NCBI RefSeq assembly: GCF_003050785.1
Contig: NZ_QAOH01000009.1
Coordinates: 1-64,000, forward strand
DNA length: 64,000 nt
Reading direction: 5' to 3'
DNA from: Celeribacter persicus
GTDB taxonomy: Bacteria; Pseudomonadota; Alphaproteobacteria; Rhodobacterales; Rhodobacteraceae
Position 1 is the first letter of the stretch, and every line of letters starts with the position of its first letter. A program made the translations under genes and the position numbers. Below, piece by piece: positions 1-64,000 of this stretch. The notes below the pieces were generated by a model that did not search any database, had not been told where the DNA came from, and was given only the letters and a program-made list of their open reading frames with translations.

Positions 1-167
1 TGCGTGTAGGGCTCCATCCAGTCGAGCACCTTGCCCTGCTCAGCCCAGAAACTCACCGGATCTTCAACCGAGCGACGGTAAAGATCTTCGTAATCGCTCG
101 CCGATATCAGCGCTCCAGAAGCAAACGCCTCTGAAGGTGCGGTCATCTTGTTCGAGTCGTCAGACAT
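1..167 (-). CDS. acs: Acetate-CoA ligase (acetyl-CoA synthetase), N-terminal fragment
   Basis: Only the first 55 or so codons are inside the window; the gene continues beyond base 1. The reverse-strand translation starts MSDDSNKMTAPSEAF and contains YEDLYRRSVEDPVSFWAEQ followed by LDWMEPY. This is the typical N-terminal cap of AMP-forming acetyl-CoA synthetases, which activate acetate to acetyl-CoA through acetyl-AMP. A GGGAGG ribosome binding site sits 5 bases before the ATG. The adenylation and catalytic motifs lie outside the window, so a propionate- or other acyl-CoA synthetase of the same family cannot be excluded. Acetate activation would fit the ethylmalonyl-CoA genes elsewhere in the window. 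Confidence 0.8.
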   Translation of the reverse strand, partial: MSDDSNKMTAPSEAFASGALISASDYEDLYRRSVEDPVSFWAEQGKVLDWMEPYT

Positions 168-608
168 ATGGCCTCCCAGAAATATCAAATGCGGTCCACC
201 CGTCGGGCAGACCTCCTCCTCACTTCTCTGTTTATAGTTTTTTTGTGAAGTTGCCTTTAAGTTGCTGCATTGAATGGATTTTTTTGTAAAAATATTGACG
301 ATAAGCGTATCGTATTGTGAATTTTGTTTACAATTCAAATGTGGTTCGGCTAAAACGCATTACTTTACAGTCTGTTAGGTGAGATAGGGCTTGTCGGCAG
401 AGTGTAAGGGGGTGCTTGCCGCAACCCGCTCGTCGGCATGTCATGCTTACGTTTCATTGTCAGAGATATTCGTGACCGCCAGAGGTCGCCAAGGAGTGCG
501 ACTCGCCTATGCGCCCTGTGTGCGGCTCTGCTGCTCGAAGGGAATGGCCTTTGAGTACAAAGACGCCGACACTCTCAAAATGCGCCGATGTTTCTTTGAT
601 ACAGAAGC
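168..608. other. Gene-free region between acs and the chemoreceptor gene
   Basis: This 441-base stretch holds no convincing gene. The part near acs (220-340) is AT-rich, unlike its surroundings, and probably contains the acs promoter. On the reverse strand TTGAAT and TACGAT are 18 bases apart. It contains the inverted repeat CGATA-AGCG-TATCG at 299-312 and a second one, TGAATT...AATTCA, at 317-337; either may be a regulator site. The rest, to 608, shows no structure I recognise. A 97-codon open frame on the plus strand runs into the antisense of the chemoreceptor and looks spurious. Confidence 0.5.
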
Positions 609-2534
609 TCAAGAAACGAGTCTGACGGGATCGTCATTTCTGGTTTTGAGCTGTGAACTGTCTCGTTCGAGAGCGCTTGCCTGAGCTTTGAGCGATTGCA
701 GGGCCGCTGTTGTTTCTTCGAACATGGCCGCATTAAACTGTGTAACCTGATCGAGTTGAGCGACCGCCGTGGTGATTTCCGATAAACCAACGGATTGTTC
801 GGAGGCTGAGATTGCAATGGTTTGCATTAATCCGTCGAGATTGGACACGAGTGTCTCAATTTCGACCAGTGCATCTCCGGAGGCATTGACCAGATTAACC
901 CCCTCGTCCACCTGATGTCCTGAAGTTTCGATGAGTTTTGCGATTTCATTGGCGGCTTCGGAACTGCGTTGGGCAAGGGCGCGGACTTCTGAAGCGACGA
1001 CGGCGAAACCACGGCCCGATTCGCCCGCTCGCGCCGCCTCGACACCGGCGTTCAGTGCGAGAAGGTTGGTCTGGAAGGCGATGTCGTCGATCACAGAGGT
1101 GATTTTCGAGATTTGGGTGGAGCTCTCCGCAATGTCATTCATGGCTTTGACGGTGCGCTGCACTACATCGCGACCTGCCATGGAGCGTTGTTTCGTTTGT
1201 CCAACGGTGGTTGCCGCGTCTCTGGCGCTTTTGGCGGAACTGTCGACGGAGGCTGCGAGCTGAGTAATCGCAGCTGCGGTTTCCTCCAGTGAAGCGGCCT
1301 GGGTTTCCGTCCGGCGACTCAAATCAATTGCAGCGCTGTTCAGGTTGTCGGTCTCCAGGATGATGGTCGTCGTGCCTTCGGCAATGGCGCCCGCAAGGTG
1401 CGCGATTTTCTCGACCGCGTCGTTGAAGTCGTTGCGGAGTTTTTCGTAGCCATCGGGAAAGTGTTCCTTGATGCGCACCGTGAGATCGCCGCGAGACACG
1501 GCTCCGAGGCCCTCGGCGAGGGAGGACACAACGCGTTGCTGCTCCTGAAGGTTTTTCTCGCGTTCGTGCTCGGCAGTCTGACGCGCTTTCTCTTTTTCCT
1601 GACGTGCAATTTCCTGTTCCTGACGACGTTTGGCTTCGGCTGCCTCTTCACGCAGGCGTGCCTGATGTTCCCGCTCCGCATTTTCCGCACGTTCCCGTGC
1701 CAGTTCGGCGTCCTTGGCGGCTTGTGCCTTTTCCAGTTCTGTGCGCTCAACCAGTGCCAGCCGAAACACCTCTAGGACGCGCGCCATTTGTCCGATCTCG
1801 CTTTGGGCCTCGGTCATTGGCACGGGAGTTTCGGTGTCGCCTTCGGACATGCGCGACATGCGGTGTTTGAGGGCGTCGAGTGGGCGCGTAACGCTTCGGA
1901 CGAGCAAAGTCGAAATGGCAATCAAAAGCACCAGAGTTGCGAGCAGGATGCCATTTCCGATTTTCGACATCCAGGCGAGTTGCGTATCAATGTCTGAAAG
2001 ATAGGAGCCCGTACCAACGACCCAGCCCCAAGGTTCGAAAGCTTTGACATAGCCGATTTTTTCTTCTTCACCTTTGCCGTCCGGCGTGTTGAAGAAATAG
2101 GTGATGGTCCCGCCGCCCTGTGTCTTTGCAACATCGGACATCGCGATGAAGATCTTGGTGCCATGTGTGTCGGTATATCCGGATTGATCCTGTCCGATCC
2201 ATTCGGGTTTGGTCGGGTATGCGATCACCCGGTTGTCGAAATCGAGGGCAAAGAGGTAACCGGTTTCGTCATAACGCAGAGACATGAGAATGTCCTGACC
2301 GGCTTTTTTGGCTTCCTCCTCGGTAAGGGCCCCGGATTGTACATCACGTTGCAGGACGTCGAGGCTGGAGACAGCGGTGTCGACCACATCGCTCAGGTGG
2401 TGTTCGCGCATGCTGAAGGCGGAATCGCGAGCGATGTCGAGGATGATCTGTGTGAGCACCGCAATCATGATCACGGCTACGGCGACGATCGCATAAATGC
2501 GTGTGGAGAGTTTGGACAGATGGGCTCTGAGCAT
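609..2534 (-). CDS. Methyl-accepting chemotaxis protein with Cache sensor
   Basis: This 641-residue membrane receptor signals to CheA/CheW. It has an N-terminal membrane helix (about 12-34) and a periplasmic single Cache domain (about 40-185) with the signature [10 protein letters not shown] and [14 protein letters not shown] second membrane helix and a HAMP domain (about 190-265) follow. Next comes a roughly 65-residue, highly charged coiled coil rich in Ala, Glu, Arg and Lys, then a second HAMP-like segment ([14 protein letters not shown]). The MCP signalling domain ends the protein, with the hairpin tip [20 protein letters not shown]. No CheR-binding pentapeptide is seen at the C-terminus. 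No che genes are nearby, so this is an isolated receptor. The ligand is unknown; Cache domains of this kind commonly bind small organic acids. Confidence 0.93.
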
Positions 2535-2605
2535 CGTGGGCCGCTTTCTGAATCAGGATGTCATCGTTACACATCCTGAAGGTGACCCGTTAATTTTCCG
2601 TGGCT

Positions 2606-2625
2606 TCTATTGAGATCTATTGAGA
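2606..2625. repeat. Tandem 10-base direct repeat upstream of the chemoreceptor gene
   Basis: TCTATTGAGA occurs twice in direct succession, 70-90 bases upstream of the chemoreceptor start. A 10-base period places both copies on the same face of the helix, as expected for two adjacent protein-binding half-sites. The bound regulator is unknown. The surrounding 278-base gap (2535-2812) contains no gene. Confidence 0.45.
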
Positions 2626-2812
2626 ATTGTAAAATAGCGGGTGGAAAACGGATGTGTCTTGAAACGGGATATGGGACTGCAAAGCGCGGTGAGCCCGCCC
2701 CTCACGTTTCGGGAAAACGGTGTGAAATCAGCCGATTTCGAACAGTTTTATGCGGTGCGGTTTCCGTTTTCGCATGCAGTCCTTTGAGGGGATGTTAGCA
2801 GTATGCGGGGGT

Positions 2813-4060
2813 TCAGAATATGAGGGGAATGAAGGCGATCAGGAGATAGACGCAAAGGAGCACGCCGAGATAGGGAAGCACGGCACGGGTGATTTTCTCG
2901 ATCGGCAAGCGCGCTGTGGTCGAGGCCACGAAAAGGTTGATCGCCACCGGCGGTGTCACCATCCCGATGGCCAGACCGACCACGATGATGATGCCGAAAT
3001 GCACGGTGCCAAGCCCGAGTTGCGCCGCCAGAGGCAAGAGCATCGGGGTGAGGATGATCAGTGCGGAGGCGGTTTCAAGGAACACGCCCGCCACGAGGAT
3101 CACCGCCATCACCAGAAGCAGGAGTACATAGGTGTTCGAGGACAAGGACAGCGCGGCGGTGGCAATCTGGTTCGGCACCTGCCAGCTCGACAAGGTCCAG
3201 CTTAGAACCGAAGAGGCGGCGATGACGAACATGATGACCGCCGTGGTGACGCCCGAGCGAATGATGATCCGGTAGAGCTGCTTCAGGGTCATGTCGCGAT
3301 AAATGAACAGGGACACGAGAATGGCGTAGTCCACCGCGATCACGGCCGCCTCGGACGGGGTGAAGACGCCGGAAAAAATCCCGCCCAAAATGATCAGCGG
3401 GGCCATCAGACCCCAGCTTGCCGACACGAAGGTGCGCCAGATGGTTGTGAGGTTGAACGCGGTCCCGCGCGGATAGGCGCGGCGATGGCCCTGAATGAGC
3501 GCGATGAAAATCAGTCCCACACCCATGGCGATGCCGGGGATAAAGCCGTTCAGAAACAGATCACGGACGGATTCCTGGGCGATCACCGCATAGATGATCA
3601 TCGGCACGGAAGGCGGGATCACCACGCCGATGGTCCCCGACGCGGCAATGAGCGAGGCGGCGGAGGCTGGATCGTATCCCTTGCGTTTCAGTTCCGGCAC
3701 GAGGCTTGCGCCGACGGCGGCGGTCGTGGCGGCACCCGAGCCGGAAATCGCGGCAAAGAACATGCCCGCCAGAACCGACACGATGGACAGACCGCCCTTG
3801 ATGAAGCCGAACATGCTGTCTGCGAAAGCCACCAGACGCTTGGAAATCTCGCCCTGCGCCATGATATCGCCCGCCAGTACGAACATTGGTACAGCCACAA
3901 GCGCAAAGGAATTGATGCCGGAGAACATTTGCTGCGGCACCACCATCAGTGGTACGCCCGACAGGTTCAGTGCGCTCATCGTGGCCGCTCCGATCACGAT
4001 TGCGACCGGAATGCCCATGAGCAGGAACAAGACGAAAAGACCGGCGAGAACGAGGCTCAT
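2813..4060 (-). CDS. dctM: TRAP transporter large permease subunit
   Basis: This 415-residue protein is the 12-helix membrane subunit of a tripartite ATP-independent periplasmic transporter, which couples solute import to the sodium gradient. Family hallmarks are GIPVAIVIGAATMSAL near the N-terminus, ISGSGAATTAAVGASLVPEL in the first discontinuous helix, GTIGVVIPPSVPMIIYAV, and the C-terminal repeat MVTPPVAINLFVAST. Length is normal for DctM (about 425). Its ATG overlaps the dctQ stop codon by four bases (ATGA), which implies translational coupling. It is the last gene of the dctPQM operon. Confidence 0.95.
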   Translation of the reverse strand: MSLVLAGLFVLFLLMGIPVAIVIGAATMSALNLSGVPLMVVPQQMFSGINSFALVAVPMFVLAGDIMAQGEISKRLVAFADSMFGFIKGGLSIVSVLAGMFFAAISGSGAATTAAVGASLVPELKRKGYDPASAASLIAASGTIGVVIPPSVPMIIYAVIAQESVRDLFLNGFIPGIAMGVGLIFIALIQGHRRAYPRGTAFNLTTIWRTFVSASWGLMAPLIILGGIFSGVFTPSEAAVIAVDYAILVSLFIYRDMTLKQLYRIIIRSGVTTAVIMFVIAASSVLSWTLSSWQVPNQIATAALSLSSNTYVLLLLVMAVILVAGVFLETASALIILTPMLLPLAAQLGLGTVHFGIIIVVGLAIGMVTPPVAINLFVASTTARLPIEKITRAVLPYLGVLLCVYLLIAFIPLIF

Positions 4061-4599
4061 TTCAAACTCTCCCGAGCCAGATCCTGTTCGACATCGCTGT
4101 CGATCTCGGCATGAGCTTCGCGCATTGGCGCTCCGGCCAGAAGTCGCAGCAGGTCGATCAGGGACAATCCGGCCATAATCACCGCAGCCAGCGGCATGAC
4201 GGCATAGACATAGGTCATGCTGAGCCGCAGAGAGGGAGACTTCTGGAAACTCTGCATGGTCATGTAACGCCAGCCGATCTCGGCCAGCGTCAGCAGGAAT
4301 ACAATCGCAACAAGCGTTGCCAGACCGGACACGATCCGGCCGGGCATGGGCGGCAGGCTGTCACGCAAGAGCGTGACTGCGATATGCCGCCCTTGTTGAT
4401 AGGCCAGCGCAGCCCCCAGAAAGGTGATCCAGATCAGAAGAAAGCGTGCAACCTCCTCAGTCCAGCTCATCGAGGTAAAAAACACTCGCGACACGATCTG
4501 AAGCGTGATCACCGCCGTCAGACCGGCCATCCCCGCAAAGATCACGGGTTTGAGGATCGCCCCCACCTTTCTGTCAATCCACGCCAGCCGCCTGAGCAT
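4057..4599 (-). CDS. dctQ: TRAP transporter small permease subunit
   Basis: This 180-residue protein is the four-helix small membrane subunit that pairs with DctM. Helices are visible at roughly residues 15-38, 46-65, 88-110 and 128-150. The family motif SWTEEVARFLLIWITFLGAA is present with its conserved Glu-Glu and Trp. The C-terminus is a short charged cytoplasmic tail. The gene starts one base after the dctP stop and overlaps dctM by four bases. Confidence 0.93.
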   Translation of the reverse strand: MLRRLAWIDRKVGAILKPVIFAGMAGLTAVITLQIVSRVFFTSMSWTEEVARFLLIWITFLGAALAYQQGRHIAVTLLRDSLPPMPGRIVSGLATLVAIVFLLTLAEIGWRYMTMQSFQKSPSLRLSMTYVYAVMPLAAVIMAGLSLIDLLRLLAGAPMREAHAEIDSDVEQDLARESLK

Positions 4600-4600
4600 C

Positions 4601-5581
4601 TTACTTCAGCGCGTCCTGAATGCGCGGCAGGTAATCACCGAACTTCTTGCCGTATTTCTCGTAGACCGGCTGGACGGCTGCGGAGAAGGCGGAGAGGTCC
4701 GCATCTTCGATCACCGCCATGCCGGAGGCTTTGAGTGCCTCAAGCTGCTCGCCTTCCAATTCGGCGTTGAGTGCACGTTCGTATTCTGCGGCCTCTTGTG
4801 CTGCGTCGGAAATGATGTCCTGCGCTTCCTCGGAGAGCTGGTTCCATTTCGGCATGCCCATCACAAAGATCGCGGGCGCGTAGGTGTGGCGCGTCATGGT
4901 CATGTTGGTCTGGGTTTCGTTCAGTTTGAAGGAGTAGACCACGCCCACCGGGTTTTCTTGACCGTCGATCGTGCCCTGCTGCATCGCAGTCAGCGCTTCG
5001 GTCCAGGCCATCGGGATCGCATCGGCGCCAAGTTCGCGGAACGTGTCGATATAGACCGGATTTTCCATCACGCGGATGCGCAGCCCGTCAAGATCGGCGG
5101 GCGTGCTCACTGGACGTTTGGAGTTGGTCAGGTTGCGGAACCCGCGTTCGGCATAGGCGAGACCTTTGAGGTTCACCTCTTCGAGGCGACCCAACAGTTC
5201 CTGACCGATCTCACCGTCGAGCACGCTGTAGGCGGCTTCCGGCGACGGGAACAGGAAAGGCAGTTCGAACACGGCCATGTCTTCGAGGAAGTTGGACACC
5301 GGACCATTGGTGATCACGCCCATATCCACGGTGCCGATCTGCATGCCTTCGAGCAGGGTGCGCTCGTCGCCCAGCGTGGCGTTCGGGAAGATCTCGACCG
5401 TAATCGCGCCCGCGGAGCGTTCGGACACCAGTTCCTGAAATTTCATCGCGGCGGCGTGGAAGCCGTCCTGTTCGTTGACCACATGCGCAAGACGCAGGGT
5501 CACGGGATCAATCTCCGCGACCGCCGGAAGCGCAGTGAAACTTGCCGCAGCAAATGCTGCCGCTTTCAAAAGGGTTTTCAT
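4601..5581 (-). CDS. dctP: TRAP transporter solute-binding protein, DctP family
   Basis: This 326-residue periplasmic receptor delivers the substrate to DctQM. It has a classical signal peptide (about residues 1-22, cleavage after AVA). The family signature is complete: LRLAHVVNEQDGFH, IEIFPNATLGDERTLLEGMQ-type core, and LDGLRIRVMENP, whose second Arg normally clamps the substrate carboxylate. Next comes IPMAWTEALTAMQQGTIDGQ, then YAPAIFVMG. The ligand cannot be named from sequence; members of this group commonly take C4-dicarboxylates, 2-oxo acids or sugar acids. It is the first gene of dctPQM and has its own 350-base upstream region. Confidence 0.93.
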   Translation of the reverse strand: MKTLLKAAAFAAASFTALPAVAEIDPVTLRLAHVVNEQDGFHAAAMKFQELVSERSAGAITVEIFPNATLGDERTLLEGMQIGTVDMGVITNGPVSNFLEDMAVFELPFLFPSPEAAYSVLDGEIGQELLGRLEEVNLKGLAYAERGFRNLTNSKRPVSTPADLDGLRIRVMENPVYIDTFRELGADAIPMAWTEALTAMQQGTIDGQENPVGVVYSFKLNETQTNMTMTRHTYAPAIFVMGMPKWNQLSEEAQDIISDAAQEAAEYERALNAELEGEQLEALKASGMAVIEDADLSAFSAAVQPVYEKYGKKFGDYLPRIQDALK

Positions 5582-5931
5582 GAGTGTCCTCCCAGACAGT
5601 TAAAGCGAAGAGCGTGCGCAGACGCTCTTTTCAAGAAACAACCCAAAGCTGCCCGACTGGCATTACATAGCTGCGAAAAACCGCCTTGGATTGCAGATTT
5701 ATTGCGCATATGGCGGAAAACTTTCGAAAGATGCAAGCCAACAGCACAGACAGGATGGCATGCATCCCCCTTGTGTTTTTTCACACAGGGAAATGCATGC
5801 GATTGTGGTCGACCTGTTGGAATAGCAGAGAGCAGGGGAGATACATCTCTCGAACCCTGCAATGGCAAACGCTCCGCCCAATACTCGTGAGACGGCTTGA
5901 AGGCGGAGCGCTGTAACGCTTTGGGCTGATC
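5582..5931. other. Intergenic region upstream of dctP, rich in hairpins
   Basis: This 350-base region lies between the metQ stop and the dctP start and carries no gene. On the reverse strand the dctP leader contains the hairpin AAGAGCG-N8-CGCTCTT (5608-5629). The region also holds a long, nearly perfect inverted repeat at 5758-5800, listed separately. The dctP promoter must lie here. Confidence 0.5.
5758..5800 (-). repeat. Long inverted repeat between metQ and dctP
   Basis: Perfect outer arms GCATGCAT and ATGCATGC enclose a further imperfect stem (CCC-TTGTG against CACA-GGG) around a short T-rich loop, about 18 paired positions in 43 bases. It could end the met operon transcript, or be a DNA operator for the dctPQM promoter. 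No clear U-tract follows it on the reverse strand, so an operator or an mRNA structure is at least as likely as a terminator. Confidence 0.45.
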
Positions 5932-6708
5932 TCACCAAGAGGTGATCACGGCCCCGTCGTAGCTTTCTTCGATAAAGGTTTTAACCTCATCGGAGTGATA
6001 TGCTTCAACCAGCGTCTTCACCCAGGGCTGATCCTCGTCGCCTTTGCGCACAACGATGACGTTCACATAAGGGCTGTCCGCCTTTTCCATCGCGATGGAA
6101 TCCTCTTTCGGGCTCAGGCCGGAAGCGATGGCATAATTGGTGTTGATGATCGCGATTTCGGCATCCGCGAGGGTCCGCGGCAATTGTGCGGCGTCGAGTT
6201 CGAGGAATTTCAGACCCTTGGGGTTGTCCTCGATATCAAGCGGACTCGGGACCAGCCCGGTGCCTTCGGCCAGCGTGACAAGCCCGAGATCCTGCAACAG
6301 CAAAAGCGCGCGTCCGCCATTGGTCGGATCGTTCGGAATGGCCACTTTGGCGCCGTCTTCGAGATCGGCGATATCCTCAATCTTGTCGGAGTAAATCCCC
6401 ATCGGCGTGGTGATCGTATTGCCCACGACAACCAGTTCAAAGCCACGGTCCTTCATCTGGTTTTCGAGATAGGGGACGTGCTGGAACGAGTTGGCGTCGA
6501 TGTCGCCATCGGCCAGCGCGGTGTTGGGGATCACGTAGTCGGAAAATTCCACCACGTCGATGTCGAGACCCATGGGGGCAGCCACTTTCGCGACTTCTTC
6601 CATGATTTCGGCATGTTCACCGGGGGACACACCGACTTTGATCTCTTCGGCTATGGCGACAGAGGCCATGAGGGCCAGAACGGAGGAAAGGGTTGCAACG
6701 CGCAGCAT
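5932..6708 (-). CDS. metQ: Methionine ABC transporter substrate-binding protein
   Basis: This 258-residue NlpA/MetQ protein is the periplasmic D/L-methionine receptor. I start it at 6708, where GGAG precedes the ATG by 8 bases and the product begins with a signal peptide (MLRVATLSSVLALMASVAIA). The longer open frame would have no signal. Family motifs are KVGVSPGEHAEIMEEV, DIDANSFQHVPYLENQ, IPNDPTNGGRALLLLQ and AIINTNYAIASGL. There is no lipobox cysteine, so unlike the E. coli lipoprotein it should be soluble in the periplasm. It is the last gene of metNIQ. Confidence 0.93.
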   Translation of the reverse strand: MLRVATLSSVLALMASVAIAEEIKVGVSPGEHAEIMEEVAKVAAPMGLDIDVVEFSDYVIPNTALADGDIDANSFQHVPYLENQMKDRGFELVVVGNTITTPMGIYSDKIEDIADLEDGAKVAIPNDPTNGGRALLLLQDLGLVTLAEGTGLVPSPLDIEDNPKGLKFLELDAAQLPRTLADAEIAIINTNYAIASGLSPKEDSIAMEKADSPYVNVIVVRKGDEDQPWVKTLVEAYHSDEVKTFIEESYDGAVITSW

Positions 6709-6730
6709 GTATAATCTCCTTATGATGCGG

Positions 6731-7405
6731 TTATTGACCACGCCCCTTGGGCGCGCGTTTGTCCACTCTGGCGGCAATCCATTCTCCAATGGATTGCACG
6801 AGCTGGACGAGAACAATGAGAATGACCACGACAACGGCCATGACATCGGGCATGAACCGTTGATAGCCATAGCGAATGCCGAGATCGCCGAGGCCCTCGC
6901 CCCCTACGGCCCCGACCATGGCGGAATAGCCGATGAGGCTCACCACCGCGAGGGTCAGGCCAAGGGTGATGGAGGGCAATGCCTCGGGGATCAGGACTTT
7001 GCGGATGATCTGAAACGGGGTCGCGCCCATGGCGCGAGCGGCTTCGATCAGCCCGCCGTCCACTTCACGAATGGCGTTTTCCACCAGTCGCGCGATAAAG
7101 GGTACGGCAGCAATTGTTAGCGGCACGATCGCCGCCGTGGTGCCGATCGAGGTGCCCGCGATGGCGCGGGTGAAGGGGATGATGGCCACGACGAGGATGA
7201 TGAAGGGCACGGAACGGGTCGCGTTGACCAAAAGCCCCAACACCTTGTTCAGCCAGGGCGCGGAGAGCAATTCACCGCGTTGCGAAATGGCCAGGAACAC
7301 GCCGAGAGGCAGGCCAAAGAGTGTGCCAAGAAGCGTGGAGACCGCCACCATGTAGAGCGTTTGTCCGGTCGCTTCGAGCAACAGGTTGATGAGATTAGCC
7401 GACAT
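6731..7405 (-). CDS. metI: Methionine ABC transporter permease
   Basis: This 224-residue inner-membrane permease has five or so helices and the BPD_transp_1 fold. The coupling loop that contacts MetN is [38 protein letters not shown] and [20 protein letters not shown] match MetI closely. The ATG at 7405 is preferred over the TTG at 7411 because GGAGGT lies 8 bases before it. The gene overlaps the end of metN by 11 bases. Confidence 0.93.
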
Positions 7406-8456
7406 AGCCAAGCACCTCCGTCAAAAGCCCATGACGTTCCAGATAGGCCCGTGCCTCATCCCCCTTGGCGGCATTCAGCGATACCAGAAGATTGCCGAAC
7501 GGCTGGGTTCCGATCTCCTCGACGGCCCCCGCGAGAATGTTGACCTCGATCCCCAGATCGCGGGTCAACAGAGCCAGCATCGGGTCGGTGGCATGTTTGC
7601 CCGCAAAGGTCACGCGGATCACTTCTTCGCTGTCTGTCTCTGGCTTTTGTTTGCGGATTTTATCCTTGATAAAGGCCGGAAGCGTCACGCCCGTCACACC
7701 GGAGAGAAAAGACCGGGTCGTCGGATGTTGCGGTGCGATGAAGACATCGTATGTCGTTCCCGCCTCGACAATCCGGCCCCCCTCGATCACTGCCACATGG
7801 CTCGCGATGTCGCGCACGACGGCCATTTCATGAGTGATCAACAGGATGGTCAGGCCAAGATCGCGGTTGATGTCTTTCAGAAGCGACAGGACCGTTTGTG
7901 TGGTTTCCGGGTCAAGTGCCGATGTGGCCTCATCCGACAGCAGGATTTTCGGCTCTGTCGCCAGCGCGCGGGCAATGCCCACACGCTGCTTCTGGCCGCC
8001 GGACAGTTCGGCGGGATAACGATCCGCCTGCGCGGAAAGGGCCACGCGCTCGACCAGATCGGTCACCCGCGTTTTTATCTCGGAGGCGGCCATGCCAGAG
8101 ATTTCCAGAGGCAGCGCAATGTTTTCGGATACCGTGCGTGAGGACAACAGATTGAAATGTTGGAAAATCATCCCGACGTCTCGGCGAATGGTACGCAGTT
8201 TTGCGCCGCGTGCAGCACCGACGTCCTGATCCCCGACCAGAACTCTGCCGGATGTCGGACGTTCCAACCCGTTGACCATTCGCAACATGGTGGATTTACC
8301 CGCACCGGAGCGGCCGATAATGCCGGTGATCGTCCCTGCCTCAACGGTCAGAGACACATCGCTGATCGCATCGACAATACCTCCGCCCGGTTTGGTGAAG
8401 GATTTGCCAACGCTCTCGAACGTGATGGAGGCGGCCTGGCTGTCATGTGCTGTCAT
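7395..8456 (-). CDS. metN: Methionine ABC transporter ATP-binding protein
   Basis: This 353-residue ATPase powers methionine import. It has Walker [10 protein letters not shown], the signature LSGGQKQR, Walker [13 protein letters not shown] and the switch histidine in [10 protein letters not shown]-terminal NIL domain (about 270-353) senses intracellular methionine in characterised MetN proteins. The ATG at 8456 gives the normal family length (about 345). The upstream 103 codons of the open frame show no homology and lack a better ribosome site. Gene order metN-metI-metQ is canonical. Confidence 0.94.
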
Positions 8457-8868
8457 GGTTATGCTTCCAAAGCCCCAATTCTCAGGTGGTGTTCGGTGGT
8501 GTGGTAGACCTGAATGCCTGCAAAGGTTCAAGGTGCTGTTGCACAATAAAAGCGCACAGGCCCTGGTGAACGTCCCAAAGCCGGGCAGGAAACAAGACGA
8601 TTGTCTTCGGGAGATATGGGAAAAATGCATCGGGGGCCGCAAACGCCGCGAGGATGCGGAAGAACATTCTTCTTTGCCGGGTATCGCGCGAGGTTCGGCC
8701 CGATCCGGTTCGGGGGCTGTGTCGAAACCGAACACAGCACTGTCGACCGATTTCGCAAGCGTCACGCTTTATACCCGGAGATAGCCCGATAAAGGCGAGG
8801 CGCTGGGGCCGTCGAAACGATCCACCCCGCCCGCCGTAAGCCGTGCTTATATTCCTCGGTGAAACGCG
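8457..8868. other. Upstream region of metNIQ
   Basis: These 412 bases lie between the usp stop and the metN start. I looked for SAM-responsive riboswitches on the reverse strand and did not recognise one. A short palindrome AAGAC-GATT-GTCTT is at 8594-8607, about 140 bases before metN, and may be a regulator site. No gene is supported. Confidence 0.4.
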
Positions 8869-9300
8869 TTACCGGACGACGAAAACCGAACATTTGGAGT
8901 GCCGCACGACGCGGGCGGCGTTCGGACCCAAGAGATAGTCTTTGAGGTCCGGGCGATGCGCGCCAAGTACGATCAGGTCGGCTCCATCCTTGTTCGCGGT
9001 TTCGAGGATCTCATGGTAGGCCGTCCCCACGGCCACCACATGACGGACTTTCTCGTTCGCTTCCGCTCCAAGCGCCTCTTGGACCAGACTGTTCAGAGCC
9101 TCTTTCGCATGGTTCCGTGCGTCCTTTGTGTGTTTCTCGTCGAAGTAACCGCCGACCCAACTCATGCCATAATCCGGGATCACTGTGATGACATCGAGCT
9201 GGGCTCCTTCGGTGGCGGCAAGCCGTGCGGCTTGCTGTAAGACTTTCACCTCATCTTTGACGCGGTTCACGTCAACGGCGCAGAGAATGGTCTGTATCAT
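8869..9300 (-). CDS. Universal stress protein (UspA family)
   Basis: This 143-residue cytosolic protein has the single UspA fold: MIQTILCAVDVNR at the N-terminus, YFDEKHTKDARNHA in the middle and VGTAYHEILETAN before the nucleotide loop. The ATP-binding signature appears as GAHRPDLKDYLLGPNAARVV, a variant of G-x2-G-x9-G-S/T in which the second Gly is Arg, so ATP binding is uncertain. Its ATG overlaps the TRAP permease stop by four bases. Usp proteins encoded with TRAP transporters (TeaD in Halomonas is the known case) modulate transport; a similar role is inferred here. Confidence 0.9.
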   Translation of the reverse strand: MIQTILCAVDVNRVKDEVKVLQQAARLAATEGAQLDVITVIPDYGMSWVGGYFDEKHTKDARNHAKEALNSLVQEALGAEANEKVRHVVAVGTAYHEILETANKDGADLIVLGAHRPDLKDYLLGPNAARVVRHSKCSVFVVR

Positions 9301-11912
9301 GCGGGTTCTCCTTCGAGTTCGCGTGTAGAGGCCGCCCGGCGATTTTGCAGGACGGTCACAAGGCCCAGGAGGATGAGCGCGGGAATGAACATGAGCTCTT
9401 TGGGAAGCTGTTTCGCAGGGGCCTGAACTGCCGAGATTTGCACCGGCTCGTCGCCGTAGAAATCAAAGCTCGACAATTGCTCCGACAAAGGCGTGCCAAA
9501 CATCGGTTCTTCCATGATTATCTGTTCGCCTGCCGGCATGAGCATGAGACCCAGTTCGTCAAGACGCGCCGCGCCACCTTCGGCCTCCGGCACGGTGAGG
9601 GCAAGATGCACTTCTTTCTCCTCAAGCGTGTCGAAATCGGGGCCTGTCACGACGATCCGCATCTGAGACTCCGCAGGGGCCTCGTTCAGGGCTTGTTCAA
9701 TCGCGGTCGGGGCAATGTCATGATAGGGGGGCTGGATCATGTTCATGAAAAATCCCGGACGGAACAGGATGAACGCCACGAGCAAAAGCGCAACCGTTTC
9801 CCAGATGCGCGATTTGGTGATATAGAAACCCATCGTTGCCGCCGTGAACACCAGAATGCCGATGGTCGCGATGATAAAGACGATGATGCCCTGAAGCCAT
9901 GTCACGTCGATCAGCAGAAGATCGGTGTTGAAGATGAACACGAAGGGCAGGGCCACGGTCCGCAAGCTATAGAAGAAGGCGGTGAAGCCCGTGCGGATCG
10001 CATCGCCGCCGGAGACCGCCGCCGCCGCGAAACTCGCAAGCCCCACAGGCGGTGTCACATCGGCCATGATCCCGAAGTAGAAGACGAAAAGGTGCACGGC
10101 GATCAGCGGCACGATGAGGCCGGATTGCGCACCAAGTTCCACAACCACGGACACCATGAGCGAGGACACCACGATATAGTTCGCCGTGGTCGGCAGACCC
10201 ATGCCGAGGATGAGCGAGAGGATCGCCACGAACAGCAACATGAGGATGAGATTGCCGCCGGAGAGAAACTCGACGAAATCCGCCATGACCTGACCGATGC
10301 CGGTGAGCGACACGGTGCCCACGATGATCCCGGCGGTGGCGGTGGCCAGACCGATGCCGATCATGTTGCGGGCGCCGTCGATCATGCCTTCGATGAGATC
10401 CATCAAGCCGTCCTTGAGGCGGGCCATGGCGTCGCCCTCACCCCGGAAGAAGGCTTTGAGCGGTTTTTGGGTCAGCAGAATGAAGAACAGAAGGAAAGTC
10501 GCCCAAAAGGCCGACAGGCCCGGCGATTTGCGTTCGATCATAAGGAAATAGACCAGCACGATGATCGGCATCAGGTAGTAAAGCCCGGCTTTCCAGAGCT
10601 TCGCCACGTCGGGAAGTTCTACGACCTCGGCATTCGGGTCGTCGGCTTCCAGTTCGTCGGCATCGGCGGCGAGCTTGATCAGCGCGATATAGATCAGAGC
10701 GAGCAGTACGGCGAGAATCCAACCGGAACCTTCAGGCACCATGGAGGTGATCAGACGCACGGGGAACTGGGTTGCGTAACACAACGCTCCGAACCCCGCG
10801 AAGAAAAGAAACATGCCCATGATCGTGCGCCAGAGCGACACGACCTTGTTGCCGATGGTCGGCATGTTGTTCTTCACCGCTTCGAGGTGAACGATATAGA
10901 CTAGAGCAATATATGAAATGATCGCGGGCACGAAGGCATGCTTGATCACTTCGAAATAGGAAATCCCGACATATTCCACCATGAGGAAGGCGGCGGCCCC
11001 CATCACGGGCGGCATGATCTGGCCGTTCACGGAAGAGGCCACCTCGACGGAACCGGCCTTCTCTGCGGAAAAGCCTACGCGTTTCATCAGCGGGATGGTG
11101 AATGTGCCTGTCGTGACCACGTTGGCGATGGAGGATCCGGAGATAAGACCCGTCGCGGCGGAGCCGACCACGGCGGCTTTTGCGGGGCCTCCGCGCAGAT
11201 GCCCGAGCGCGCCAAAGGCCATCTTGATGAAATAGTTGCCGGCGCCGGCCTTGTCGAGCAGGGCGCCGAACAGGACGAAGAGGAACACGAATTGCGTCGA
11301 GACGTTGAGCGCGATGCCGAACACGCCTTCTGTGGTGATCCACATATGCGACATGGCTTTGCGCAGGGACGCCCCTGCCCAACGGATCGAATCCGGTACG
11401 ACTTCGGACGCGCCAAAGAATACGTAGCCAAGGAACACGATGGCCAGAATGACCATCACGGGGCCGAGTGTGCGGTACGCTGCGATGAACAGAAAGGCGA
11501 GACCCGCAAGCGCGAAATAGGCATCGCTCGCATCCGCAAGCCCGCCATTCCCGACGATCTTGTTGTAGAAGAAATAGCCATACATGGCGAGGAACGCTCC
11601 GCCGAGGCCAAGTATCCAGTCATACCACGGGACGGATGTTTTCGACGCCGATTTGAACAGCGGATAGGACATGGCCGACAGGAAAATCGCAAAGGCGAGG
11701 TGGATTTGCCGCGCGTTGTTGATCATGTCGCCGGGCAGAACCTTGAGCCCGATGGGAGAGGCAAGGAGCACCTGGAAAACCGACCACAACAGCGCCACTG
11801 TCGCAATCGCCTTTCCCAATGTTCCCGGTACATTGCGCGCGCCGCTGTCGGACGCTGCCACCAGTTCCTGCAGCTCGGCTTCGTTCAAAGCCCGTTTTTC
11901 CGTGTCTGACAT
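9297..11912 (-). CDS. TAXI-type TRAP transporter fused permease (4TM/12TM)
   Basis: This 871-residue protein fuses DctQ-like and DctM-like membrane domains, as is typical of TAXI TRAP systems. Diagnostic stretches are GAGNYFIKMAFGALGHLRGG, KAAVVGSAATGLISGSSIAN, VNGQIMPPVMGAAAFLMVEY and MGLPTTANYIVVSSLM. DVTPPVGLASFAAAAVSGGD follows in the second repeat. After the last core helices there is a soluble C-terminal region of about 110 residues (roughly 740-845) and one more helix, matching the DUF3394 extension seen in some TAXI permeases. It lies between the TAXI receptor gene and usp on the same strand. Confidence 0.95.
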   Translation of the reverse strand: MSDTEKRALNEAELQELVAASDSGARNVPGTLGKAIATVALLWSVFQVLLASPIGLKVLPGDMINNARQIHLAFAIFLSAMSYPLFKSASKTSVPWYDWILGLGGAFLAMYGYFFYNKIVGNGGLADASDAYFALAGLAFLFIAAYRTLGPVMVILAIVFLGYVFFGASEVVPDSIRWAGASLRKAMSHMWITTEGVFGIALNVSTQFVFLFVLFGALLDKAGAGNYFIKMAFGALGHLRGGPAKAAVVGSAATGLISGSSIANVVTTGTFTIPLMKRVGFSAEKAGSVEVASSVNGQIMPPVMGAAAFLMVEYVGISYFEVIKHAFVPAIISYIALVYIVHLEAVKNNMPTIGNKVVSLWRTIMGMFLFFAGFGALCYATQFPVRLITSMVPEGSGWILAVLLALIYIALIKLAADADELEADDPNAEVVELPDVAKLWKAGLYYLMPIIVLVYFLMIERKSPGLSAFWATFLLFFILLTQKPLKAFFRGEGDAMARLKDGLMDLIEGMIDGARNMIGIGLATATAGIIVGTVSLTGIGQVMADFVEFLSGGNLILMLLFVAILSLILGMGLPTTANYIVVSSLMVSVVVELGAQSGLIVPLIAVHLFVFYFGIMADVTPPVGLASFAAAAVSGGDAIRTGFTAFFYSLRTVALPFVFIFNTDLLLIDVTWLQGIIVFIIATIGILVFTAATMGFYITKSRIWETVALLLVAFILFRPGFFMNMIQPPYHDIAPTAIEQALNEAPAESQMRIVVTGPDFDTLEEKEVHLALTVPEAEGGAARLDELGLMLMPAGEQIIMEEPMFGTPLSEQLSSFDFYGDEPVQISAVQAPAKQLPKELMFIPALILLGLVTVLQNRRAASTRELEGEPA

Positions 11913-11943
11913 TGGTCCCCATTGTCCCTTGTTTTTTTATGAG

Positions 11944-11974
11944 AAAAGGGCGGCACTCTACGCGCCGCCCAAAA
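11944..11974 (-). terminator. Hairpin between TAXI receptor and permease genes
   Basis: On the reverse strand GGGCGGC pairs with GCCGCCC (11948-11970) and is followed by TTTT, an intrinsic-terminator shape inside the operon. Partial termination or 3'-end protection here would yield more receptor mRNA than permease mRNA, a common arrangement for binding-protein transporters. Confidence 0.6.
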
Positions 11975-11987
11975 GGTCAGAGGTGGA

Positions 11988-12953
11988 TTATTCCATCCAG
12001 CCTTTTTCTTTGTAGTACTTCACGGCACCGGGATGAAGCGGCGCGGAGAGACCGTCCTTGATCATCTCTTCCGGTTTCAGGTTGGCGAAGGCCGGATGCA
12101 GGCCTTTGAAGTCTTCGAAGTTTTCAAAGACAGCCGAGACAACGGCATAGACGGCATCTTCGGACACATCGGCGGAGGTCACGATGGTCGCGCCGACACC
12201 GAAGGTCTGCACGTCTTCGTCATTGCCGCGGTACATGCCGCCCGGAATGGTCGCGGTGCGGTAGTAGGGGTTGTCGGCTACCAGTTCGTCGATGGCCGGA
12301 CCGGCCACCTCAACGAGCACGGAGTCACAGGCGGTGGTGGCCTCCTGGATGGAACCCGACGGGTGACCCACGGTGTAGACCATGGCGTCGATCTGGTTGT
12401 CGCAAAGCGCTGCGGATTGTTCGGCCGGTTTCAGCTCGGTCGCCAGAGCGAAATCGTCGGTGGTCCAGCCGAGCTTTTCCATCACGACTTCCATCGTGGC
12501 GCGTTGACCGGAGCCGGGGTTGCCGATGTTCATGCGCTTGCCTTTGAGGTCTTCAAAGGTTTTCACGCCGGAATCCGCGCGGGCGACGACGGTGAAGGGT
12601 TCCGGGTGGACGGAGAACACGGAACGCAGGCCTGCGAACGGCGCGCCTTCGAACTGCACGACGCCGTTATAGGCGTTGTATTGGATGTCGGACTGGGCAA
12701 CGCCGAATTCCAGCTCGCCTTCCTTGATCGTGTTGACGTTGTAAACAGACCCGCCGGTGGATTCGACCGAGCAACGCACGCCGGTTTCCTTGCGGTTCTT
12801 GTTGACCAGACGACAGATCGCGCCGCCGGTCGGATAATACACGCCGGTCACACCGCCGGTGCCGATGGTGATGAACTCTTCAGCCATCGCAGAGCCCGCG
12901 ATCATGGCGGAGGCGGCAGCAGCGGCGAGGCCGAGTTTCATGTGTTTGGTCAT
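11988..12953 (-). CDS. TAXI family TRAP solute-binding protein
   Basis: This 321-residue periplasmic receptor has a signal peptide ending in SAMAEE and the TAXI signature [20 protein letters not shown]. Other family motifs are [39 protein letters not shown] and [17 protein letters not shown]. Known members bind glutamate or other small carboxylates; the ligand here is unknown. The neighbouring aminotransferase and BKACE suggest an amino acid or amine-derived acid. Residue 5 (MKLG) is an alternative start. It is the first gene of the TAXI-permease-usp operon. Confidence 0.94.
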
Positions 12954-12998
12954 AGGTGACTCCCCTTAGTGGTTTTTGGTCATCCTGAGGCATGCGCC

Positions 12999-13880
12999 TC
13001 ACAGATCGACCACTTCTCCAAGCGCTCTGTTGTGGCGCTCGATCTCTGATATGCGTTCGACAACGTCCGGTCCGGCATGTTGCGCAAGCATGGCCATCAG
13101 TATTTCAAGAAAAAATACCGTGGTGGTGTAAGTGTTAAAAAAGTTCGGAGTTTCCCCTGGAATGATGACGGAAGTGTTGGCGTGACGCAATGCGGGGGAA
13201 GCATAGCCATCCGTGATCACCGTGACATGTACCCCCTGACGCCGGGCGATTTCGGCGGCGTTGACCGATACCCGAGCAGAGGGCGACATGGTGATGACCA
13301 ACATGGCGTCCCGTTCGTCCATCTCGCTCAGGGCGGAACCGTAGGACGCCCCCATGCGCCCGGCAAGCCGCCATTTTTCGCCAAGAAAATTCGCCATGTA
13401 CCCGGCGTATTCCGCTATCCCCGTAGAACCCAATGCACCCACAATCAGCACACGGCGCGCCTTGTGCAACACTTCGACCAGATCGGCAAGACGCACGGGA
13501 TCGAGTCCCCGCACAAGCTCATCGAGATTGTGCTGGGCGGTTTCCAGAGAGCGCATGAGAAGCCGTTCCGACGGGCCTTGCTGATTTTCCCTGAGGTCCT
13601 TGGCGCGTGTGGCGAAGGTCGAAACCTTGAGGGAAAGCTGAGTGCGCACGGCTTCGCGCAGGGTTTCAAATGTTTCAAACCCCAGAGCGCGGGCAAGACG
13701 GCTAAAGGTCGCCGGGGCGATTCGCGCCTCCTGTGCGAGGGCCCGAAGCGAACGCGTCGCCACATCGAGCGGATTTTCGACAAGATAATCCCCGGCCTCG
13801 CGCAGGCGCGGGCTCAGATCGGCGTAATGTTCCGCCAGCCTTTGCTGATAACTTGCCGACAATCGGAATATCCCGTGCAT
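12999..13880 (-). CDS. RpiR/MurR-family transcriptional regulator
   Basis: This 293-residue protein has an N-terminal HTH_6 domain (about 1-80; SLRALAQEARIAPATFSRLARALG is the recognition region) and a C-terminal SIS domain. The SIS part includes RVLIVGALGSTGIAEYAGYM, AMLVITMSPSARVSVNAAEI and VTVITDGYASPALRHA. SIS domains bind phosphosugars or other small effectors. The start at 13880 keeps the gene clear of the divergent aminotransferase; in-frame ATGs at 13937 and 13949 are alternatives. Its position between the TAXI operon and the aminotransferase/BKACE genes makes it the likely regulator of both. Confidence 0.88.
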   Translation of the reverse strand: MHGIFRLSASYQQRLAEHYADLSPRLREAGDYLVENPLDVATRSLRALAQEARIAPATFSRLARALGFETFETLREAVRTQLSLKVSTFATRAKDLRENQQGPSERLLMRSLETAQHNLDELVRGLDPVRLADLVEVLHKARRVLIVGALGSTGIAEYAGYMANFLGEKWRLAGRMGASYGSALSEMDERDAMLVITMSPSARVSVNAAEIARRQGVHVTVITDGYASPALRHANTSVIIPGETPNFFNTYTTTVFFLEILMAMLAQHAGPDVVERISEIERHNRALGEVVDL

Positions 13881-13899
13881 TTGATGTGGTTCCCGGACT

Positions 13900-13917
13900 G
13901 TTTCAATTGTTTCAATT
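13900..13917. promoter_or_regulatory. Tandem GTTTCAATT repeat, putative RpiR-type operator
   Basis: GTTTCAATT occurs twice without spacing in the 117-base divergent gap between the regulator start (13880) and the aminotransferase start (13998). This is where an autoregulated divergent operator would be expected. Assignment to the adjacent RpiR protein is inference. Confidence 0.45.
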
Positions 13918-13997
13918 ATTGTCAACTCCCGAACCATGTGTTTCACCATTCCGAATGAGCCTGTTTCAAGCGGCCTCTTCTCACCCGGAGTACAGAT

Positions 13998-15320
13998 ATG
14001 ACGCATGTTTTCTACCGCAATTCCCGAACCACGCCGCCGAAGGCCATCCGTGGTGAGGGGGCTTATATTTATGACAGCACCGGCAAGCGTTATCTGGACG
14101 GGTCCGGCGGCGCGGCGGTCTCCTGTCTCGGGCATTCCGATCCCGATGTCATTGCGGCGGTGCAGGCGCAGGTCGAAACGCTTGAGTTCGCTCATACCGG
14201 CTTTTTCACCTCAGAGCCTGCCGAAGCTCTGGCGGAGCGCCTGATTGCCCATGCCCCCGAAGGGCTTGATAAGGTCTATTTCGTTTCTGGTGGCTCGGAG
14301 GCGGTGGAAACCGCGCTCAAAATGGCGCGGCAGTATTTCGTGGAGACCGGAGAGCCACAACGCACGTGTTTCATTTCAAGGCGCCAAAGCTATCACGGCA
14401 ACACCTTGGGCGCGCTCGCGGCTGGTGGCAATGTCTGGCGCAAGGCGCAATTCGCGCCGCTTCTCGCGGAGACTTCCCATATTGCGCCTTGTTACGCTTA
14501 TCGTGGCCAGGAGGAGGGAGAGAGTCAGGAGAGCTATGGTCACCGTGTTGCCAATGAGTTAGAGGCGGAGCTATTGCGTGTGGGGCCGGAGACCGTGATT
14601 GCCTTTATCGCGGAGCCTGTCGTGGGGGCGACGCTGGGGGCTGTGCCTGCCGTGCCCGGCTATTTCAAGCGCATCCGGGAGATTTGCGATCGCTATGGTG
14701 TACTTCTGATCCTCGATGAGGTGATGTGCGGCATGGGGCGCACGGGTACGCTCTTTGCCTGTGAACAGGACGGCGTGGCCCCCGACATCATCACCATCGC
14801 CAAGGGGCTTGGTGCGGGCTATCAGCCGATCGGCGCTACCCTGTGTTCCGCGCACATTCACGAGGCTTTTGCGCAAGGCTCCGGCTTTTTCCAGCATGGC
14901 CACACTTATATCGGCCACCCGGTCGCCTGTGCGGCAGGTGATGCCGTCGTGGCGAAACTCACCGATGGGGGGCACGTCGAGCGGGCGGCCCGGATGGGTG
15001 AAAAGCTCGATCATGCATTGCGCGCAGCTTTTGAGGATCATCCTCATATTGGCGATATTCGTGGGCGTGGCATGTTCCGCGGGTTGGAAATCGTCGCGGA
15101 TCGCGCCAGCAAAACGCCCTTCGATCCGGCTCTCGGGATCAACAAAAAGGTGAAGGCCGCGGCATTCGAAGCCGGGCTGATCTGTTATCCTATGGGGGGG
15201 ACGGTGGACGGGCAACGTGGGGATCATGTGCTCCTTGCTCCGCCTTTCATCCTGTCCGAGGATCAGATTGGAGAGTTGGTCGAGAAACTGGGCACGGCAT
15301 TCGCCACGGTGCTTTCATGA
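13998..15320 (+). CDS. Class III PLP-dependent aminotransferase
   Basis: This 440-residue enzyme transfers an amino group from an omega- or beta-amino compound to a 2-oxo acid. PLP residues are visible: VSGGSEAVETALKMA near 97, Asp240 in LLILDEVMCGMGRTG, and the Schiff-base Lys269 in IITIAKGLGAGYQPIGA. GGAG precedes the ATG by 9 bases. The stop overlaps the start of the BKACE gene by four bases, so the two enzymes are probably made together. The pairing suggests that the aminotransferase yields a beta-keto acid for the next enzyme. The exact substrate is not readable. Confidence 0.9.
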   Translation: MTHVFYRNSRTTPPKAIRGEGAYIYDSTGKRYLDGSGGAAVSCLGHSDPDVIAAVQAQVETLEFAHTGFFTSEPAEALAERLIAHAPEGLDKVYFVSGGSEAVETALKMARQYFVETGEPQRTCFISRRQSYHGNTLGALAAGGNVWRKAQFAPLLAETSHIAPCYAYRGQEEGESQESYGHRVANELEAELLRVGPETVIAFIAEPVVGATLGAVPAVPGYFKRIREICDRYGVLLILDEVMCGMGRTGTLFACEQDGVAPDIITIAKGLGAGYQPIGATLCSAHIHEAFAQGSGFFQHGHTYIGHPVACAAGDAVVAKLTDGGHVERAARMGEKLDHALRAAFEDHPHIGDIRGRGMFRGLEIVADRASKTPFDPALGINKKVKAAAFEAGLICYPMGGTVDGQRGDHVLLAPPFILSEDQIGELVEKLGTAFATVLS

Positions 15321-16099
15321 CGGCGCTTCCCCGCATCATGGCGGCCCCGAACGGGGCCACGAAAACCAAGACCGATCATCCGGCTTTGCCGATGACGCTT
15401 GAGGAGGTGACGCAGTGCGCGCGTGCCTGTCAGGTGGCAGGGGCGGATGGGTTGCATTTTCATCTTCGCACGCCTGAGGGGATACATCTGCTCGACAGCG
15501 GTGCTTATAGAGAGGCTTTGGCACATCTTTCCTCTGAAGTACCCGGTCTGGCGCTTCAGATCACCACCGAGGCCGCCGGAATCTATCTCCCGCCGCACCA
15601 ACGCCACGTAGCCCTGCATTCTGGCGCATCTCTTGTTTCGGTATCCGTCCGCGAAATGCTCCGTGATGGCGAGGAGGTTACAGCGCGTTTTTATCGTGAC
15701 TGTGTTGAGGCGGGCATTCAGGTGCAGCATATCTGTTATGGGCGCGACGATGCCGAAGCCTTGGCACGCGTTCTGCCTGTCGAAATGTTCCAGAACCCGG
15801 CCCTGCAACTTCTGTTTGTTCTGGGGCGCTACACGGCGGGTCAAACCTCTTCGCCAGAGATGCTTGCCCCTTTCACCGATTGGATGCAGGCGATGCAGAT
15901 CGCGCCCGACTGGGCGGTTTGCGCCTTTGGTCAGGGGGAGACCAAAGCCCTGACCGCTGCTGCGGCGCTGGGCGGCAAGATGCGCGTGGGTTTCGAAAAT
16001 TCCCTTACCCATGCCGATGGTCAACTGGCAAAGGACAATGCCGAGCGTGTTGAGGCGCTGATCAGAGCTTTGAAGCATGCAGAAAAGGCGTTGGCGTGA
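15317..16099 (+). CDS. Beta-keto acid cleavage enzyme (BKACE, DUF849)
   Basis: This 260-residue TIM-barrel enzyme belongs to the family of 3-keto-5-aminohexanoate cleavage enzyme (Kce). The family condenses a beta-keto acid with acetyl-CoA to give acetoacetate and a new acyl-CoA. Diagnostic parts are MAAPNGATKTKTDHPALP (7-24), the metal-binding HFHLR with His47 and His49, and the C-terminal VGFENSLTHADGQLAKDNAE. It is somewhat shorter than usual (about 270-310). It is translationally coupled to the aminotransferase, so the substrate is probably the transamination product of an imported beta-amino acid. Confidence 0.87.
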   Translation: MTALPRIMAAPNGATKTKTDHPALPMTLEEVTQCARACQVAGADGLHFHLRTPEGIHLLDSGAYREALAHLSSEVPGLALQITTEAAGIYLPPHQRHVALHSGASLVSVSVREMLRDGEEVTARFYRDCVEAGIQVQHICYGRDDAEALARVLPVEMFQNPALQLLFVLGRYTAGQTSSPEMLAPFTDWMQAMQIAPDWAVCAFGQGETKALTAAAALGGKMRVGFENSLTHADGQLAKDNAERVEALIRALKHAEKALA

Positions 16100-16308
16100 C
16101 CCTAGTGGTTCAGGAGCAGCGGCCTGAGAGGTCAGAATTGGACCGACAACGTTCGGGGAAGGTCAGACAAGTGCTCTCTGCTTCCGTCATCTTTTGCAGA
16201 TGAGGTCTGAGGCTGGATTTTTGGGGGGACAGATATTAGAGACATGTAGCACTGCTGATGCCAGGCCATCAGGTCTGTGTCTTTGCCGTGCGCGACGAGA
16301 GGATGGTG

Positions 16309-17145
16309 ATGTCAACATTATTGCATTTCCCAACCCCGCCACGCGCAACCGGCTTTATCGTGACGATCTATGGCGATGCCGTTGAGCCGCGCGGGGGCGT
16401 TCTCTGGATGGGAACGCTTGTCGAAGCCTGTGCCGAGCAGGGGATCAGCGAAAGTCTGGTGCGCACGGCTGTCTCCCGTCTCGTGACTGCCGGCAAGCTT
16501 GTGGGGGAGCGGATTGGTCGCAAAAGCTATTACCGTTTGACCGAAGCGGCGAGAAGCGAATTTCAGGAGGCGGCGCGCGTTCTGTATCTTCCGCCGGTTG
16601 AACCGACCGGCTGGCGGGTCTGTCTCAAGGCCCCGGCGCATTTGCCTGCGGGCTGGGTCGCGTTCGGGGAGGGCGTGGCGGTCGCGCCGGATCGTCAGGA
16701 CGTCGCGCCCGTTTCGGGGCCTGTGTTGTCCGGTTTCGTTTTGTCCGGGGCAGAAGAACTTGCCGGGGTTATGGCGCAGCATTGGGATTTTGCGCCGATC
16801 ATGGCGCGATACGATATTTTCCTCGAAATGTTTTCTGGTCTTAGCGACAAGCTCGCACAAAAGGCCCCCTTGAGCGGGGCGGCTGCCTTGGCTCTTCGCT
16901 TGCGGCTGGTGCATCACTATCGCCTTGCTGCACTGGCCGATCCTCGCCTGCCGAAAAGCGCCTGGCCTGCGAATTGGCCCGCACCGGAGGCGCGCAGGAT
17001 TTTTGTGGAAAGTTACCTTGCCCTCGCAGAGGCGGCCGATCGGCACATCGGTCGGTCGTTCCACGATTCGGAGGGAACCTTGCCGGACGAAACTCCGGCA
17101 ACCCGTCAGAGACTTTCCAGTCTGACAGCGGAAGCGGGACGATAA
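16309..17145 (+). CDS. paaX: Phenylacetate operon repressor PaaX
   Basis: This 278-residue winged-helix regulator of the PaaX family responds to phenylacetyl-CoA in characterised bacteria. The N-terminal DNA-binding part contains ATGFIVTIYGDAVEPRGGVL and ISESLVRTAVSRLVTAGKL; the PaaX C-terminal domain includes RYDIFLEMF. I chose the ATG at 16309 (AGAGGA 9 bases upstream). It precedes the paaJ-paaABCDE operon on the same strand, separated by 165 bases that hold a large inverted repeat. A second regulator, PaaR, is also present in the island. Confidence 0.88.
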   Translation: MSTLLHFPTPPRATGFIVTIYGDAVEPRGGVLWMGTLVEACAEQGISESLVRTAVSRLVTAGKLVGERIGRKSYYRLTEAARSEFQEAARVLYLPPVEPTGWRVCLKAPAHLPAGWVAFGEGVAVAPDRQDVAPVSGPVLSGFVLSGAEELAGVMAQHWDFAPIMARYDIFLEMFSGLSDKLAQKAPLSGAAALALRLRLVHHYRLAALADPRLPKSAWPANWPAPEARRIFVESYLALAEAADRHIGRSFHDSEGTLPDETPATRQRLSSLTAEAGR

Positions 17146-17188
17146 CTCACGAAAAAACGAATAAATACAGAGACCTTTGAGTGCCGCT

Positions 17189-17239
17189 CCAAAACATCAC
17201 ACAAAAAAATAAAATACGCATTGCGGTGTGATGTTTTGG
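17189..17239. promoter_or_regulatory. 14-base inverted repeat upstream of paaJ, candidate PaaX operator
   Basis: CCAAAACATCACAC (17189-17202) and its exact complement GTGTGATGTTTTGG (17226-17239) are separated by an AT-rich 23-base spacer. The right arm overlaps the spacer of the predicted promoter. The TGTGAT core resembles the TRTGATTCG consensus I recall for E. coli PaaX. A terminator is unlikely because no T-tract follows. Confidence 0.55.
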
Positions 17240-17249
17240 TGCTATAGTT
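17221..17249 (+). promoter_or_regulatory. Predicted sigma-70 promoter of the paaJ-paaABCDEZY operon
   Basis: TTGCGG (17221-17226) and TATAGT (17244-17249) are separated by exactly 17 bases. The promoter lies about 60 bases upstream of the paaJ start and is overlapped by both the long inverted repeat and the PaaR-like site. Confidence 0.55.
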
Positions 17250-17261
17250 CGACCAATCGGT
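17248..17261. promoter_or_regulatory. PaaR-type operator, weaker copy
   Basis: TTCGAC-CA-ATCGGT aligns with the palindrome ACCGACTGGTCGGT at 28495-28508 and with the TetR-type PaaR consensus ACCGACCGGTCGGT. It directly follows the -10 element of the paaJ promoter, a position suited to repression. Confidence 0.5.
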
Positions 17262-17310
17262 CAGCGAATTAAAGAAGACCGGCCCCACGCATGAATTCTG
17301 GGAGGAGAGA

Positions 17311-18516
17311 ATGGCGGAGGCTTTTATCTGCGATGCGGTGCGCACACCGATTGGGCGTTATGGCGGTGCCCTGTCCCAAGTGCGCGCAGATGACCTCGCG
17401 GCGGTACCGCTCGAAGCATTGAAGGCGCGCAACGTCAGCGTCGACTGGGATGCTGTCGATGATGTTATTCTTGGCTGCGCCAATCAGGCAGGTGAGGACA
17501 ATCGCAACGTTGCGCGGATGGCTGTGCTGCTCGCGGGATTGCCGGAAACCGTGCCGGGCACGACGGTGAACCGCTTGTGTGGCTCGGGGATGGATGCCAT
17601 TGGGCTTGCCGCGCGGACGATCCGGGCGGGTGATGCCGACCTGATGATTGCCGGGGGCGTCGAAAGCATGTCGCGCGCTCCGTTCGTGATGGCAAAGGCG
17701 ACGTCCGCTTTTTCGCGAAACGCCGAGATATACGATACAACCATCGGGTGGCGCTTTAAAAACCCGAAGCTCGACCGGGAATTCGGGACGCATTCGATGC
17801 CGGAAACGGCGGATAACGTGGCTGAGGATTACAATATTTCGCGCGAGGATCAGGACAGGTTCGCCGTCGAGAGCCAGCGTCGCTGGGAAGTTGCCCAGAA
17901 GGCAGGAATCTTCGCGGAGGAGATCGTCCCCGTGACCATCCCGCAGCGCAAGGGCGACCCGATCATTGTGGATACGGATGAGCATCCGCGTCCGGGGACC
18001 ACGGCGGACAAGCTTGCCAAGCTACGCGGTGTGAACGGGCCCGAACTGACGGTGACGGCAGGCAATGCTTCCGGCGTCAATGACGGTGCGGCAGGGGTGA
18101 TTGTTGCCTCTGAGGCCATGGCCAAAGCTCAGGGTCTGACGCCGAAGGCGAGGATCGTCGCAATGGCAGCCGCAGGCGTTGCGCCGCGGATCATGGGTGT
18201 CGGACCGGTACCAGCCACGCGCAAAGTGCTGGCGCGGGCAGGATTGGAGCTGGCCGATATGGATGTGATCGAACTCAATGAGGCCTTTGCGGCGCAATCG
18301 CTTGCGGTTCTGCGCGATCTCGGGCTGCCGGATGACGCGGCCCATGTGAATGCCAATGGGGGCGCGATTGCGATGGGGCATCCGCTTGGCATGTCGGGCG
18401 CGCGACTGGTGTTGCACGCCTCCAATCAATTGCAGCGCACGGGCGGGCGTTATGCGCTTTGTACCATGTGCGTGGGTGTCGGTCAGGGGATCGCACTTAT
18501 TCTGGAACGGGTCTGA
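17311..18516 (+). CDS. paaJ: 3-oxoadipyl-CoA/3-oxo-5,6-dehydrosuberyl-CoA thiolase
   Basis: This 401-residue thiolase performs the two CoA-dependent cleavages of phenylacetate degradation, releasing acetyl-CoA and succinyl-CoA. The nucleophile Cys90 is in [16 protein letters not shown]. The C-terminal catalytic pair is seen in [19 protein letters not shown] (His) and [10 protein letters not shown] (Cys). Its length and [18 protein letters not shown] match the PcaF/PaaJ subgroup. It opens the operon with paaA 15 bases downstream, which supports PaaJ over a general acetyl-CoA acetyltransferase. Confidence 0.9.
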
Positions 18517-18531
18517 ACAAGGAGGTCGGCC

Positions 18532-19527
18532 ATGTATGCACAGTTGATCAAATCCGAAGGGATGAAATCCCGTGAAGAGATGTCTCAGGAAGAGATCGCG
18601 TTTCAGGAACGCGTGGATCGCGGCGAAAAAATCGAACCGAAGGAGTGGATGCCCGAAGGCTATCGCAAGACACTGATCCGGCAGATCGGTCAGCACGCGC
18701 ATTCCGAGATTGTCGGGCAATTGCCGGAAGGCAACTGGATCACCCGTGCCCCGACGCTGGAGCGCAAGGCGATCCTTCTCGCCAAGGTTCAGGACGAGGC
18801 GGGGCATGGGCTCTATCTTTATTCCGCCGCTGAAACGTTGGGTGTGTCGCGTGACGAGTTGTTGGAAAAACTGCACTCGGGCGAGATGAAATACAGCTCC
18901 ATTTTCAACTATCCGACACTGAACTGGGCCGATATGGGCGCGGTTGGCTGGCTTGTGGATGGCGCTGCGATCATGAACCAGGTGCCGTTGCAGCGCACGT
19001 CTTACGGTCCCTACAGCCGGGCGATGATCCGCATCTGCAAGGAAGAGAGCTTCCATCAGCGTCAGGGTTACGCGGTCATGATGAAAATGGCATTCGGTAC
19101 GCCGGAACAAAAGGAAATGGCGCAGGACGCGCTCAACCGGTTCTGGTTTCCGGCGCTCATGATGTTCGGCCCGTCGGACAAGGATTCCGTTCACTCGGCA
19201 CAATCCATGGCTTGGAAGATCAAGATCAACACCAATGACGAGCTGCGTCAGAAATTCGTCAACGAAACCGTGCCGCAGGCCGAATATCTGGGTCTGACAA
19301 TTCCCGATGAGAATCTCGTCTGGAACGAAGAAAAACAGGGCTACGACTTTTCCGAACCGGACTGGTCCGAGTTTTTCGAGGTGATCAAGGGCAACGGTCC
19401 GTGCAACCGCGAGCGTCTGGGAGCGCGGGTCAAGGCCTGGACAGACGGGGCGTGGTTCCGCGACGGGCTCAGTGCCTATGCCGAAAAAGCTGCCGCGCGT
19501 CGGGCTGCGATTGTCGCCGCGGAATGA
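18532..19527 (+). CDS. paaA: Phenylacetyl-CoA 1,2-epoxidase, catalytic subunit
   Basis: This 331-residue diiron subunit of the PaaABCE monooxygenase converts phenylacetyl-CoA to its ring 1,2-epoxide. The ferritin-like metal ligands are visible in [20 protein letters not shown] (E...H) and in the ExxH of [16 protein letters not shown]. Substrate and partner contacts are conserved in [20 protein letters not shown] strong AAGGAGGT precedes the ATG. It is followed by paaB, paaC, paaD and paaE. Confidence 0.96.
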
Positions 19528-19596
19528 AACGGCCCCGTGTCATCCGGGCAATCTGAATATCGAAAGTGATACCGCAAGGTTAGGGAGGACCAAGCC

Positions 19597-19884
19597 ATGT
19601 CGAAGAAAGAATGGCCGCTCTGGGAAATTTTCATCCGAGGTCAGCACGGGCTGAACCATCGACACGTAGGCAGTCTGCACGCGCCGGACGCGGAAATGGC
19701 GATCAACCATGCCCGTGATGTCTATACACGCCGTAAGGAAGGCGTGTCGATCTGGGTCGTGCCTTCGGTACAGATCACGGCATCCAGCCCATCTGAGAAG
19801 GGACCGCTGTTCGATCCCGCCGAGAGCAAAACCTATCGGCATCCGACCTTTTTCGACATTCCCGAAGAAGTGGGGAAGATGTGA
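19597..19884 (+). CDS. paaB: Phenylacetyl-CoA epoxidase subunit PaaB
   Basis: This small (95-residue) accessory subunit of the epoxidase bridges PaaAC heterodimers. It begins with WPLWEIFIRGQHGLNHRHVG and carries HAPDAEMAINHARDVYTRR, both diagnostic. The length matches the family. Its stop TGA overlaps the paaC ATG by one base. Confidence 0.95.
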   Translation: MSKKEWPLWEIFIRGQHGLNHRHVGSLHAPDAEMAINHARDVYTRRKEGVSIWVVPSVQITASSPSEKGPLFDPAESKTYRHPTFFDIPEEVGKM

Positions 19885-20738
19885 TGTCCGCGGTTGTCGA
19901 TCTGAGTTCCGCCGAACGCGAGGTGCGTGACAAGGCCGCCATGGCAAGTCCGGTTTCGGATCGGTTCGTGACGGATGCCGCGTTGAAACCCGCGTTCTTT
20001 GACTGGCTGTGTCGCATGGGGGACAATGCCCTTGTTCTGGGGCACCGCACATCTGAATGGTGCGGTCACGGGCCGGTCCTCGAAGAGGATATCGCGCTGG
20101 CCAACACCGCGCTCGATCTGATCGGTCATACGCAGTTGTGGCTGGGGCTTGCCGGTGAGGTTGAAGGCCGTGGCCGTGATGCCGATCAGCTCGCCTATCT
20201 GCGCGATGCGGCACAGTTTCGGAATCTGCTTTTGGTCGAACTGCCGAATGGCGACATGGGCGTGACGCTGATGCGCGAATTCTTGTTCGATGCCTGGCAT
20301 CATGCCTGTCTGAGCTGGCTCATCGCGCATTCGCAAAGCCCGCGTGTGGCGGAAATCGCAGCCAAGGCGATCAAGGAGGTGACCTATCATCTAGAACGCG
20401 CCTCCGATCTTGTGGTGCGTCTGGGCGATGGTTCCGGGGAAAGCCATGCCCGCATGCAGGCAGCGGTCGATCTGCTCTGGCCCTATACGGGGGAGATGTT
20501 CAAAAGCGATGCGATCGAGGCCGAACTGGTCAAGGCCGGGATTGTGCCCGCGTCCGAGACGCTGCGCGAGACTTGGGAACGTACCGTCAGCGAGATTTTC
20601 GAAGAAGCGACGTTGGACATGCCGGAAGATGGCTACAGCCATTTGGGTGGCAAACAGGGGCGTCACACGGAACATCTCGGGTTCATTCTGGCTGAAATGC
20701 AGTTCTTGCAACGCGCCTATCCGGGTGCGAGCTGGTAG
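19884..20738 (+). CDS. paaC: Phenylacetyl-CoA epoxidase structural subunit PaaC
   Basis: This 284-residue ferritin-like protein pairs with PaaA but has a degenerate metal site and a structural role. Recognisable parts are LRMGDNALVLGHRTSEWCGH-like at residues 40-60, DIALANTALDLIGHTQLWL, and GKQGRHTEHLGFILAEMQF near the C-terminus. The ATG at 19884 is preferred to the GTG one codon earlier. Confidence 0.95.
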   Translation: MSAVVDLSSAEREVRDKAAMASPVSDRFVTDAALKPAFFDWLCRMGDNALVLGHRTSEWCGHGPVLEEDIALANTALDLIGHTQLWLGLAGEVEGRGRDADQLAYLRDAAQFRNLLLVELPNGDMGVTLMREFLFDAWHHACLSWLIAHSQSPRVAEIAAKAIKEVTYHLERASDLVVRLGDGSGESHARMQAAVDLLWPYTGEMFKSDAIEAELVKAGIVPASETLRETWERTVSEIFEEATLDMPEDGYSHLGGKQGRHTEHLGFILAEMQFLQRAYPGASW

Positions 20739-20747
20739 GAGCGCGCA

Positions 20748-21272
20748 ATGACGACCGCTTCGCTGCCGGAAATTGCGGAAATCTGGGACTGGCTCTCCGA
20801 GGTGCCGGACCCGGAAATCCCTGTGGTCTCCGTGACAGAACTCGGCATTATCCGGGATGCGCGCTACGAGGGCGGCACCTTGGTTGTTGCCGTGACACCG
20901 ACCTATTCGGGGTGTCCGGCAACGTCCGTGATCGACATGATGATTGAGGCCAAACTGCGTGAAAAGGGGGTGGAAGACCTGCGTCTCGAACGCCGCCTTT
21001 CACCGCCCTGGACGACCGATTGGGTCAGCGAGGCGGCACGGGAAAAACTGTCGGCTTTCGGCATTGCGCCGCCGATCGACGGGACCGCATCCGACGGGGG
21101 CATGGCGGCCAAGGCCGCGCGCCTGTCGGGTAAGAGCAATCTGTCTGTGGCCTGTCCGCGTTGCGGTTCGGCCAATACGGAGCGGATCAGCCAGTTTGGC
21201 TCAACACCCTGCAAGGCCTCCTGGCGTTGCAAGGACTGTCTGGAACCGTTCGACTATTTCAAATGCATCTGA
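20748..21272 (+). CDS. paaD: Phenylacetate degradation protein PaaD (DUF59/zinc-ribbon)
   Basis: This 174-residue protein is thought to help assemble iron-sulfur or diiron centres of the epoxidase system. The N-terminal MIP18/DUF59 domain has VPDPEIPVVSVTELGIIRD and TPTYSGCPATSVIDMMIE. The C-terminus is a zinc-ribbon-like module with CPRCGS, CKASWRC and KDC, eight cysteines in all near the end. It starts nine bases after paaC. Confidence 0.94.
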   Translation: MTTASLPEIAEIWDWLSEVPDPEIPVVSVTELGIIRDARYEGGTLVVAVTPTYSGCPATSVIDMMIEAKLREKGVEDLRLERRLSPPWTTDWVSEAAREKLSAFGIAPPIDGTASDGGMAAKAARLSGKSNLSVACPRCGSANTERISQFGSTPCKASWRCKDCLEPFDYFKCI

Positions 21273-21295
21273 GGCCCGGGAGGAGGGGCATCGAC

Positions 21296-22372
21296 ATGGC
21301 ACGTTTTCACCCGCTGGAAGTCACCGACATCCGCCACGACACCCGCGACGCGGTTGTGGTTACGCTCAAGCCGCGTCCCGAGGACATGCCGTCCTTCGAG
21401 TTTACCCAAGGGCAATACCTGACCTTTCGGCGTGATTTCGAGGGCGAAGAACTGCGTCGCTCCTATTCGATTTGTGCCGGTAAGGACGAGGGTATCCTGC
21501 GGGTCGGCATCAAACGGGTCGAAGGAGGGGCTTTTTCGAGCTGGGCCAATGAAGATCTGAAAATCGGCGACACGCTGGATGCGATGGTGCCGATGGGCAG
21601 GTTTTTTACCCCCATCGAGCCGGATGCGGCGAAAACCTATCTCGGGTTTGCGGGCGGCTCCGGTATCACGCCGGTTCTGTCGATCATCAAGACGGTGCTC
21701 GCGCGTGAACCCCAAAGCACGTTTACGTTGGTCTATGCCAACCGCCAGACCGGCTCGATCATGTTCAGGGAAGAACTGGAAGATCTGAAGAACACCTATC
21801 TCGGGCGTTTCTCGGTGTTGCATATTCTCGAAACGGAAACTCAGGATATTGATCTTTTCACTGGTCGGATCGACGCGCAGAAGATGGAGCAATTGTTCCG
21901 TCTGTGGATCGACGCGGAGACGGTGGACGCGGCTTTCATCTGTGGTCCCGAGCCGATGATGTTGACCATTGCCGATAGCCTGCGTCAACACGGGTTGAGC
22001 TACGATCAGATCAGGTTCGAACTCTTTGCCTCTTCGCAACCGGGACGGGCGAAGCAGCGCGCGGTTTCCAGAGAAAGCGCCGAGGCGGCGGGCACCTGCG
22101 AGGTTTCCGTCACGCTCGATGGTACCACGCGGAGCTTTGCGATGCCAAAGGATGGTACGCCGATCCTCGATGCCGCGCTCCAGAATGCCATGGATGCGCC
22201 CTATTCCTGTAAGGCGGGCGTATGTTCGACCTGCAAGGCGAAGGTGCTCGAAGGCGAGGTTGAGATGGAGGTGAACCACGCACTTGAGGATTACGAGGTG
22301 CGCGCAGGCTACGTCTTGTCGTGCCAGTGTATCCCGATCTCCGACAAGGTGGTTTTGAGCTACGACGAATGA
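21296..22372 (+). CDS. paaE: Phenylacetyl-CoA epoxidase reductase PaaE
   Basis: This 358-residue NADPH-dependent reductase feeds electrons to the diiron centre of PaaA. The FAD motif is RRSYSICAG, the NAD(P) motif GFAGGSGITPVLSIIK, and the C-terminal plant-type [2Fe-2S] ferredoxin has CKAGVCSTCKAKV with the last ligand in LSCQCIP. I start it at 21296, where GGAGGGG precedes the ATG; the longer open frame overlaps paaD without support. Confidence 0.95.
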   Translation: MARFHPLEVTDIRHDTRDAVVVTLKPRPEDMPSFEFTQGQYLTFRRDFEGEELRRSYSICAGKDEGILRVGIKRVEGGAFSSWANEDLKIGDTLDAMVPMGRFFTPIEPDAAKTYLGFAGGSGITPVLSIIKTVLAREPQSTFTLVYANRQTGSIMFREELEDLKNTYLGRFSVLHILETETQDIDLFTGRIDAQKMEQLFRLWIDAETVDAAFICGPEPMMLTIADSLRQHGLSYDQIRFELFASSQPGRAKQRAVSRESAEAAGTCEVSVTLDGTTRSFAMPKDGTPILDAALQNAMDAPYSCKAGVCSTCKAKVLEGEVEMEVNHALEDYEVRAGYVLSCQCIPISDKVVLSYDE

Positions 22373-22433
22373 CCGCACGCGGGGGCCTCGGCCCCCGCCT
22401 TCACGCGAAACAGACGAAAGAAAAGGACATCCG

Positions 22434-24497
22434 ATGAAGGATATGGGGACGACACCGCGCCGTCTGGAGAGTTTTGTTGCGGGTGCGTGGCGGAAGGGAC
22501 AGGGCGAAGGTCGTCCTGTGCTGAATGCTGCGACCGGAGAGGTGCATGCGCTGGTCGGCACGGAGGGGCTTGATTTCAAGGCAGCTCTCGAATGGGGCCG
22601 TGAGGTCGGGGGGCGCAATCTGCGCAGGATGACAATCCATGAACGCGCCCTGATGCTCAAATCCGTCGGGATGAAACTGATGGAAATCAAGGAAGAGTTC
22701 TATCAGGAAAACTTTGCCACGGGCGCAACACGCAAGGACGGCTGGGTCGATATCGACGGTGGTATCGGAACGATGCTGACCTTTGCCTCGAAAGCTCGCC
22801 GCGAGTTGCCGAACTCCCGGGTACTGAGCGAAGGGCCGGTGGAGACGCTGTCGCGGGACGGCTCTTTCGTCGCGCAGCATATTCTGACACCGATGCAGGG
22901 TGTGGCTGTCCATATCAATGCGTTCAACTTCCCGGTCTGGGGGATGCTGGAAAAAATCGCGCCTTCGTTGATTGCTGGCATGCCCTGTCTCGTTAAACCG
23001 GCGACACAGACCGCTTATCTCACCGAGCTGGTGGTGCGGCGGATGCTGGAGAGCGGACTGTTGCCCGAGGGTGCGTTGCAGATCGTGACTGGTTCCGCGG
23101 GGGATCTCCTCTCTCATGTGAGCGAGCAGGATGTGGTGACCTTCACCGGCTCCGCCGCGACCGGGCAGATGCTCAAGGCGTCCCCCGCCATTCTGGCCAA
23201 TTCCGTGCGGTTCACCATGGAGGCGGACAGTCTCAACGCTTCGATCCTTGGGCCTGATGCCGGGCCGGGCAGCGTGGAATTCGATCTTTTCGTGAAAGAG
23301 ATCGCGCGCGAGATGACCGTCAAAGCCGGACAGAAATGCACCGCGATCCGGCGGGTGATGGTTGCGAAAGCCCATGAGGAGGCGGTGATCGAGGCGCTCT
23401 CCGTGCGTCTGGCAAAAACTGCGATCGGTCTGCCCGAAGACGATGCGACCCGTATGGGCGCGCTGGTGTCCTGCGGTGATCGTGACAGCGTGCGTGAAAA
23501 GATCGCCATGCTGCGTCAGGATGCGGAGATCGTCGCGGGAAATCCCGATGCGGTGACACTGGTATCCGGCGATCCCGACAAAGGTGCTTTCATGTCTCCG
23601 GTGCTCCTGCGTGCCGCCCGTCCGATGTCGGCGGACATCGTGCATTCGGTGGAAGCCTTCGGTCCCGTGGCAACCATCATGGCCTACGAGGATGCGGAAG
23701 AGGCCGTGGCGCTTGCCCGCAAAGGCAAAGGCTCTCTCGTCTCTTCGCTGTTCACCAATGACACGGCTGTGGCGCAGGAGATCGTGACCGGGCTGGCCGC
23801 CTATCACGGTCGGGTGCTGATCGGCAATCGTGGTTCTGCGAAAAGCTCCACCGGGCACGGCTCGCCTCTGGCGCCGCTGGTGCATGGCGGGCCGGGACGT
23901 GCAGGTGGCGGCGAAGAAATGGGCGGCATGCGAGGCGTCAAGCATTTCATGCAACGTACCGCCATTCAGGGCACGCCGGAGATGCTTTCCGCCGTGACAG
24001 GTCAATGGGTCGAAGGCGCTCCGGTGCGCCAGGACATTCACCCGTTTCGCAAATCGCTCGCCGAGTTGCAGATCGGCGATCAGTTCGTGAGCGCGGTCCG
24101 CGAAGTGACCGAGGCGGATGTGGAACATTTCGCGGAATTTACCGGCGATACGTTCTATGCTCATATGGACAGCGATGCGGCGAAGGCGAACCCGTTCTTC
24201 GAGGATCGCGTGGCGCATGGTTATCTCATCGCGTCTTTCGCCGCCGGGCTGTTCGTGGAGCCGAATCCGGGGCCTGTGCTTGCCAATTACGGGGTGGACA
24301 ATCTGCGGTTTCTTACGCCGGTTTATTTCGGTGACAGCCTGCGTGTGCGGCTCACCTGCAAAGAGATCAACCCGCGTGAGAATGCCGGGCATGGTGAGGT
24401 GCGTTGGGATTGTCAGGTCACCAATCAGAAAGGCGAGGTGGTCGCACAATATGATGTGCTGACCATGGTCGCGAAAACCTGGCCTGCGTCCGAATGA
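22434..24497 (+). CDS. paaZ: Bifunctional oxepin-CoA hydrolase / aldehyde dehydrogenase PaaZ
   Basis: This 687-residue fusion opens the oxepin ring and oxidises the resulting semialdehyde to 3-oxo-5,6-dehydrosuberyl-CoA. The N-terminal aldehyde dehydrogenase domain (about 1-520) has its Glu in [13 protein letters not shown] and catalytic Cys in [15 protein letters not shown]. The C-terminal MaoC-type hydratase domain (about 535-675) keeps the Asp-His pair in [11 protein letters not shown] and [10 protein letters not shown]. Both activities should be intact. AAGGA lies before the start at 22434. Confidence 0.95.
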
Positions 24498-25114
24498 ACG
24501 GCATTTTTTCATATGACGGGATTGTGCCCGTGGTGGATGAAACGGCTTTCGTCCACCCGGCCGCAACTCTTATCGGTGATGTGATTGTCGGGGCCGGGTG
24601 TTATGTCGGTCCCGGTGCCGTGCTGCGTGGGGATTTCGGACGGATCGAGATGCGTCCGGGGTCGAATGTGCAGGAGACCTGTGTCGCGCACGCCTTTCCC
24701 GGCAAAGACGTCCTGATCGACGAAGAGGGGCATGTCGGACATGGTGCGATTTTGCATGGCTGCTCGATCGGGCGCAATGCCATGGTCGGGATGAATGCCG
24801 TGGTGATGGACGAGGCGGTGATCGGGGAAAACACGATCCTGGGGGCGATGACCTTTGTCAAAGCCGGGATGCAGGTGCCGCCCGGTCATCTTGTCTTGGG
24901 CTCGCCTGCGAAAGTGGTCAGGCCGCTCAGTGAAGAAGAGATTGCGTGGAAACGGCAAGGTACCGGCGTCTATCGCCAATTGGCCCTTGAGGCACGCGAC
25001 AAGATCAAGCCTGCATCTCCGCTCAATGCACCTGAACCCGACCGGCGTCGGGCGGAAGCGCCGAGATACGATCCTCTCATTCTGGAACGTCGCAGATTTG
25101 CCGCGTCGTCATGA
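24494..25114 (+). CDS. paaY: Hexapeptide-repeat protein PaaY (thioesterase of the paa pathway)
   Basis: This 206-residue left-handed beta-helix protein of the gamma-carbonic anhydrase type has metal-binding histidines in ETCVAHAFPG and EEGHVGHGAILHG. PaaY hydrolyses dead-end CoA products such as hydroxycycloheptatriene-carboxyl-CoA in studied strains. The ATG overlaps the paaZ stop by four bases. It ends the operon and converges on paaR with a 13-base gap and no terminator that I can see. Confidence 0.92.
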   Translation: MNGIFSYDGIVPVVDETAFVHPAATLIGDVIVGAGCYVGPGAVLRGDFGRIEMRPGSNVQETCVAHAFPGKDVLIDEEGHVGHGAILHGCSIGRNAMVGMNAVVMDEAVIGENTILGAMTFVKAGMQVPPGHLVLGSPAKVVRPLSEEEIAWKRQGTGVYRQLALEARDKIKPASPLNAPEPDRRRAEAPRYDPLILERRRFAASS

Positions 25115-25127
25115 AGTTGAAGCGGGG

Positions 25128-25727
25128 TCAGCGAACCGCTTTGACCCCTTCGAGGATCAGGGTAGTGGCCATTTTCGCATAGTCCTCGCGTGAGATCGGC
25201 CCACCTTCCTTAAACCACATGTAAACCCAGTTCATCATCCCGAACAGCGACATCGTCACCGGCATCAGCAAGGGGCGGTCGTCATTTGTCAGCTCCGGAT
25301 GAATGTCACGCAGCGTATTGGAAAAATGCTTTACGATCTTGCGTTCCAGCGCCGTGATCTCTGCCTTTTGCGCCTCCGACAGGGCAGGGCCTGCATTGAG
25401 CTGGACCTTGTGTTGATCGTCGGCACCGCGATAGGCGTTGAGCACCACCCCCACGAGCTTTTCCAATTGCGCCTCATCGTCCAGAGACGGATCGCGAGCC
25501 TCGGTCAACTCTGCGTCGAGTTCCTGTAAGTGGCTGCGGATAATCTCGAAAATCAGCGCGTCTTTAGACGGGTAATAGTGATAAAGCAGGGATTTGGAGA
25601 CGCCGGCTTCCGAGGCGATCTGTGACATGGAGGCTTTCTCCATGCCCTGTGTCGCGAAAACATGCGCGGCGGTCAGCAGAATGTGATGTTGTTTTTCTTC
25701 GAAATCGTCTGCGCGGGTTCTGGCCAT
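25128..25727 (-). CDS. paaR: TetR-family regulator PaaR
   Basis: This 199-residue repressor has an N-terminal TetR helix-turn-helix (MSQIASEAGVSKSLLYHYYP, about 33-52) and a C-terminal effector domain. A TetR protein in this position of paa clusters is PaaR, which responds to phenylacetyl-CoA. Two palindromes of the expected PaaR type are found in the island, upstream of paaJ and between paaG and paaN. It lies downstream of paaK on the same strand, behind a terminator. Confidence 0.85.
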   Translation of the reverse strand: MARTRADDFEEKQHHILLTAAHVFATQGMEKASMSQIASEAGVSKSLLYHYYPSKDALIFEIIRSHLQELDAELTEARDPSLDDEAQLEKLVGVVLNAYRGADDQHKVQLNAGPALSEAQKAEITALERKIVKHFSNTLRDIHPELTNDDRPLLMPVTMSLFGMMNWVYMWFKEGGPISREDYAKMATTLILEGVKAVR

Positions 25728-25753
25728 GGCACGAGAAACTCCCGGTTTGTTGA

Positions 25754-25779
25754 AAAGGGGCCCGGATTGGGCCCCTCTT
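25754..25779 (-). terminator. Terminator between paaK and paaR
   Basis: On the reverse strand GGGGCCC-AATCC-GGGCCCC (25757-25775) is followed by TTTTC. It should end the paaG-paaI-paaK transcript, so paaR is probably transcribed separately or by read-through. Confidence 0.7.
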
Positions 25780-25856
25780 AGCGACCTGCGGGTTCATTGA
25801 CCAGACGGTCGGCGAATAAAATCTCGCCCGTTGGCCACAGGCAGCAGATTGTGACC

Positions 25857-27164
25857 TTATTTTGGGCGGTTATCCACGACACGTTTGGCTTTGCCCTCGG
25901 AGCGGGCAACCTGTTCCGGGTCATGAATCTCGATCTTGGTCGAAATGCCGACAACGGATTTGATGTGGTGAGCCAATTCTTTGGCCGTGGCGGCGCGCGC
26001 ATCCGCATCGGCGCAGTCCGGAGTCGCTTCGGCATGGACGATCATCGCATCCATCCGGCCTGCCCGTACCAGTTCGAGCTGGAAATGCGCGGTGAGCCCT
26101 GCGCATTTCAGGATCTGCTCCTCGATCTGGGTCGGGAAGACATTAACGCCGCGCAGAATGATCATATCGTCCGAACGCCCGGTAATCTTTTCGATGCGGC
26201 GCATGCTGCGCGCGGTGCCCGGCAGGATGCGGGTCAGATCGCGGGTCCGATAGCGCACCATCGGGAGGCCTTCCTTGGTGAGGGTGGTGAACACCAATTC
26301 ACCCATCTCACCGTCCGGCAATACCTCTTCGGTCACCGGGTCGATGATTTCGGGATAGAAATGATCTTCCCAGACATGCAGACCGTCCTTGGTTTCGACG
26401 CATTCCTGTGCCACGCCCGGTCCCATGACTTCGGAAAGGCCGTAGATGTCTACGGCATGCATGTTGAACGCTTCCTCGATCTCCTGACGCATGGCATTGG
26501 TCCAGGGTTCAGCGCCGAAAATCCCGACTTTGAGGGAGCTTTCGCGCGGATCGAGACCCTGACGGCGGAATTCATCCAAAATCGACAGCATGTAGGATGG
26601 GGTGACCATGATGATGTCGGGTTTGAAATCCTGCATCAAGGTCACCTGGCGCTCCGTCATGCCGCCGGAGATCGGCACCACGGTACAGCCGAGACGCTCC
26701 GCGCCGTAATGTGCGCCAAGCCCGCCGGTGAACAGCCCGTAGCCATAGGCATTGTGCAGAATGTCACCGGAACGCCCGCCCGCAGCACGGATCGAACGGG
26801 CAATGAGATCGGCCCAGGTCGAGATGTCATTGGCCGTATACCCCACCACGGTCGGTTTGCCGGTCGTCCCTGAAGATCCGTGAATACGGACAAGTTTTTC
26901 GCGCGGTGTGGCGAACATCCCGAAAGGGTAGGTGTCCCGCAGATCCTGTTTGGTCGTGAATGGAAATTTGGCCAGATCCGCAAGGGTTCTGAAATCGTCC
27001 GGGTGCGCCCCGTGTTCGTCGAAGCGTTTCCTGAAGAATGGCGAATTCTCGTATGCGTGTCGCAAAGACCAGGCGAGGCGCTTTTCCTGCAAGGCGGAAA
27101 TTTCGTCGCGGCTGGCGATTTCAATAGGATCGAGAATGTCGTGGTGCGGTGTCATGTCGGTCAT
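25857..27164 (-). CDS. paaK: Phenylacetate-CoA ligase
   Basis: This 435-residue AMP-forming ligase activates phenylacetate to phenylacetyl-CoA, the first step of the pathway. The ATP-binding loop is IHGSSGTTGKPTVVGYT, and the acyl-adenylate region contains GIFGAEPWTNAMR and YGLSEVMGPGVAQEC. The C-terminal domain has RSDDMIILRGVNVFPTQIE. Length and motifs fit the PaaK family precisely. It is the third gene of the leftward paaG-paaI-paaK set. Confidence 0.96.
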   Translation of the reverse strand: MTDMTPHHDILDPIEIASRDEISALQEKRLAWSLRHAYENSPFFRKRFDEHGAHPDDFRTLADLAKFPFTTKQDLRDTYPFGMFATPREKLVRIHGSSGTTGKPTVVGYTANDISTWADLIARSIRAAGGRSGDILHNAYGYGLFTGGLGAHYGAERLGCTVVPISGGMTERQVTLMQDFKPDIIMVTPSYMLSILDEFRRQGLDPRESSLKVGIFGAEPWTNAMRQEIEEAFNMHAVDIYGLSEVMGPGVAQECVETKDGLHVWEDHFYPEIIDPVTEEVLPDGEMGELVFTTLTKEGLPMVRYRTRDLTRILPGTARSMRRIEKITGRSDDMIILRGVNVFPTQIEEQILKCAGLTAHFQLELVRAGRMDAMIVHAEATPDCADADARAATAKELAHHIKSVVGISTKIEIHDPEQVARSEGKAKRVVDNRPK

Positions 27165-27185
27165 GGGTCCTCCCTGTGGCGCTCC

Positions 27186-27644
27186 TCACGCCGTTTCCTT
27201 ATCCATGGGCAAGAATGTGCGATTTATGGTGCGGGAATGGCCGCGGAATTCTGCAATGCGTTGGCCGTCTTGTCGCATCACGGTGACATCATAGATGCCT
27301 GAGCGTCCGCTCCGCGACACTTCGCGCGCTGTCGCGATGAGAACATCCCCCAAGGCTCCCGGAGCGATGTAGGTCACGGAACAATGTTGCGCGACAGTCA
27401 TCTGATTGTAGGTGTTGCAGGCAAAAGCGAAAGCGCTGTCTGCGAGCGTGAACATGTATCCACCATGGGCATTGCCGTGACCGTTTGTCATCTGATCGGT
27501 GATGGTCATCTCCAGCGTTGCCTCCCCCGGCGCAATATGCAGGAGTTTCATGCCAAGCCGTTGCGAGGCGCTGTCGTCGTTCCACATGAGTGCGGCACAG
27601 GCCTCGGCCAGTTCCTGCGGGGACATTCGGGAAATGTCTGTCAT
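27186..27644 (-). CDS. paaI: Hydroxyphenylacetyl-CoA thioesterase PaaI
   Basis: This 152-residue hotdog-fold thioesterase recycles CoA from stalled aryl-CoA esters. The signature NAHGGYMFTLADSAFAFACN includes the catalytic Asp, and the C-terminal strand reads GIYDVTVMRQDGQRIAEFRG. It begins one base after the paaG stop. Confidence 0.93.
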   Translation of the reverse strand: MTDISRMSPQELAEACAALMWNDDSASQRLGMKLLHIAPGEATLEMTITDQMTNGHGNAHGGYMFTLADSAFAFACNTYNQMTVAQHCSVTYIAPGALGDVLIATAREVSRSGRSGIYDVTVMRQDGQRIAEFRGHSRTINRTFLPMDKETA

Positions 27645-27645
27645 G

Positions 27646-28440
27646 TCATTTCCCCTGAAACACGGGAGGACGCTTTTCGAGAAAGGCCGTGACGCCTTCC
27701 GCGTAATCGTCGGTCAGGCCTGCGCTGCGCTGGCAGTCGCGCTCCATGTCGAGATGTGCGTCGAGCGGTTGTTCCGCCGCAGCCTGAATGAGCCGCTTGG
27801 TCAGGCCAAGCCCGACAGTCGGTCCTGCGGCCAGCCGTTCGGCAATCTTGATGGTCTCCGGCATCAACGCCTCATCTTCGACGGCTTTCCAGATCAGCCC
27901 CCAGTCTGCGGCCTGTTCGGCCTTTAGCGGCTCGGCCAGAAGTGTGAGAGCCTTCGCGCGTGGCTCGCCCAGAATACGGGCGAGCGACCAGCTTCCGCCT
28001 GCGTCGGGGATCAACCCGATCTTGGAAAATGCCTGAATGAATTTTGCCGATTTGGCCGCCAGTACGATGTCACAGGCAAAGGCGATATTGGCCCCGGCCC
28101 CAGCGGCCACGCCGTTTACGGCGCAGACCACGGGTTTTTCCAGTGTCCGGATCAGTCGCAGCGTTGGATTGTAAAACGTGTCGAGCGTGTGGCCGAGATC
28201 GGGTTTGGCGCCGCCCTTGCGTGGATCGCGGTCGCCGAGGTCCTGACCCGCGCAAAAGCCCCGCCCCGCCCCGGTCAGCAAAACTGTCCGCACGGCGTCG
28301 TCCTCATGGGCGCGCTCGACCTGCTTGCGCAAGGCGCGGTGCATGTCTTCATTGAAAGAATTCAGCTTGTCCGGCCGGTTGAGCGTAAGGTGCAATACCC
28401 CCGCCTCAAGCCGCGCAAGCACGGTCTCGTTCTGGGTCAT
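27646..28440 (-). CDS. paaG: 1,2-epoxyphenylacetyl-CoA isomerase
   Basis: This 264-residue crotonase-fold isomerase turns the ring epoxide into oxepin-CoA and isomerises later intermediates. The oxyanion-hole segments are GAGRGFCAGQDLGDR and NGVAAGAGANIAFACD, and the catalytic Asp is in KIGLIPDAGGSWSLAR. The ATG at 28440, with GGGAG upstream, gives normal length; the longer frame runs through the divergent promoter region. Confidence 0.94.
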   Translation of the reverse strand: MTQNETVLARLEAGVLHLTLNRPDKLNSFNEDMHRALRKQVERAHEDDAVRTVLLTGAGRGFCAGQDLGDRDPRKGGAKPDLGHTLDTFYNPTLRLIRTLEKPVVCAVNGVAAGAGANIAFACDIVLAAKSAKFIQAFSKIGLIPDAGGSWSLARILGEPRAKALTLLAEPLKAEQAADWGLIWKAVEDEALMPETIKIAERLAAGPTVGLGLTKRLIQAAAEQPLDAHLDMERDCQRSAGLTDDYAEGVTAFLEKRPPVFQGK

Positions 28441-28486
28441 GATGATCTCCCTGCACCCCCTCCAAGGGCGCTTCCGAACATAACTG

Positions 28487-28515
28487 TTGCATAAACCGAC
28501 TGGTCGGTCAATGAT
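28487..28515 (+). promoter_or_regulatory. Predicted promoter of the paaN-ABC transporter operon
   Basis: TTGCAT (28487-28492) and AATGAT (28510-28515) are 17 bases apart, about 28 bases upstream of the paaN start. The PaaR-type palindrome fills the spacer. Confidence 0.45.
28495..28508. promoter_or_regulatory. PaaR-type operator between paaG and paaN
   Basis: ACCGAC-TG-GTCGGT is a perfect palindrome that fits the consensus ACCGACCGGTCGGT I recall for PaaR. It lies in the 102-base divergent region between paaG and paaN and could control both directions. Confidence 0.65.
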
Positions 28516-28527
28516 AGGAATCACAAA
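28513..28527 (-). promoter_or_regulatory. Possible PaaX half-site upstream of paaN
   Basis: The reverse strand reads TTTGTGATTCCTATC. It agrees with 12 of 15 positions of WWTRTGATTCGYGWT, the consensus remembered for E. coli PaaX. It directly follows the PaaR palindrome. The assignment is tentative. Confidence 0.35.
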
Positions 28528-28542
28528 ACGGGAGGAGACACC

Positions 28543-30189
28543 ATGACCTTGTTTGCGCGCCATCGGGCGCTGCTTGAGCGTGCCGTAGAAGCATCGAAGA
28601 CGCGCAGTTTCTGGACGCCGTTCCCGGAGGTTCCTTCTGGCAAATTCTATGGCGAAACGGCCCGTGAAGACGGGAAAAACGCCTATGATTCTCTGCTGGG
28701 GTATGACTTCGATCTGCCCGGGCATCCGCAGGAGGTGCGTTTGGGGGCTGAGCAATCTCCCTGGGGTGGCGCGTTGGGCGTGAGCTATCCCGCCGCGTCA
28801 GTCGAAACTTTGATCGCCGCGTCCGAATCAGCGGCGCAAAGCTGGGCTGAGGTCGGGGTCGAAGCGCGCATCGGCGCGCTCATTGAGGCTTTGGTGCGGC
28901 TCAACGGGATGAGTTTTCTCATCGGCAATGCGACGATGCACACCACGGGGCAGGCATTCGCCATGGCTTTTCAGGCGGGCGGACCACATGCACAGGACCG
29001 CGGGCTGGAAGCCTTGGCCGCAGCCTATGCCGAGATGACCGGCACAGCGCAGCAGGCCGTCTGGGAGAAACCGCAAGGCAAACACGCGCCGATCGTGCTG
29101 GAGAAGCGTTGGGAAATCGTGCCCCGCGGGGTTGCGCTGGTCATCGGCTGTAACACATTCCCAACCTGGAACAGCTATCCGGGACTGTTCGCGAGCCTCG
29201 CGACCGGCAATACCGTGATCGTCAAGCCGCACCCGATGGCGATCCTTCCGCTGGCGCTGACCGTGCGTGTGTTGCGGGAGGTCTTTGCGGAAGCCGGCCT
29301 GCCGCAAGACGCGGTTCTGCTCGCTGCCGACGTGCCTGAAGCTCCAATCACCAAGGCGCTGGTTCAGGCCCCCGAGGTGGCATTGATCGACTACACGGGC
29401 TCTTCCGTCTTCGGCAACTGGATCCGCGCCAACGCCCATGGTGCGCAGGTCTTCACCGAGGAAACGGGCGTCAATTCGGTGACCATCACGGGCACCGACA
29501 ATTTCAAGGGCATGTGCGCGAACCTCGCCTTTTCTTTGTCGCTCTATTCCGGTCAGATGTGCACATCGCCGCAAAATATCTATGTCCCGAAGGCCGGTAT
29601 CGAAACCGATGAAGGGCATAAGAGTTTCGATGCCGTGATCGAGGGGATTGCCGAAGCCGTCGATGCGCTTCTGTCCGATGAAAAACAAGCGGCGGGCGTC
29701 TGTGGCGCCATCGTCAATCCGGCCACTCTGGAGCGGGTCTCAAGGGCGCGCGAAAGCGGACGCGTGGTGCGCGACAGCGGGGAAACTGGCATCGGACGTT
29801 CGGCCACGCCCCTGATCGTCGTGACCGATCCCGAGGGTGTGGCGCATCGCGAGGAGTGCTTTGGCCCGGTCGCCTTTGCGATCCCCTGCACAGATGCGGA
29901 GGCGGCCATCGTCGCAGCGTCGGACATAGCTCGTGACAAGGGGGCGATCACAGCGGCGCTCTATGCAACGGACCAGACGTTGATCGAGCGGGCAGCACGG
30001 GCCTTCGCCCGGGCCGGGGTGAATCTTTCGGTCAACCTGACCGGCAACATCTTTGTCAATCAGTCTGCGGCGTTTTCCGATTTCCATGTCACCGGGGCAA
30101 ACCCGGCAGGCAACGCCAGCCTGACCGACACAGCCTTTGTCGCGTCGCGGTTTCGGCGCGTCATGATCCGCTGGCCCAAGACCGCCTGA
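28543..30189 (+). CDS. paaN: Phenylacetate degradation aldehyde dehydrogenase PaaN
   Basis: This 548-residue aldehyde dehydrogenase belongs to the short PaaN group, without a hydratase domain. The catalytic Cys is in SLYSGQMCTSPQNIYVP, the general-base Glu in VFTEETGVNSVTITG, and the NAD-binding glycine in LIDYTGSSVFGNW. Since a full-length PaaZ is also encoded, it may be a second semialdehyde dehydrogenase for the same or a related intermediate. It opens the operon with the ABC importer. Confidence 0.88.
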   Translation: MTLFARHRALLERAVEASKTRSFWTPFPEVPSGKFYGETAREDGKNAYDSLLGYDFDLPGHPQEVRLGAEQSPWGGALGVSYPAASVETLIAASESAAQSWAEVGVEARIGALIEALVRLNGMSFLIGNATMHTTGQAFAMAFQAGGPHAQDRGLEALAAAYAEMTGTAQQAVWEKPQGKHAPIVLEKRWEIVPRGVALVIGCNTFPTWNSYPGLFASLATGNTVIVKPHPMAILPLALTVRVLREVFAEAGLPQDAVLLAADVPEAPITKALVQAPEVALIDYTGSSVFGNWIRANAHGAQVFTEETGVNSVTITGTDNFKGMCANLAFSLSLYSGQMCTSPQNIYVPKAGIETDEGHKSFDAVIEGIAEAVDALLSDEKQAAGVCGAIVNPATLERVSRARESGRVVRDSGETGIGRSATPLIVVTDPEGVAHREECFGPVAFAIPCTDAEAAIVAASDIARDKGAITAALYATDQTLIERAARAFARAGVNLSVNLTGNIFVNQSAAFSDFHVTGANPAGNASLTDTAFVASRFRRVMIRWPKTA

Positions 30190-30246
30190 GGAGAGGCGGG
30201 CGGACAACGGACCTTTATCAACAGGATAAATCAGGGAGGATTATCC

Positions 30247-31383
30247 ATGAAACTGACAACTGCACTGACCACTTTGATGGCTCTTGGACTGGCAACCGGC
30301 GCAGGGGCCGAAATCAGGCTTGGAGCGAGCCTTTCGGCGTCCGGCGGGGCGGCTTTCCTCGGCGACCCAGAGGCGAAAACGCTGGAAATGCTGGTCGAAG
30401 AAGTGAACGCCGCAGGCGGGATCAACGGCGAAGAGATTGTGTTGACGCTCTATGACGACGGCGGCGATCCGAACAAGGCACGCACCTTTGCGACACGTCT
30501 GGTGGAGGATGACGAGGTTGTGGCAATCATCGGCGGCACGACCACCGGCACGACCATGTCCGTTCTCAGCGTGGCCGAGGATGAAGGCATTCCTTTCATT
30601 TCTCTGGCCGGAGCGATCCAGATCATCGACCCGGTGCGTGACTATGTTTTCAAAACGCCGCACACGGACCGGATGGCCTGTGAAAAGATCTTCACCGACA
30701 TGCAAACCAGAGGGATCAGCAAGATCGGCATGATTGCGGGCACCGACGGTTTCGGTGCGTCCATGGAAGCGCAGTGTAAAGATGTGGCCGGGGATCACGG
30801 CATCGAAATTCTCGTGGCCGAAACATATGCGCCGCAAGATGCGGACATGACCCCGCAACTGACCAAGATCAAGGCGACCGAAGGCGTTCAGGCCGTGCTC
30901 AATCCGGGCTTCGGTCAGGGCCCCGCGATTGTGACGCGCAACTATGCGCAGATCGGTCTCGATCTGCCACTTTACCAGAGCCATGGCGTCGCGTCCGACG
31001 GTTTCATCGAACTGACCGGGGTAGAGGCGGCCGAAGGGGTGCGCTTGCCCGGCACGGCGCTTCTGATCGCCGATATTCTCGAAGACGGCGATGCGCAAAA
31101 GCCGGTTGTGATGGCCTACAAGACGGCATATGAGGCCAAATACGGTGAGGCTGTGTCGACCTTTGGCGGCTATGCGCATGACGCTTTCCGCCTGATGGTC
31201 GATGCCATCGCCCGTGCCGGAAGCGATGATCCGGACGAGATCCGCGATGCGCTCGAAGAGACCAGGGATCTGGTCGGCACCACGGGGATCTACAGTTTTA
31301 GTGCCGACGATCACCTTGGCCTCAATCTGAGCGCCTTCCGGATGCTCGAAATCCGTGATGGGGCCTGGACCTCAATCGACTGA
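30247..31383 (+). CDS. Branched-chain-type ABC transporter substrate-binding protein
   Basis: This 378-residue periplasmic protein of the LivJ type has a signal peptide (about 1-21, cleavage after AGA). The fold motifs are GASLSASGGAAFLGDPEA, DDGGDPNKARTFATRLV and IIGGTTTGTTMSVLSVAEDE. Members next to aromatic catabolic genes bind aromatic acids rather than leucine, so phenylacetate or a related arylacetate is the inferred ligand. It is encoded between paaN and its permease genes. Confidence 0.88.
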   Translation: MKLTTALTTLMALGLATGAGAEIRLGASLSASGGAAFLGDPEAKTLEMLVEEVNAAGGINGEEIVLTLYDDGGDPNKARTFATRLVEDDEVVAIIGGTTTGTTMSVLSVAEDEGIPFISLAGAIQIIDPVRDYVFKTPHTDRMACEKIFTDMQTRGISKIGMIAGTDGFGASMEAQCKDVAGDHGIEILVAETYAPQDADMTPQLTKIKATEGVQAVLNPGFGQGPAIVTRNYAQIGLDLPLYQSHGVASDGFIELTGVEAAEGVRLPGTALLIADILEDGDAQKPVVMAYKTAYEAKYGEAVSTFGGYAHDAFRLMVDAIARAGSDDPDEIRDALEETRDLVGTTGIYSFSADDHLGLNLSAFRMLEIRDGAWTSID

Positions 31384-31404
31384 GCACCGCCACGGCAGAC
31401 TTAC

Positions 31405-31434
31405 GGGCCGAAGCTGCACCTTCGGCCCTTTCCC
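31405..31434 (+). other. Hairpin between receptor gene and livH-type permease gene
   Basis: GGGCCGAA and TTCGGCCC (31405-31428) form an 8-base-pair stem around an 8-base loop, followed by TTTCCC. It could attenuate or stabilise mRNA so that receptor exceeds permease, as for the TAXI operon. Confidence 0.5.
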
Positions 31435-31459
31435 GGAAACCCTGCTTTTGGAGACGTCT

Positions 31460-32332
31460 ATGGACGCCTTGATGCAATTTATCTTTTCAGGTCTGACGGT
31501 CGGGGCAGTCTACGCCCTTGTCGCGCTTGGGTTCACGATCATTTACAACGCTTCCGACGTGGTGAACTTCGCCCAAGGCGAATTCGTCATGTTGGGAGGG
31601 ATGATCACTGTCTTCACCTTCGAGGCGGGCCTGCCGCTGCCGCTTGCGGCGCTGATCGCGATCTTTGTCACCTCGGCTGTTGGCGTCGCGCTGAACAAGC
31701 TGGCCATTGAACCCGCGCGGGGCGCACCTGTCGTCTCCCTTATCATCATCACCATCGGCGCTTCGATCTTCATTCGCGGTGCCGCCCAGATCGTGTTCGA
31801 CAAACAATTGCACCGGTTACCGTCCTTTTCCGGAGATGAGCCGATCCATATGCTGGGCGCGACGATCCTGCCGCAAAGTCTCTGGGTGATCGGGGGCGCG
31901 CTTTTGGTCTTTGTCGGGCTTTATCTGTTCTTCACCCGGACGCTGACAGGAAAAGCGGTTCTTGCAACCGCGAATAATCGTCTCGCGGCCCAGCTCGTGG
32001 GCATCAATACCGGCTTCATGATGACCCTGTCCTTTGCCCTTTCCGCCGCCATCGGCGCGCTGGCCGGTGTGCTGGTCACGCCGATCACTCTGGTGGGCTA
32101 TGACATCGGTGTCGCGCTCGCGCTCAAGGGCTTCGCGGCTGCCATGTTGGGCGGGATGGGCAATCCGAAAGGGGCGCTGGCGGGGGGGCTTTTACTCGGT
32201 CTCTTCGAGGCGCTGACGGCAGGCTATATCTCATCGCAATACAAGGAAGCGGTCGCCTTTATCGTCATCCTTGCGGTTCTCTTCGTCATGCCACAGGGCA
32301 TTTTCGGCGAAAAGAAGACGGAAAGGGTCTGA
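31460..32332 (+). CDS. Branched-chain-type ABC transporter permease (LivH family)
   Basis: This 290-residue inner-membrane permease has about eight helices. LivH hallmarks are GLTVGAVYALVALGFTIIYN, VNFAQGEFVMLGGM and FAAAMLGGMGNPKGALAGGL (the ATPase coupling segment). I start it at 31460, where GGAG lies 8 bases before the ATG. It works with the LivM-, LivG- and LivF-like products that follow at spacings of a few bases. Confidence 0.92.
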   Translation: MDALMQFIFSGLTVGAVYALVALGFTIIYNASDVVNFAQGEFVMLGGMITVFTFEAGLPLPLAALIAIFVTSAVGVALNKLAIEPARGAPVVSLIIITIGASIFIRGAAQIVFDKQLHRLPSFSGDEPIHMLGATILPQSLWVIGGALLVFVGLYLFFTRTLTGKAVLATANNRLAAQLVGINTGFMMTLSFALSAAIGALAGVLVTPITLVGYDIGVALALKGFAAAMLGGMGNPKGALAGGLLLGLFEALTAGYISSQYKEAVAFIVILAVLFVMPQGIFGEKKTERV

Positions 32333-32335
32333 ACC

Positions 32336-33292
32336 ATGACTTGTCGACGCAAATGGATTCAGATTTCGATCATTGCGGCCATCATGCTGGTGCTGCCGTT
32401 CTTCTTTCCCTCGGGGTATTACTACCGTGTCGGGGCACTGGTCTTTGTGAACGCGCTTTCCGTTGTGGGGCTGGTGATCCTGGTCGGGTATGCCGGGCAG
32501 ATCAGCCTTGGTCATGCGGGCTTTGCCGGGATCGGAGCCTATGCGTGCGCTCTGGCGCCGACGCATCTGGGATTGCACCCGGCCGTGGCCATCCTTCTGG
32601 GTGCGTTGATTTCTGCCGCGCTCGCCCTGCTGATCGGGCGCCCGATTTTGCGACTCAAAGGCTATTATCTCGGGGTGGCAACGCTGGGGTTCGGTATTCT
32701 CGTTTCAATGGTTTTGTCGAATGAACGGGCGTTGACCGGTGGACCGGACGGTATGTCGGTGCCCGATCTCGGGCTGAGAAGCCTGCTGCGGGACATGGGC
32801 TGGCGCATTTCGGGCGGTGAGTTCTGGTATGGGCTGAATGCTGTCGTCCTTTTGATCGGCATCTGGATCGCGCTCAACCTGTATCAAAGCGCGACCGGGC
32901 GGGCGATGCGCGCGCTGCATGGCTCCGAAGTGGCGGCGCAGACGGTCGGTATCGACGTGCCGCGGATCAAATTGCAGGCCTTTGTGATCTCTGCCGTCTA
33001 TGCTTCCGTCGCAGGGTCTCTGCTGGCGCTCCAGAATGGGTTCATTACGCCAGAGGTCGCCGGTTTCATGCATTCGGTCGAGATGGTGACCATGGCGGTT
33101 CTCGGCGGTGTCGGTTCCGTTCTCGGGGCGACGCTCGGCGCCGCGATCCTCACGCTTTTGCCACAAGTGCTGACGGTGTTTGCCGAATACGAACAGCTCG
33201 TGCTCGGTCTCATCATGGTGCTGGTGATGATATTCCTGCCACGCGGGCTTTTGCCGTCGATTGTCGCGAAACTCAGAGGGAGGGGTGAGTGA
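32336..33292 (+). CDS. Branched-chain-type ABC transporter permease (LivM family)
   Basis: This 318-residue partner permease has about ten helices. Family stretches are VGYAGQISLGHAGFAGIGAY, LRLKGYYLGVATLGFGILV, RALTGGPDGMSVPDL and AVLGGVGSVLGATLGAAILT. It starts three bases after the livH-like stop, and its own stop overlaps the ATPase start by one base (TGATG). Confidence 0.92.
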   Translation: MTCRRKWIQISIIAAIMLVLPFFFPSGYYYRVGALVFVNALSVVGLVILVGYAGQISLGHAGFAGIGAYACALAPTHLGLHPAVAILLGALISAALALLIGRPILRLKGYYLGVATLGFGILVSMVLSNERALTGGPDGMSVPDLGLRSLLRDMGWRISGGEFWYGLNAVVLLIGIWIALNLYQSATGRAMRALHGSEVAAQTVGIDVPRIKLQAFVISAVYASVAGSLLALQNGFITPEVAGFMHSVEMVTMAVLGGVGSVLGATLGAAILTLLPQVLTVFAEYEQLVLGLIMVLVMIFLPRGLLPSIVAKLRGRGE

Positions 33293-34074
33293 TGAGCATT
33301 CTCGAAGTGAAGGGGCTGGGGATTTCCTTTGGTGGCTTGCGGGCCGTCAATGATGTCAGCTTTGCCGTCAAGCCGGGAGAGATCGTTTCCGTCATCGGCC
33401 CGAACGGTGCGGGCAAGACGACGCTCTTCAACATGATCTCCGGGGTCTATATGCCGGGTGTCGGTCAAGTCTTTCTTGAGGGGCAGGACATCACCGCACG
33501 CGCCCCCTACCTGCTGGCGCGACAGGGGCTGACACGGACCTTTCAGAACCTTCAGATTTTTCAGGAGATGACGGTGCTCGAAAACGTCATTGCGGGGTTT
33601 CATCTGACCGAAAGGGGCCCGATCTGGGCGGATCTTCTGTCATGGCCTTCGGCCCGGAAACGGGCGGGCGAAGTGCGTAACGGGGCCTATGAGCTGCTCA
33701 CCCGCGTGCGTCTTGAGAAAGCCGCCGAAGAGGAGGCCGGTAACCTGTCCTATGGCGCTTTGAAACGGCTCGAAATCGCGCGGGCCCTGGCCATGTCGCC
33801 AAAGGTTCTGTTGCTCGATGAGCCTGCTGCCGGATGTAATGCGGTCGAAACCGAAGAGATCGACGCGCTGATCGCGGAACTGGCCGCCTCGGGGATTGCC
33901 ATCCTTCTGGTCGAACATGACATGAAGATGGTGATGCGTATTTCCAACCACATTGTCGTGCTCGATCACGGCGAGAAAATTGCCGAGGGCACGCCGACCG
34001 AGGTGTCGAGAAATCCCGATGTGATCGCGGCCTATCTCGGGAGCGAAGAGGAGACTGCGCATGCTGACGGTTGA
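33292..34074 (+). CDS. Branched-chain-type ABC transporter ATPase (LivG family)
   Basis: This 260-residue ATPase has Walker A GPNGAGKTTLF, the LivG-type FQNLQIFQEMTVLENVIAG, and Walker B VLLLDEPAAG. Its signature motif NLSYGALKRLEIARAL has Ala in place of the usual Gln. The ATG at 33292 is preferred to the GTG one codon earlier because AGGGAGGG precedes it. It overlaps the next gene by 14 bases. Confidence 0.92.
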   Translation: MSILEVKGLGISFGGLRAVNDVSFAVKPGEIVSVIGPNGAGKTTLFNMISGVYMPGVGQVFLEGQDITARAPYLLARQGLTRTFQNLQIFQEMTVLENVIAGFHLTERGPIWADLLSWPSARKRAGEVRNGAYELLTRVRLEKAAEEEAGNLSYGALKRLEIARALAMSPKVLLLDEPAAGCNAVETEEIDALIAELAASGIAILLVEHDMKMVMRISNHIVVLDHGEKIAEGTPTEVSRNPDVIAAYLGSEEETAHADG

Positions 34075-34762
34075 GGGGTTGCGCTCGGCGTATGGCCGTA
34101 TCGAAGTGTTGCACGGGCTCGATCTGGAGGTCAAATCGGGCGAGATCGTGACGGTTGTCGGCGCCAATGGTGCAGGGAAGACGACGCTGCTGAAATGCCT
34201 GTCCGGCACCCAGCCGGTTACGGCGGGGGAGGTCCATTTCCGTGGTGATCGGCTGACCACGGTGCCGGCGTTCAAACGGCTCAAACGCGGTCTGTCCCAA
34301 TCGCCGGAAGGGCGACAGATTTTCACCAATCTGTCGGTCGAGGAAAACCTGCGTCTGGGGGCATTTCTGTTCACCGACGACCGGGTTGAACGGGATATGG
34401 AGGATGCGTTCGAAATGTTCCCGATCCTGCGGGAGAAACGCAACCTCGCGGCGGGGGGGCTTTCGGGGGGACAGCAACAGATGCTGGCCATCGCGCGGGC
34501 CCTGATGGGGCGACCGCATTGCCTGTTGCTCGATGAACCGTCGATGGGGTTGGCCCCGCTTCTGGTGGCTCAGATTTTCGATGTCGTAACCTTGTTGCGT
34601 AAACGCGATGTGACCGTGCTTCTGGTCGAACAGAATGCGTTTGGCGCCCTGCGCATCGCGGATCGTGGCTATGTCATGGAAACCGGGCGGATCACGATGT
34701 CAGGCGTCTCGGGCGACCTGATTGCCGATCCGCGCATTCGTGAGGCCTATCTGGGTCTCTGA
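34061..34762 (+). CDS. Branched-chain-type ABC transporter ATPase (LivF family)
   Basis: This 233-residue second ATPase of the importer has Walker A GANGAGKTTLLKCLSG, the LivF motif LSQSPEGRQIFTNLSVEENL, signature LSGGQQQMLAIARAL and Walker B LLLDEPSMGLAP. It ends 19 bases before the hydratase/dehydrogenase gene. Confidence 0.92.
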   Translation: MLTVEGLRSAYGRIEVLHGLDLEVKSGEIVTVVGANGAGKTTLLKCLSGTQPVTAGEVHFRGDRLTTVPAFKRLKRGLSQSPEGRQIFTNLSVEENLRLGAFLFTDDRVERDMEDAFEMFPILREKRNLAAGGLSGGQQQMLAIARALMGRPHCLLLDEPSMGLAPLLVAQIFDVVTLLRKRDVTVLLVEQNAFGALRIADRGYVMETGRITMSGVSGDLIADPRIREAYLGL

Positions 34763-34781
34763 TCAATTTCAGGAAATACTC

Positions 34782-36725
34782 ATGTCGCTACTGACCTGCC
34801 GCATGGATGGCGAGATCGCCGTTCTCACTCTTGATAACCCGCCCGTCAACGCGATTTCCGCAGACGTGCGCCAGAGCCTCGTGGCAATGGTCGCACAATG
34901 CGATGCCGATGACACCGTGCGCGCCGTGGTTCTGTGTTGTGCGGGCCGCACCTTCATCTCCGGGGCCGATGTGCGCGAATTCGGGCAAGAGCCTGTTCCG
35001 CCTCATCTGCCGGATGTGGTGCAATGTCTTGAACAGGCGCAAAAGCCATGGATTGCGGCCATCCACGGTGCGGCTTTGGGCGGTGGTTTCGAAATTGCCA
35101 TGGGCTGTCGCTTCCGGGTCTCGGATGCTGAAGCCCGTGTCGGCTTGCCGGAGGTCACGTTGGGGGTGATGCCCGGTGCGTCGGGCACCGTCCGCACACC
35201 GCGTCTGGCGGGACTTGATATGGCGGTGGAGATGGTCACAACGGGCATGCCGATCAAAGCCCACAGGGCCAAAGAGGTGGGTTTGATTGATGCGGTGATC
35301 GAAGGCGATCTCGTTGCGGGGGCGGTGGCTTTCGCGCGGGAGGCCTTGTCTGCACCTTTGCCTTTGCCGGTCTCGCAACGTGAGATGAATGCTCGTGACG
35401 AAAGTTATTGGCAGGCGGCGATCCAAACCGCGTCCAAGGCTGGACATCACGCGCCCCTTCGCGCGCTCGAGTCGCTGAGATTTGCGTCAGAGCATTCTTT
35501 CGAAGAGGCGATGGCACATGAGCGTGAGGGGTTCCTTGCCTTGCGCGCTTCGGAGGAGGCGAAAGCCCTGCGCGCGGTGTTTTTCGCTGAACGCCGTGCG
35601 GTGCGCCCTGAGGCGTTGAAACACGTGGCTCCGCGCAGCCTGTCTCGCATTGGCGTGGTCGGTGGCGGCACGATGGGGGCAGGGATTGCCTCTGCCTGTC
35701 GCTCGGCGGGCTTGCCCGTTGTGCTGGTTGAACGGGACCAGGAGGCCCTTGCGCGTGGACTGTCCAATGTGGACGCGACATTTGCAGGGGCCGTCAAACG
35801 GGGCAAGATGAGCGAGGCACAGCGCGCAGAACTGATGGTGGGTATCACAGGTGCCACCGATTATGCCGCGCTCGGCGATTGCGATCTGGTTATCGAAGCG
35901 GTGTTTGAAGAAATCGGGGTCAAACGTGCCGTGTTTGCCGAGCTGGATCGGCACTGTCGTCAGGACACCGTGCTGGCGACCAACACGTCCTATCTGGACC
36001 CGCGCGATATTGCCGAGGGGCTGAGTCATCCTGAGCGGTTCATCGGCCTGCATTTCTTCAGCCCCGCGCAGATCATGAAGCTCCTTGAAATCGTTCCCGT
36101 TCCAGAAACCGCGCCGGAGGTGCTCGCCACGGCTTTCGCTCTTGGTAAAAGGCTCGGTAAGGTGCCCGTGCAATCAGGGATTTGTGAAGGGTTCATCGGC
36201 AATCGAATCCTCAAACGCTATCGGAGCGAAGCCGAGGCTTTGGTGCGCGAGGGGGTGAGCATTCAGGCGATTGACACTGCGATGCGCGATTTCGGCTTTC
36301 GCATGGGGCCTTTCGAGGCACAGGATCTTGGGGGCCTCGATATCGCCTTTTTGCAGCGTGAAGGCGCACGGGCTTCGGGCCGGGACGTACCGGAAACCCT
36401 TGGCGATGTGTTGGTGCGTGCGGGGCGCAAGGGGCAAAAGACGGGCGGCGGTTGGTATGATTACGCGCCTGGAGAGCGTCGACCCACGCCCTCTGCGGCT
36501 GTCACAGCCCTGCTGGCCGTTTCATGTGCCGCGCCGAGAGACATGCCTTCGGAAGCCATATCTGCCCATCTCGTGGGTGTCATGGCCGATGAAGGACAGC
36601 GTATTCTGGCCGAGGGTATTTCGGGGTCTGCCAGTGACATTGATCTCGTCGAAATCCATGGCTACGGCTTCCCGCGCTGGAGAGGCGGGCCTATGCACTG
36701 GGCGGCGCAAACGGCTCAAGAGTAA
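34782..36725 (+). CDS. Enoyl-CoA hydratase / 3-hydroxyacyl-CoA dehydrogenase fusion
   Basis: This 647-residue bifunctional enzyme has an N-terminal crotonase domain (about 1-190; AGRTFISGADVREFG and IHGAALGGGFEIAMGC). An NAD-binding 3-hydroxyacyl-CoA dehydrogenase follows (about 285-647; IGVVGGGTMGAGIASACRSA, HFFSPAQIMKLLEIVP, GFIGNRILKRY). The ATG at 34782 has AGGAAA upstream. No separate paaF or paaH exists in the island, and this gene ends the paaN operon. It is therefore inferred to hydrate 2,3-dehydroadipyl-CoA and oxidise 3-hydroxyadipyl-CoA. A general FadB/FadJ-like role is the alternative. Confidence 0.88.
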   Translation: MSLLTCRMDGEIAVLTLDNPPVNAISADVRQSLVAMVAQCDADDTVRAVVLCCAGRTFISGADVREFGQEPVPPHLPDVVQCLEQAQKPWIAAIHGAALGGGFEIAMGCRFRVSDAEARVGLPEVTLGVMPGASGTVRTPRLAGLDMAVEMVTTGMPIKAHRAKEVGLIDAVIEGDLVAGAVAFAREALSAPLPLPVSQREMNARDESYWQAAIQTASKAGHHAPLRALESLRFASEHSFEEAMAHEREGFLALRASEEAKALRAVFFAERRAVRPEALKHVAPRSLSRIGVVGGGTMGAGIASACRSAGLPVVLVERDQEALARGLSNVDATFAGAVKRGKMSEAQRAELMVGITGATDYAALGDCDLVIEAVFEEIGVKRAVFAELDRHCRQDTVLATNTSYLDPRDIAEGLSHPERFIGLHFFSPAQIMKLLEIVPVPETAPEVLATAFALGKRLGKVPVQSGICEGFIGNRILKRYRSEAEALVREGVSIQAIDTAMRDFGFRMGPFEAQDLGGLDIAFLQREGARASGRDVPETLGDVLVRAGRKGQKTGGGWYDYAPGERRPTPSAAVTALLAVSCAAPRDMPSEAISAHLVGVMADEGQRILAEGISGSASDIDLVEIHGYGFPRWRGGPMHWAAQTAQE

Positions 36726-36764
36726 CGAGGAACTGCGAGATCACCGCAGCAGAGCGGCCCTGTC

Positions 36765-36784
36765 GCGCCCCACGTGGGGGGCGC
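36765..36784 (+). terminator. GC-rich hairpin after the paaN operon
   Basis: GCGCCCC and GGGGCGC form a 7-base-pair stem around a 6-base loop, 39 bases after the last stop. There is no U-tract, so efficient intrinsic termination is uncertain. The rest of the gap to the tRNA (289 bases) shows no other feature. Confidence 0.45.
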
Positions 36785-37014
36785 AGTAAAACAAATTCGT
36801 CGGGAGTGCTTGCCTGAGGGAGCATTGTTCGTTCCACTCACCGTCTTTGGACGTGTGCATTTGCTGTTGCTGAGCAAAAGGCCCAAGCACATCGCACAGA
36901 ATATGGCGCAAAGGCTTTGTGGAGAGCTTTGTGAGCCGCTGTTTTCTTACAGCCTAGGAATGGCAAATCATTGTCTTGAATGGACAAGATAAGATGTGAT
37001 TTCCAAAGGAAATT

Positions 37015-37090
<76 letters not shown>

Positions 37091-37182
37091 GAATTGACCG
37101 TTGTAACGCCGGTCCTGCGTTCTGCGGGGGGGTCTCCCGTCCGCCCGCGCTTCCTATTTTGTCTCGCCTGGGGTTGCAAGCG

Positions 37183-37228
37183 AAAAAATGACGGGCCCGA
37201 AAAAATCCTGCGAAATTTTCAGCCCGTC
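37183..37228 (-). terminator. Terminator after the FYDLN gene
   Basis: On the reverse strand GACGGGC and GCCCGTC (37228-37222 and 37196-37190) pair and are followed by ATTTTTT. The loop is long (25 bases), which weakens the prediction. A small CGTCC-AAAA-GGACG hairpin precedes it. Confidence 0.5.
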
Positions 37229-37240
37229 CTTTTGGACGAA

Positions 37241-37555
37241 TTACTCGTCGTCGTTTGCCGCGACATCCGTGATGTCGTCGAGCGACACGTTGTCGTCGTC
37301 GTCGTCATCGTCGAGCAGATCGTCGTCGAGATCCATATCGGCATCGTCGTCGATCAGCAGATCGTCATCGGTATCGAGATCGTCCTCGTTCGTCGGTCGT
37401 GGTTTCTCGGAAATCGCGACGCGCGATTTGTTGTTTGCATCGAAGGTCACGATTTCGCCGGTGTAGGGGGACACGATCGGGTCGCGGTTCAGGTCATAGA
37501 ACCGTTTGCCGGTGGTGGGGCAGACGCGTTTGATACCCCATTCCTCTTTGGGCAT
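37241..37555 (-). CDS. FYDLN-acid family protein (TIGR02300)
   Basis: This 104-residue protein is widespread in alphaproteobacteria but of unknown function. The N-terminus has the signature EEWGIKRVCPTTGKRFYDLN followed by DPIVSPYTGEIV. From about residue 57 it turns into an extremely acidic tail with a run of seven Asp residues near 81-88. The tail may bind metal or basic proteins; no experiment is known to me. The gene is single, next to tRNA-Ala. Confidence 0.93.
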   Translation of the reverse strand: MPKEEWGIKRVCPTTGKRFYDLNRDPIVSPYTGEIVTFDANNKSRVAISEKPRPTNEDDLDTDDDLLIDDDADMDLDDDLLDDDDDDDNVSLDDITDVAANDDE

Positions 37556-37718
37556 GATGAATCCCTTTCGTTAATCACTGATCCATTGCGGAGATTTTGC
37601 GGGCCATGCCATATCGCGACAGAGGTGTCAAAGGCTTTTCCCTCAAAAAACCGTAAAGACGATGGTCTGTACGGTGGACGCAGGGTATGGGAAGAAAAAC
37701 CGGGGTGAAAGGGCCAAA

Positions 37719-38414
37719 ATGCGCGAAATCCGATTGCAGGGGGAACCGCCCGTTTCCGTGACGCTGCGCCGCTCTGCGCGGGCGCGGCGACTGTCTTTGC
37801 GCGTGTCGCGGCTCGATGGACGTGTGACGCTTTCGATGCCGCAGCGTTTGCCGGAGGCAGAAGCGATCGCCTTTGTGCAGGAAAAGCAGGACTGGATCCG
37901 CAAGCACCTTGCAGGGCGCAGCCCGGATCAGGTGCCGGTGTTTGGCGCGCGCCTGCCGTTTCTCGGTCAGGAGGTGGAGATCGTGCCGGGGCAGGGGCGG
38001 CGCGCGCAGCTCAGGGAAGGGGCGTTACAGGTGCCGGGCGGGCCGGAGAGCGTGGTGGCGCGTGTGCGGGCCTTCCTCAAGTTGGAGGCGCAGATGCGGC
38101 TGCGTGAGGCCTCTGATCGCTATGCTGGCGCGCTTGGTGTCGGTTATGGGCGGATCATGCTGCGCGATCCGCGTTCGCGCTGGGGGTCCTGCACCTCTGC
38201 GGGCAATCTCATGTATTCCTGGCGCTTGGTCATGGCGCCGCCCGAGGTGCTCGATTACGTTGCGGCGCATGAGATGGCGCACCGGCTGGAAATGAATCAT
38301 TCGGAGCGGTTCTGGGCGCATGTGGCGCGGCTGTGTCCCGGCCATAAGGTGCACCGAAACTGGTTGCGCACCGAAGGCGAGCGCCTGCATGGTTGGCGCT
38401 TCGAGACGGATTGA
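37719..38414 (+). CDS. YgjP-like zinc metallopeptidase domain protein
   Basis: This 231-residue protein has the M48-related YgjP/DUF45 domain with zinc motif YVAAHEMAHRLEMNHSERFW (HExxH plus a later His) and the preceding RSRWGSCTSAGNLMYSWRLV. Proteins of this group are predicted metal-dependent hydrolases with undefined targets. I start it at 37719 because the product then begins MREIRLQG, as usual. It is followed by the GntR gene after 31 bases. Confidence 0.88.
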   Translation: MREIRLQGEPPVSVTLRRSARARRLSLRVSRLDGRVTLSMPQRLPEAEAIAFVQEKQDWIRKHLAGRSPDQVPVFGARLPFLGQEVEIVPGQGRRAQLREGALQVPGGPESVVARVRAFLKLEAQMRLREASDRYAGALGVGYGRIMLRDPRSRWGSCTSAGNLMYSWRLVMAPPEVLDYVAAHEMAHRLEMNHSERFWAHVARLCPGHKVHRNWLRTEGERLHGWRFETD

Positions 38415-38427
38415 CCTTGCCTGTGTT

Positions 38428-38437
38428 TGTGATCACA
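38428..38437. promoter_or_regulatory. TGTGATCACA palindrome before the GntR gene
   Basis: This perfect 10-base palindrome ends 8 bases before the GntR start codon. The same sequence occurs in pairs upstream of sucC and sdhC. It is a plausible autoregulatory operator. Confidence 0.55.
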
Positions 38438-38445
38438 TTGCGCCC

Positions 38446-39099
38446 ATGATCCATCCGTCTCCCCGCCCGACCGACCATTCCACCGCTGCGCATGATCGTG
38501 TATACCGGGCGCTGCGTACCCGTATCATGCATGGCGAATTTCGCCCCGGAGAGGCACTTACGCTGCGTGGTATCGGCAAGATGTTCGACGTTTCCATGAC
38601 GCCCGCGCGCGAGGCGGTGCGGCGGCTGGTGGCGGATGGCGGGTTGAACCTCTCGGCCTCGGGACGCGTGACGACGCCGGAGCTTTCGAACGAGCGGATC
38701 GAAGAACTGGCCGCGATCCGGGCGCTGATCGAACCGGAACTGGCCTCACGGGCCCTGCCACGGGCGCATATTGCGCTGATCGACCGATTACAGGCGATCA
38801 ACAGCACGATTGCCGAGGCGGTCGCGAAACACGATGACGTGGGCTATATTCGCACCAATCTCGAATTTCACCGCACGCTCTACCTGCGGGCGCAGGCGCC
38901 TGCCATGCTGGCGTTGACGGAGACCGTCTGGCTGCAACTTGGGCCGACCATGCGGGCGCTTTATGCGCGGCTGAACCGCACGGAAGTGCCACATAATCAC
39001 CGTCTGATCGTGGCGGCGCTCCGGGCGGGGGATGAGCCGGGGTTACGCCTTGCGGTGCGCTCGGACGTGACCCAGGGGCTGCGGATGCTGGCGGTCTGA
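38446..39099 (+). CDS. GntR-family regulator with FCD domain
   Basis: This 217-residue regulator has an N-terminal winged helix (about 10-75; RVYRALRTRIMHGEFRPGEA, MFDVSMTPAREAVRRLVADG) and a C-terminal FadR/FCD helical domain. That domain has metal-ligand candidates in LEFHRTLY and NHRLIVAAL. FCD domains usually bind small carboxylates. The start at 38446 is the normal GntR N-terminus. Its upstream palindrome recurs at the sucCD and sdh promoters, so regulation of TCA-cycle genes is inferred. Confidence 0.9.
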   Translation: MIHPSPRPTDHSTAAHDRVYRALRTRIMHGEFRPGEALTLRGIGKMFDVSMTPAREAVRRLVADGGLNLSASGRVTTPELSNERIEELAAIRALIEPELASRALPRAHIALIDRLQAINSTIAEAVAKHDDVGYIRTNLEFHRTLYLRAQAPAMLALTETVWLQLGPTMRALYARLNRTEVPHNHRLIVAALRAGDEPGLRLAVRSDVTQGLRMLAV

Positions 39100-39210
39100 G
39101 ACCGGGCCTTGGCGCGCCGAAAAAAACGAAAAATTATCCCAAAACTGCGACGGAATTTTACGCGTCTTTCGTTCAACACATCAAGACGCATGAAAAGAGG
39201 TTGTTTATGC

Positions 39211-39425
39211 CCGGGTCGCACAGAGGAAGGCAGGCTGTTTGAACGGAGACTGGAGTGTTCAGTCGCCGGCAAAGGTGCTGCCTGTTTGTGATGGTCCCGG
39301 AGAGCTGACATGCGGAGAGTGGGGAATAAGATGCCCCGCTCTGGAATCCGGTCCCAGTCACCCCCCCCCCGATGAAGGACCGGAGAGAAGGGGACACCAG
39401 AGATGGTGCCCCTTCTCGCTTTTCT
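39211..39425 (+). ncRNA. Candidate structured RNA with four hairpins and a terminator
   Basis: The plus strand shows consecutive complementary arms. An irregular 90-base hairpin (CCGGG 39211-39215 with CCCGG 39296-39300, AGGCAG 39228 with CTGCCT 39278, GACTG 39248 with CAGTC 39260) comes first. A second stem pairs AGAGTGGGG (39316-39324) with CCCCGCTCT (39334-39342). A third pairs TCCGGTCC (39347-39354) with GGACCGGA (39377-39384) and has a ten-C run in its loop. A terminator follows. It matches no RNA family I know. It could be an independent small RNA or a leader of the downstream thioesterase gene. The 394-base gap (39100-39493) has no supported protein gene. Confidence 0.4.
39385..39425 (+). 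terminator. Strong intrinsic terminator
   Basis: GAGAAGGGG-A-CACC pairs with GGTG-CCCCTTCTC (13 pairs, one bulged A) around a 6-base loop and is followed by CGCTTTTCT. It ends the candidate RNA and lies 70 bases before the thioesterase start. Confidence 0.8.
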
Positions 39426-39434
39426 GACGGATGC

Positions 39435-39463
39435 TTGACCTTTTCTGCGGCGCAGAGTGTTCT
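39435..39463 (+). promoter_or_regulatory. Predicted promoter of the thioesterase gene
   Basis: TTGACC (39435-39440) and TGTTCT (39458-39463) are 17 bases apart and lie after the terminator, 31 bases before the ATG. A separate promoter here favours the upstream structure being its own transcript. Confidence 0.45.
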
Positions 39464-39493
39464 GTGCCAAGTGGAACAGGCGAGGGGACAGCC

Positions 39494-39964
39494 ATGGCGC
39501 GCTATCTGGAAATGACTGAAATGATGACGCCGGATTTGGCGAATTTTTCCGGTAAGGTGCATGGCGGCGCGTTATTACGGCTGCTCGATCTCGTCGCCTT
39601 TTCTTGTGCCTCGCGCTATTCGGGACAATATGCGGTGACGCTGTCGGTCGATCAGGTGATGTTCAAACAGCCGATTCATGTGGGCGAGTTGGTGCATTTT
39701 CGCGCGACGGTGAATTATGTCGGACGCACGTCGATGGAGATCGGCATTCGGGTCGAAGCGGAGAACATTCGCAGCCGTGAGGTGCGGCACACGAATTCCT
39801 GTTACTTTACCATGGTGGCGGTGGACGACAGTGGCAAGACCGTGGCGGTGCCGCAGTTCACACCGGAAACCGAGGTGGACAAGCAGCGCTGGCGAGCGGC
39901 GGAACTGCGCAAGGAGTTGCGCCGAGAACATGCCAAGCGACTGGAAGAGGCCGCGAAGGGCTAA
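39494..39964 (+). CDS. Acyl-CoA thioesterase (YciA/BACH hotdog family)
   Basis: This 156-residue hotdog thioesterase has GKVHGGALLRLLDLVAFSCA near the N-terminus, VTLSVDQVMFKQPIHVGELV in the middle and a basic, helical C-terminal tail. The family hydrolyses medium- to long-chain or short acyl-CoA esters; the preferred chain is not readable. The ATG at 39494 follows GAGGGGAC. It faces lpdA across a shared terminator. Confidence 0.9.
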   Translation: MARYLEMTEMMTPDLANFSGKVHGGALLRLLDLVAFSCASRYSGQYAVTLSVDQVMFKQPIHVGELVHFRATVNYVGRTSMEIGIRVEAENIRSREVRHTNSCYFTMVAVDDSGKTVAVPQFTPETEVDKQRWRAAELRKELRREHAKRLEEAAKG

Positions 39965-39965
39965 A

Positions 39966-39998
39966 TAAAAAAGGCGCTCGTCGGAGCGCCTTTTCCTT
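39966..39998. terminator. Bidirectional terminator between the thioesterase gene and lpdA
   Basis: AAGGCGCTC-GTCG-GAGCGCCTT (39971-39992) is flanked by an A-tract on the left and a T-tract on the right, so it can serve both converging transcripts. Confidence 0.85.
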
Positions 39999-40015
39999 TG
40001 CAGGGTCTAAGGGGA

Positions 40016-41410
40016 TCAGGCGTGGATCGCGCCGTCACCACAGGCCAGAGCCGCCTCGCGCACCGCTTCGGAGAAGGTCGGGTGGGCGTGGCAGGTGAGC
40101 GCGATGTCCTGCGCCGAGGCTCCGAATTCCATCGCCACACAGATCTCGTGGATCAGATCGCCGGCGCCCGGGCCGATGATGTGACAACCGAGCACGCGGT
40201 CGGTGTCTTTATCGACGATCAGCTTCACGAAGCCCTCACCCTGATGCACGGCTTTGGCGCGGGCGTTGCCCATGAAGGAGAATTTGCCGACCTTGATGGC
40301 GCGGCCTTCTTCCTTGAGCCGCTGCTCGGTCTTGCCGACGGAGGCGACTTCCGGCGTGGTGTAGATCACGCCGGGGATCACGTCGTAGTTCACGTGGCCA
40401 TGTTTGCCTGCCAGCACCTCAGCGACGGCCATGCCTTCGTCTTCGGCCTTGTGCGCCAGCATCGGGCCCACGATGGCGTCGCCGATGGCGTAGATGCCCG
40501 GCACGTTGGTGGCCCAATGCGCGTCGGTCTTGATCTGGCCGCGCGGGGTAAACTCGACGCCGAGGGCTTCGAGCCCCAGACCGTCGGTGAAGGGTTTGCG
40601 GCCGGTGGCGACGAGAACGACGTCGGCATCGAGCGTGTGCTCGCTGTCGTCTTTCTTCAGCTTGTAGTTCACTTTTGCCTTGGTTTTCGTGGCTTCAACG
40701 CCCGACACGGCAGCGCCGAGGATGAAATTGAAGCCTTGCTTGCCAAGGATTTTCTGGAACTGGCGCTGAACCTCGCCGTCCATGCCGGGGGTGATGAAAT
40801 CCATGTATTCCACCACGGTCACTTCGGCACCGAGACGGGCGTAGACCGACCCGAGTTCCAGCCCGATCACACCCGCGCCGATGACGACCATTTTCTTCGG
40901 GATTTTCGGCAGCGACAGAGCGCCAGTCGAGTCCACCACGATGCCCTTGTCATTGTCGACCTCAACACCCGGCAGGGCGGTCGGGACAGACCCGGAAGCG
41001 ACGATGATGTTCTTGGCCTCATGGACCTCTTCGCCGACTTTCACCTTGCCGACAGCCGGGATGGACCCCCAGCCCTTGAGCCAGGCGATCTTGTTCTTTT
41101 TGAACAGGAATTCAATGCCGCCGGTGTTCTGGCCGATGACGTCGTCCTTGTATTTCTTCATCTGGTCCCAGTCGACGGACGGGGATTTGCCCTTGAGACC
41201 CATGTCGGCGAAATTATGCTCTGCCTCATGTAGCATGTGCGAGGCGTGCAGCAGCGCTTTCGAGGGGATACAGCCGACGTTGAGGCAGGTGCCGCCCAGC
41301 GTTTCGCGGCCTTCGACCACGGCGGTCTTGAGGCCCAGTTGGGCGCAGCGGATGGCGCAGACGTAGCCGCCGGGGCCAGCGCCGATGATGATGACGTCAT
41401 AAGATGCCAT
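40016..41410 (-). CDS. lpdA: Dihydrolipoyl dehydrogenase (E3)
   Basis: This 464-residue flavoprotein reoxidises the lipoyl arm of the 2-oxoglutarate dehydrogenase complex (and possibly others) with NAD. It has the FAD motif [15 protein letters not shown], redox-active Cys42 and Cys47 in [16 protein letters not shown] motif [20 protein letters not shown] and the C-terminal His-Glu pair in [15 protein letters not shown] start it at 41410; the upstream open frame runs antisense-like through another gene. It ends the odh operon. Confidence 0.96.
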
Positions 41411-41442
41411 GGTCTTCTCCTTGGTCAGTATCTTGAGCCCGC

Positions 41443-41838
41443 TCAGATCAGCGCGGCGATGAACAGAATGGCGCAGCAGGTCATGGCGAGCATCCAGATG
41501 TAGCTCCGCCACGGCTGCCAGCCGAGGGCATAGGCGGGCACGTAGAGCACCCTTGCGATCAGATAGACCCAGGCCATGCCGAGGGTGAGGGCACTCGACT
41601 GATCCGTCAGGTGGATCAGGAACACGCCCGCGGCGAAGAAGGGGAACATCTGAATGTGATTGTCGTAGGCGCGCAGCATCCGGCTCGTGGTCTTGCGCAT
41701 CTCGCGGCTTGGCGCCCGGTCGCGGGGCGAGGTGGTGTAGCCCGGCCCCAGATCGACATTCGCCATGTAAGAGGCCACCACGAATTGCGCGATGTGCAAA
41801 AGGCCTGCGAGGGCGAGGAGGGTGAGGAGGGGGGTCAT
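41443..41838 (-). CDS. MAPEG family membrane protein
   Basis: This 131-residue protein has four predicted membrane helices (about 3-24, 57-80, 83-104 and 110-130). The MAPEG motif is in the loop before helix 2: [25 protein letters not shown] proteins conjugate glutathione or reduce peroxides in eukaryotes; bacterial substrates are largely unknown. It lies between a small unknown gene and lpdA inside the odh operon, an arrangement I associate with Rhodobacteraceae. Confidence 0.88.
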
Positions 41839-42272
41839 TCCAAGCCATCCGCCAGAGCTATGAACAGCGACCGCAGAGGGCGCAACGACTCTGAATTAGG
41901 CGCTAAAACCCATTGTGCGCACCCTTGCCCAATTTCGTTTAATAGATTGGGAGACGAGTCTTGGAGGGTCTCATAGAAATCCATAATCGGGACCCGTTCG
42001 CGAATTTCTTCGTTGCCGAAGCCTAGTGCTTTGAGAGCAAAAATCGCAGCATTTTCTTTGTTTGCTGTCGCCAAGCGGATGAAGTGATCGCAAAAAACTA
42101 GGGCGAAGACACCACTTGCAGCGATGTATCCGTCACTGGACTGGTCTCCCTTGAAGGCCGCGCTGACATCGGCCAAGAGCATTAGTGCCCCTTCGGCGCA
42201 CCAATGGTCCGGTTCATTCGATGAGAAGTGTTCAACTCCCACCTCCTCGAAAGCCGAAGCCAGCGCATCCAT
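41835..42272 (-). CDS. Hypothetical protein inside the 2-oxoglutarate dehydrogenase operon
   Basis: I do not recognise this 145-residue protein. It is acidic and probably all-helical, without signal peptide or membrane helix; residues 20-45 and 55-100 look like amphipathic helices. It starts four bases after the odhB stop and overlaps the MAPEG start by four bases, so it is almost certainly translated from the odh mRNA. Its DNA is clearly more AT-rich than its neighbours, which suggests acquisition. No function is proposed. Confidence 0.7.
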
Positions 42273-42276
42273 AGTC

Positions 42277-43782
<1,506 letters not shown>

Positions 43783-43786
43783 GTGA

Positions 43787-46747
43787 TTACCCTTCGATAT
43801 TGAGCGCATCGTTCACGAGCGCCGTTTGTTGTGCTTTGTGCTGAGACGCCAGACCCGTGGCGGGCGAGGCGGAGGCGGCACGTCCGGCATAGACCGGGCG
43901 CGTGTGCTTGGCGCCGATGCGCGTCAGCACCCATTCGATATTCGGCTCGACAAAGGTCCAGCCGCCCTGATTCTTCGGCTCTTCCTGACACCAGACGATC
44001 TCGGCCTGTTTGAAGCGTTCGAGTTCCTTGACCATGGAGAGGGCCGGGAACGGGTAGAACTGTTCGAGGCGCAGGATATAGGTGTCGTCCTTGCCAGCGG
44101 CATCGCGGGCCTCCAGAAGGTCGTAATAGACCTTGCCGGAGCAGATCACGACGCGCTTGATGTCCTTGTCCGCCTTGAGTTTCAGCTCGGATTTCGCGGT
44201 GCCGAAATTGGCATCGGCATCGTCCCAGAGAACGCGGTGGAAGGAAGAGCCTTCGAGGAAATCCTTCGCGGTCGAGGTCGCCAACTTGTGACGCAGAAGC
44301 GATTTCGGTGTCATCAGCACGAGCGGTTTGCGGTAGGAGCGGTGCAACTGGCGACGCAGGATATGGAAGTAGTTCGCGGGCGTCGTGCAGTTCGCGACGA
44401 TCCAGTTGTCCTCGGCGGACATTTGCAGGAAACGCTCCAGACGGGCGGAGGAGTGCTCCGGGCCCTGACCTTCGAATCCGTGCGGCAGAAGCATCACGAG
44501 ACCGGACATCCGCAGCCATTTGCGTTCGCCCGAGGAGATGAACTGGTCGAACATGATCTGCGCGCCGTTGGCGAAGTCGCCGAACTGGGCTTCCCACATC
44601 ACGAGCGCATTCGGTTCGGCCAGCGAGTAGCCATATTCGAACCCGAGCACGGCATATTCCGAGAGCATCGAGTCGATGACCTCGTAATGCGCTTGGCCCT
44701 CCCGGATATGGTTGAGCGGGTAGTAGCGCTCTTCGGATTTCTGGTCGATCAGGCCGGAGTGGCGCTGGGAGAAGGTGCCGCGGGTCGAATCCTGACCGGC
44801 GAGACGTACCGGATAGCCTTCGGACAGCAACGAGCCGAACGCTAGCGCTTCACCGGTCGCCCAGTCGAACCCTTCACCGGTTTCGAACATATGCGCCTTG
44901 GCTTCGAGTTGACGGGCCACGGTTTTGTGGATGTTGAACTCTTCCGGCGCGGTGCTCAAAGCACGCCCCACCTGAGCCATGGTCTCTTCCGAAATGGCGG
45001 TCTGGCCGCGCTGATACTCTTCGCCCTCTTTGTCGAGGTGCGACCAGCGACCGTCGAGCCAGTCGGCCTTGTTCGGTTTGAACGTCTTCCCGGCTTCGAA
45101 CTCTTCATTCAAAAGCGCCTGGAACGCGGCTTTCATGTCCTCGATCTCGCCCTCGGGGATGAGACCATCGGCCACGAGGCGTTCGGTGTAAAGCTGAAGC
45201 GTGGTCTTGTGCCGCTTGATGTTGGTGTACATCTGCGGGTTGGTGAACATCGGCTCGTCGCCTTCGTTGTGACCGAAGCGGCGGTAGCAGAAGATGTCGA
45301 TGACCACATCCTTGTGGAATTTCTGACGGAACTCGGTTGCCACTTTCGCGGCGTGCACCACGGCCTCCGGATCGTCGCCGTTGACGTGGAAGATCGGGGC
45401 TTCCACCATCAGCGCGATGTCGGTCGGGTAGGGCGAGGAACGCGAAAAGTGCGGCGCGGTGGTGAAACCGATCTGGTTATTCACCACGATGTGGATTGTG
45501 CCCCCGGTGCGGTGACCGCGCAGGCCTGAGAGGCCGAAGCATTCCGCGACCACACCCTGACCGGCGAAGGCCGCGTCACCATGGAGCAGCACCGGAATAA
45601 CCGTGTGACGGTCCTTATCGTTGTTCTGATCGGTCTTGGCGCGCGCCTTGCCGAGCACGACCGGGTTCACCGCCTCAAGGTGCGAGGGGTTGGCGGTCAA
45701 GCTGAGGTGGACCTTGTTGCCGTCGAACTCACGGTCGGAGGAGGCGCCAAGGTGATATTTCACGTCACCGGAACCGTCCACGTCCTCGGGTTTGAAGGAG
45801 CCGCCCTGGAATTCGTTGAAGATCGCGCGGTAGGGTTTCGACAGAACGTTGGCGAGCACGGACAGGCGGCCACGGTGGGGCATACCGATCACGACCTCTT
45901 TCGCGCCGAGGCTGCCGCCGCGTTTGATGATCTGTTCCATGGCGGGGATCAGCGCTTCGCCACCGTCGAGGCCGAAGCGTTTGGTGCCCATGTATTTCAC
46001 ATGAAGGAATTTCTCGAAGCCCTCGGCCTCGACCAGCTTGTTCAGGATGGCGCGGCGGCCGTTCTTGGTGAACTGAATTTCCTTGCCGAAACCTTCGATG
46101 CGCTCTTTCAGCCAGCCCGCTTCTTCCGGGTTGGAGATGTGCATGTATTGCAGCGCGAAAGTGCCACAATAGGTGCGCTTGAGCACGTCGAGAATCTGAC
46201 GCATGGAGGCGTGGGTCAGCCCAAGCACATTGTCGATGAAGATCGGGCGATCCATGTCGGCTTCGGTAAAACCGTAGGAGCGCGGATCGAGTTCCGGGTG
46301 CGGTTCCGTGGCATGCATTTTCAGCGGATCGAGATCGGCGATCAGATGGCCGCGAATACGATAGGCGCGGATGATCATGATCGCGCGTACCGAGTCGAGC
46401 ACAGCGCGTTTGACCTGATCCTCGGAGACGGCAACGCCCTTCTCGACGGCCTTTTCCTTGATCTTCTTCTCGGCGGCGACCGGTTCGGCCCATTGACCGT
46501 CGAGCGCGTGGGTCAGGTCGTCATTCGGCACCGGTGGCCAGTCCATGCGCGCCCAGGAAGGTCCCGCCGCTTCTGCGGTGACATCGTTCGCGGCATCGCC
46601 CAGGGATTGAAAGAATTCCGCCCAGGATGCATCGACCGACGCGGGGTCCTGTACGTAATTCGCGTAGACCTGTTCGAGGTATTCCGCGTTATGCCCCTGC
46701 ATGAAGGAAGAGGCGTGAAAAATGTCGTTCGGGGATTGGTCGTTCAT
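43787..46747 (-). CDS. odhA: 2-oxoglutarate dehydrogenase E1
   Basis: This 986-residue thiamine diphosphate enzyme decarboxylates 2-oxoglutarate and succinylates the E2 lipoyl arm. It shows the E1o N-terminus ([20 protein letters not shown]), [20 protein letters not shown], the TPP/metal region [19 protein letters not shown] with [10 protein letters not shown], and [13 protein letters not shown]. The ATG at 46747 has AAGG 8 bases upstream; an ATG two codons earlier has too short a spacing. It precedes odhB in the operon. Confidence 0.95.
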
Positions 46748-46812
46748 CGTCATGACCTTGCTTGGGGTGCGTTTCCGTTTAGTGGCAGGTACGCGTCGCC
46801 TTATGTGGGTAT

Positions 46813-46842
46813 GCCTGCGCCCTTCTCTCAAAGGGCGCAGGC
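46813..46842. other. 10-base-pair hairpin between sucD and odhA
   Basis: GCCTGCGCCC and GGGCGCAGGC are perfectly complementary around a 10-base loop in the 137-base gap. No U-tract follows on the reverse strand. It could be a processing or attenuation element that separates sucCD from odhAB expression. Confidence 0.5.
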
Positions 46843-46884
46843 GTTATTGTCAAATCGCATCGCCGTGAGGCGAGCGGGGCGCGT

Positions 46885-47772
46885 TCAGCCCTTGGCAATC
46901 GCCGCCTGCACAGCTTCGCCAAGAGTGGCGGGGCTGTCGGCGACGACGATGCCTGCGGATTTCATCGCTTCGATCTTTGATTCCGCATCGCCTTTGCCAC
47001 CGGCGACGATGGCGCCTGCGTGGCCCATGCGGCGGCCCGGAGGGGCGGTGCGACCGGCGATGAAACCGGCAACCGGCTTCCAGCGGCCTTTTTTCTTTTG
47101 TTCGGCGAGGAACTCGGCGGCTTCTTCTTCGGCAGAACCGCCGATCTCACCGATCATGATGATCGACTGGGTTTCCGGATCGTCGAGGAACATGTCGAGG
47201 ACGTCGATGTGCTCGGTGCCTTTGATCGGGTCGCCGCCGATGCCCACGGCGGTGGACTGGCCAAGGCCCAGATCGGAGGTCTGTTTCACAGCCTCGTAGG
47301 TCAGTGTGCCGGAGCGGGAGACCACACCGACGGAACCGCGACGGTGGATGTGACCCGGCATGATGCCGATTTTGCAGGCGTCCGGGGTGATGACACCCGG
47401 GCAGTTCGGGCCGATCAGGCGCGAGTTGCTGTCCATCAGGGCGCGTTTCACCTTCATCATGTCGAGCACCGGAATGCCCTCGGTGATGCAGATGATCAGT
47501 TCCATCTCGGCGTCGATGGCCTCAAGGATCGAATCCGCTGCGAAGGGCGGCGGCACGTAGATCACGGAAGCATTGGCTTCGGTTTTCGCCTTGGCTTCGT
47601 GCACGGAGTTGAAGACCGGCAGGCCGAGGTGTTCAGCGCCACCTTTGCCCGGGGTCACGCCGCCGACCATTTTGGTGCCGTAAGCGATGGCTTGTTCCGA
47701 GTGGAAGGTGCCCTGCGAGCCGGTGAAGCCCTGACAGATGACTTTGGTGTTTTCGTTAACGAGAATTGCCAT
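46885..47772 (-). CDS. sucD: Succinyl-CoA synthetase alpha subunit
   Basis: This 295-residue subunit carries the phospho-histidine and CoA site of the enzyme that makes ATP or GTP from succinyl-CoA. It has [20 protein letters not shown] at the N-terminus, [11 protein letters not shown], and the phosphohistidine segment [20 protein letters not shown]. It starts five bases after sucC. Confidence 0.96.
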
Positions 47773-47777
47773 GTCTG

Positions 47778-48971
47778 TTAGCCCTTCACTGCTTTCACGA
47801 TTTTCTGGGCGCCGTCTTTGAGATCGTCCGCCGCGATCACGTCGAGGCCGGAGTTGTTGATGATCTCTTTGCCGAGCTCCACGTTGGTGCCTTCGAGACG
47901 GACGACGAGCGGAACCTTGAGGCCCACTTCTTTCACGGCCGCGATCACGCCTTCGGCGATGATATCGCAGCGCATGATGCCGCCGAAGATGTTCACGAGG
48001 ATGCCTTTAACGTTCTCGTCGGAGGTGATGATCTTGAACGCTTCGGTCACTTTCTCTTTGGTCGCACCGCCGCCCACGTCGAGGAAGTTAGCGGGTTCTG
48101 CGCCGTAGAGTTTGATGATGTCCATGGTGGCCATCGCGAGACCCGCGCCGTTCACCATGCAGCCGATCTCACCGTCAAGCGCGATGTAGTTCAGGTCGTG
48201 CTGGGAGGCGGCGAGTTCTTTCGGGTCTTCTTCGGTCTCGTCGCGCAGGCCGACGATGTCCGGGTGACGGTAGAGCGCGTTGCCGTCGAAGCCCGCTTTA
48301 CAGTCGAGACATTTCAGGTCGCCCGTGTCGGTCACGATCAGCGGGTTGATTTCCAGCATCTCCATGTCCTTGTCGACGAAGAGACGGTAGAGGTTCGAAA
48401 TCAGCTGCGCACATTGCTTGATCTGCTTGCCTTCGAGGCCCAGAGCGAATGCGACGCGGCGGCCGTGGAAGCCCTGAAGGCCGGTCGCGGGGTCGATGGA
48501 GAAGGAGAGGATTTTTTCCGGGGTTTTCTCGGCGACTTCCTCGATGTCCATGCCGCCCTCGGTCGAGGCTACGATGGAGACGCGGGAGGACTGGCGGTCG
48601 ACGAGCAGGGCGAGGTACAGTTCGCGTTCGATGTCGGAGCCGTCTTCGATGTAGATGCGGTTCACCTGTTTTCCAGCGGGGCCGGTCTGGTGCGTGACCA
48701 GCGTGTGACCGAGCATGCGGTTGGCTTCTTCCGCTGCTTCTTCGACGGATTTGGCAAGGCGCACGCCGCCTTTTTCACCTGCGCCGGATTCCTTGAAAGA
48801 GCCTTTGCCGCGGCCACCGGCGTGGATTTGCGCTTTCACGACCCACAGCGGACCGTCGAGCTCGCCCGCCGCGGTTTTCGCGTCGGCTGCGTTGAGAACG
48901 ACACGCCCGTCGGAGACCGGGGCACCGTATTCCTTGAGAAGGGCTTTCGCCTGATACTCGTGGATGTTCAT
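47778..48971 (-). CDS. sucC: Succinyl-CoA synthetase beta subunit
   Basis: This 397-residue ATP-grasp subunit binds the nucleotide. The N-terminus [19 protein letters not shown], the nucleotide loop [14 protein letters not shown] and [20 protein letters not shown] are diagnostic. It opens the sucCD-odhAB-lpdA cluster. Its upstream region contains two TGTGATCACA palindromes. Confidence 0.96.
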
Positions 48972-49311
48972 TAGAGATATCCTCTCCCTGGTTCGATTGG
49001 TCCCGTGTATGCCACCGGAAACAGGTCATAAGAAATGGTTTTTTATGTGTTCGGCGGTAAAACGCGCGTGTTTTCGTTTTTTGTGATCACAGCAAAGTTT
49101 TGTGTGATCACAAATGGCGAGAATCGCTTTCGGAGAATCTGGCGCGGGGGGTGAAACCTTTATTCACGAGGCCATTCTCTCCGCAAGGAGGTCAGGAACA
49201 GATGTGTCCTGACTGTGACGGATTGTCAGTTTCTGCAATGTGATCTCGCCTCGCAGGCCGCTCCGGGTATAAACCGGGGATCAAGAGATTCGATGAAGAG
49301 GACCCTTTCCC
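48972..49311. other. Divergent regulatory region between sucC and an outer membrane protein gene
   Basis: These 340 bases contain the promoters of sucC (leftward) and of the outer membrane protein gene (rightward). Two TGTGATCACA palindromes (listed separately) and the inverted repeat GTCAGGA-N9-TCCTGAC (49191-49213) are present. No gene is supported. Confidence 0.5.
49082..49112. promoter_or_regulatory. Paired TGTGATCACA operators upstream of sucC
   Basis: Perfect palindromes at 49082-49091 and 49103-49112 have centres 21 bases apart, two helical turns, about 110-140 bases upstream of the sucC start. The same sequence precedes the GntR gene and sdhC. Cooperative binding of a dimeric GntR-type regulator is inferred. 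Confidence 0.6.
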
Positions 49312-49968
49312 ATGCAAGTTCTTGCAAAGGCGACACTCGCTGGCGTTGCGCTGATGGCGTCGACCGCTTTGGCCTCCGCAGGTGATTTCAGCCTGTCCGT
49401 CTACGGTGGCTATCAAACCGCGCCGCACAGCGGCGTATCGGGCAACGACGGTGTGGCCGATTTCGATTTCACTACGGGTTGGGAAGGCAAGAGCTTTGCG
49501 ATGCCGCCCTATTACGGTGTTCGTGGCACCTGGTGGGTTCGGGACAATTTCGGCTGGATCGCGGATTTCACCCACAGCAAGGTTTATGCCGACGAAGACG
49601 ATATGGCGGCGAACGGATTTTCGACGCTGGAATTCACCGACGGGCTGAACAACCTGACCGTGGGGCCGATCTGGCGCTGGCCGGGGCTTTGGAACAACAT
49701 CACCCCCTATGCGAGCGTTTCCGCAGGGATCATCATCCCGCATGTCGAGGTGGTGACCGCGAACACCGACACGATCGAATATCAGATCGCCGGGCCGACC
49801 GTCGCGTTGGTGCTGGGTGCGAGCTATGAGTTGAACGACCGCTGGGATCTGTTCACCGAGTACAAGGGCACCTACAGCCAGCTCGACGTTGATCTCGATG
49901 GCGGCGGCAATCTCGAAAGCGACATCATCACCAATGCGCTGAACTTCGGTGTGACTTATAAGTTCTGA
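49312..49968 (+). CDS. Outer membrane beta-barrel protein (lipid A oxidase-like)
   Basis: This 218-residue protein has a signal peptide (about 1-23, cleavage near ASAGD). Alternating amphipathic strands and a terminal Phe (FGVTYKF) are typical of outer membrane barrels. Characteristic stretches are LSVYGGYQTAPHSGVSG, WEGKSFAMPPYYGVRGTWW and LEFTDGLNNLTVGPIWRWP. I associate these, with moderate certainty, with barrels annotated as lipid A oxidase (LpxQ-like) in Rhodobacteraceae. It is divergent from sucC and ends at a terminator. Confidence 0.75.
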   Translation: MQVLAKATLAGVALMASTALASAGDFSLSVYGGYQTAPHSGVSGNDGVADFDFTTGWEGKSFAMPPYYGVRGTWWVRDNFGWIADFTHSKVYADEDDMAANGFSTLEFTDGLNNLTVGPIWRWPGLWNNITPYASVSAGIIIPHVEVVTANTDTIEYQIAGPTVALVLGASYELNDRWDLFTEYKGTYSQLDVDLDGGGNLESDIITNALNFGVTYKF

Positions 49969-49992
49969 TCCAAAGGATCGGTGAAACGACGG

Positions 49993-50019
49993 AAACCGGG
50001 CTTGGCCCGGTTTTCTTTT
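49993..50019 (+). terminator. Terminator of the outer membrane protein gene
   Basis: AAACCGGGC-TTG-GCCCGGTTT is followed by TCTTTTG, 25 bases after the stop codon. Confidence 0.8.
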
Positions 50020-50040
50020 GTCCGCTCTTCAGGTCAAAGA

Positions 50041-50071
50041 AAAACCCGCGCCGAAAAGCGCGGGTTTTTCA
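50041..50071. terminator. Bidirectional terminator downstream of mdh
   Basis: AAAACCCGCGC and GCGCGGGTTTT flank a 6-base loop. It is flanked by A and T tracts and can end mdh transcription on the reverse strand, so mdh is separate from sucCD. Confidence 0.85.
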
Positions 50072-50090
50072 GTTTCGAATGTGGGCCGGA

Positions 50091-51053
<963 letters not shown>

Positions 51054-51214
51054 TTATCTGTCTCCAATTTTGGTGTGAGATTGGCGCATGGGTAGCCCTT
51101 TGAAACGGTTCGTGCAAGTCTGCGCTGCGGCATCTTGCCCGGGTTTTGTTGGCGTTATCGCTAACCGCTTCGAGATTTCGCAGCAAACCCGAACAGTTTT
51201 GAAAAGGGGCGCGC

Positions 51215-51970
51215 ATGGCTCTCGATCTGCATTTCTATCTCTTCGCGATTCCCGCAGTGCTTTTCGCGGGCATGTCGAAGGGTGGCTTCGGCTCCGCAGC
51301 GGCCTTTGCGGCGACGCCGTTTCTGGCTCTGATTCTCAGTCCGGGACAGGCGGTGGGACTGATGTTGCCGCTTCTGATGGTCATGGATGTGACCGCGGTG
51401 AAGATGTTCTGGCGCAAATGGGATTTGCGTGTGGCGGGGGTACTGATCCTTGGCGCGGTGCCGGGTATCCTGATCGGTACGCTGGTCTATGGCGTGGCTG
51501 ACCCAAAGGTGTTCAAATTCCTGATCGGTGTCGTCGCGCTGGGCTTTGTGGCCTGGCAACTGGCGAAATCCGCCCGGCTGATCCATCCGCCGAAGCGGGA
51601 ATTGGGCACTGGTGCAGGTCTCTTCTGGGGCGCTGTGACGGGCCTCACCAGTTTCATCAGCCACGCAGGCGGTCCGCCCGCCGCAGTCTACATGCTGTCG
51701 AAACGCATGGATAAGACTACCTATCAGGCGACTTCGGTGCTGGTCTTCTGGGCGGTGAACCTGATGAAGGTGATCCCCTATGCTTTCGTGGGGATTTTTA
51801 CCCACGAGTCGCTTGTGGCGGATCTGACGCTAATCCCGGTGGCGGTGATCGGCGTGCTGGTGGGGGTCTGGATGCATCACAAGGTACCGGAAAAACTGTT
51901 CTTCGGCATGGCCTATGTGTTTCTGGTGATTACGGGTGGGAAGCTGATCTGGGAGGCCTTGGTTGGCTGA
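51215..51970 (+). CDS. TSUP-family (TauE/SafE) membrane transporter
   Basis: This 251-residue protein has about seven to eight membrane helices and the TSUP motifs MSKGGFGSAAAFAATPFLAL and FISHAGGPPAAVYML, the latter being the duplicated family repeat. Members export sulfite, sulfoacetate or other organosulfur anions; the substrate here is unknown. It starts after an AAAAGGGG sequence and is followed by the malyl-CoA lyase-like gene after 122 bases. Confidence 0.88.
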   Translation: MALDLHFYLFAIPAVLFAGMSKGGFGSAAAFAATPFLALILSPGQAVGLMLPLLMVMDVTAVKMFWRKWDLRVAGVLILGAVPGILIGTLVYGVADPKVFKFLIGVVALGFVAWQLAKSARLIHPPKRELGTGAGLFWGAVTGLTSFISHAGGPPAAVYMLSKRMDKTTYQATSVLVFWAVNLMKVIPYAFVGIFTHESLVADLTLIPVAVIGVLVGVWMHHKVPEKLFFGMAYVFLVITGGKLIWEALVG

Positions 51971-52092
51971 ACGGTAATTGTTCCGGCTCTGTGACGTGAT
52001 GTCCCGATTTCTGCGCTGCGGAAAATTTATCCTTGCGAATTGGTGCGTTTCTGTGGCCTCTTGCGCAACAATATTGCGGAGGAGAAGAATCA

Positions 52093-52947
52093 ATGACCCA
52101 AGTCGCTAACCGTCCCTATCGCTCGGCCCTCTATATCCCCGGTTCGAAAGAGCGCGCGCTGGAAAAGGCCAAGGGGCTGGCCTGTGACGCGATCCTGTTC
52201 GATCTTGAAGACGCGGTGGCCCCGGATGAGAAAGTCAACGCACGGGCACTTCTGAAAGAGACGCTGGCGGTGGGCGGCTATGGCAACCGTGCCAGGATCG
52301 TGCGGGTCAACGGTTTTGATACCGAATGGGGGCGCGACGATGTGGCGGCCTTCGTGGGGATGGAGATCGACGGGATTCTTTTGCCCAAGGTCGAGAGCGC
52401 CGCGATGGTCGAGGATCTGGCGCAGGCCATTCCCGACGTGCCGCTCTGGGCGATGATGGAGACGCCGAAAGGGATGCTCAACGCTGCCGAGATCGCCGCG
52501 CATCCGCGCATGGCGGGGTTCGTCATGGGGACGAACGATCTGGCGAAAGAGCTGAACACCCGGTTCCGGGCCGACCGTCTGCCGATGATGGGCGGGCTGC
52601 ACATGTGCCTGATCGCGGCGCGGGCCTATGGGGTGATCTGCCTCGACGGCGTTTACAATGCGTTCAAGGACGAAGAAGGTCTCAGGTTCGAATGCGAACA
52701 GGGGCGCGATATGGGGTTCGACGGCAAGACGCTGATCCACCCGGCGCAACTTGAGGTTGCCAATGCGGCCTTCGCGCCCTCGGAGGCGGAGATCGACCTT
52801 GCCAAGCGCCAGATCGCGGCTTTTGAGGAGGCCGAGGCGAAAGGCGAGGGCGTGGCGGTTGTCGATGGGAAAATCGTGGAGAATCTGCATATCGTGACGG
52901 CGCGGGCGACGCTTGCCAAAGCGGATGCGATCAAAGCTATGGAGTGA
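52093..52947 (+). CDS. CitE/HpcH-type malyl-CoA lyase or thioesterase (Mcl2-like)
   Basis: This 284-residue TIM-barrel enzyme has RSALYIPGSKERALEKA, the metal and CoA region AILFDLEDAVAPDEK and the metal-binding Glu in ALWAMMETPKGMLNA-like sequence at about 135. Its length and N-terminus differ from the longer Mcl1 lyase and fit Mcl2, the (3S)-malyl-CoA thioesterase of the ethylmalonyl-CoA pathway. Mesaconyl-CoA hydratase, another enzyme of that pathway, is encoded three genes downstream on the same strand, which supports the role. A general CitE-like lyase remains possible. Confidence 0.8.
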   Translation: MTQVANRPYRSALYIPGSKERALEKAKGLACDAILFDLEDAVAPDEKVNARALLKETLAVGGYGNRARIVRVNGFDTEWGRDDVAAFVGMEIDGILLPKVESAAMVEDLAQAIPDVPLWAMMETPKGMLNAAEIAAHPRMAGFVMGTNDLAKELNTRFRADRLPMMGGLHMCLIAARAYGVICLDGVYNAFKDEEGLRFECEQGRDMGFDGKTLIHPAQLEVANAAFAPSEAEIDLAKRQIAAFEEAEAKGEGVAVVDGKIVENLHIVTARATLAKADAIKAME

Positions 52948-52951
52948 ACAC

Positions 52952-53506
52952 ATGACTCTTCTCATTCTCGGGCTGCTGCTTTGGGTGGCAGCGCATCTGT
53001 TCAAACGTCTGGCGCCAAAGGCGCGGGCGCGGGCGCGGATGGGCGAGAAGGGGAAGGGGCCGGTGGGGCTTGGAATTCTGGCGGGGCTGGTGTTGATGGT
53101 TGTCGGTTTTCGGATGACGGAGACGCACGATCTCTATGCCCTGCCGCCTTACCTGCGGCATCTCAACAACCTCTTGATGGTGCTGGCGGTGATCCTCTTT
53201 GGTGTCGGCCAGTCCAAAAGTCGGTTACGCGGCAAGATGCGGCATCCGATGCTGACTGGGGTCATCGTATGGGGTGTGGCGCATCTCTTGGTGAATTCGG
53301 ACGCAGCCTCACTGGTGTTGTTCGGGGGCATGATCGTTTGGGCCTTTGCTGAGATGACGTTGATCAACTGGGCGGAGTCTACGCCGGCGGCCTATAAAGA
53401 CGGCAGCCTTGCGGGGGACATCCGGCTGGTGTTGATCTCTCTCGTGGTCTTCGCGGCAATCGCGGGGATTCACATCTGGCTGGGGTACAACCCATTTCCG
53501 GGATGA
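52952..53506 (+). CDS. NnrU family membrane protein
   Basis: This 184-residue protein has five predicted helices and the NnrU-type segments LLWVAAHLFKRLAPKARAR, MRHPMLTGVIVWGVAHLLVN and MIVWAFAEMTLINWAE. NnrU is needed for nitric oxide reductase expression or activity in some denitrifiers, but many homologs, like this one, lie outside denitrification clusters. The ATG at 52952 lies four bases after the Mcl2-like stop. Confidence 0.88.
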   Translation: MTLLILGLLLWVAAHLFKRLAPKARARARMGEKGKGPVGLGILAGLVLMVVGFRMTETHDLYALPPYLRHLNNLLMVLAVILFGVGQSKSRLRGKMRHPMLTGVIVWGVAHLLVNSDAASLVLFGGMIVWAFAEMTLINWAESTPAAYKDGSLAGDIRLVLISLVVFAAIAGIHIWLGYNPFPG

Positions 53507-53517
53507 AGAGGTGAGAG

Positions 53518-53721
53518 ATGAAAGCCTACAGGTTGCTGACCGAAGAAGACACGTCGGCCTTTTGTCACAAGGTGACGGAGGCTCTGAACAAGGGCTGGGC
53601 GCTTTACGGGTCTCCCAGCTACGCCTTTGATGCGGCGACGGGAAAGATGCGCTGCGCGCAGGCGGTGATCAAGGAAGCCGAGGGGGAGTATTCGCCCGAG
53701 GTGAAGCTTGGGAAATTATAG
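53518..53721 (+). CDS. DUF1737 domain protein
   Basis: This 67-residue protein is a small DUF1737 member, with CHKVTEALNKGWALYGSPSY as the recognisable core. The function is unknown. AGAGGTGAG precedes the ATG. It lies between NnrU and mesaconyl-CoA hydratase genes at short spacing, so it is probably co-transcribed with them. Confidence 0.85.
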   Translation: MKAYRLLTEEDTSAFCHKVTEALNKGWALYGSPSYAFDAATGKMRCAQAVIKEAEGEYSPEVKLGKL

Positions 53722-53736
53722 TGGGAGGACTTTAGA

Positions 53737-54783
53737 GTGAATGCAGGTCGCGTGAAAACCAATCCGGGACGATTTTTCGAAGACTACACCATCGGGCAGG
53801 TGATCGAACATGCCGTGCCGCGCACTGTGTCGGGCGGTGAGCGCGCGCTTTATCATGCGCTTTATCCGGCGCGTCATGCGCTTTATTCCTCGGATGAGTT
53901 TGCCGAAAACTGCGGGCTGGAGAAAAGCCCGCTGGACGATCTGATTGCCTTTCATGTGGTCTTCGGTAAAACCGTTCCGGATATTTCGCTCAACGCGGTG
54001 GCGAACCTTGGCTATGCCGAGGGGCGGTGGCTGAAACCGGTCTATCCCGGCGATACGCTGAGATCGGTGTCCGAAGTGATCGGGCTGAAGCAGAATTCCA
54101 ATGGCAAATCCGGCGTGGTCTATGTGCGCACGTGGGGACTCAATCAATGGGATGAACCGGTACTGGAATATGTTCGTTGGGTGATGGTGCGCAAACGCGA
54201 TCTGGATGCGCCGGCGCCGGAGACCGTGATTCCGGAGCTGTCGAAAGTTGTTGCACCAGAGGATCTGGTGATCCCCGAGGGACTCGATTTCCTTCAGTAC
54301 AATTTCACATTGGCCGGTGAAGAGCATCGCTGGGCGGATTACGAGATCGGTGAAAAGATCGACCATGTGGACGGGGTGACCATCGAGGAGGCCGAGCACA
54401 TGATGGCCACGCGGCTCTGGCAGAACACGGCCAAGGTGCATTTCGATGCCACCAACCGCGAGGATGGCAAACGGCTGATCTATGGCGGGCATGTGATTTC
54501 CATGGCGCGGGCTTTGTCGTTCAACGGGCTTGCCAATGCGCAGATGATCGTGGGGCTCAATGGTGGGGCGCATGCCAATCCTTGTTTTGTCGGCGATACC
54601 GTGCGGGCCTATACCGAGGTGCTCGACAAGGCGGAGACCTCTGCCCCCGGTGTCGGCGCGCTGCGTTTGCGCTTGGTGGCCCATAAACACGGCGCTCCGG
54701 CGTTCGCCTACAAAACGGAAGAGGGCAAATATCACCCCGATGTTCTGCTCGATCTGGATTACTGGGCGGTGGTGCCGCTCTGA
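53737..54783 (+). CDS. mch: Mesaconyl-CoA hydratase
   Basis: This 348-residue enzyme with two MaoC-like hotdog domains interconverts mesaconyl-CoA and beta-methylmalyl-CoA in the ethylmalonyl-CoA pathway for acetate assimilation. The first domain starts GRFFEDYTIGQVIEHAVPRT; the second begins WADYEIGEKIDHVDGVTIEE and includes IYGGHVISMARALSFNGLAN. The length matches the Rhodobacter enzyme (about 343). It closes the mcl2-nnrU-DUF1737-mch set. The translation begins with GTG at 53737. Confidence 0.9.
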   Translation: MNAGRVKTNPGRFFEDYTIGQVIEHAVPRTVSGGERALYHALYPARHALYSSDEFAENCGLEKSPLDDLIAFHVVFGKTVPDISLNAVANLGYAEGRWLKPVYPGDTLRSVSEVIGLKQNSNGKSGVVYVRTWGLNQWDEPVLEYVRWVMVRKRDLDAPAPETVIPELSKVVAPEDLVIPEGLDFLQYNFTLAGEEHRWADYEIGEKIDHVDGVTIEEAEHMMATRLWQNTAKVHFDATNREDGKRLIYGGHVISMARALSFNGLANAQMIVGLNGGAHANPCFVGDTVRAYTEVLDKAETSAPGVGALRLRLVAHKHGAPAFAYKTEEGKYHPDVLLDLDYWAVVPL

Positions 54784-54905
54784 TTCATTCGAATTATTGA
54801 ATTTGTGATCGCAAATTCGGGCCGTACGTGACGCGTGCGGCCTTTTTCGGTGTAAATTCGAGACGGTTGTGTTGAGTAAATCCTATGAAAACCCTAAGAA
54901 AACCC

Positions 54906-55002
54906 GATAGCGCTAAATATGTGATCACACTTTCAGGCTTGTGATCACAATGCGCCTTTTGGGCGACATTAATCGCCGAAAAGAGACCTTGTTAGCGCTA
55001 TC
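54906..55002. promoter_or_regulatory. Inverted pair GATAGCGCTAA / TTAGCGCTATC flanking the sdh operators
   Basis: GATAGCGCTAA at 54906-54916 recurs as its exact complement TTAGCGCTATC at 54992-55002, with centres about 85 bases apart. Each has the central palindrome TAGCGCTA typical of LacI-family sites. The pair brackets the two TGTGATCACA sites, which would suit DNA looping by a second regulator. Confidence 0.5.
54920..54949. promoter_or_regulatory. Paired TGTGATCACA operators upstream of sdhC
   Basis: Perfect palindromes at 54920-54929 and 54940-54949 have centres 20 bases apart. They match the copies before sucC and before the GntR gene, and are likely sites of that regulator. Confidence 0.6.
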
Positions 55003-55085
55003 AGTAGGCGAGTGGGTGGTGACTCGGGGATAGAAAAGAGTATTACGGACCCAGCTTACAGCATCACTCGTGAAAGGACGTCACC

Positions 55086-55484
55086 ATGGCTGATGTGAAC
55101 CGCGGCAACCGGCCGCTTTCTCCCTTCATGCTCGGAAAATACTATCGCCCGCAGATGACTTCGATCTCGTCGATCATGGTGCGGATCACTGGAATCGCCT
55201 CTCTGGGAACCGTGTTCCTGGCTGTGTGCTGGTTGTTGGCTGCCGCGTCTTCCCCGAGCGTTTTCGCTGCTTTCAACAGCGTTTTCTCCTCGATCTTCGG
55301 TGAGATACTGATGCTCGCCGCCGCCTGGGCGCTCTGGTATCACCTGCTTGGTCGTCTGCGTCACGTGGTCTGGGACTTCGGCTACTGCCTCGATGTGCCG
55401 ACCTCCGAAAAGATGGGCTGGGGCATGTTTATCGGTGCAACGGTGCTGACGGTCCTGACCGCCATTCTCTTTCTGATTTTCTGA
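55086..55484 (+). CDS. sdhC: Succinate dehydrogenase cytochrome b556 subunit
   Basis: This 132-residue membrane anchor has three helices (about 30-52, 68-90 and 110-130). It has the family N-terminus NRPLSPFMLGKYYRPQMTSI, SIMVRITGIAS (quinone site Ser and Arg) and WYHLLGRLRHVVWDFGY with the heme-ligand His. It is the first gene of sdhCDAB. Confidence 0.94.
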   Translation: MADVNRGNRPLSPFMLGKYYRPQMTSISSIMVRITGIASLGTVFLAVCWLLAAASSPSVFAAFNSVFSSIFGEILMLAAAWALWYHLLGRLRHVVWDFGYCLDVPTSEKMGWGMFIGATVLTVLTAILFLIF

Positions 55485-55494
55485 GGGGCCGGAT

Positions 55495-55869
55495 ATGAAT
55501 TTTCTGACTGACCGCAAACGTGCAACGGGTCTTGGCGCCGGGGGCTCCGGTGTTGCTCATCATTGGCTGACCATTGCCACGTCGATCTCGCTGATCGTTC
55601 TCGTGCCGTTCTTCATCTTTGTGTTCGGCAGCGCCGTGGGTCGCGAACAGGCCGATGTCTATGCCTATTTCAGCAACCCCTTCATCGCGATTGCGATGGC
55701 GCTGAGCCTTGTGGGCTGTGTGATCCACCTGAAGACTGAAGTGGACGAAGCCGTTGAGGACTATATCGGGGGCATCAAGCGCAAACTGACGCTCATTGCC
55801 GTGGCGGGCTTCTGCTACGCTCTGATTTTGAGCGGTCTCTTCGCCATTTTGAAACTCGCGATCCTCTGA
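55495..55869 (+). CDS. sdhD: Succinate dehydrogenase membrane anchor subunit
   Basis: This 124-residue second anchor has three helices and begins [22 protein letters not shown], as in alphaproteobacterial SdhD. The heme and quinone contacts are expected in the helix with [17 protein letters not shown]. It lies ten bases after sdhC and 20 before sdhA. Confidence 0.93.
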
Positions 55870-55889
55870 GCGCGGGAAGGACGACTGAC

Positions 55890-57698
55890 ATGACAGCAGC
55901 ATACGAATACGAAACACACGAATATGACGTCGTTGTCGTGGGCGCCGGCGGGTCCGGTCTGCGTGCGACGCTGGGCATGGCCGAACAGGGCCTGCGCACG
56001 GCCTGTGTGACCAAGGTCTTCCCGACGCGCTCCCACACGGTGGCCGCTCAGGGAGGGATCGCCGCCTCGCTCTCCAACATGGGGCCGGACAACTGGCAGT
56101 GGCACATGTACGACACCGTGAAGGGCTCCGACTGGCTCGGCGACACCGACGCGATGGAATACCTCGCGCGGGAAGCGCCCAAGGCCGTGTATGAGCTTGA
56201 GCACTACGGTGTGCCCTTCTCCCGGACAGAAGAAGGCAAGATCTACCAGCGCCCGTTTGGTGGCCACACCACCGAATTCGGGGAAGGTCCGCCCGTGCAG
56301 CGCACCTGTGCCGCCGCGGACCGCACCGGCCATGCCATCCTGCACACGCTTTACGGCCAGTCCGTGAAAAACAACGCCGAATTCTACATCGAATATTTCG
56401 CCATCGACCTGATCATGTCGGATGACGGTGTGTGCCAAGGCGTTCTGTGCTGGAAACTCGATGACGGAACTTTCCACCTCTTCTCCGCGAAGATGGTCGT
56501 TCTGGCGACCGGCGGCTATGGCCGCGCCTTCTTCTCCGCGACCTCGGCTCACACCTGCACCGGCGACGGTGGCGGTATGGTGGCCCGTGCGGGTCTCGCG
56601 CTTCAGGATATGGAATTCGTTCAGTTCCACCCGACCGGCATCTACGGCTCCGGCTGTCTGATCACCGAGGGTGCGCGCGGCGAAGGCGGGTATCTGACCA
56701 ACTCCGAAGGCGAGCGTTTCATGGAACGCTATGCCCCGACCTATAAAGACCTCGCGCCGCGTGACTACGTGTCCCGCTCGATGACGATGGAAATCCGCGA
56801 AGGTCGTGGTGTGGGCGAACATAAAGACCACATCTTCCTGAACCTCAGCCACCTTCCGGCCGAGGCGCTGGCGGAACGTCTTCCGGGCATTTCCGAGTCT
56901 GCGAAAATCTTCGCCGGTGTGGATGTAACCAAAGAGCCGATCCCGGTGCTGCCGACGGTGCACTACAACATGGGTGGTATCCCGACCAACTATCACGGTG
57001 AGGTTCTGAACCCGACGGCGGACAATCCGACCGCTGTGGTGCCGGGCCTGATGGCCGTGGGTGAGGCGGGTTGTGCCTCTGTGCATGGGGCGAACCGTCT
57101 CGGCTCCAACTCGCTCATTGACCTCGTGGTCTTTGGCCGTGCCGCCGCGATCCGCGCCGGTCAGGTCGTCGATCCGAAAGCGCCGAACCCGGAGCTGAAT
57201 ATGGCGTCCGTGGAGAAGGCTTTCGACCGGTTCGACAGCCTGCGCTACGCCAAGGGTGCGATCCCGACCGCCGAGTTGCGGCTTGAGATGCAGCGCACGA
57301 TGCAGACCGATGCCGCCGTGTTCCGGACCGACAAGTCCCTTAAAGAGGGGGTCGAGAAGATGACCATCGTGGCGGGCAAGATGGGCGATCTGGGCGTGAC
57401 CGACCGGTCGCTGATCTGGAACTCGGACCTGATGGAAACGCTCGAACTGGCGAACCTGATGCCGAACGCTCTCGCGACCATTCATGGCGCCGAAGCCCGG
57501 AAAGAATCCCGTGGCGCGCATGCCCATGAAGATTACCCGGAACGCGACGATAAGAACTGGCGGATTCACACCATCAGCCGTGTCGATGGCACCAATGTCG
57601 AACTCAGCTATCGTCCGATCATCGAGGCCCCGCTGACCACCGAAGAAGAAGGTGGCATCAGCCTCAAGAAGATCGCGCCGAAAGCGAGGACGTTCTAA
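55890..57698 (+). CDS. sdhA: Succinate dehydrogenase flavoprotein subunit
   Basis: This 602-residue catalytic subunit oxidises succinate with covalent FAD. It has the FAD motif [20 protein letters not shown] and the flavinylated His in [40 protein letters not shown] follows, and the C-terminal part has the capping-domain arginines. Its stop is followed not by sdhB but by a hairpin and a pyruvyl transferase gene. Confidence 0.97.
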
Positions 57699-57716
57699 AG
57701 TGTATGGGGATAGGAG

Positions 57717-57744
57717 TTGTGGTCGCTCTGGGGAGCGACCACAA
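57717..57744. other. Perfect 12-base-pair hairpin after sdhA
   Basis: TTGTGGTCGCTC and GAGCGACCACAA enclose a TGGG tetraloop, 18 bases after the sdhA stop and 20 bases before the next start. There is no U-tract on the plus strand. It probably protects the sdhCDA mRNA end or attenuates transcription into the inserted gene. Confidence 0.6.
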
Positions 57745-57764
57745 AACTGATCGGGAGCCATGTG

Positions 57765-58559
57765 ATGCCGTTGAGAACCTATTGGTGGGCTGCTACCCCG
57801 AACTTCGGCGACAGGATTACCGAGGATGTGGTGGCGTATGTCTCCGGTCAGGAGATCAAGCGTGAAAATGCTGCAAATGCAGACATTTTCGCGATCGGCA
57901 GTATCATGCTCGATGTCCGGCGCGGGATCCGGCGCGGGAATGAAGGACAACCTTGGATCTGGGGTTCCGGTGCGTTGCGCCCGATGAATACCGATTTCGT
58001 CGATCATATCCGCGTTGCAGCGGTGCGGGGACCGATCACGCGTGAAATTCTCGGTCTGAAGACGGATGTATTCGGAGATCCGGGGGTGCTGATGTCGCTG
58101 GTTCTCGACGAGAAAATCGCGAAGACGGGCAGGATCGGGGTCATTCCACATTTCACGAAAATCTCGGAAACCGCCGAACGACTGGCCGGGCTTGGCGATG
58201 AAGTGATGATTATCGACCCGGCACAGGAAAATCATCTTGATGTGGTGCGCCAGATTGCAGGCTGCGAGGCGGTATTTTCGTCGAGCCTGCACGGTCTGAT
58301 CGTCGCGGATGCCTTTGGTGTTCCGAACGTCTGGCTCGATCCTGATGGTAACCATGACTGTGCGCGGCTGAAATTTTACGATTATGCCGCAGGGGTCGGG
58401 CGCGTCCTGCCGTTGCCGATCCCGGTGGAGCAGATCGAACATGTGCTGGAAACGGGCGTCGCCCCGATCTCATATGCGGATGGTGTGAAACAGGCACAGG
58501 TGCGGCTTGTGGAGGCTTTTCCGGAAGAGCATAAATGTAAGAGGGCAATCTATGCCTGA
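57765..58559 (+). CDS. Polysaccharide pyruvyl transferase family protein
   Basis: This 264-residue protein has the PS_pyruv_trans fold: PNFGDRITEDVVAYVSG near the N-terminus, VRGPITREILGLKTDVFGDP in the middle and SSSLHGLIVADAFGVPNVWL near the C-terminus. Family enzymes attach pyruvate ketals to exopolysaccharide or cell wall sugars, using phosphoenolpyruvate. The ATG at 57765 follows CGGGAG. It separates sdhA from sdhB on the same strand. Moonlighting in the sdh operon is not expected, so this is probably an insertion. Confidence 0.82.
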   Translation: MPLRTYWWAATPNFGDRITEDVVAYVSGQEIKRENAANADIFAIGSIMLDVRRGIRRGNEGQPWIWGSGALRPMNTDFVDHIRVAAVRGPITREILGLKTDVFGDPGVLMSLVLDEKIAKTGRIGVIPHFTKISETAERLAGLGDEVMIIDPAQENHLDVVRQIAGCEAVFSSSLHGLIVADAFGVPNVWLDPDGNHDCARLKFYDYAAGVGRVLPLPIPVEQIEHVLETGVAPISYADGVKQAQVRLVEAFPEEHKCKRAIYA

Positions 58560-58706
58560 CGCACTCCTAACAAGGTATCTCATCGGACGGGACGCACGGA
58601 CATCCGTCATATTGCGCTTTCGGTCCGATATTGTTGCCAAACCGCTGGCAGCTACGAAACTTAACTCATTGCCGGTTGGTCCGGCGTCAAACTAGGGGAA
58701 CAGGCC

Positions 58707-59486
58707 ATGGTTCAGTTTAACCTTCCCAAAAATTCCAAGATCGTGACGGGCAAGACCTGGCCGAAGCCTGAGGGCGCGACCAATGTCCGCAAGTTCCAGA
58801 TTTATCGCTGGAACCCGGATGACGAGAAGAACCCGTCGGTGGACACCTATTTCCTCGACATGGACAAATGCGGTCCGATGGTTCTCGACGCGCTGATCAA
58901 GATCAAGAATGAGATCGACCCGACGCTGACCTTCCGCCGGTCCTGTCGCGAAGGCATCTGTGGCTCCTGCGCAATGAATATCGACGGGATCAACACGCTG
59001 GCCTGTATCTACGGTCTCGACGAGATCAAGGGCGACGTGCGCATCTTCCCGCTGCCGCACATGCCGGTGGTGAAAGACCTGATCCCGGATCTGACGCATT
59101 TCTATGCCCAGCACGCCTCGATCATGCCCTGGCTTGAGACCAAGACCAACCGTCCGGAAAAAGAATGGCGTCAGTCCATCGAGGATCGCAAGAAACTCGA
59201 CGGTCTTTATGAATGCGTGATGTGCGCCAGCTGCTCGACCTCCTGCCCGAGCTACTGGTGGAACGGCGACAAGTATCTTGGACCGGCCGCACTCCTGCAC
59301 GCCTACCGCTGGATCATCGACTCGCGCGACGAGGCCACCGGCGAGCGTCTTGATGATCTGGAAGACAGCTTCAAGCTTTACCGCTGCCACACCATCATGA
59401 ACTGTGCGAAAACCTGCCCGAAGGGTCTGAACCCGGCGGCCGCAATCGCGCATATCAAGAAGATGATGCTCGAACGGGCTCACTAA
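58707..59486 (+). CDS. sdhB: Succinate dehydrogenase iron-sulfur subunit
   Basis: This 259-residue subunit has the [2Fe-2S] motif [16 protein letters not shown] and the clusters' cysteines in [16 protein letters not shown] and [17 protein letters not shown]. It passes electrons from SdhA to the quinone site. It has its own AGGGGAACAGG ribosome site and a 147-base gap after the pyruvyl transferase gene, in which I see no other gene. That gap may hold a separate promoter. Confidence 0.96.
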
Positions 59487-59542
59487 TATAGAGCGTGTTC
59501 GGTGAAAGCGTAACGTGCTCACGGCTTCTTGGACGATCAAAC

Positions 59543-59569
59543 AAGCGCGTTCCCATAAGGAGCGCGCTT
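59543..59569 (+). terminator. Terminator of sdhB
   Basis: AAGCGCGTTCC and GGAGCGCGCTT form an 11-pair stem with one G-U around a 5-base loop, 56 bases after sdhB. GCCTGTTATT follows, a modest T-rich tail. Confidence 0.6.
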
Positions 59570-59610
59570 GCCTGTTATTAATGACATCCCTGAATGGAGT
59601 TTAGACAGAA

Positions 59611-60237
59611 ATGTCCCGATCGCCTGATCGCCCCAAGGTTTTCATTCTGGGGTTTAACAAAACCGCGACTACGGCGCTGCACCAATGGTTCAAGCTGTCA
59701 GGCTATCGGTCCTTTCACTGGGGCGAACTCCCAAAGAAAAACAAACCGGGGCGCTATCTGGCGAATATCCTGATTTCAAATATCACCTGTGGACGTCCGC
59801 CTCTGGAAACGATTGAAGATTTTGACTGTTATTCCGAATTTTCAAATGTGCGGGATGATTATTTTCTCGAGGCAAATTATTTTTTCGATAAACTCTACGA
59901 GGCCTATCCGAATGCCTATTTCATCCTGAACACACGTTCCACTGAAAGTTGGATCAGATCCAGAATCCGCCATCAGTCCAATGGATTCGGCTCTTTTATC
60001 GACAGGGCGCTTCGCGCGATGGGGCAGAGACAGGACGTTCTTGAGCGGCATTGGGAAGCATATAAACCGCAGTTTGAGGCTCGGATGCGTGACTTTTTTG
60101 CAGAACGTCCGGAAGCCCGGTTCTGCGAATACCACATCACGCAGGACAGGCCGGAAAAACTCATCGCATTTCTGCAAGAGCACTATACCCTGCCGTTGGA
60201 AAATTTCGGCGTTCATAATGCGGAAGCGACGGCCTGA
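59611..60237 (+). CDS. Sulfotransferase-like protein
   Basis: This 208-residue protein has the PAPS-type P-loop near the N-terminus (FILGFNKTATTALHQWF) and a later Ser-rich segment, YFILNTRSTESWIRSRI, matching the 3'-phosphate-binding region of sulfotransferases. Members sulfate sugars or lipids at the cell surface. The gene is visibly more AT-rich than the sdh genes, which suggests recent transfer. It follows sdhB behind a terminator, so it probably has its own promoter. Confidence 0.8.
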   Translation: MSRSPDRPKVFILGFNKTATTALHQWFKLSGYRSFHWGELPKKNKPGRYLANILISNITCGRPPLETIEDFDCYSEFSNVRDDYFLEANYFFDKLYEAYPNAYFILNTRSTESWIRSRIRHQSNGFGSFIDRALRAMGQRQDVLERHWEAYKPQFEARMRDFFAERPEARFCEYHITQDRPEKLIAFLQEHYTLPLENFGVHNAEATA

Positions 60238-60355
60238 CCTCTGTGCCGTTTACCCTGTCGGTCCAACTCGGCGGGGTTTTTCTTTGCGTGCTTCTCCCCC
60301 TTGAACCAGAGTTTGCGGCTCGGCATCGTTTGCCTGACTGTTTAAGGAGTCCTCT

Positions 60356-61780
60356 ATGCGCAAATCCATCGGAGCCCGGTTTCTGATCGTCGGCTTGCTG
60401 ACGCTTTTGATGTTTATTCCGTTGTTCTTTGTCTCCGACATTGTGCAGAGCCGGAAGAACTATTCGCAAAACACATTGCGCGAGGTCGGACGCGAATGGG
60501 GCGGCGAGCAGGTGATTGCGGGGCCGATGCTGGTCATTCCGGTCGAGGAAACCGTGGAGCGTATAGAGCGGGAAGCGGTCATCAATCCGGAAACCGGGGA
60601 GGTCGTACTGGACACCGATGGCACTCCGCGCCAGCGGCAGGTGACGCGCAAGGTCACGGTGAATCGCGATCCGATTTATGTCTATCCGGGGCGGTTCGAT
60701 GTGGCCATCGACACCAGGACGCAAATCCGCCACCGTGGTATTTTCTCTGTGCCGGTGTATCAGGCGGCTATTGAGATGGGGTTCGATTTCCCTTGGGACC
60801 AGATCGCGTCTCAGGCGGTGAATGATGAGGTCATCCTTTGGGATCAGGCCGAGTTGATCCTGTCGCTGTCGTCGAATGCCGCGCTGCGCGGGCAGGCGGT
60901 GCTGAGTGTGGATGGGACGGAGGTGCCGCTCGAACCGATTGCCTCTGCCGACGAGGCGGCAGGGATCATGGCGGCTTTGGGCGACCCGCGTGGCAAGAGC
61001 GAGTATAAGCTGACGCTCGGGGCCAATGGGGCGCAATTGCTCCAGATCGCACCTGTCGGACGCCAGAGTGTGGTAACGCTCTCCTCGGATTGGCCGCACC
61101 CGAGTTTCCGCGGTGCATTTTTGCCGGACGGATCAGAGATTTCCGACGCCGGATTTTCGGCAACATGGACCATCCCGCACCTGGCGCGCACGCTGCCGCA
61201 GATGACGCGGGAGGATTACACCCGGGCGCTGCGTTATGGTATGGCCTTCGGGGTCGATTTCATCGAACCGAACGATTTCTATCAAAAGTCCTATCGGGCG
61301 GCGAATTATTCGATTCTGTTCATCGCGCTGACCTTCCTCACCGTTCTGTTGGTGGAAAAGGGCACGGAGCGCCCGGCGCATCCGGTGCAATACATTCTCA
61401 TTGGGCTGGCGCAGTCGATTTTCGTCCTGCTGATGGTGGCCTATTCCGAACAGATCGGATTCGGTCCTGCATATGCCCTCTCCGCCGGTGCGACCGTGGC
61501 GCTTTTGACCTTCTTCGGAGCTGTGGGGCTGAAACTCGGGCGGCGCACGGCGGTGCTGGGGGTGATGCTTCTGGTGCTTTATGGTGTGCTCTATCTGATC
61601 CTGCGCTCTGCGGATTATGCGTTGCTTGCAGGGGCGTCTCTGGCTTTTGTCGCCTTGGCCGCGACCATGTATTTCACGCGCAACGAGGATTGGTACGGGC
61701 CGGAAGGCACGGGCTTCTGGGGGCGCAAACGCAAAGCCGTCGCAGCCGTGACGTCACAAGAGCCCGGGCCAAAACCGTAA
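60356..61780 (+). CDS. creD: CreD family inner membrane protein
   Basis: This 474-residue protein has one N-terminal membrane helix (about 8-28), a large periplasmic beta-rich domain with GGEQVIAGPMLVIPVEE, and a cluster of about six helices after residue 310. SDWPHPSFRGAFLPDGSEIS and YGMAFGVDFIEPNDFYQKS are diagnostic. CreD affects cell envelope integrity and colicin tolerance in E. coli, where it is controlled by CreBC. No creBC genes are nearby. Confidence 0.9.
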   Translation: MRKSIGARFLIVGLLTLLMFIPLFFVSDIVQSRKNYSQNTLREVGREWGGEQVIAGPMLVIPVEETVERIEREAVINPETGEVVLDTDGTPRQRQVTRKVTVNRDPIYVYPGRFDVAIDTRTQIRHRGIFSVPVYQAAIEMGFDFPWDQIASQAVNDEVILWDQAELILSLSSNAALRGQAVLSVDGTEVPLEPIASADEAAGIMAALGDPRGKSEYKLTLGANGAQLLQIAPVGRQSVVTLSSDWPHPSFRGAFLPDGSEISDAGFSATWTIPHLARTLPQMTREDYTRALRYGMAFGVDFIEPNDFYQKSYRAANYSILFIALTFLTVLLVEKGTERPAHPVQYILIGLAQSIFVLLMVAYSEQIGFGPAYALSAGATVALLTFFGAVGLKLGRRTAVLGVMLLVLYGVLYLILRSADYALLAGASLAFVALAATMYFTRNEDWYGPEGTGFWGRKRKAVAAVTSQEPGPKP

Positions 61781-61818
61781 CGGAACCGTGCTTTCCCAAT
61801 TCGGGTGCCGGAGGCTAA

Positions 61819-61863
61819 AGCGTTTCGCATTAAATCTTAACCACAGATTTAGTGTGAAACGCT
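61819..61863. repeat. 19-base-pair palindromic element downstream of creD
   Basis: AGCGTTTCGCATTAAATCT pairs with AGATTTAGTGTGAAACGCT along its whole length (two G-U pairs) around a 7-base loop. A partial copy, AAACGCTTTA, recurs at 61921-61930. It has no U-tract and looks like a REP-type intergenic repeat, although only one full copy is in the window. Confidence 0.5.
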
Positions 61864-61939
61864 CACACCGTTTATATGTTGTACCGCGTTTTGCTTTTTC
61901 CCTGTTTCAGATAAAAAGAAAAACGCTTTATGAGAGGGC

Positions 61940-62134
61940 ATGCTGTTCCTCGTCCCTCTCATCGTCATCGCGCTTTACGTCGGCATGTATCTCATGCGCT
62001 CCAATAAGACCGGCGCATGCCGCTGGCGACAGATTGGCAAGGATGAGAACGGCGTGCGCTGGCGCTGTCCGGTCTGTGGCGCAGAGGCCGAGACCGAAGA
62101 GGGGGAGCCTAAGTTCTGCGGCGGGCGGGAATAG
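61940..62134 (+). CDS. Small membrane protein with zinc-ribbon tail
   Basis: This 64-residue protein has one N-terminal membrane helix (about 2-19, LFLVPLIVIALYVGMYL). A cytoplasmic tail follows with Cys27 in TGACRW, the knuckle WRCPVCGAE and a last Cys in KFCGG, a possible metal-binding ribbon. I recall similar unnamed proteins in Rhodobacteraceae. The function is unknown. Confidence 0.65.
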   Translation: MLFLVPLIVIALYVGMYLMRSNKTGACRWRQIGKDENGVRWRCPVCGAEAETEEGEPKFCGGRE

Positions 62135-62291
62135 CACGCGTCTCTGAAAACTCCTGAAAGATGTATCCCCGGCGCTGCGTTGCAGCATGCGCATGACGAC
62201 TATGCGCCATATGGGGGCTGTCACAGGTGGCGTTGCGGCATACCTATGTGCGCAAGGGAGGGCCCAAAGGACCCTTAACGGAGACTGACAC

Positions 62292-62462
62292 ATGACCCTG
62301 CACGACGCGAAACTGAAAGACGCCGCCGCGAAAGAGACCACGATGAAAGTCTCCGAATGGCTGGAATACTATGCACCGTCCACCCCGGCGGTGAACACCG
62401 GCGAGCAAATGGCACCACGCAAGCTGGACGTGCTCGACCAGATGTACGCCTATTACGAATAA
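62292..62462 (+). CDS. Small conserved-looking protein of 56 residues
   Basis: A complete short reading frame (MTLHDAKLKDAAAKETTMKV at the start, DVLDQMYAYYE at the end) begins after GGAG and stops 25 bases before a strong terminator. This gives it a proper gene layout. It is hydrophilic, with no signal or membrane helix and a Tyr-rich C-terminus. I do not know a function; it may be a small regulator. Confidence 0.6.
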   Translation: MTLHDAKLKDAAAKETTMKVSEWLEYYAPSTPAVNTGEQMAPRKLDVLDQMYAYYE

Positions 62463-62486
62463 GGCATCGCCTGATCGTTTGAGTGA

Positions 62487-62508
62487 AAAAGCCCCTCGCG
62501 GGGCTTTT
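62487..62508. terminator. Bidirectional terminator
   Basis: AAAAGCCCC-TCGC-GGGGCTTTT, with symmetrical A and T tracts, sits between the 56-residue gene and the converging aldo/keto reductase gene. Confidence 0.88.
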
Positions 62509-62514
62509 GTCATT

Positions 62515-63504
62515 TCAGCAATAGCGTTCGACGCCGACCATTTGTGCGTCGGCATAGCGGTCGCCCGCCGCCCAGCCCGCAGGCAGAATCTGCTCGATTT
62601 CCCAAAGATCGTCCTCCGAGAGGCCGATTTCTCCCGCATCGGCCCAGTCGGCGAGGTGTTCTTTCGTCCTCGTGCCGGGGATCGGGATGAGGTGATCACC
62701 CTGATGCAGCACCCATGCGAGCGCCAGTGCAGGTGTAGAGACGCCCTTTTTCGCGGCATAGGTTCGGAATGCGCGGATATACTCCATGTTTTCCAACCAG
62801 TTTTGGCCCATGAAGCGCGGGTTCGATTTGCGGAAATCACTGTCGTGGAAAGCGGCGGGGTCGAGATCGGCGACACCCAGCGCCCCACGCGCGATGGGGG
62901 AGAAGGGGACGAAGGTAATGCCCAGCTCCTCGCAGGTCTGGATCACGCCCAACTCAGGCTGACGGGTCCAGAGCGAGTATTCGTTTTGGACGGCAGTAAC
63001 AGGCACGACCTTGTGCGCACGGCGAATGGTCGAGGGCGCAACCTCGGAAAGGCCCCAGGCGTCGATCAATCCCTCTTCGATGAACTTACCCATGGTCTCG
63101 GCGACTTTCTCGACGGGAAGTTCCTGTTGCCGACGGTGGATGTAGTAAAGCTCGACCTTGTCGCGATTCAGCTTTTCGAGCGAGCTTTCCAGCTCGGCGC
63201 GAATGTAATCTTCCTCATTGTTGAACGCGCGGGGCGGTCCGGGGATGATGCCGACTTTGGTCGCAAGCGTCACCTGCGCACTGCTTTCCTTGAGGTACTG
63301 GCCGATGATCCGTTCGGAACGGCCCATGCCATAGAGATTCGCGGTGTCCCAGAAGTCGATGCCCGCGGCCTCGACTGCGGCGAGGGTTTCGAGCGAGGTC
63401 TCGTCATCGGCCGCGCCGAAGAACCCTGCGAAGCTCATGCAGCCAAAGCCGATGGCGCTCACCATCGGGCCATTTGCGCCGAGCTGGCGCTTGGGCATGC
63501 TCAT
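62515..63504 (-). CDS. Aldo/keto reductase
   Basis: This 329-residue NADPH-dependent carbonyl reductase is of the AKR TIM-barrel type. The catalytic tetrad is recognisable: Asp and Tyr in FWDTANLYG, Lys in VTLATKVG, and His in LYYIHRRQQ. The NADP site is in [15 protein letters not shown]. The physiological substrate is unknown. The start overlaps the deoD stop by four bases, so the two are co-transcribed. Confidence 0.9.
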
Positions 63505-64000
63505 GCGAAAGCCGCCTCAAGCGCGATCTCGACCATGTCGCCAAAGCTCCTCTCGCGTTGATCGGACGGAAGCGCCTCATGTGTCAGCAAGTGATCGGAC
63601 ACGGTCATCACACCCAATGCGCGGACGCCATGACGGGCGGCGACGGTGTAAAGCTCGGCGGCTTCCATTTCGACACCGAGGATGCCGTGGCGGATCATCA
63701 CCTCATCGAGGTCGGGACGCTCGGCATAGAACACGTCGGAGGAATAGATATTGCCGACATGCACGCCGGTGTCTTTCTGACGCGCGGCGGCAACGGCGGC
63801 TTCCAGAAGACCGTAATCGGCACAGGGTGCGTAGTTGATTTCCTTGAAAAAACCAGCGGACGGCGTCGTGCCCATGGTGGTCGCGGTCATGGCGATGATC
63901 ACGTCGCGCACCTTGATATGATGCTGCATCGCGCCGCAGGAGCCGATGCGGATCAGCGTTTTGGCGCCGTACTCCGTGATCAACTCATTGGCGTAGATCG
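63501..64000 (-). CDS. deoD: Purine-nucleoside phosphorylase DeoD, 3' part
   Basis: The gene runs off the right end of the window, so the N-terminal third is missing. The visible part has [37 protein letters not shown] with the substrate-binding Glu, and [18 protein letters not shown] with the catalytic Asp. DeoD cleaves purine nucleosides with phosphate for nucleoside salvage. The in-frame TTG at 63983 is internal and not a start. Confidence 0.93.

Follow-up and report, generated by a model that had tools for sequence, protein, structure and literature searches.

Analysis of the distribution of a short palindrome in a 64-kb stretch of the Celeribacter persicus genome (the whole stretch of 64,000 nucleotides, referred to as the window) and in related genomes makes it very probable that a GntR-type gene located therein represents the Celeribacter counterpart of AkgR, with the 10-mer TGTGATCACA as its binding site, tandem sites serving activation at the suc and sdh genes and a single site serving repression at its own gene. 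The sites, their placement, the co-occurrence of gene and sites, the pitch of paired sites and the spacing to promoter-like elements were computed directly, and protein binding, activation of suc and sdh, repression of the own gene and metabolite control via the FCD domain were inferred. The observation on which the earlier note was based is confirmed, and the system itself is already known in kind.

The akgR-like gene (38446–39099, plus strand) encodes a regulator of 217 amino acids. The Pfam domains GntR (1.5e-13) and FCD (4.1e-19) both scored above cut-off, in line with a GntR/FCD-type transcription factor. Its start codon was set at the ATG at 38446 by alignment with relatives; a longer, mechanically called open reading frame starts at 38320, runs back into the upstream gene and would cover the operator described below. 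This upstream gene (37662–38414, plus strand, start codon not fixed) encodes a ygjP-like metallopeptidase (Pfam YgjP-like, 1.7e-52 for 37722–38411). Among the best 80 named relatives of the regulator, the closest belong to Celeribacter, with 99% identity in C. ethanolicus NH195. A second close akgR copy was not found in the own genome, identity falling to 35% for the match ranking second. The nearest solved structure by sequence is McbR (YncC) from a different organism, E. coli (PDB 4p9f, E 6.6e-21, residues 19–212). Members of the metal-binding FCD subgroup use Asp, His, His and His as ligands. At the positions that appear to correspond by spacing, the akgR product features Asn138, His142, His185 and Asp207, which are invariant in 16 aligned sequences, and a sensor domain equipped with these residues may bind its ligand differently.

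Exact copies of TGTGATCACA were found at five positions of the window (38428, 49082, 49103, 54920 and 54940), compared to 0.05 expected copies per window (sd 0.22; fewer than five copies in each of 100 dinucleotide shuffles). One copy is located before the start codon of the GntR gene, two before sucC and two before sdhC. The same palindrome had been noticed at these three places in the earlier note, and the shuffles now separate its occurrence in the window from random frequency. The further claim that it is restricted to intergenic DNA holds for the window (5/5 copies according to the gene calls used here) and fails for the genome, since one copy resides inside hfq. In total, the genome (4.3 Mb, 94 contigs) contains seven exact copies versus approximately 2.4 expected from the base composition of the window, the two outside the window being located at C7:81994 (within the hfq coding sequence) and C34:9779. 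Exact copies are concentrated in the window. When two mismatches were permitted, 102 places were found in the own genome versus 14 for the backward control. Furthermore, the degenerate copy previously reported upstream of sdhC is present as TTGTGATCGCAA at 54803–54814, corresponding to TGTGATCGCA at 54804–54813 upstream of the sdhC pair (palindromes and inverted repeats are given without strand). Its conservation is not clear: 8-mers with at most one mismatch and at most 300 bp upstream were observed in 9 of 31 other sdhC regions and in 4 of 34 sucC regions, at scattered distances.

The operator at the start of the regulator gene (TGTGATCACA, 38428–38437) sits 8 nt before the akgR ATG, in the 31 bp that separate this codon (38446) from the ygjP stop (38414). 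A putative -35 element of akgR, TTGACC (38411–38416, plus strand), overlaps the ygjP stop codon and shows conserved spacing in relatives. Assuming a 17-bp spacer, a weak -10 position, CACATT (38434–38439, plus strand), would overlap the operator. For comparison, the best 80 named relatives, several of them from the same genera, were considered. Near their akgR start, 70 carry the 8-mer GTGATCAC, 64 carry the full 10-mer and ten lack the 8-mer; in L072, which lacks it, two 10-mers with a 21-bp pitch are located about 9.6 kb away. The distance from TTGA[CT] to GTGATCAC is 18 nt in 58 of the 70 relatives, 19 in 6, 17 in 4, 20 in 1 and 10 in 1, i.e., a near-fixed 17–20 nt in 69/70 (determined without a shuffled control), and the first in-frame start codon follows 8–10 nt after the 8-mer in 57/70. 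Moreover, of the 133 family genomes possessing the gene, 80 show the compound pattern TTGAC-N12-14-GTGATCAC-N2-20-ATG at the start of akgR and 53 lack its exact form. By coordinates, 17 further matches are located elsewhere, including one at a contig end in G027, a genome in which a different contig end truncates akgR; this match probably belongs to the akgR start. The placement of the own-start site 18 nt after a conserved TTGA[CT] suggests autorepression.

Upstream of sucC, the proximal (49082–49091) and distal (49103–49112) exact copies of TGTGATCACA follow each other with a 21-bp pitch between the sucC start (48971, minus strand) and a minus-strand open reading frame at 49192–49743. The genes arranged behind them, all on the minus strand, are sucC encoding the succinyl-CoA ligase beta subunit (47778–48971; NCBIfam PRK00696, 1.1e-177), sucD (46885–47772; NCBIfam PRK05678, 1.3e-140), sucA encoding the 2-oxoglutarate dehydrogenase E1 component (43787–46831, start codon not fixed; NCBIfam PRK09404, E 0), sucB (42277–43809; NCBIfam PRK05704, 6.4e-232) and lpd encoding dihydrolipoyl dehydrogenase (40016–41848; TIGR01350, 3.2e-168). 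The lpd reading frame contains about 148 residues ahead of its dihydrolipoyl dehydrogenase match, and mdh lies beyond sucC. In the sucC regions of the family, conservation past the site flank is highest in columns 48 and 49 (79% T each). In 17 of the 34 regions, the best-scoring -35-like block is found at a distance of 46–48 nt past the proximal site, and its positions are scattered among the other regions. This consensus was picked after seeing the sequences, the spacings lack a shuffled control, and a sucC core promoter at 46–48 nt is accordingly a weak prediction.

At the sdhC locus, the distal (54920–54929) and proximal (54940–54949) exact copies show a 20-bp pitch and are placed between a mesaconyl-CoA hydratase-like gene (ending at 54783) and sdhC (55086). 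They are followed by a putative -35 element, GTGACT (55019–55024), a putative -10 element, TATTAC (55041–55046), and the genes sdhC (55086–55484; Pfam Sdh_cyt, 1.6e-21), sdhD (55495–55869; Pfam Sdh_cyt, 8.3e-06), sdhA (55890–57698; TIGR01816, 3.2e-279) and sdhB (58707–59486; Pfam Fer2_3, 5.4e-33), all on the plus strand. A polysaccharide pyruvyl transferase-like gene (57717–58559) is inserted between sdhA and sdhB. Within 32 sdhC regions, screened without a shuffled control, the element [GT]TGAC[ATG] was found 57–60 nt after the proximal site in 24, 48 nt in two and 70 nt in the window, and was missing in five; these distances (48, 57–60, 70) differ by about one helical turn. From the suc and sdh spacings, the proximal site would be located about 90–110 bp and the distal site about 110–130 bp upstream of the transcription start, distances compatible with activation from an upstream position. 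The position of the sdhC pair far upstream of the -35-like element suggests activation. Between the operator pair and the sdhC promoter, a CceR-like inverted repeat, TGTTAGCGCTATCA (54990–55003), was read by eye and deviates by one base from the published form. CceR is presumably identical to RSP_1663 of Rhodobacter sphaeroides. For RSP_1663, regulation of sdh was predicted with the motif [A/G/T]GTT N6-8 AAC[A/C/T] (PMC4344238). The vicinity of such a repeat to the AkgR pair suggests joint control of sdh.

In order to follow the paired arrangement across the family, 149 genomes, one per genus, were screened with the pattern GTGATCAC-N11-15-GTGATCAC, which allows a pitch of 19–23 bp. Tandem pairs were detected in 133 of these genomes and the backward control in none, this control being lenient as it contains CTAG. 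The word CTAG is rare in many bacteria. Summing the counts per genome, 243 pairs were obtained, of which 66 from 35 of the 133 genomes, taken among the pairs listed and including the sucC pair of the window, were examined. They are located before sucC (34 pairs, 97–155 bp upstream), sdhC (31 pairs, 108–192 bp upstream) and fumC (one pair). The scan of related genomes upstream of suc, sdh and the regulator gene, which had been proposed earlier, is in favour of the proposal, with 66/66 examined pairs before one of these three genes and an own-start site in 70/80 of the best named relatives. The pitch is 21 bp in 62 of the examined pairs and 20 bp in four, the latter value also applying to the sdhC pair of the window. 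As only 20 and 21 bp were observed although 19–23 bp were allowed, a pitch of two helical turns appears to be strongly favoured. The fumC case refers to a third tandem pair in G042 (L103:1501–1653), 124 bp before the gene for the class II fumarase, and fumC may be regarded as an occasional member of the predicted regulon.

Presence of the gene and presence of the pair coincide within the family: 130 of the 149 genomes contain both, 13 contain neither, three only the gene and three only the pair (Fisher p 1.8e-13, a statistic that ignores shared ancestry). At the threshold of E 1e-40, 134 genomes showed an AkgR match, and 133 were retained after dropping G054, whose sole match is 37% identical; G033 and G122 (49% identical) were counted as gene-bearing due to the site at their own start. 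When the 16 genomes scored as gene-negative were searched again with relaxed settings, identities did not exceed 37%, except in G109. Among the gene-only genomes, G040 speaks against the proposed reading, since it is 100% complete, encodes an AkgR of 73% identity and is devoid of 10-mers, of pairs and, in the stretch examined near the gene, of 8-mers; G122 (76% complete) possesses the own-start site, and G147 (73% complete) features the one-base variant GCGATCAC at this position. The pair-only genomes G019, G096 and G114 are also devoid of a ygjP match, and a missing contig or assembly gap may account for them, a possibility that fits and is no proof. In the draft genome G109 (97% completeness), akgR is reduced to pieces (62% and 57% identical; L170:1430–2110), which by eye directly follow the apparent end of ygjP. 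Neither TGTGATCACA nor a pair was found in this genome, nor GTGATCAC in the stretch round the pieces; other 8-mers are retained, with one compound match on another contig. Persistence of the motif in genomes without the GntR ortholog, which the earlier note had named as evidence against its reading, was mostly not seen, the exceptions being the three genomes with a pair and no detected gene. The interpretation of the protein as a regulator of the TCA cycle is supported by this co-occurrence and by the placement of the pairs, the idea itself being already known for RSP_0981/AkgR.

Beyond the family, 11 of 385 genomes of the wider class contain a pair, comprising five of the window's family and 6 of 380 others; the backward control matched five times in G222 of this class set. 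AkgR was detected at E 1e-40 in eight class genomes, namely the five family genomes at 1e-104 or better (G170, 1.7e-104) and G253, G456 and G525 at 1e-42 to 1e-44 with 38–42% identity. Pair and weaker AkgR match occur together in G525. The six pair-bearing genomes outside the family are G162, G295, G525, G350, G453 and G507, of which the first three (L156–L158) were looked at. In G295, a member of another family, the GTGATCAC pair precedes a GntR gene whose product is only 26% identical in the matched part (L157:992–1900) and which is followed by a frame that by eye resembles a short-chain dehydrogenase. Since GTGATCAC is also present at other GntR genes (G295, Pseudomonas simiae), the motif alone does not identify AkgR.

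The closest known counterpart is RSP_0981 of R. sphaeroides, which presumably is AkgR. In the work of Imam and colleagues from 2015, AkgR was reportedly shown to activate TCA genes. In PMC4344238, RSP_0981 is described as a GntR protein with predicted control of sucCD, sdh and the 2-oxoglutarate dehydrogenase genes, and PMC6365646 calls AkgR a transcriptional activator whose sites contain GTGATCAC. Family, predicted targets and site core are shared with the Celeribacter gene, and the RSP_0981 gene resides within 20 locus tags of its predicted targets, the Celeribacter gene likewise being close to its own. The two differ in genus and in arrangement, since the RSP numbering places the gene past sdh, whereas the window gene is located on the lpd side of the suc genes. 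For PS417_07240, a GntR-like protein of Pseudomonas simiae with 32% identity to AkgR, GTGATCAC was reported at -47 to -40 of its own gene, but the proposed control concerns a deoxyribonate gene cluster and not the TCA cycle (PMC6365646). The window gene encodes a GntR/FCD protein, is accompanied by five GTGATCAC-containing sites, some of them before suc and sdh genes, and co-occurs with such sites across genomes. As targets, motif and gene neighbourhood agree, it was filed as a putative AkgR member.

Three other explanations were weighed. That the palindromes reflect chance or base composition is regarded as practically negligible: about 2.4 exact 10-mers are expected genome-wide, which would account for the two outside the window, but the excess of five over 0.05 in the window, the pairs in 133 of 149 family genomes against none for a lenient control, their placement before sucC, sdhC or fumC and the mere 6 of 380 pair-bearing genomes outside the family led to its rejection. 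It is also very unlikely that another regulator, e.g., of the CRP/FNR type, binds TGTGATCACA and that the nearby GntR gene is incidental. TGTGA and TCACA are CRP-type half sites, and CRP sites possess a 6-bp spacer between them. A CRP-type site was rejected, as the half sites abut in all five window copies. In R. sphaeroides, NtrC and RSP_1663 are likewise predicted at sdh (PMC4344238), but the pair tracks the GntR gene across genera, a site is located at the start of that very gene, and GTGATCAC was reported for AkgR sites (PMC6365646).

A more substantial objection, though still an unlikely one, is that AkgR binds all sites and activates or barely affects its own promoter, so that negative autoregulation would not occur. 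The -10-like element of the akgR promoter is weak and could need help, and the exact own site is absent in ten of the 80 best named relatives. However, the centre of the akgR operator is located about 13 bp upstream of the inferred transcription start, and proteins bound at such a position usually obstruct polymerase. The sdhC sites precede their inferred start by about 100 bp or more, clearly representing another geometry. The akgR operator is situated past the -35 element and ahead of the start codon, where at most a very short leader would fit, and binding of a dimer at this place should obstruct polymerase. Judged from the position of the site, negative autoregulation of a leaderless akgR mRNA is the inference preferred here.

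According to the proposed mechanism, two AkgR dimers would occupy the tandem palindromes 20–21 bp, i.e., two helical turns, apart. Bound at a considerable distance upstream of both target promoters, that of sucC and that of sdhC, they would stimulate the transcription of the sucCDAB-lpd and sdhCDAB genes. The akgR gene itself would be served by one dimer that sits within the core promoter, downstream of the -35 element and ahead of the start codon, where it would block RNA polymerase and keep the probably leaderless akgR mRNA at a steady level, and some metabolite would exert control through the FCD domain. For the more general formulation, the chances are considered to be even: throughout the family, AkgR would employ one 10-bp palindrome in two opposed, conserved geometries, namely a single own-promoter site for negative feedback on a leaderless mRNA and a rigid two-turn tandem for activation by a dimer of dimers, separated by an integral number of helical turns from the promoters of suc, sdh and, in occasional cases, fumC, with the sites decaying upon loss of the gene.

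Compared to what is known for AkgR, the additions made here, all of them computational, concern how widely gene and sites co-occur, the constancy of pitch and phase, the pair before fumC, the broken-gene genome without sites and the autoregulatory geometry. The results indicate that TCA control of the AkgR type is widespread in the family, gene and tandem site each being found in 133 of 149 genera, and not peculiar to one phototroph. Moreover, pitch, phase and autoregulatory position provide a testable site grammar for the main carbon-oxidising pathway of Rhodobacteraceae.
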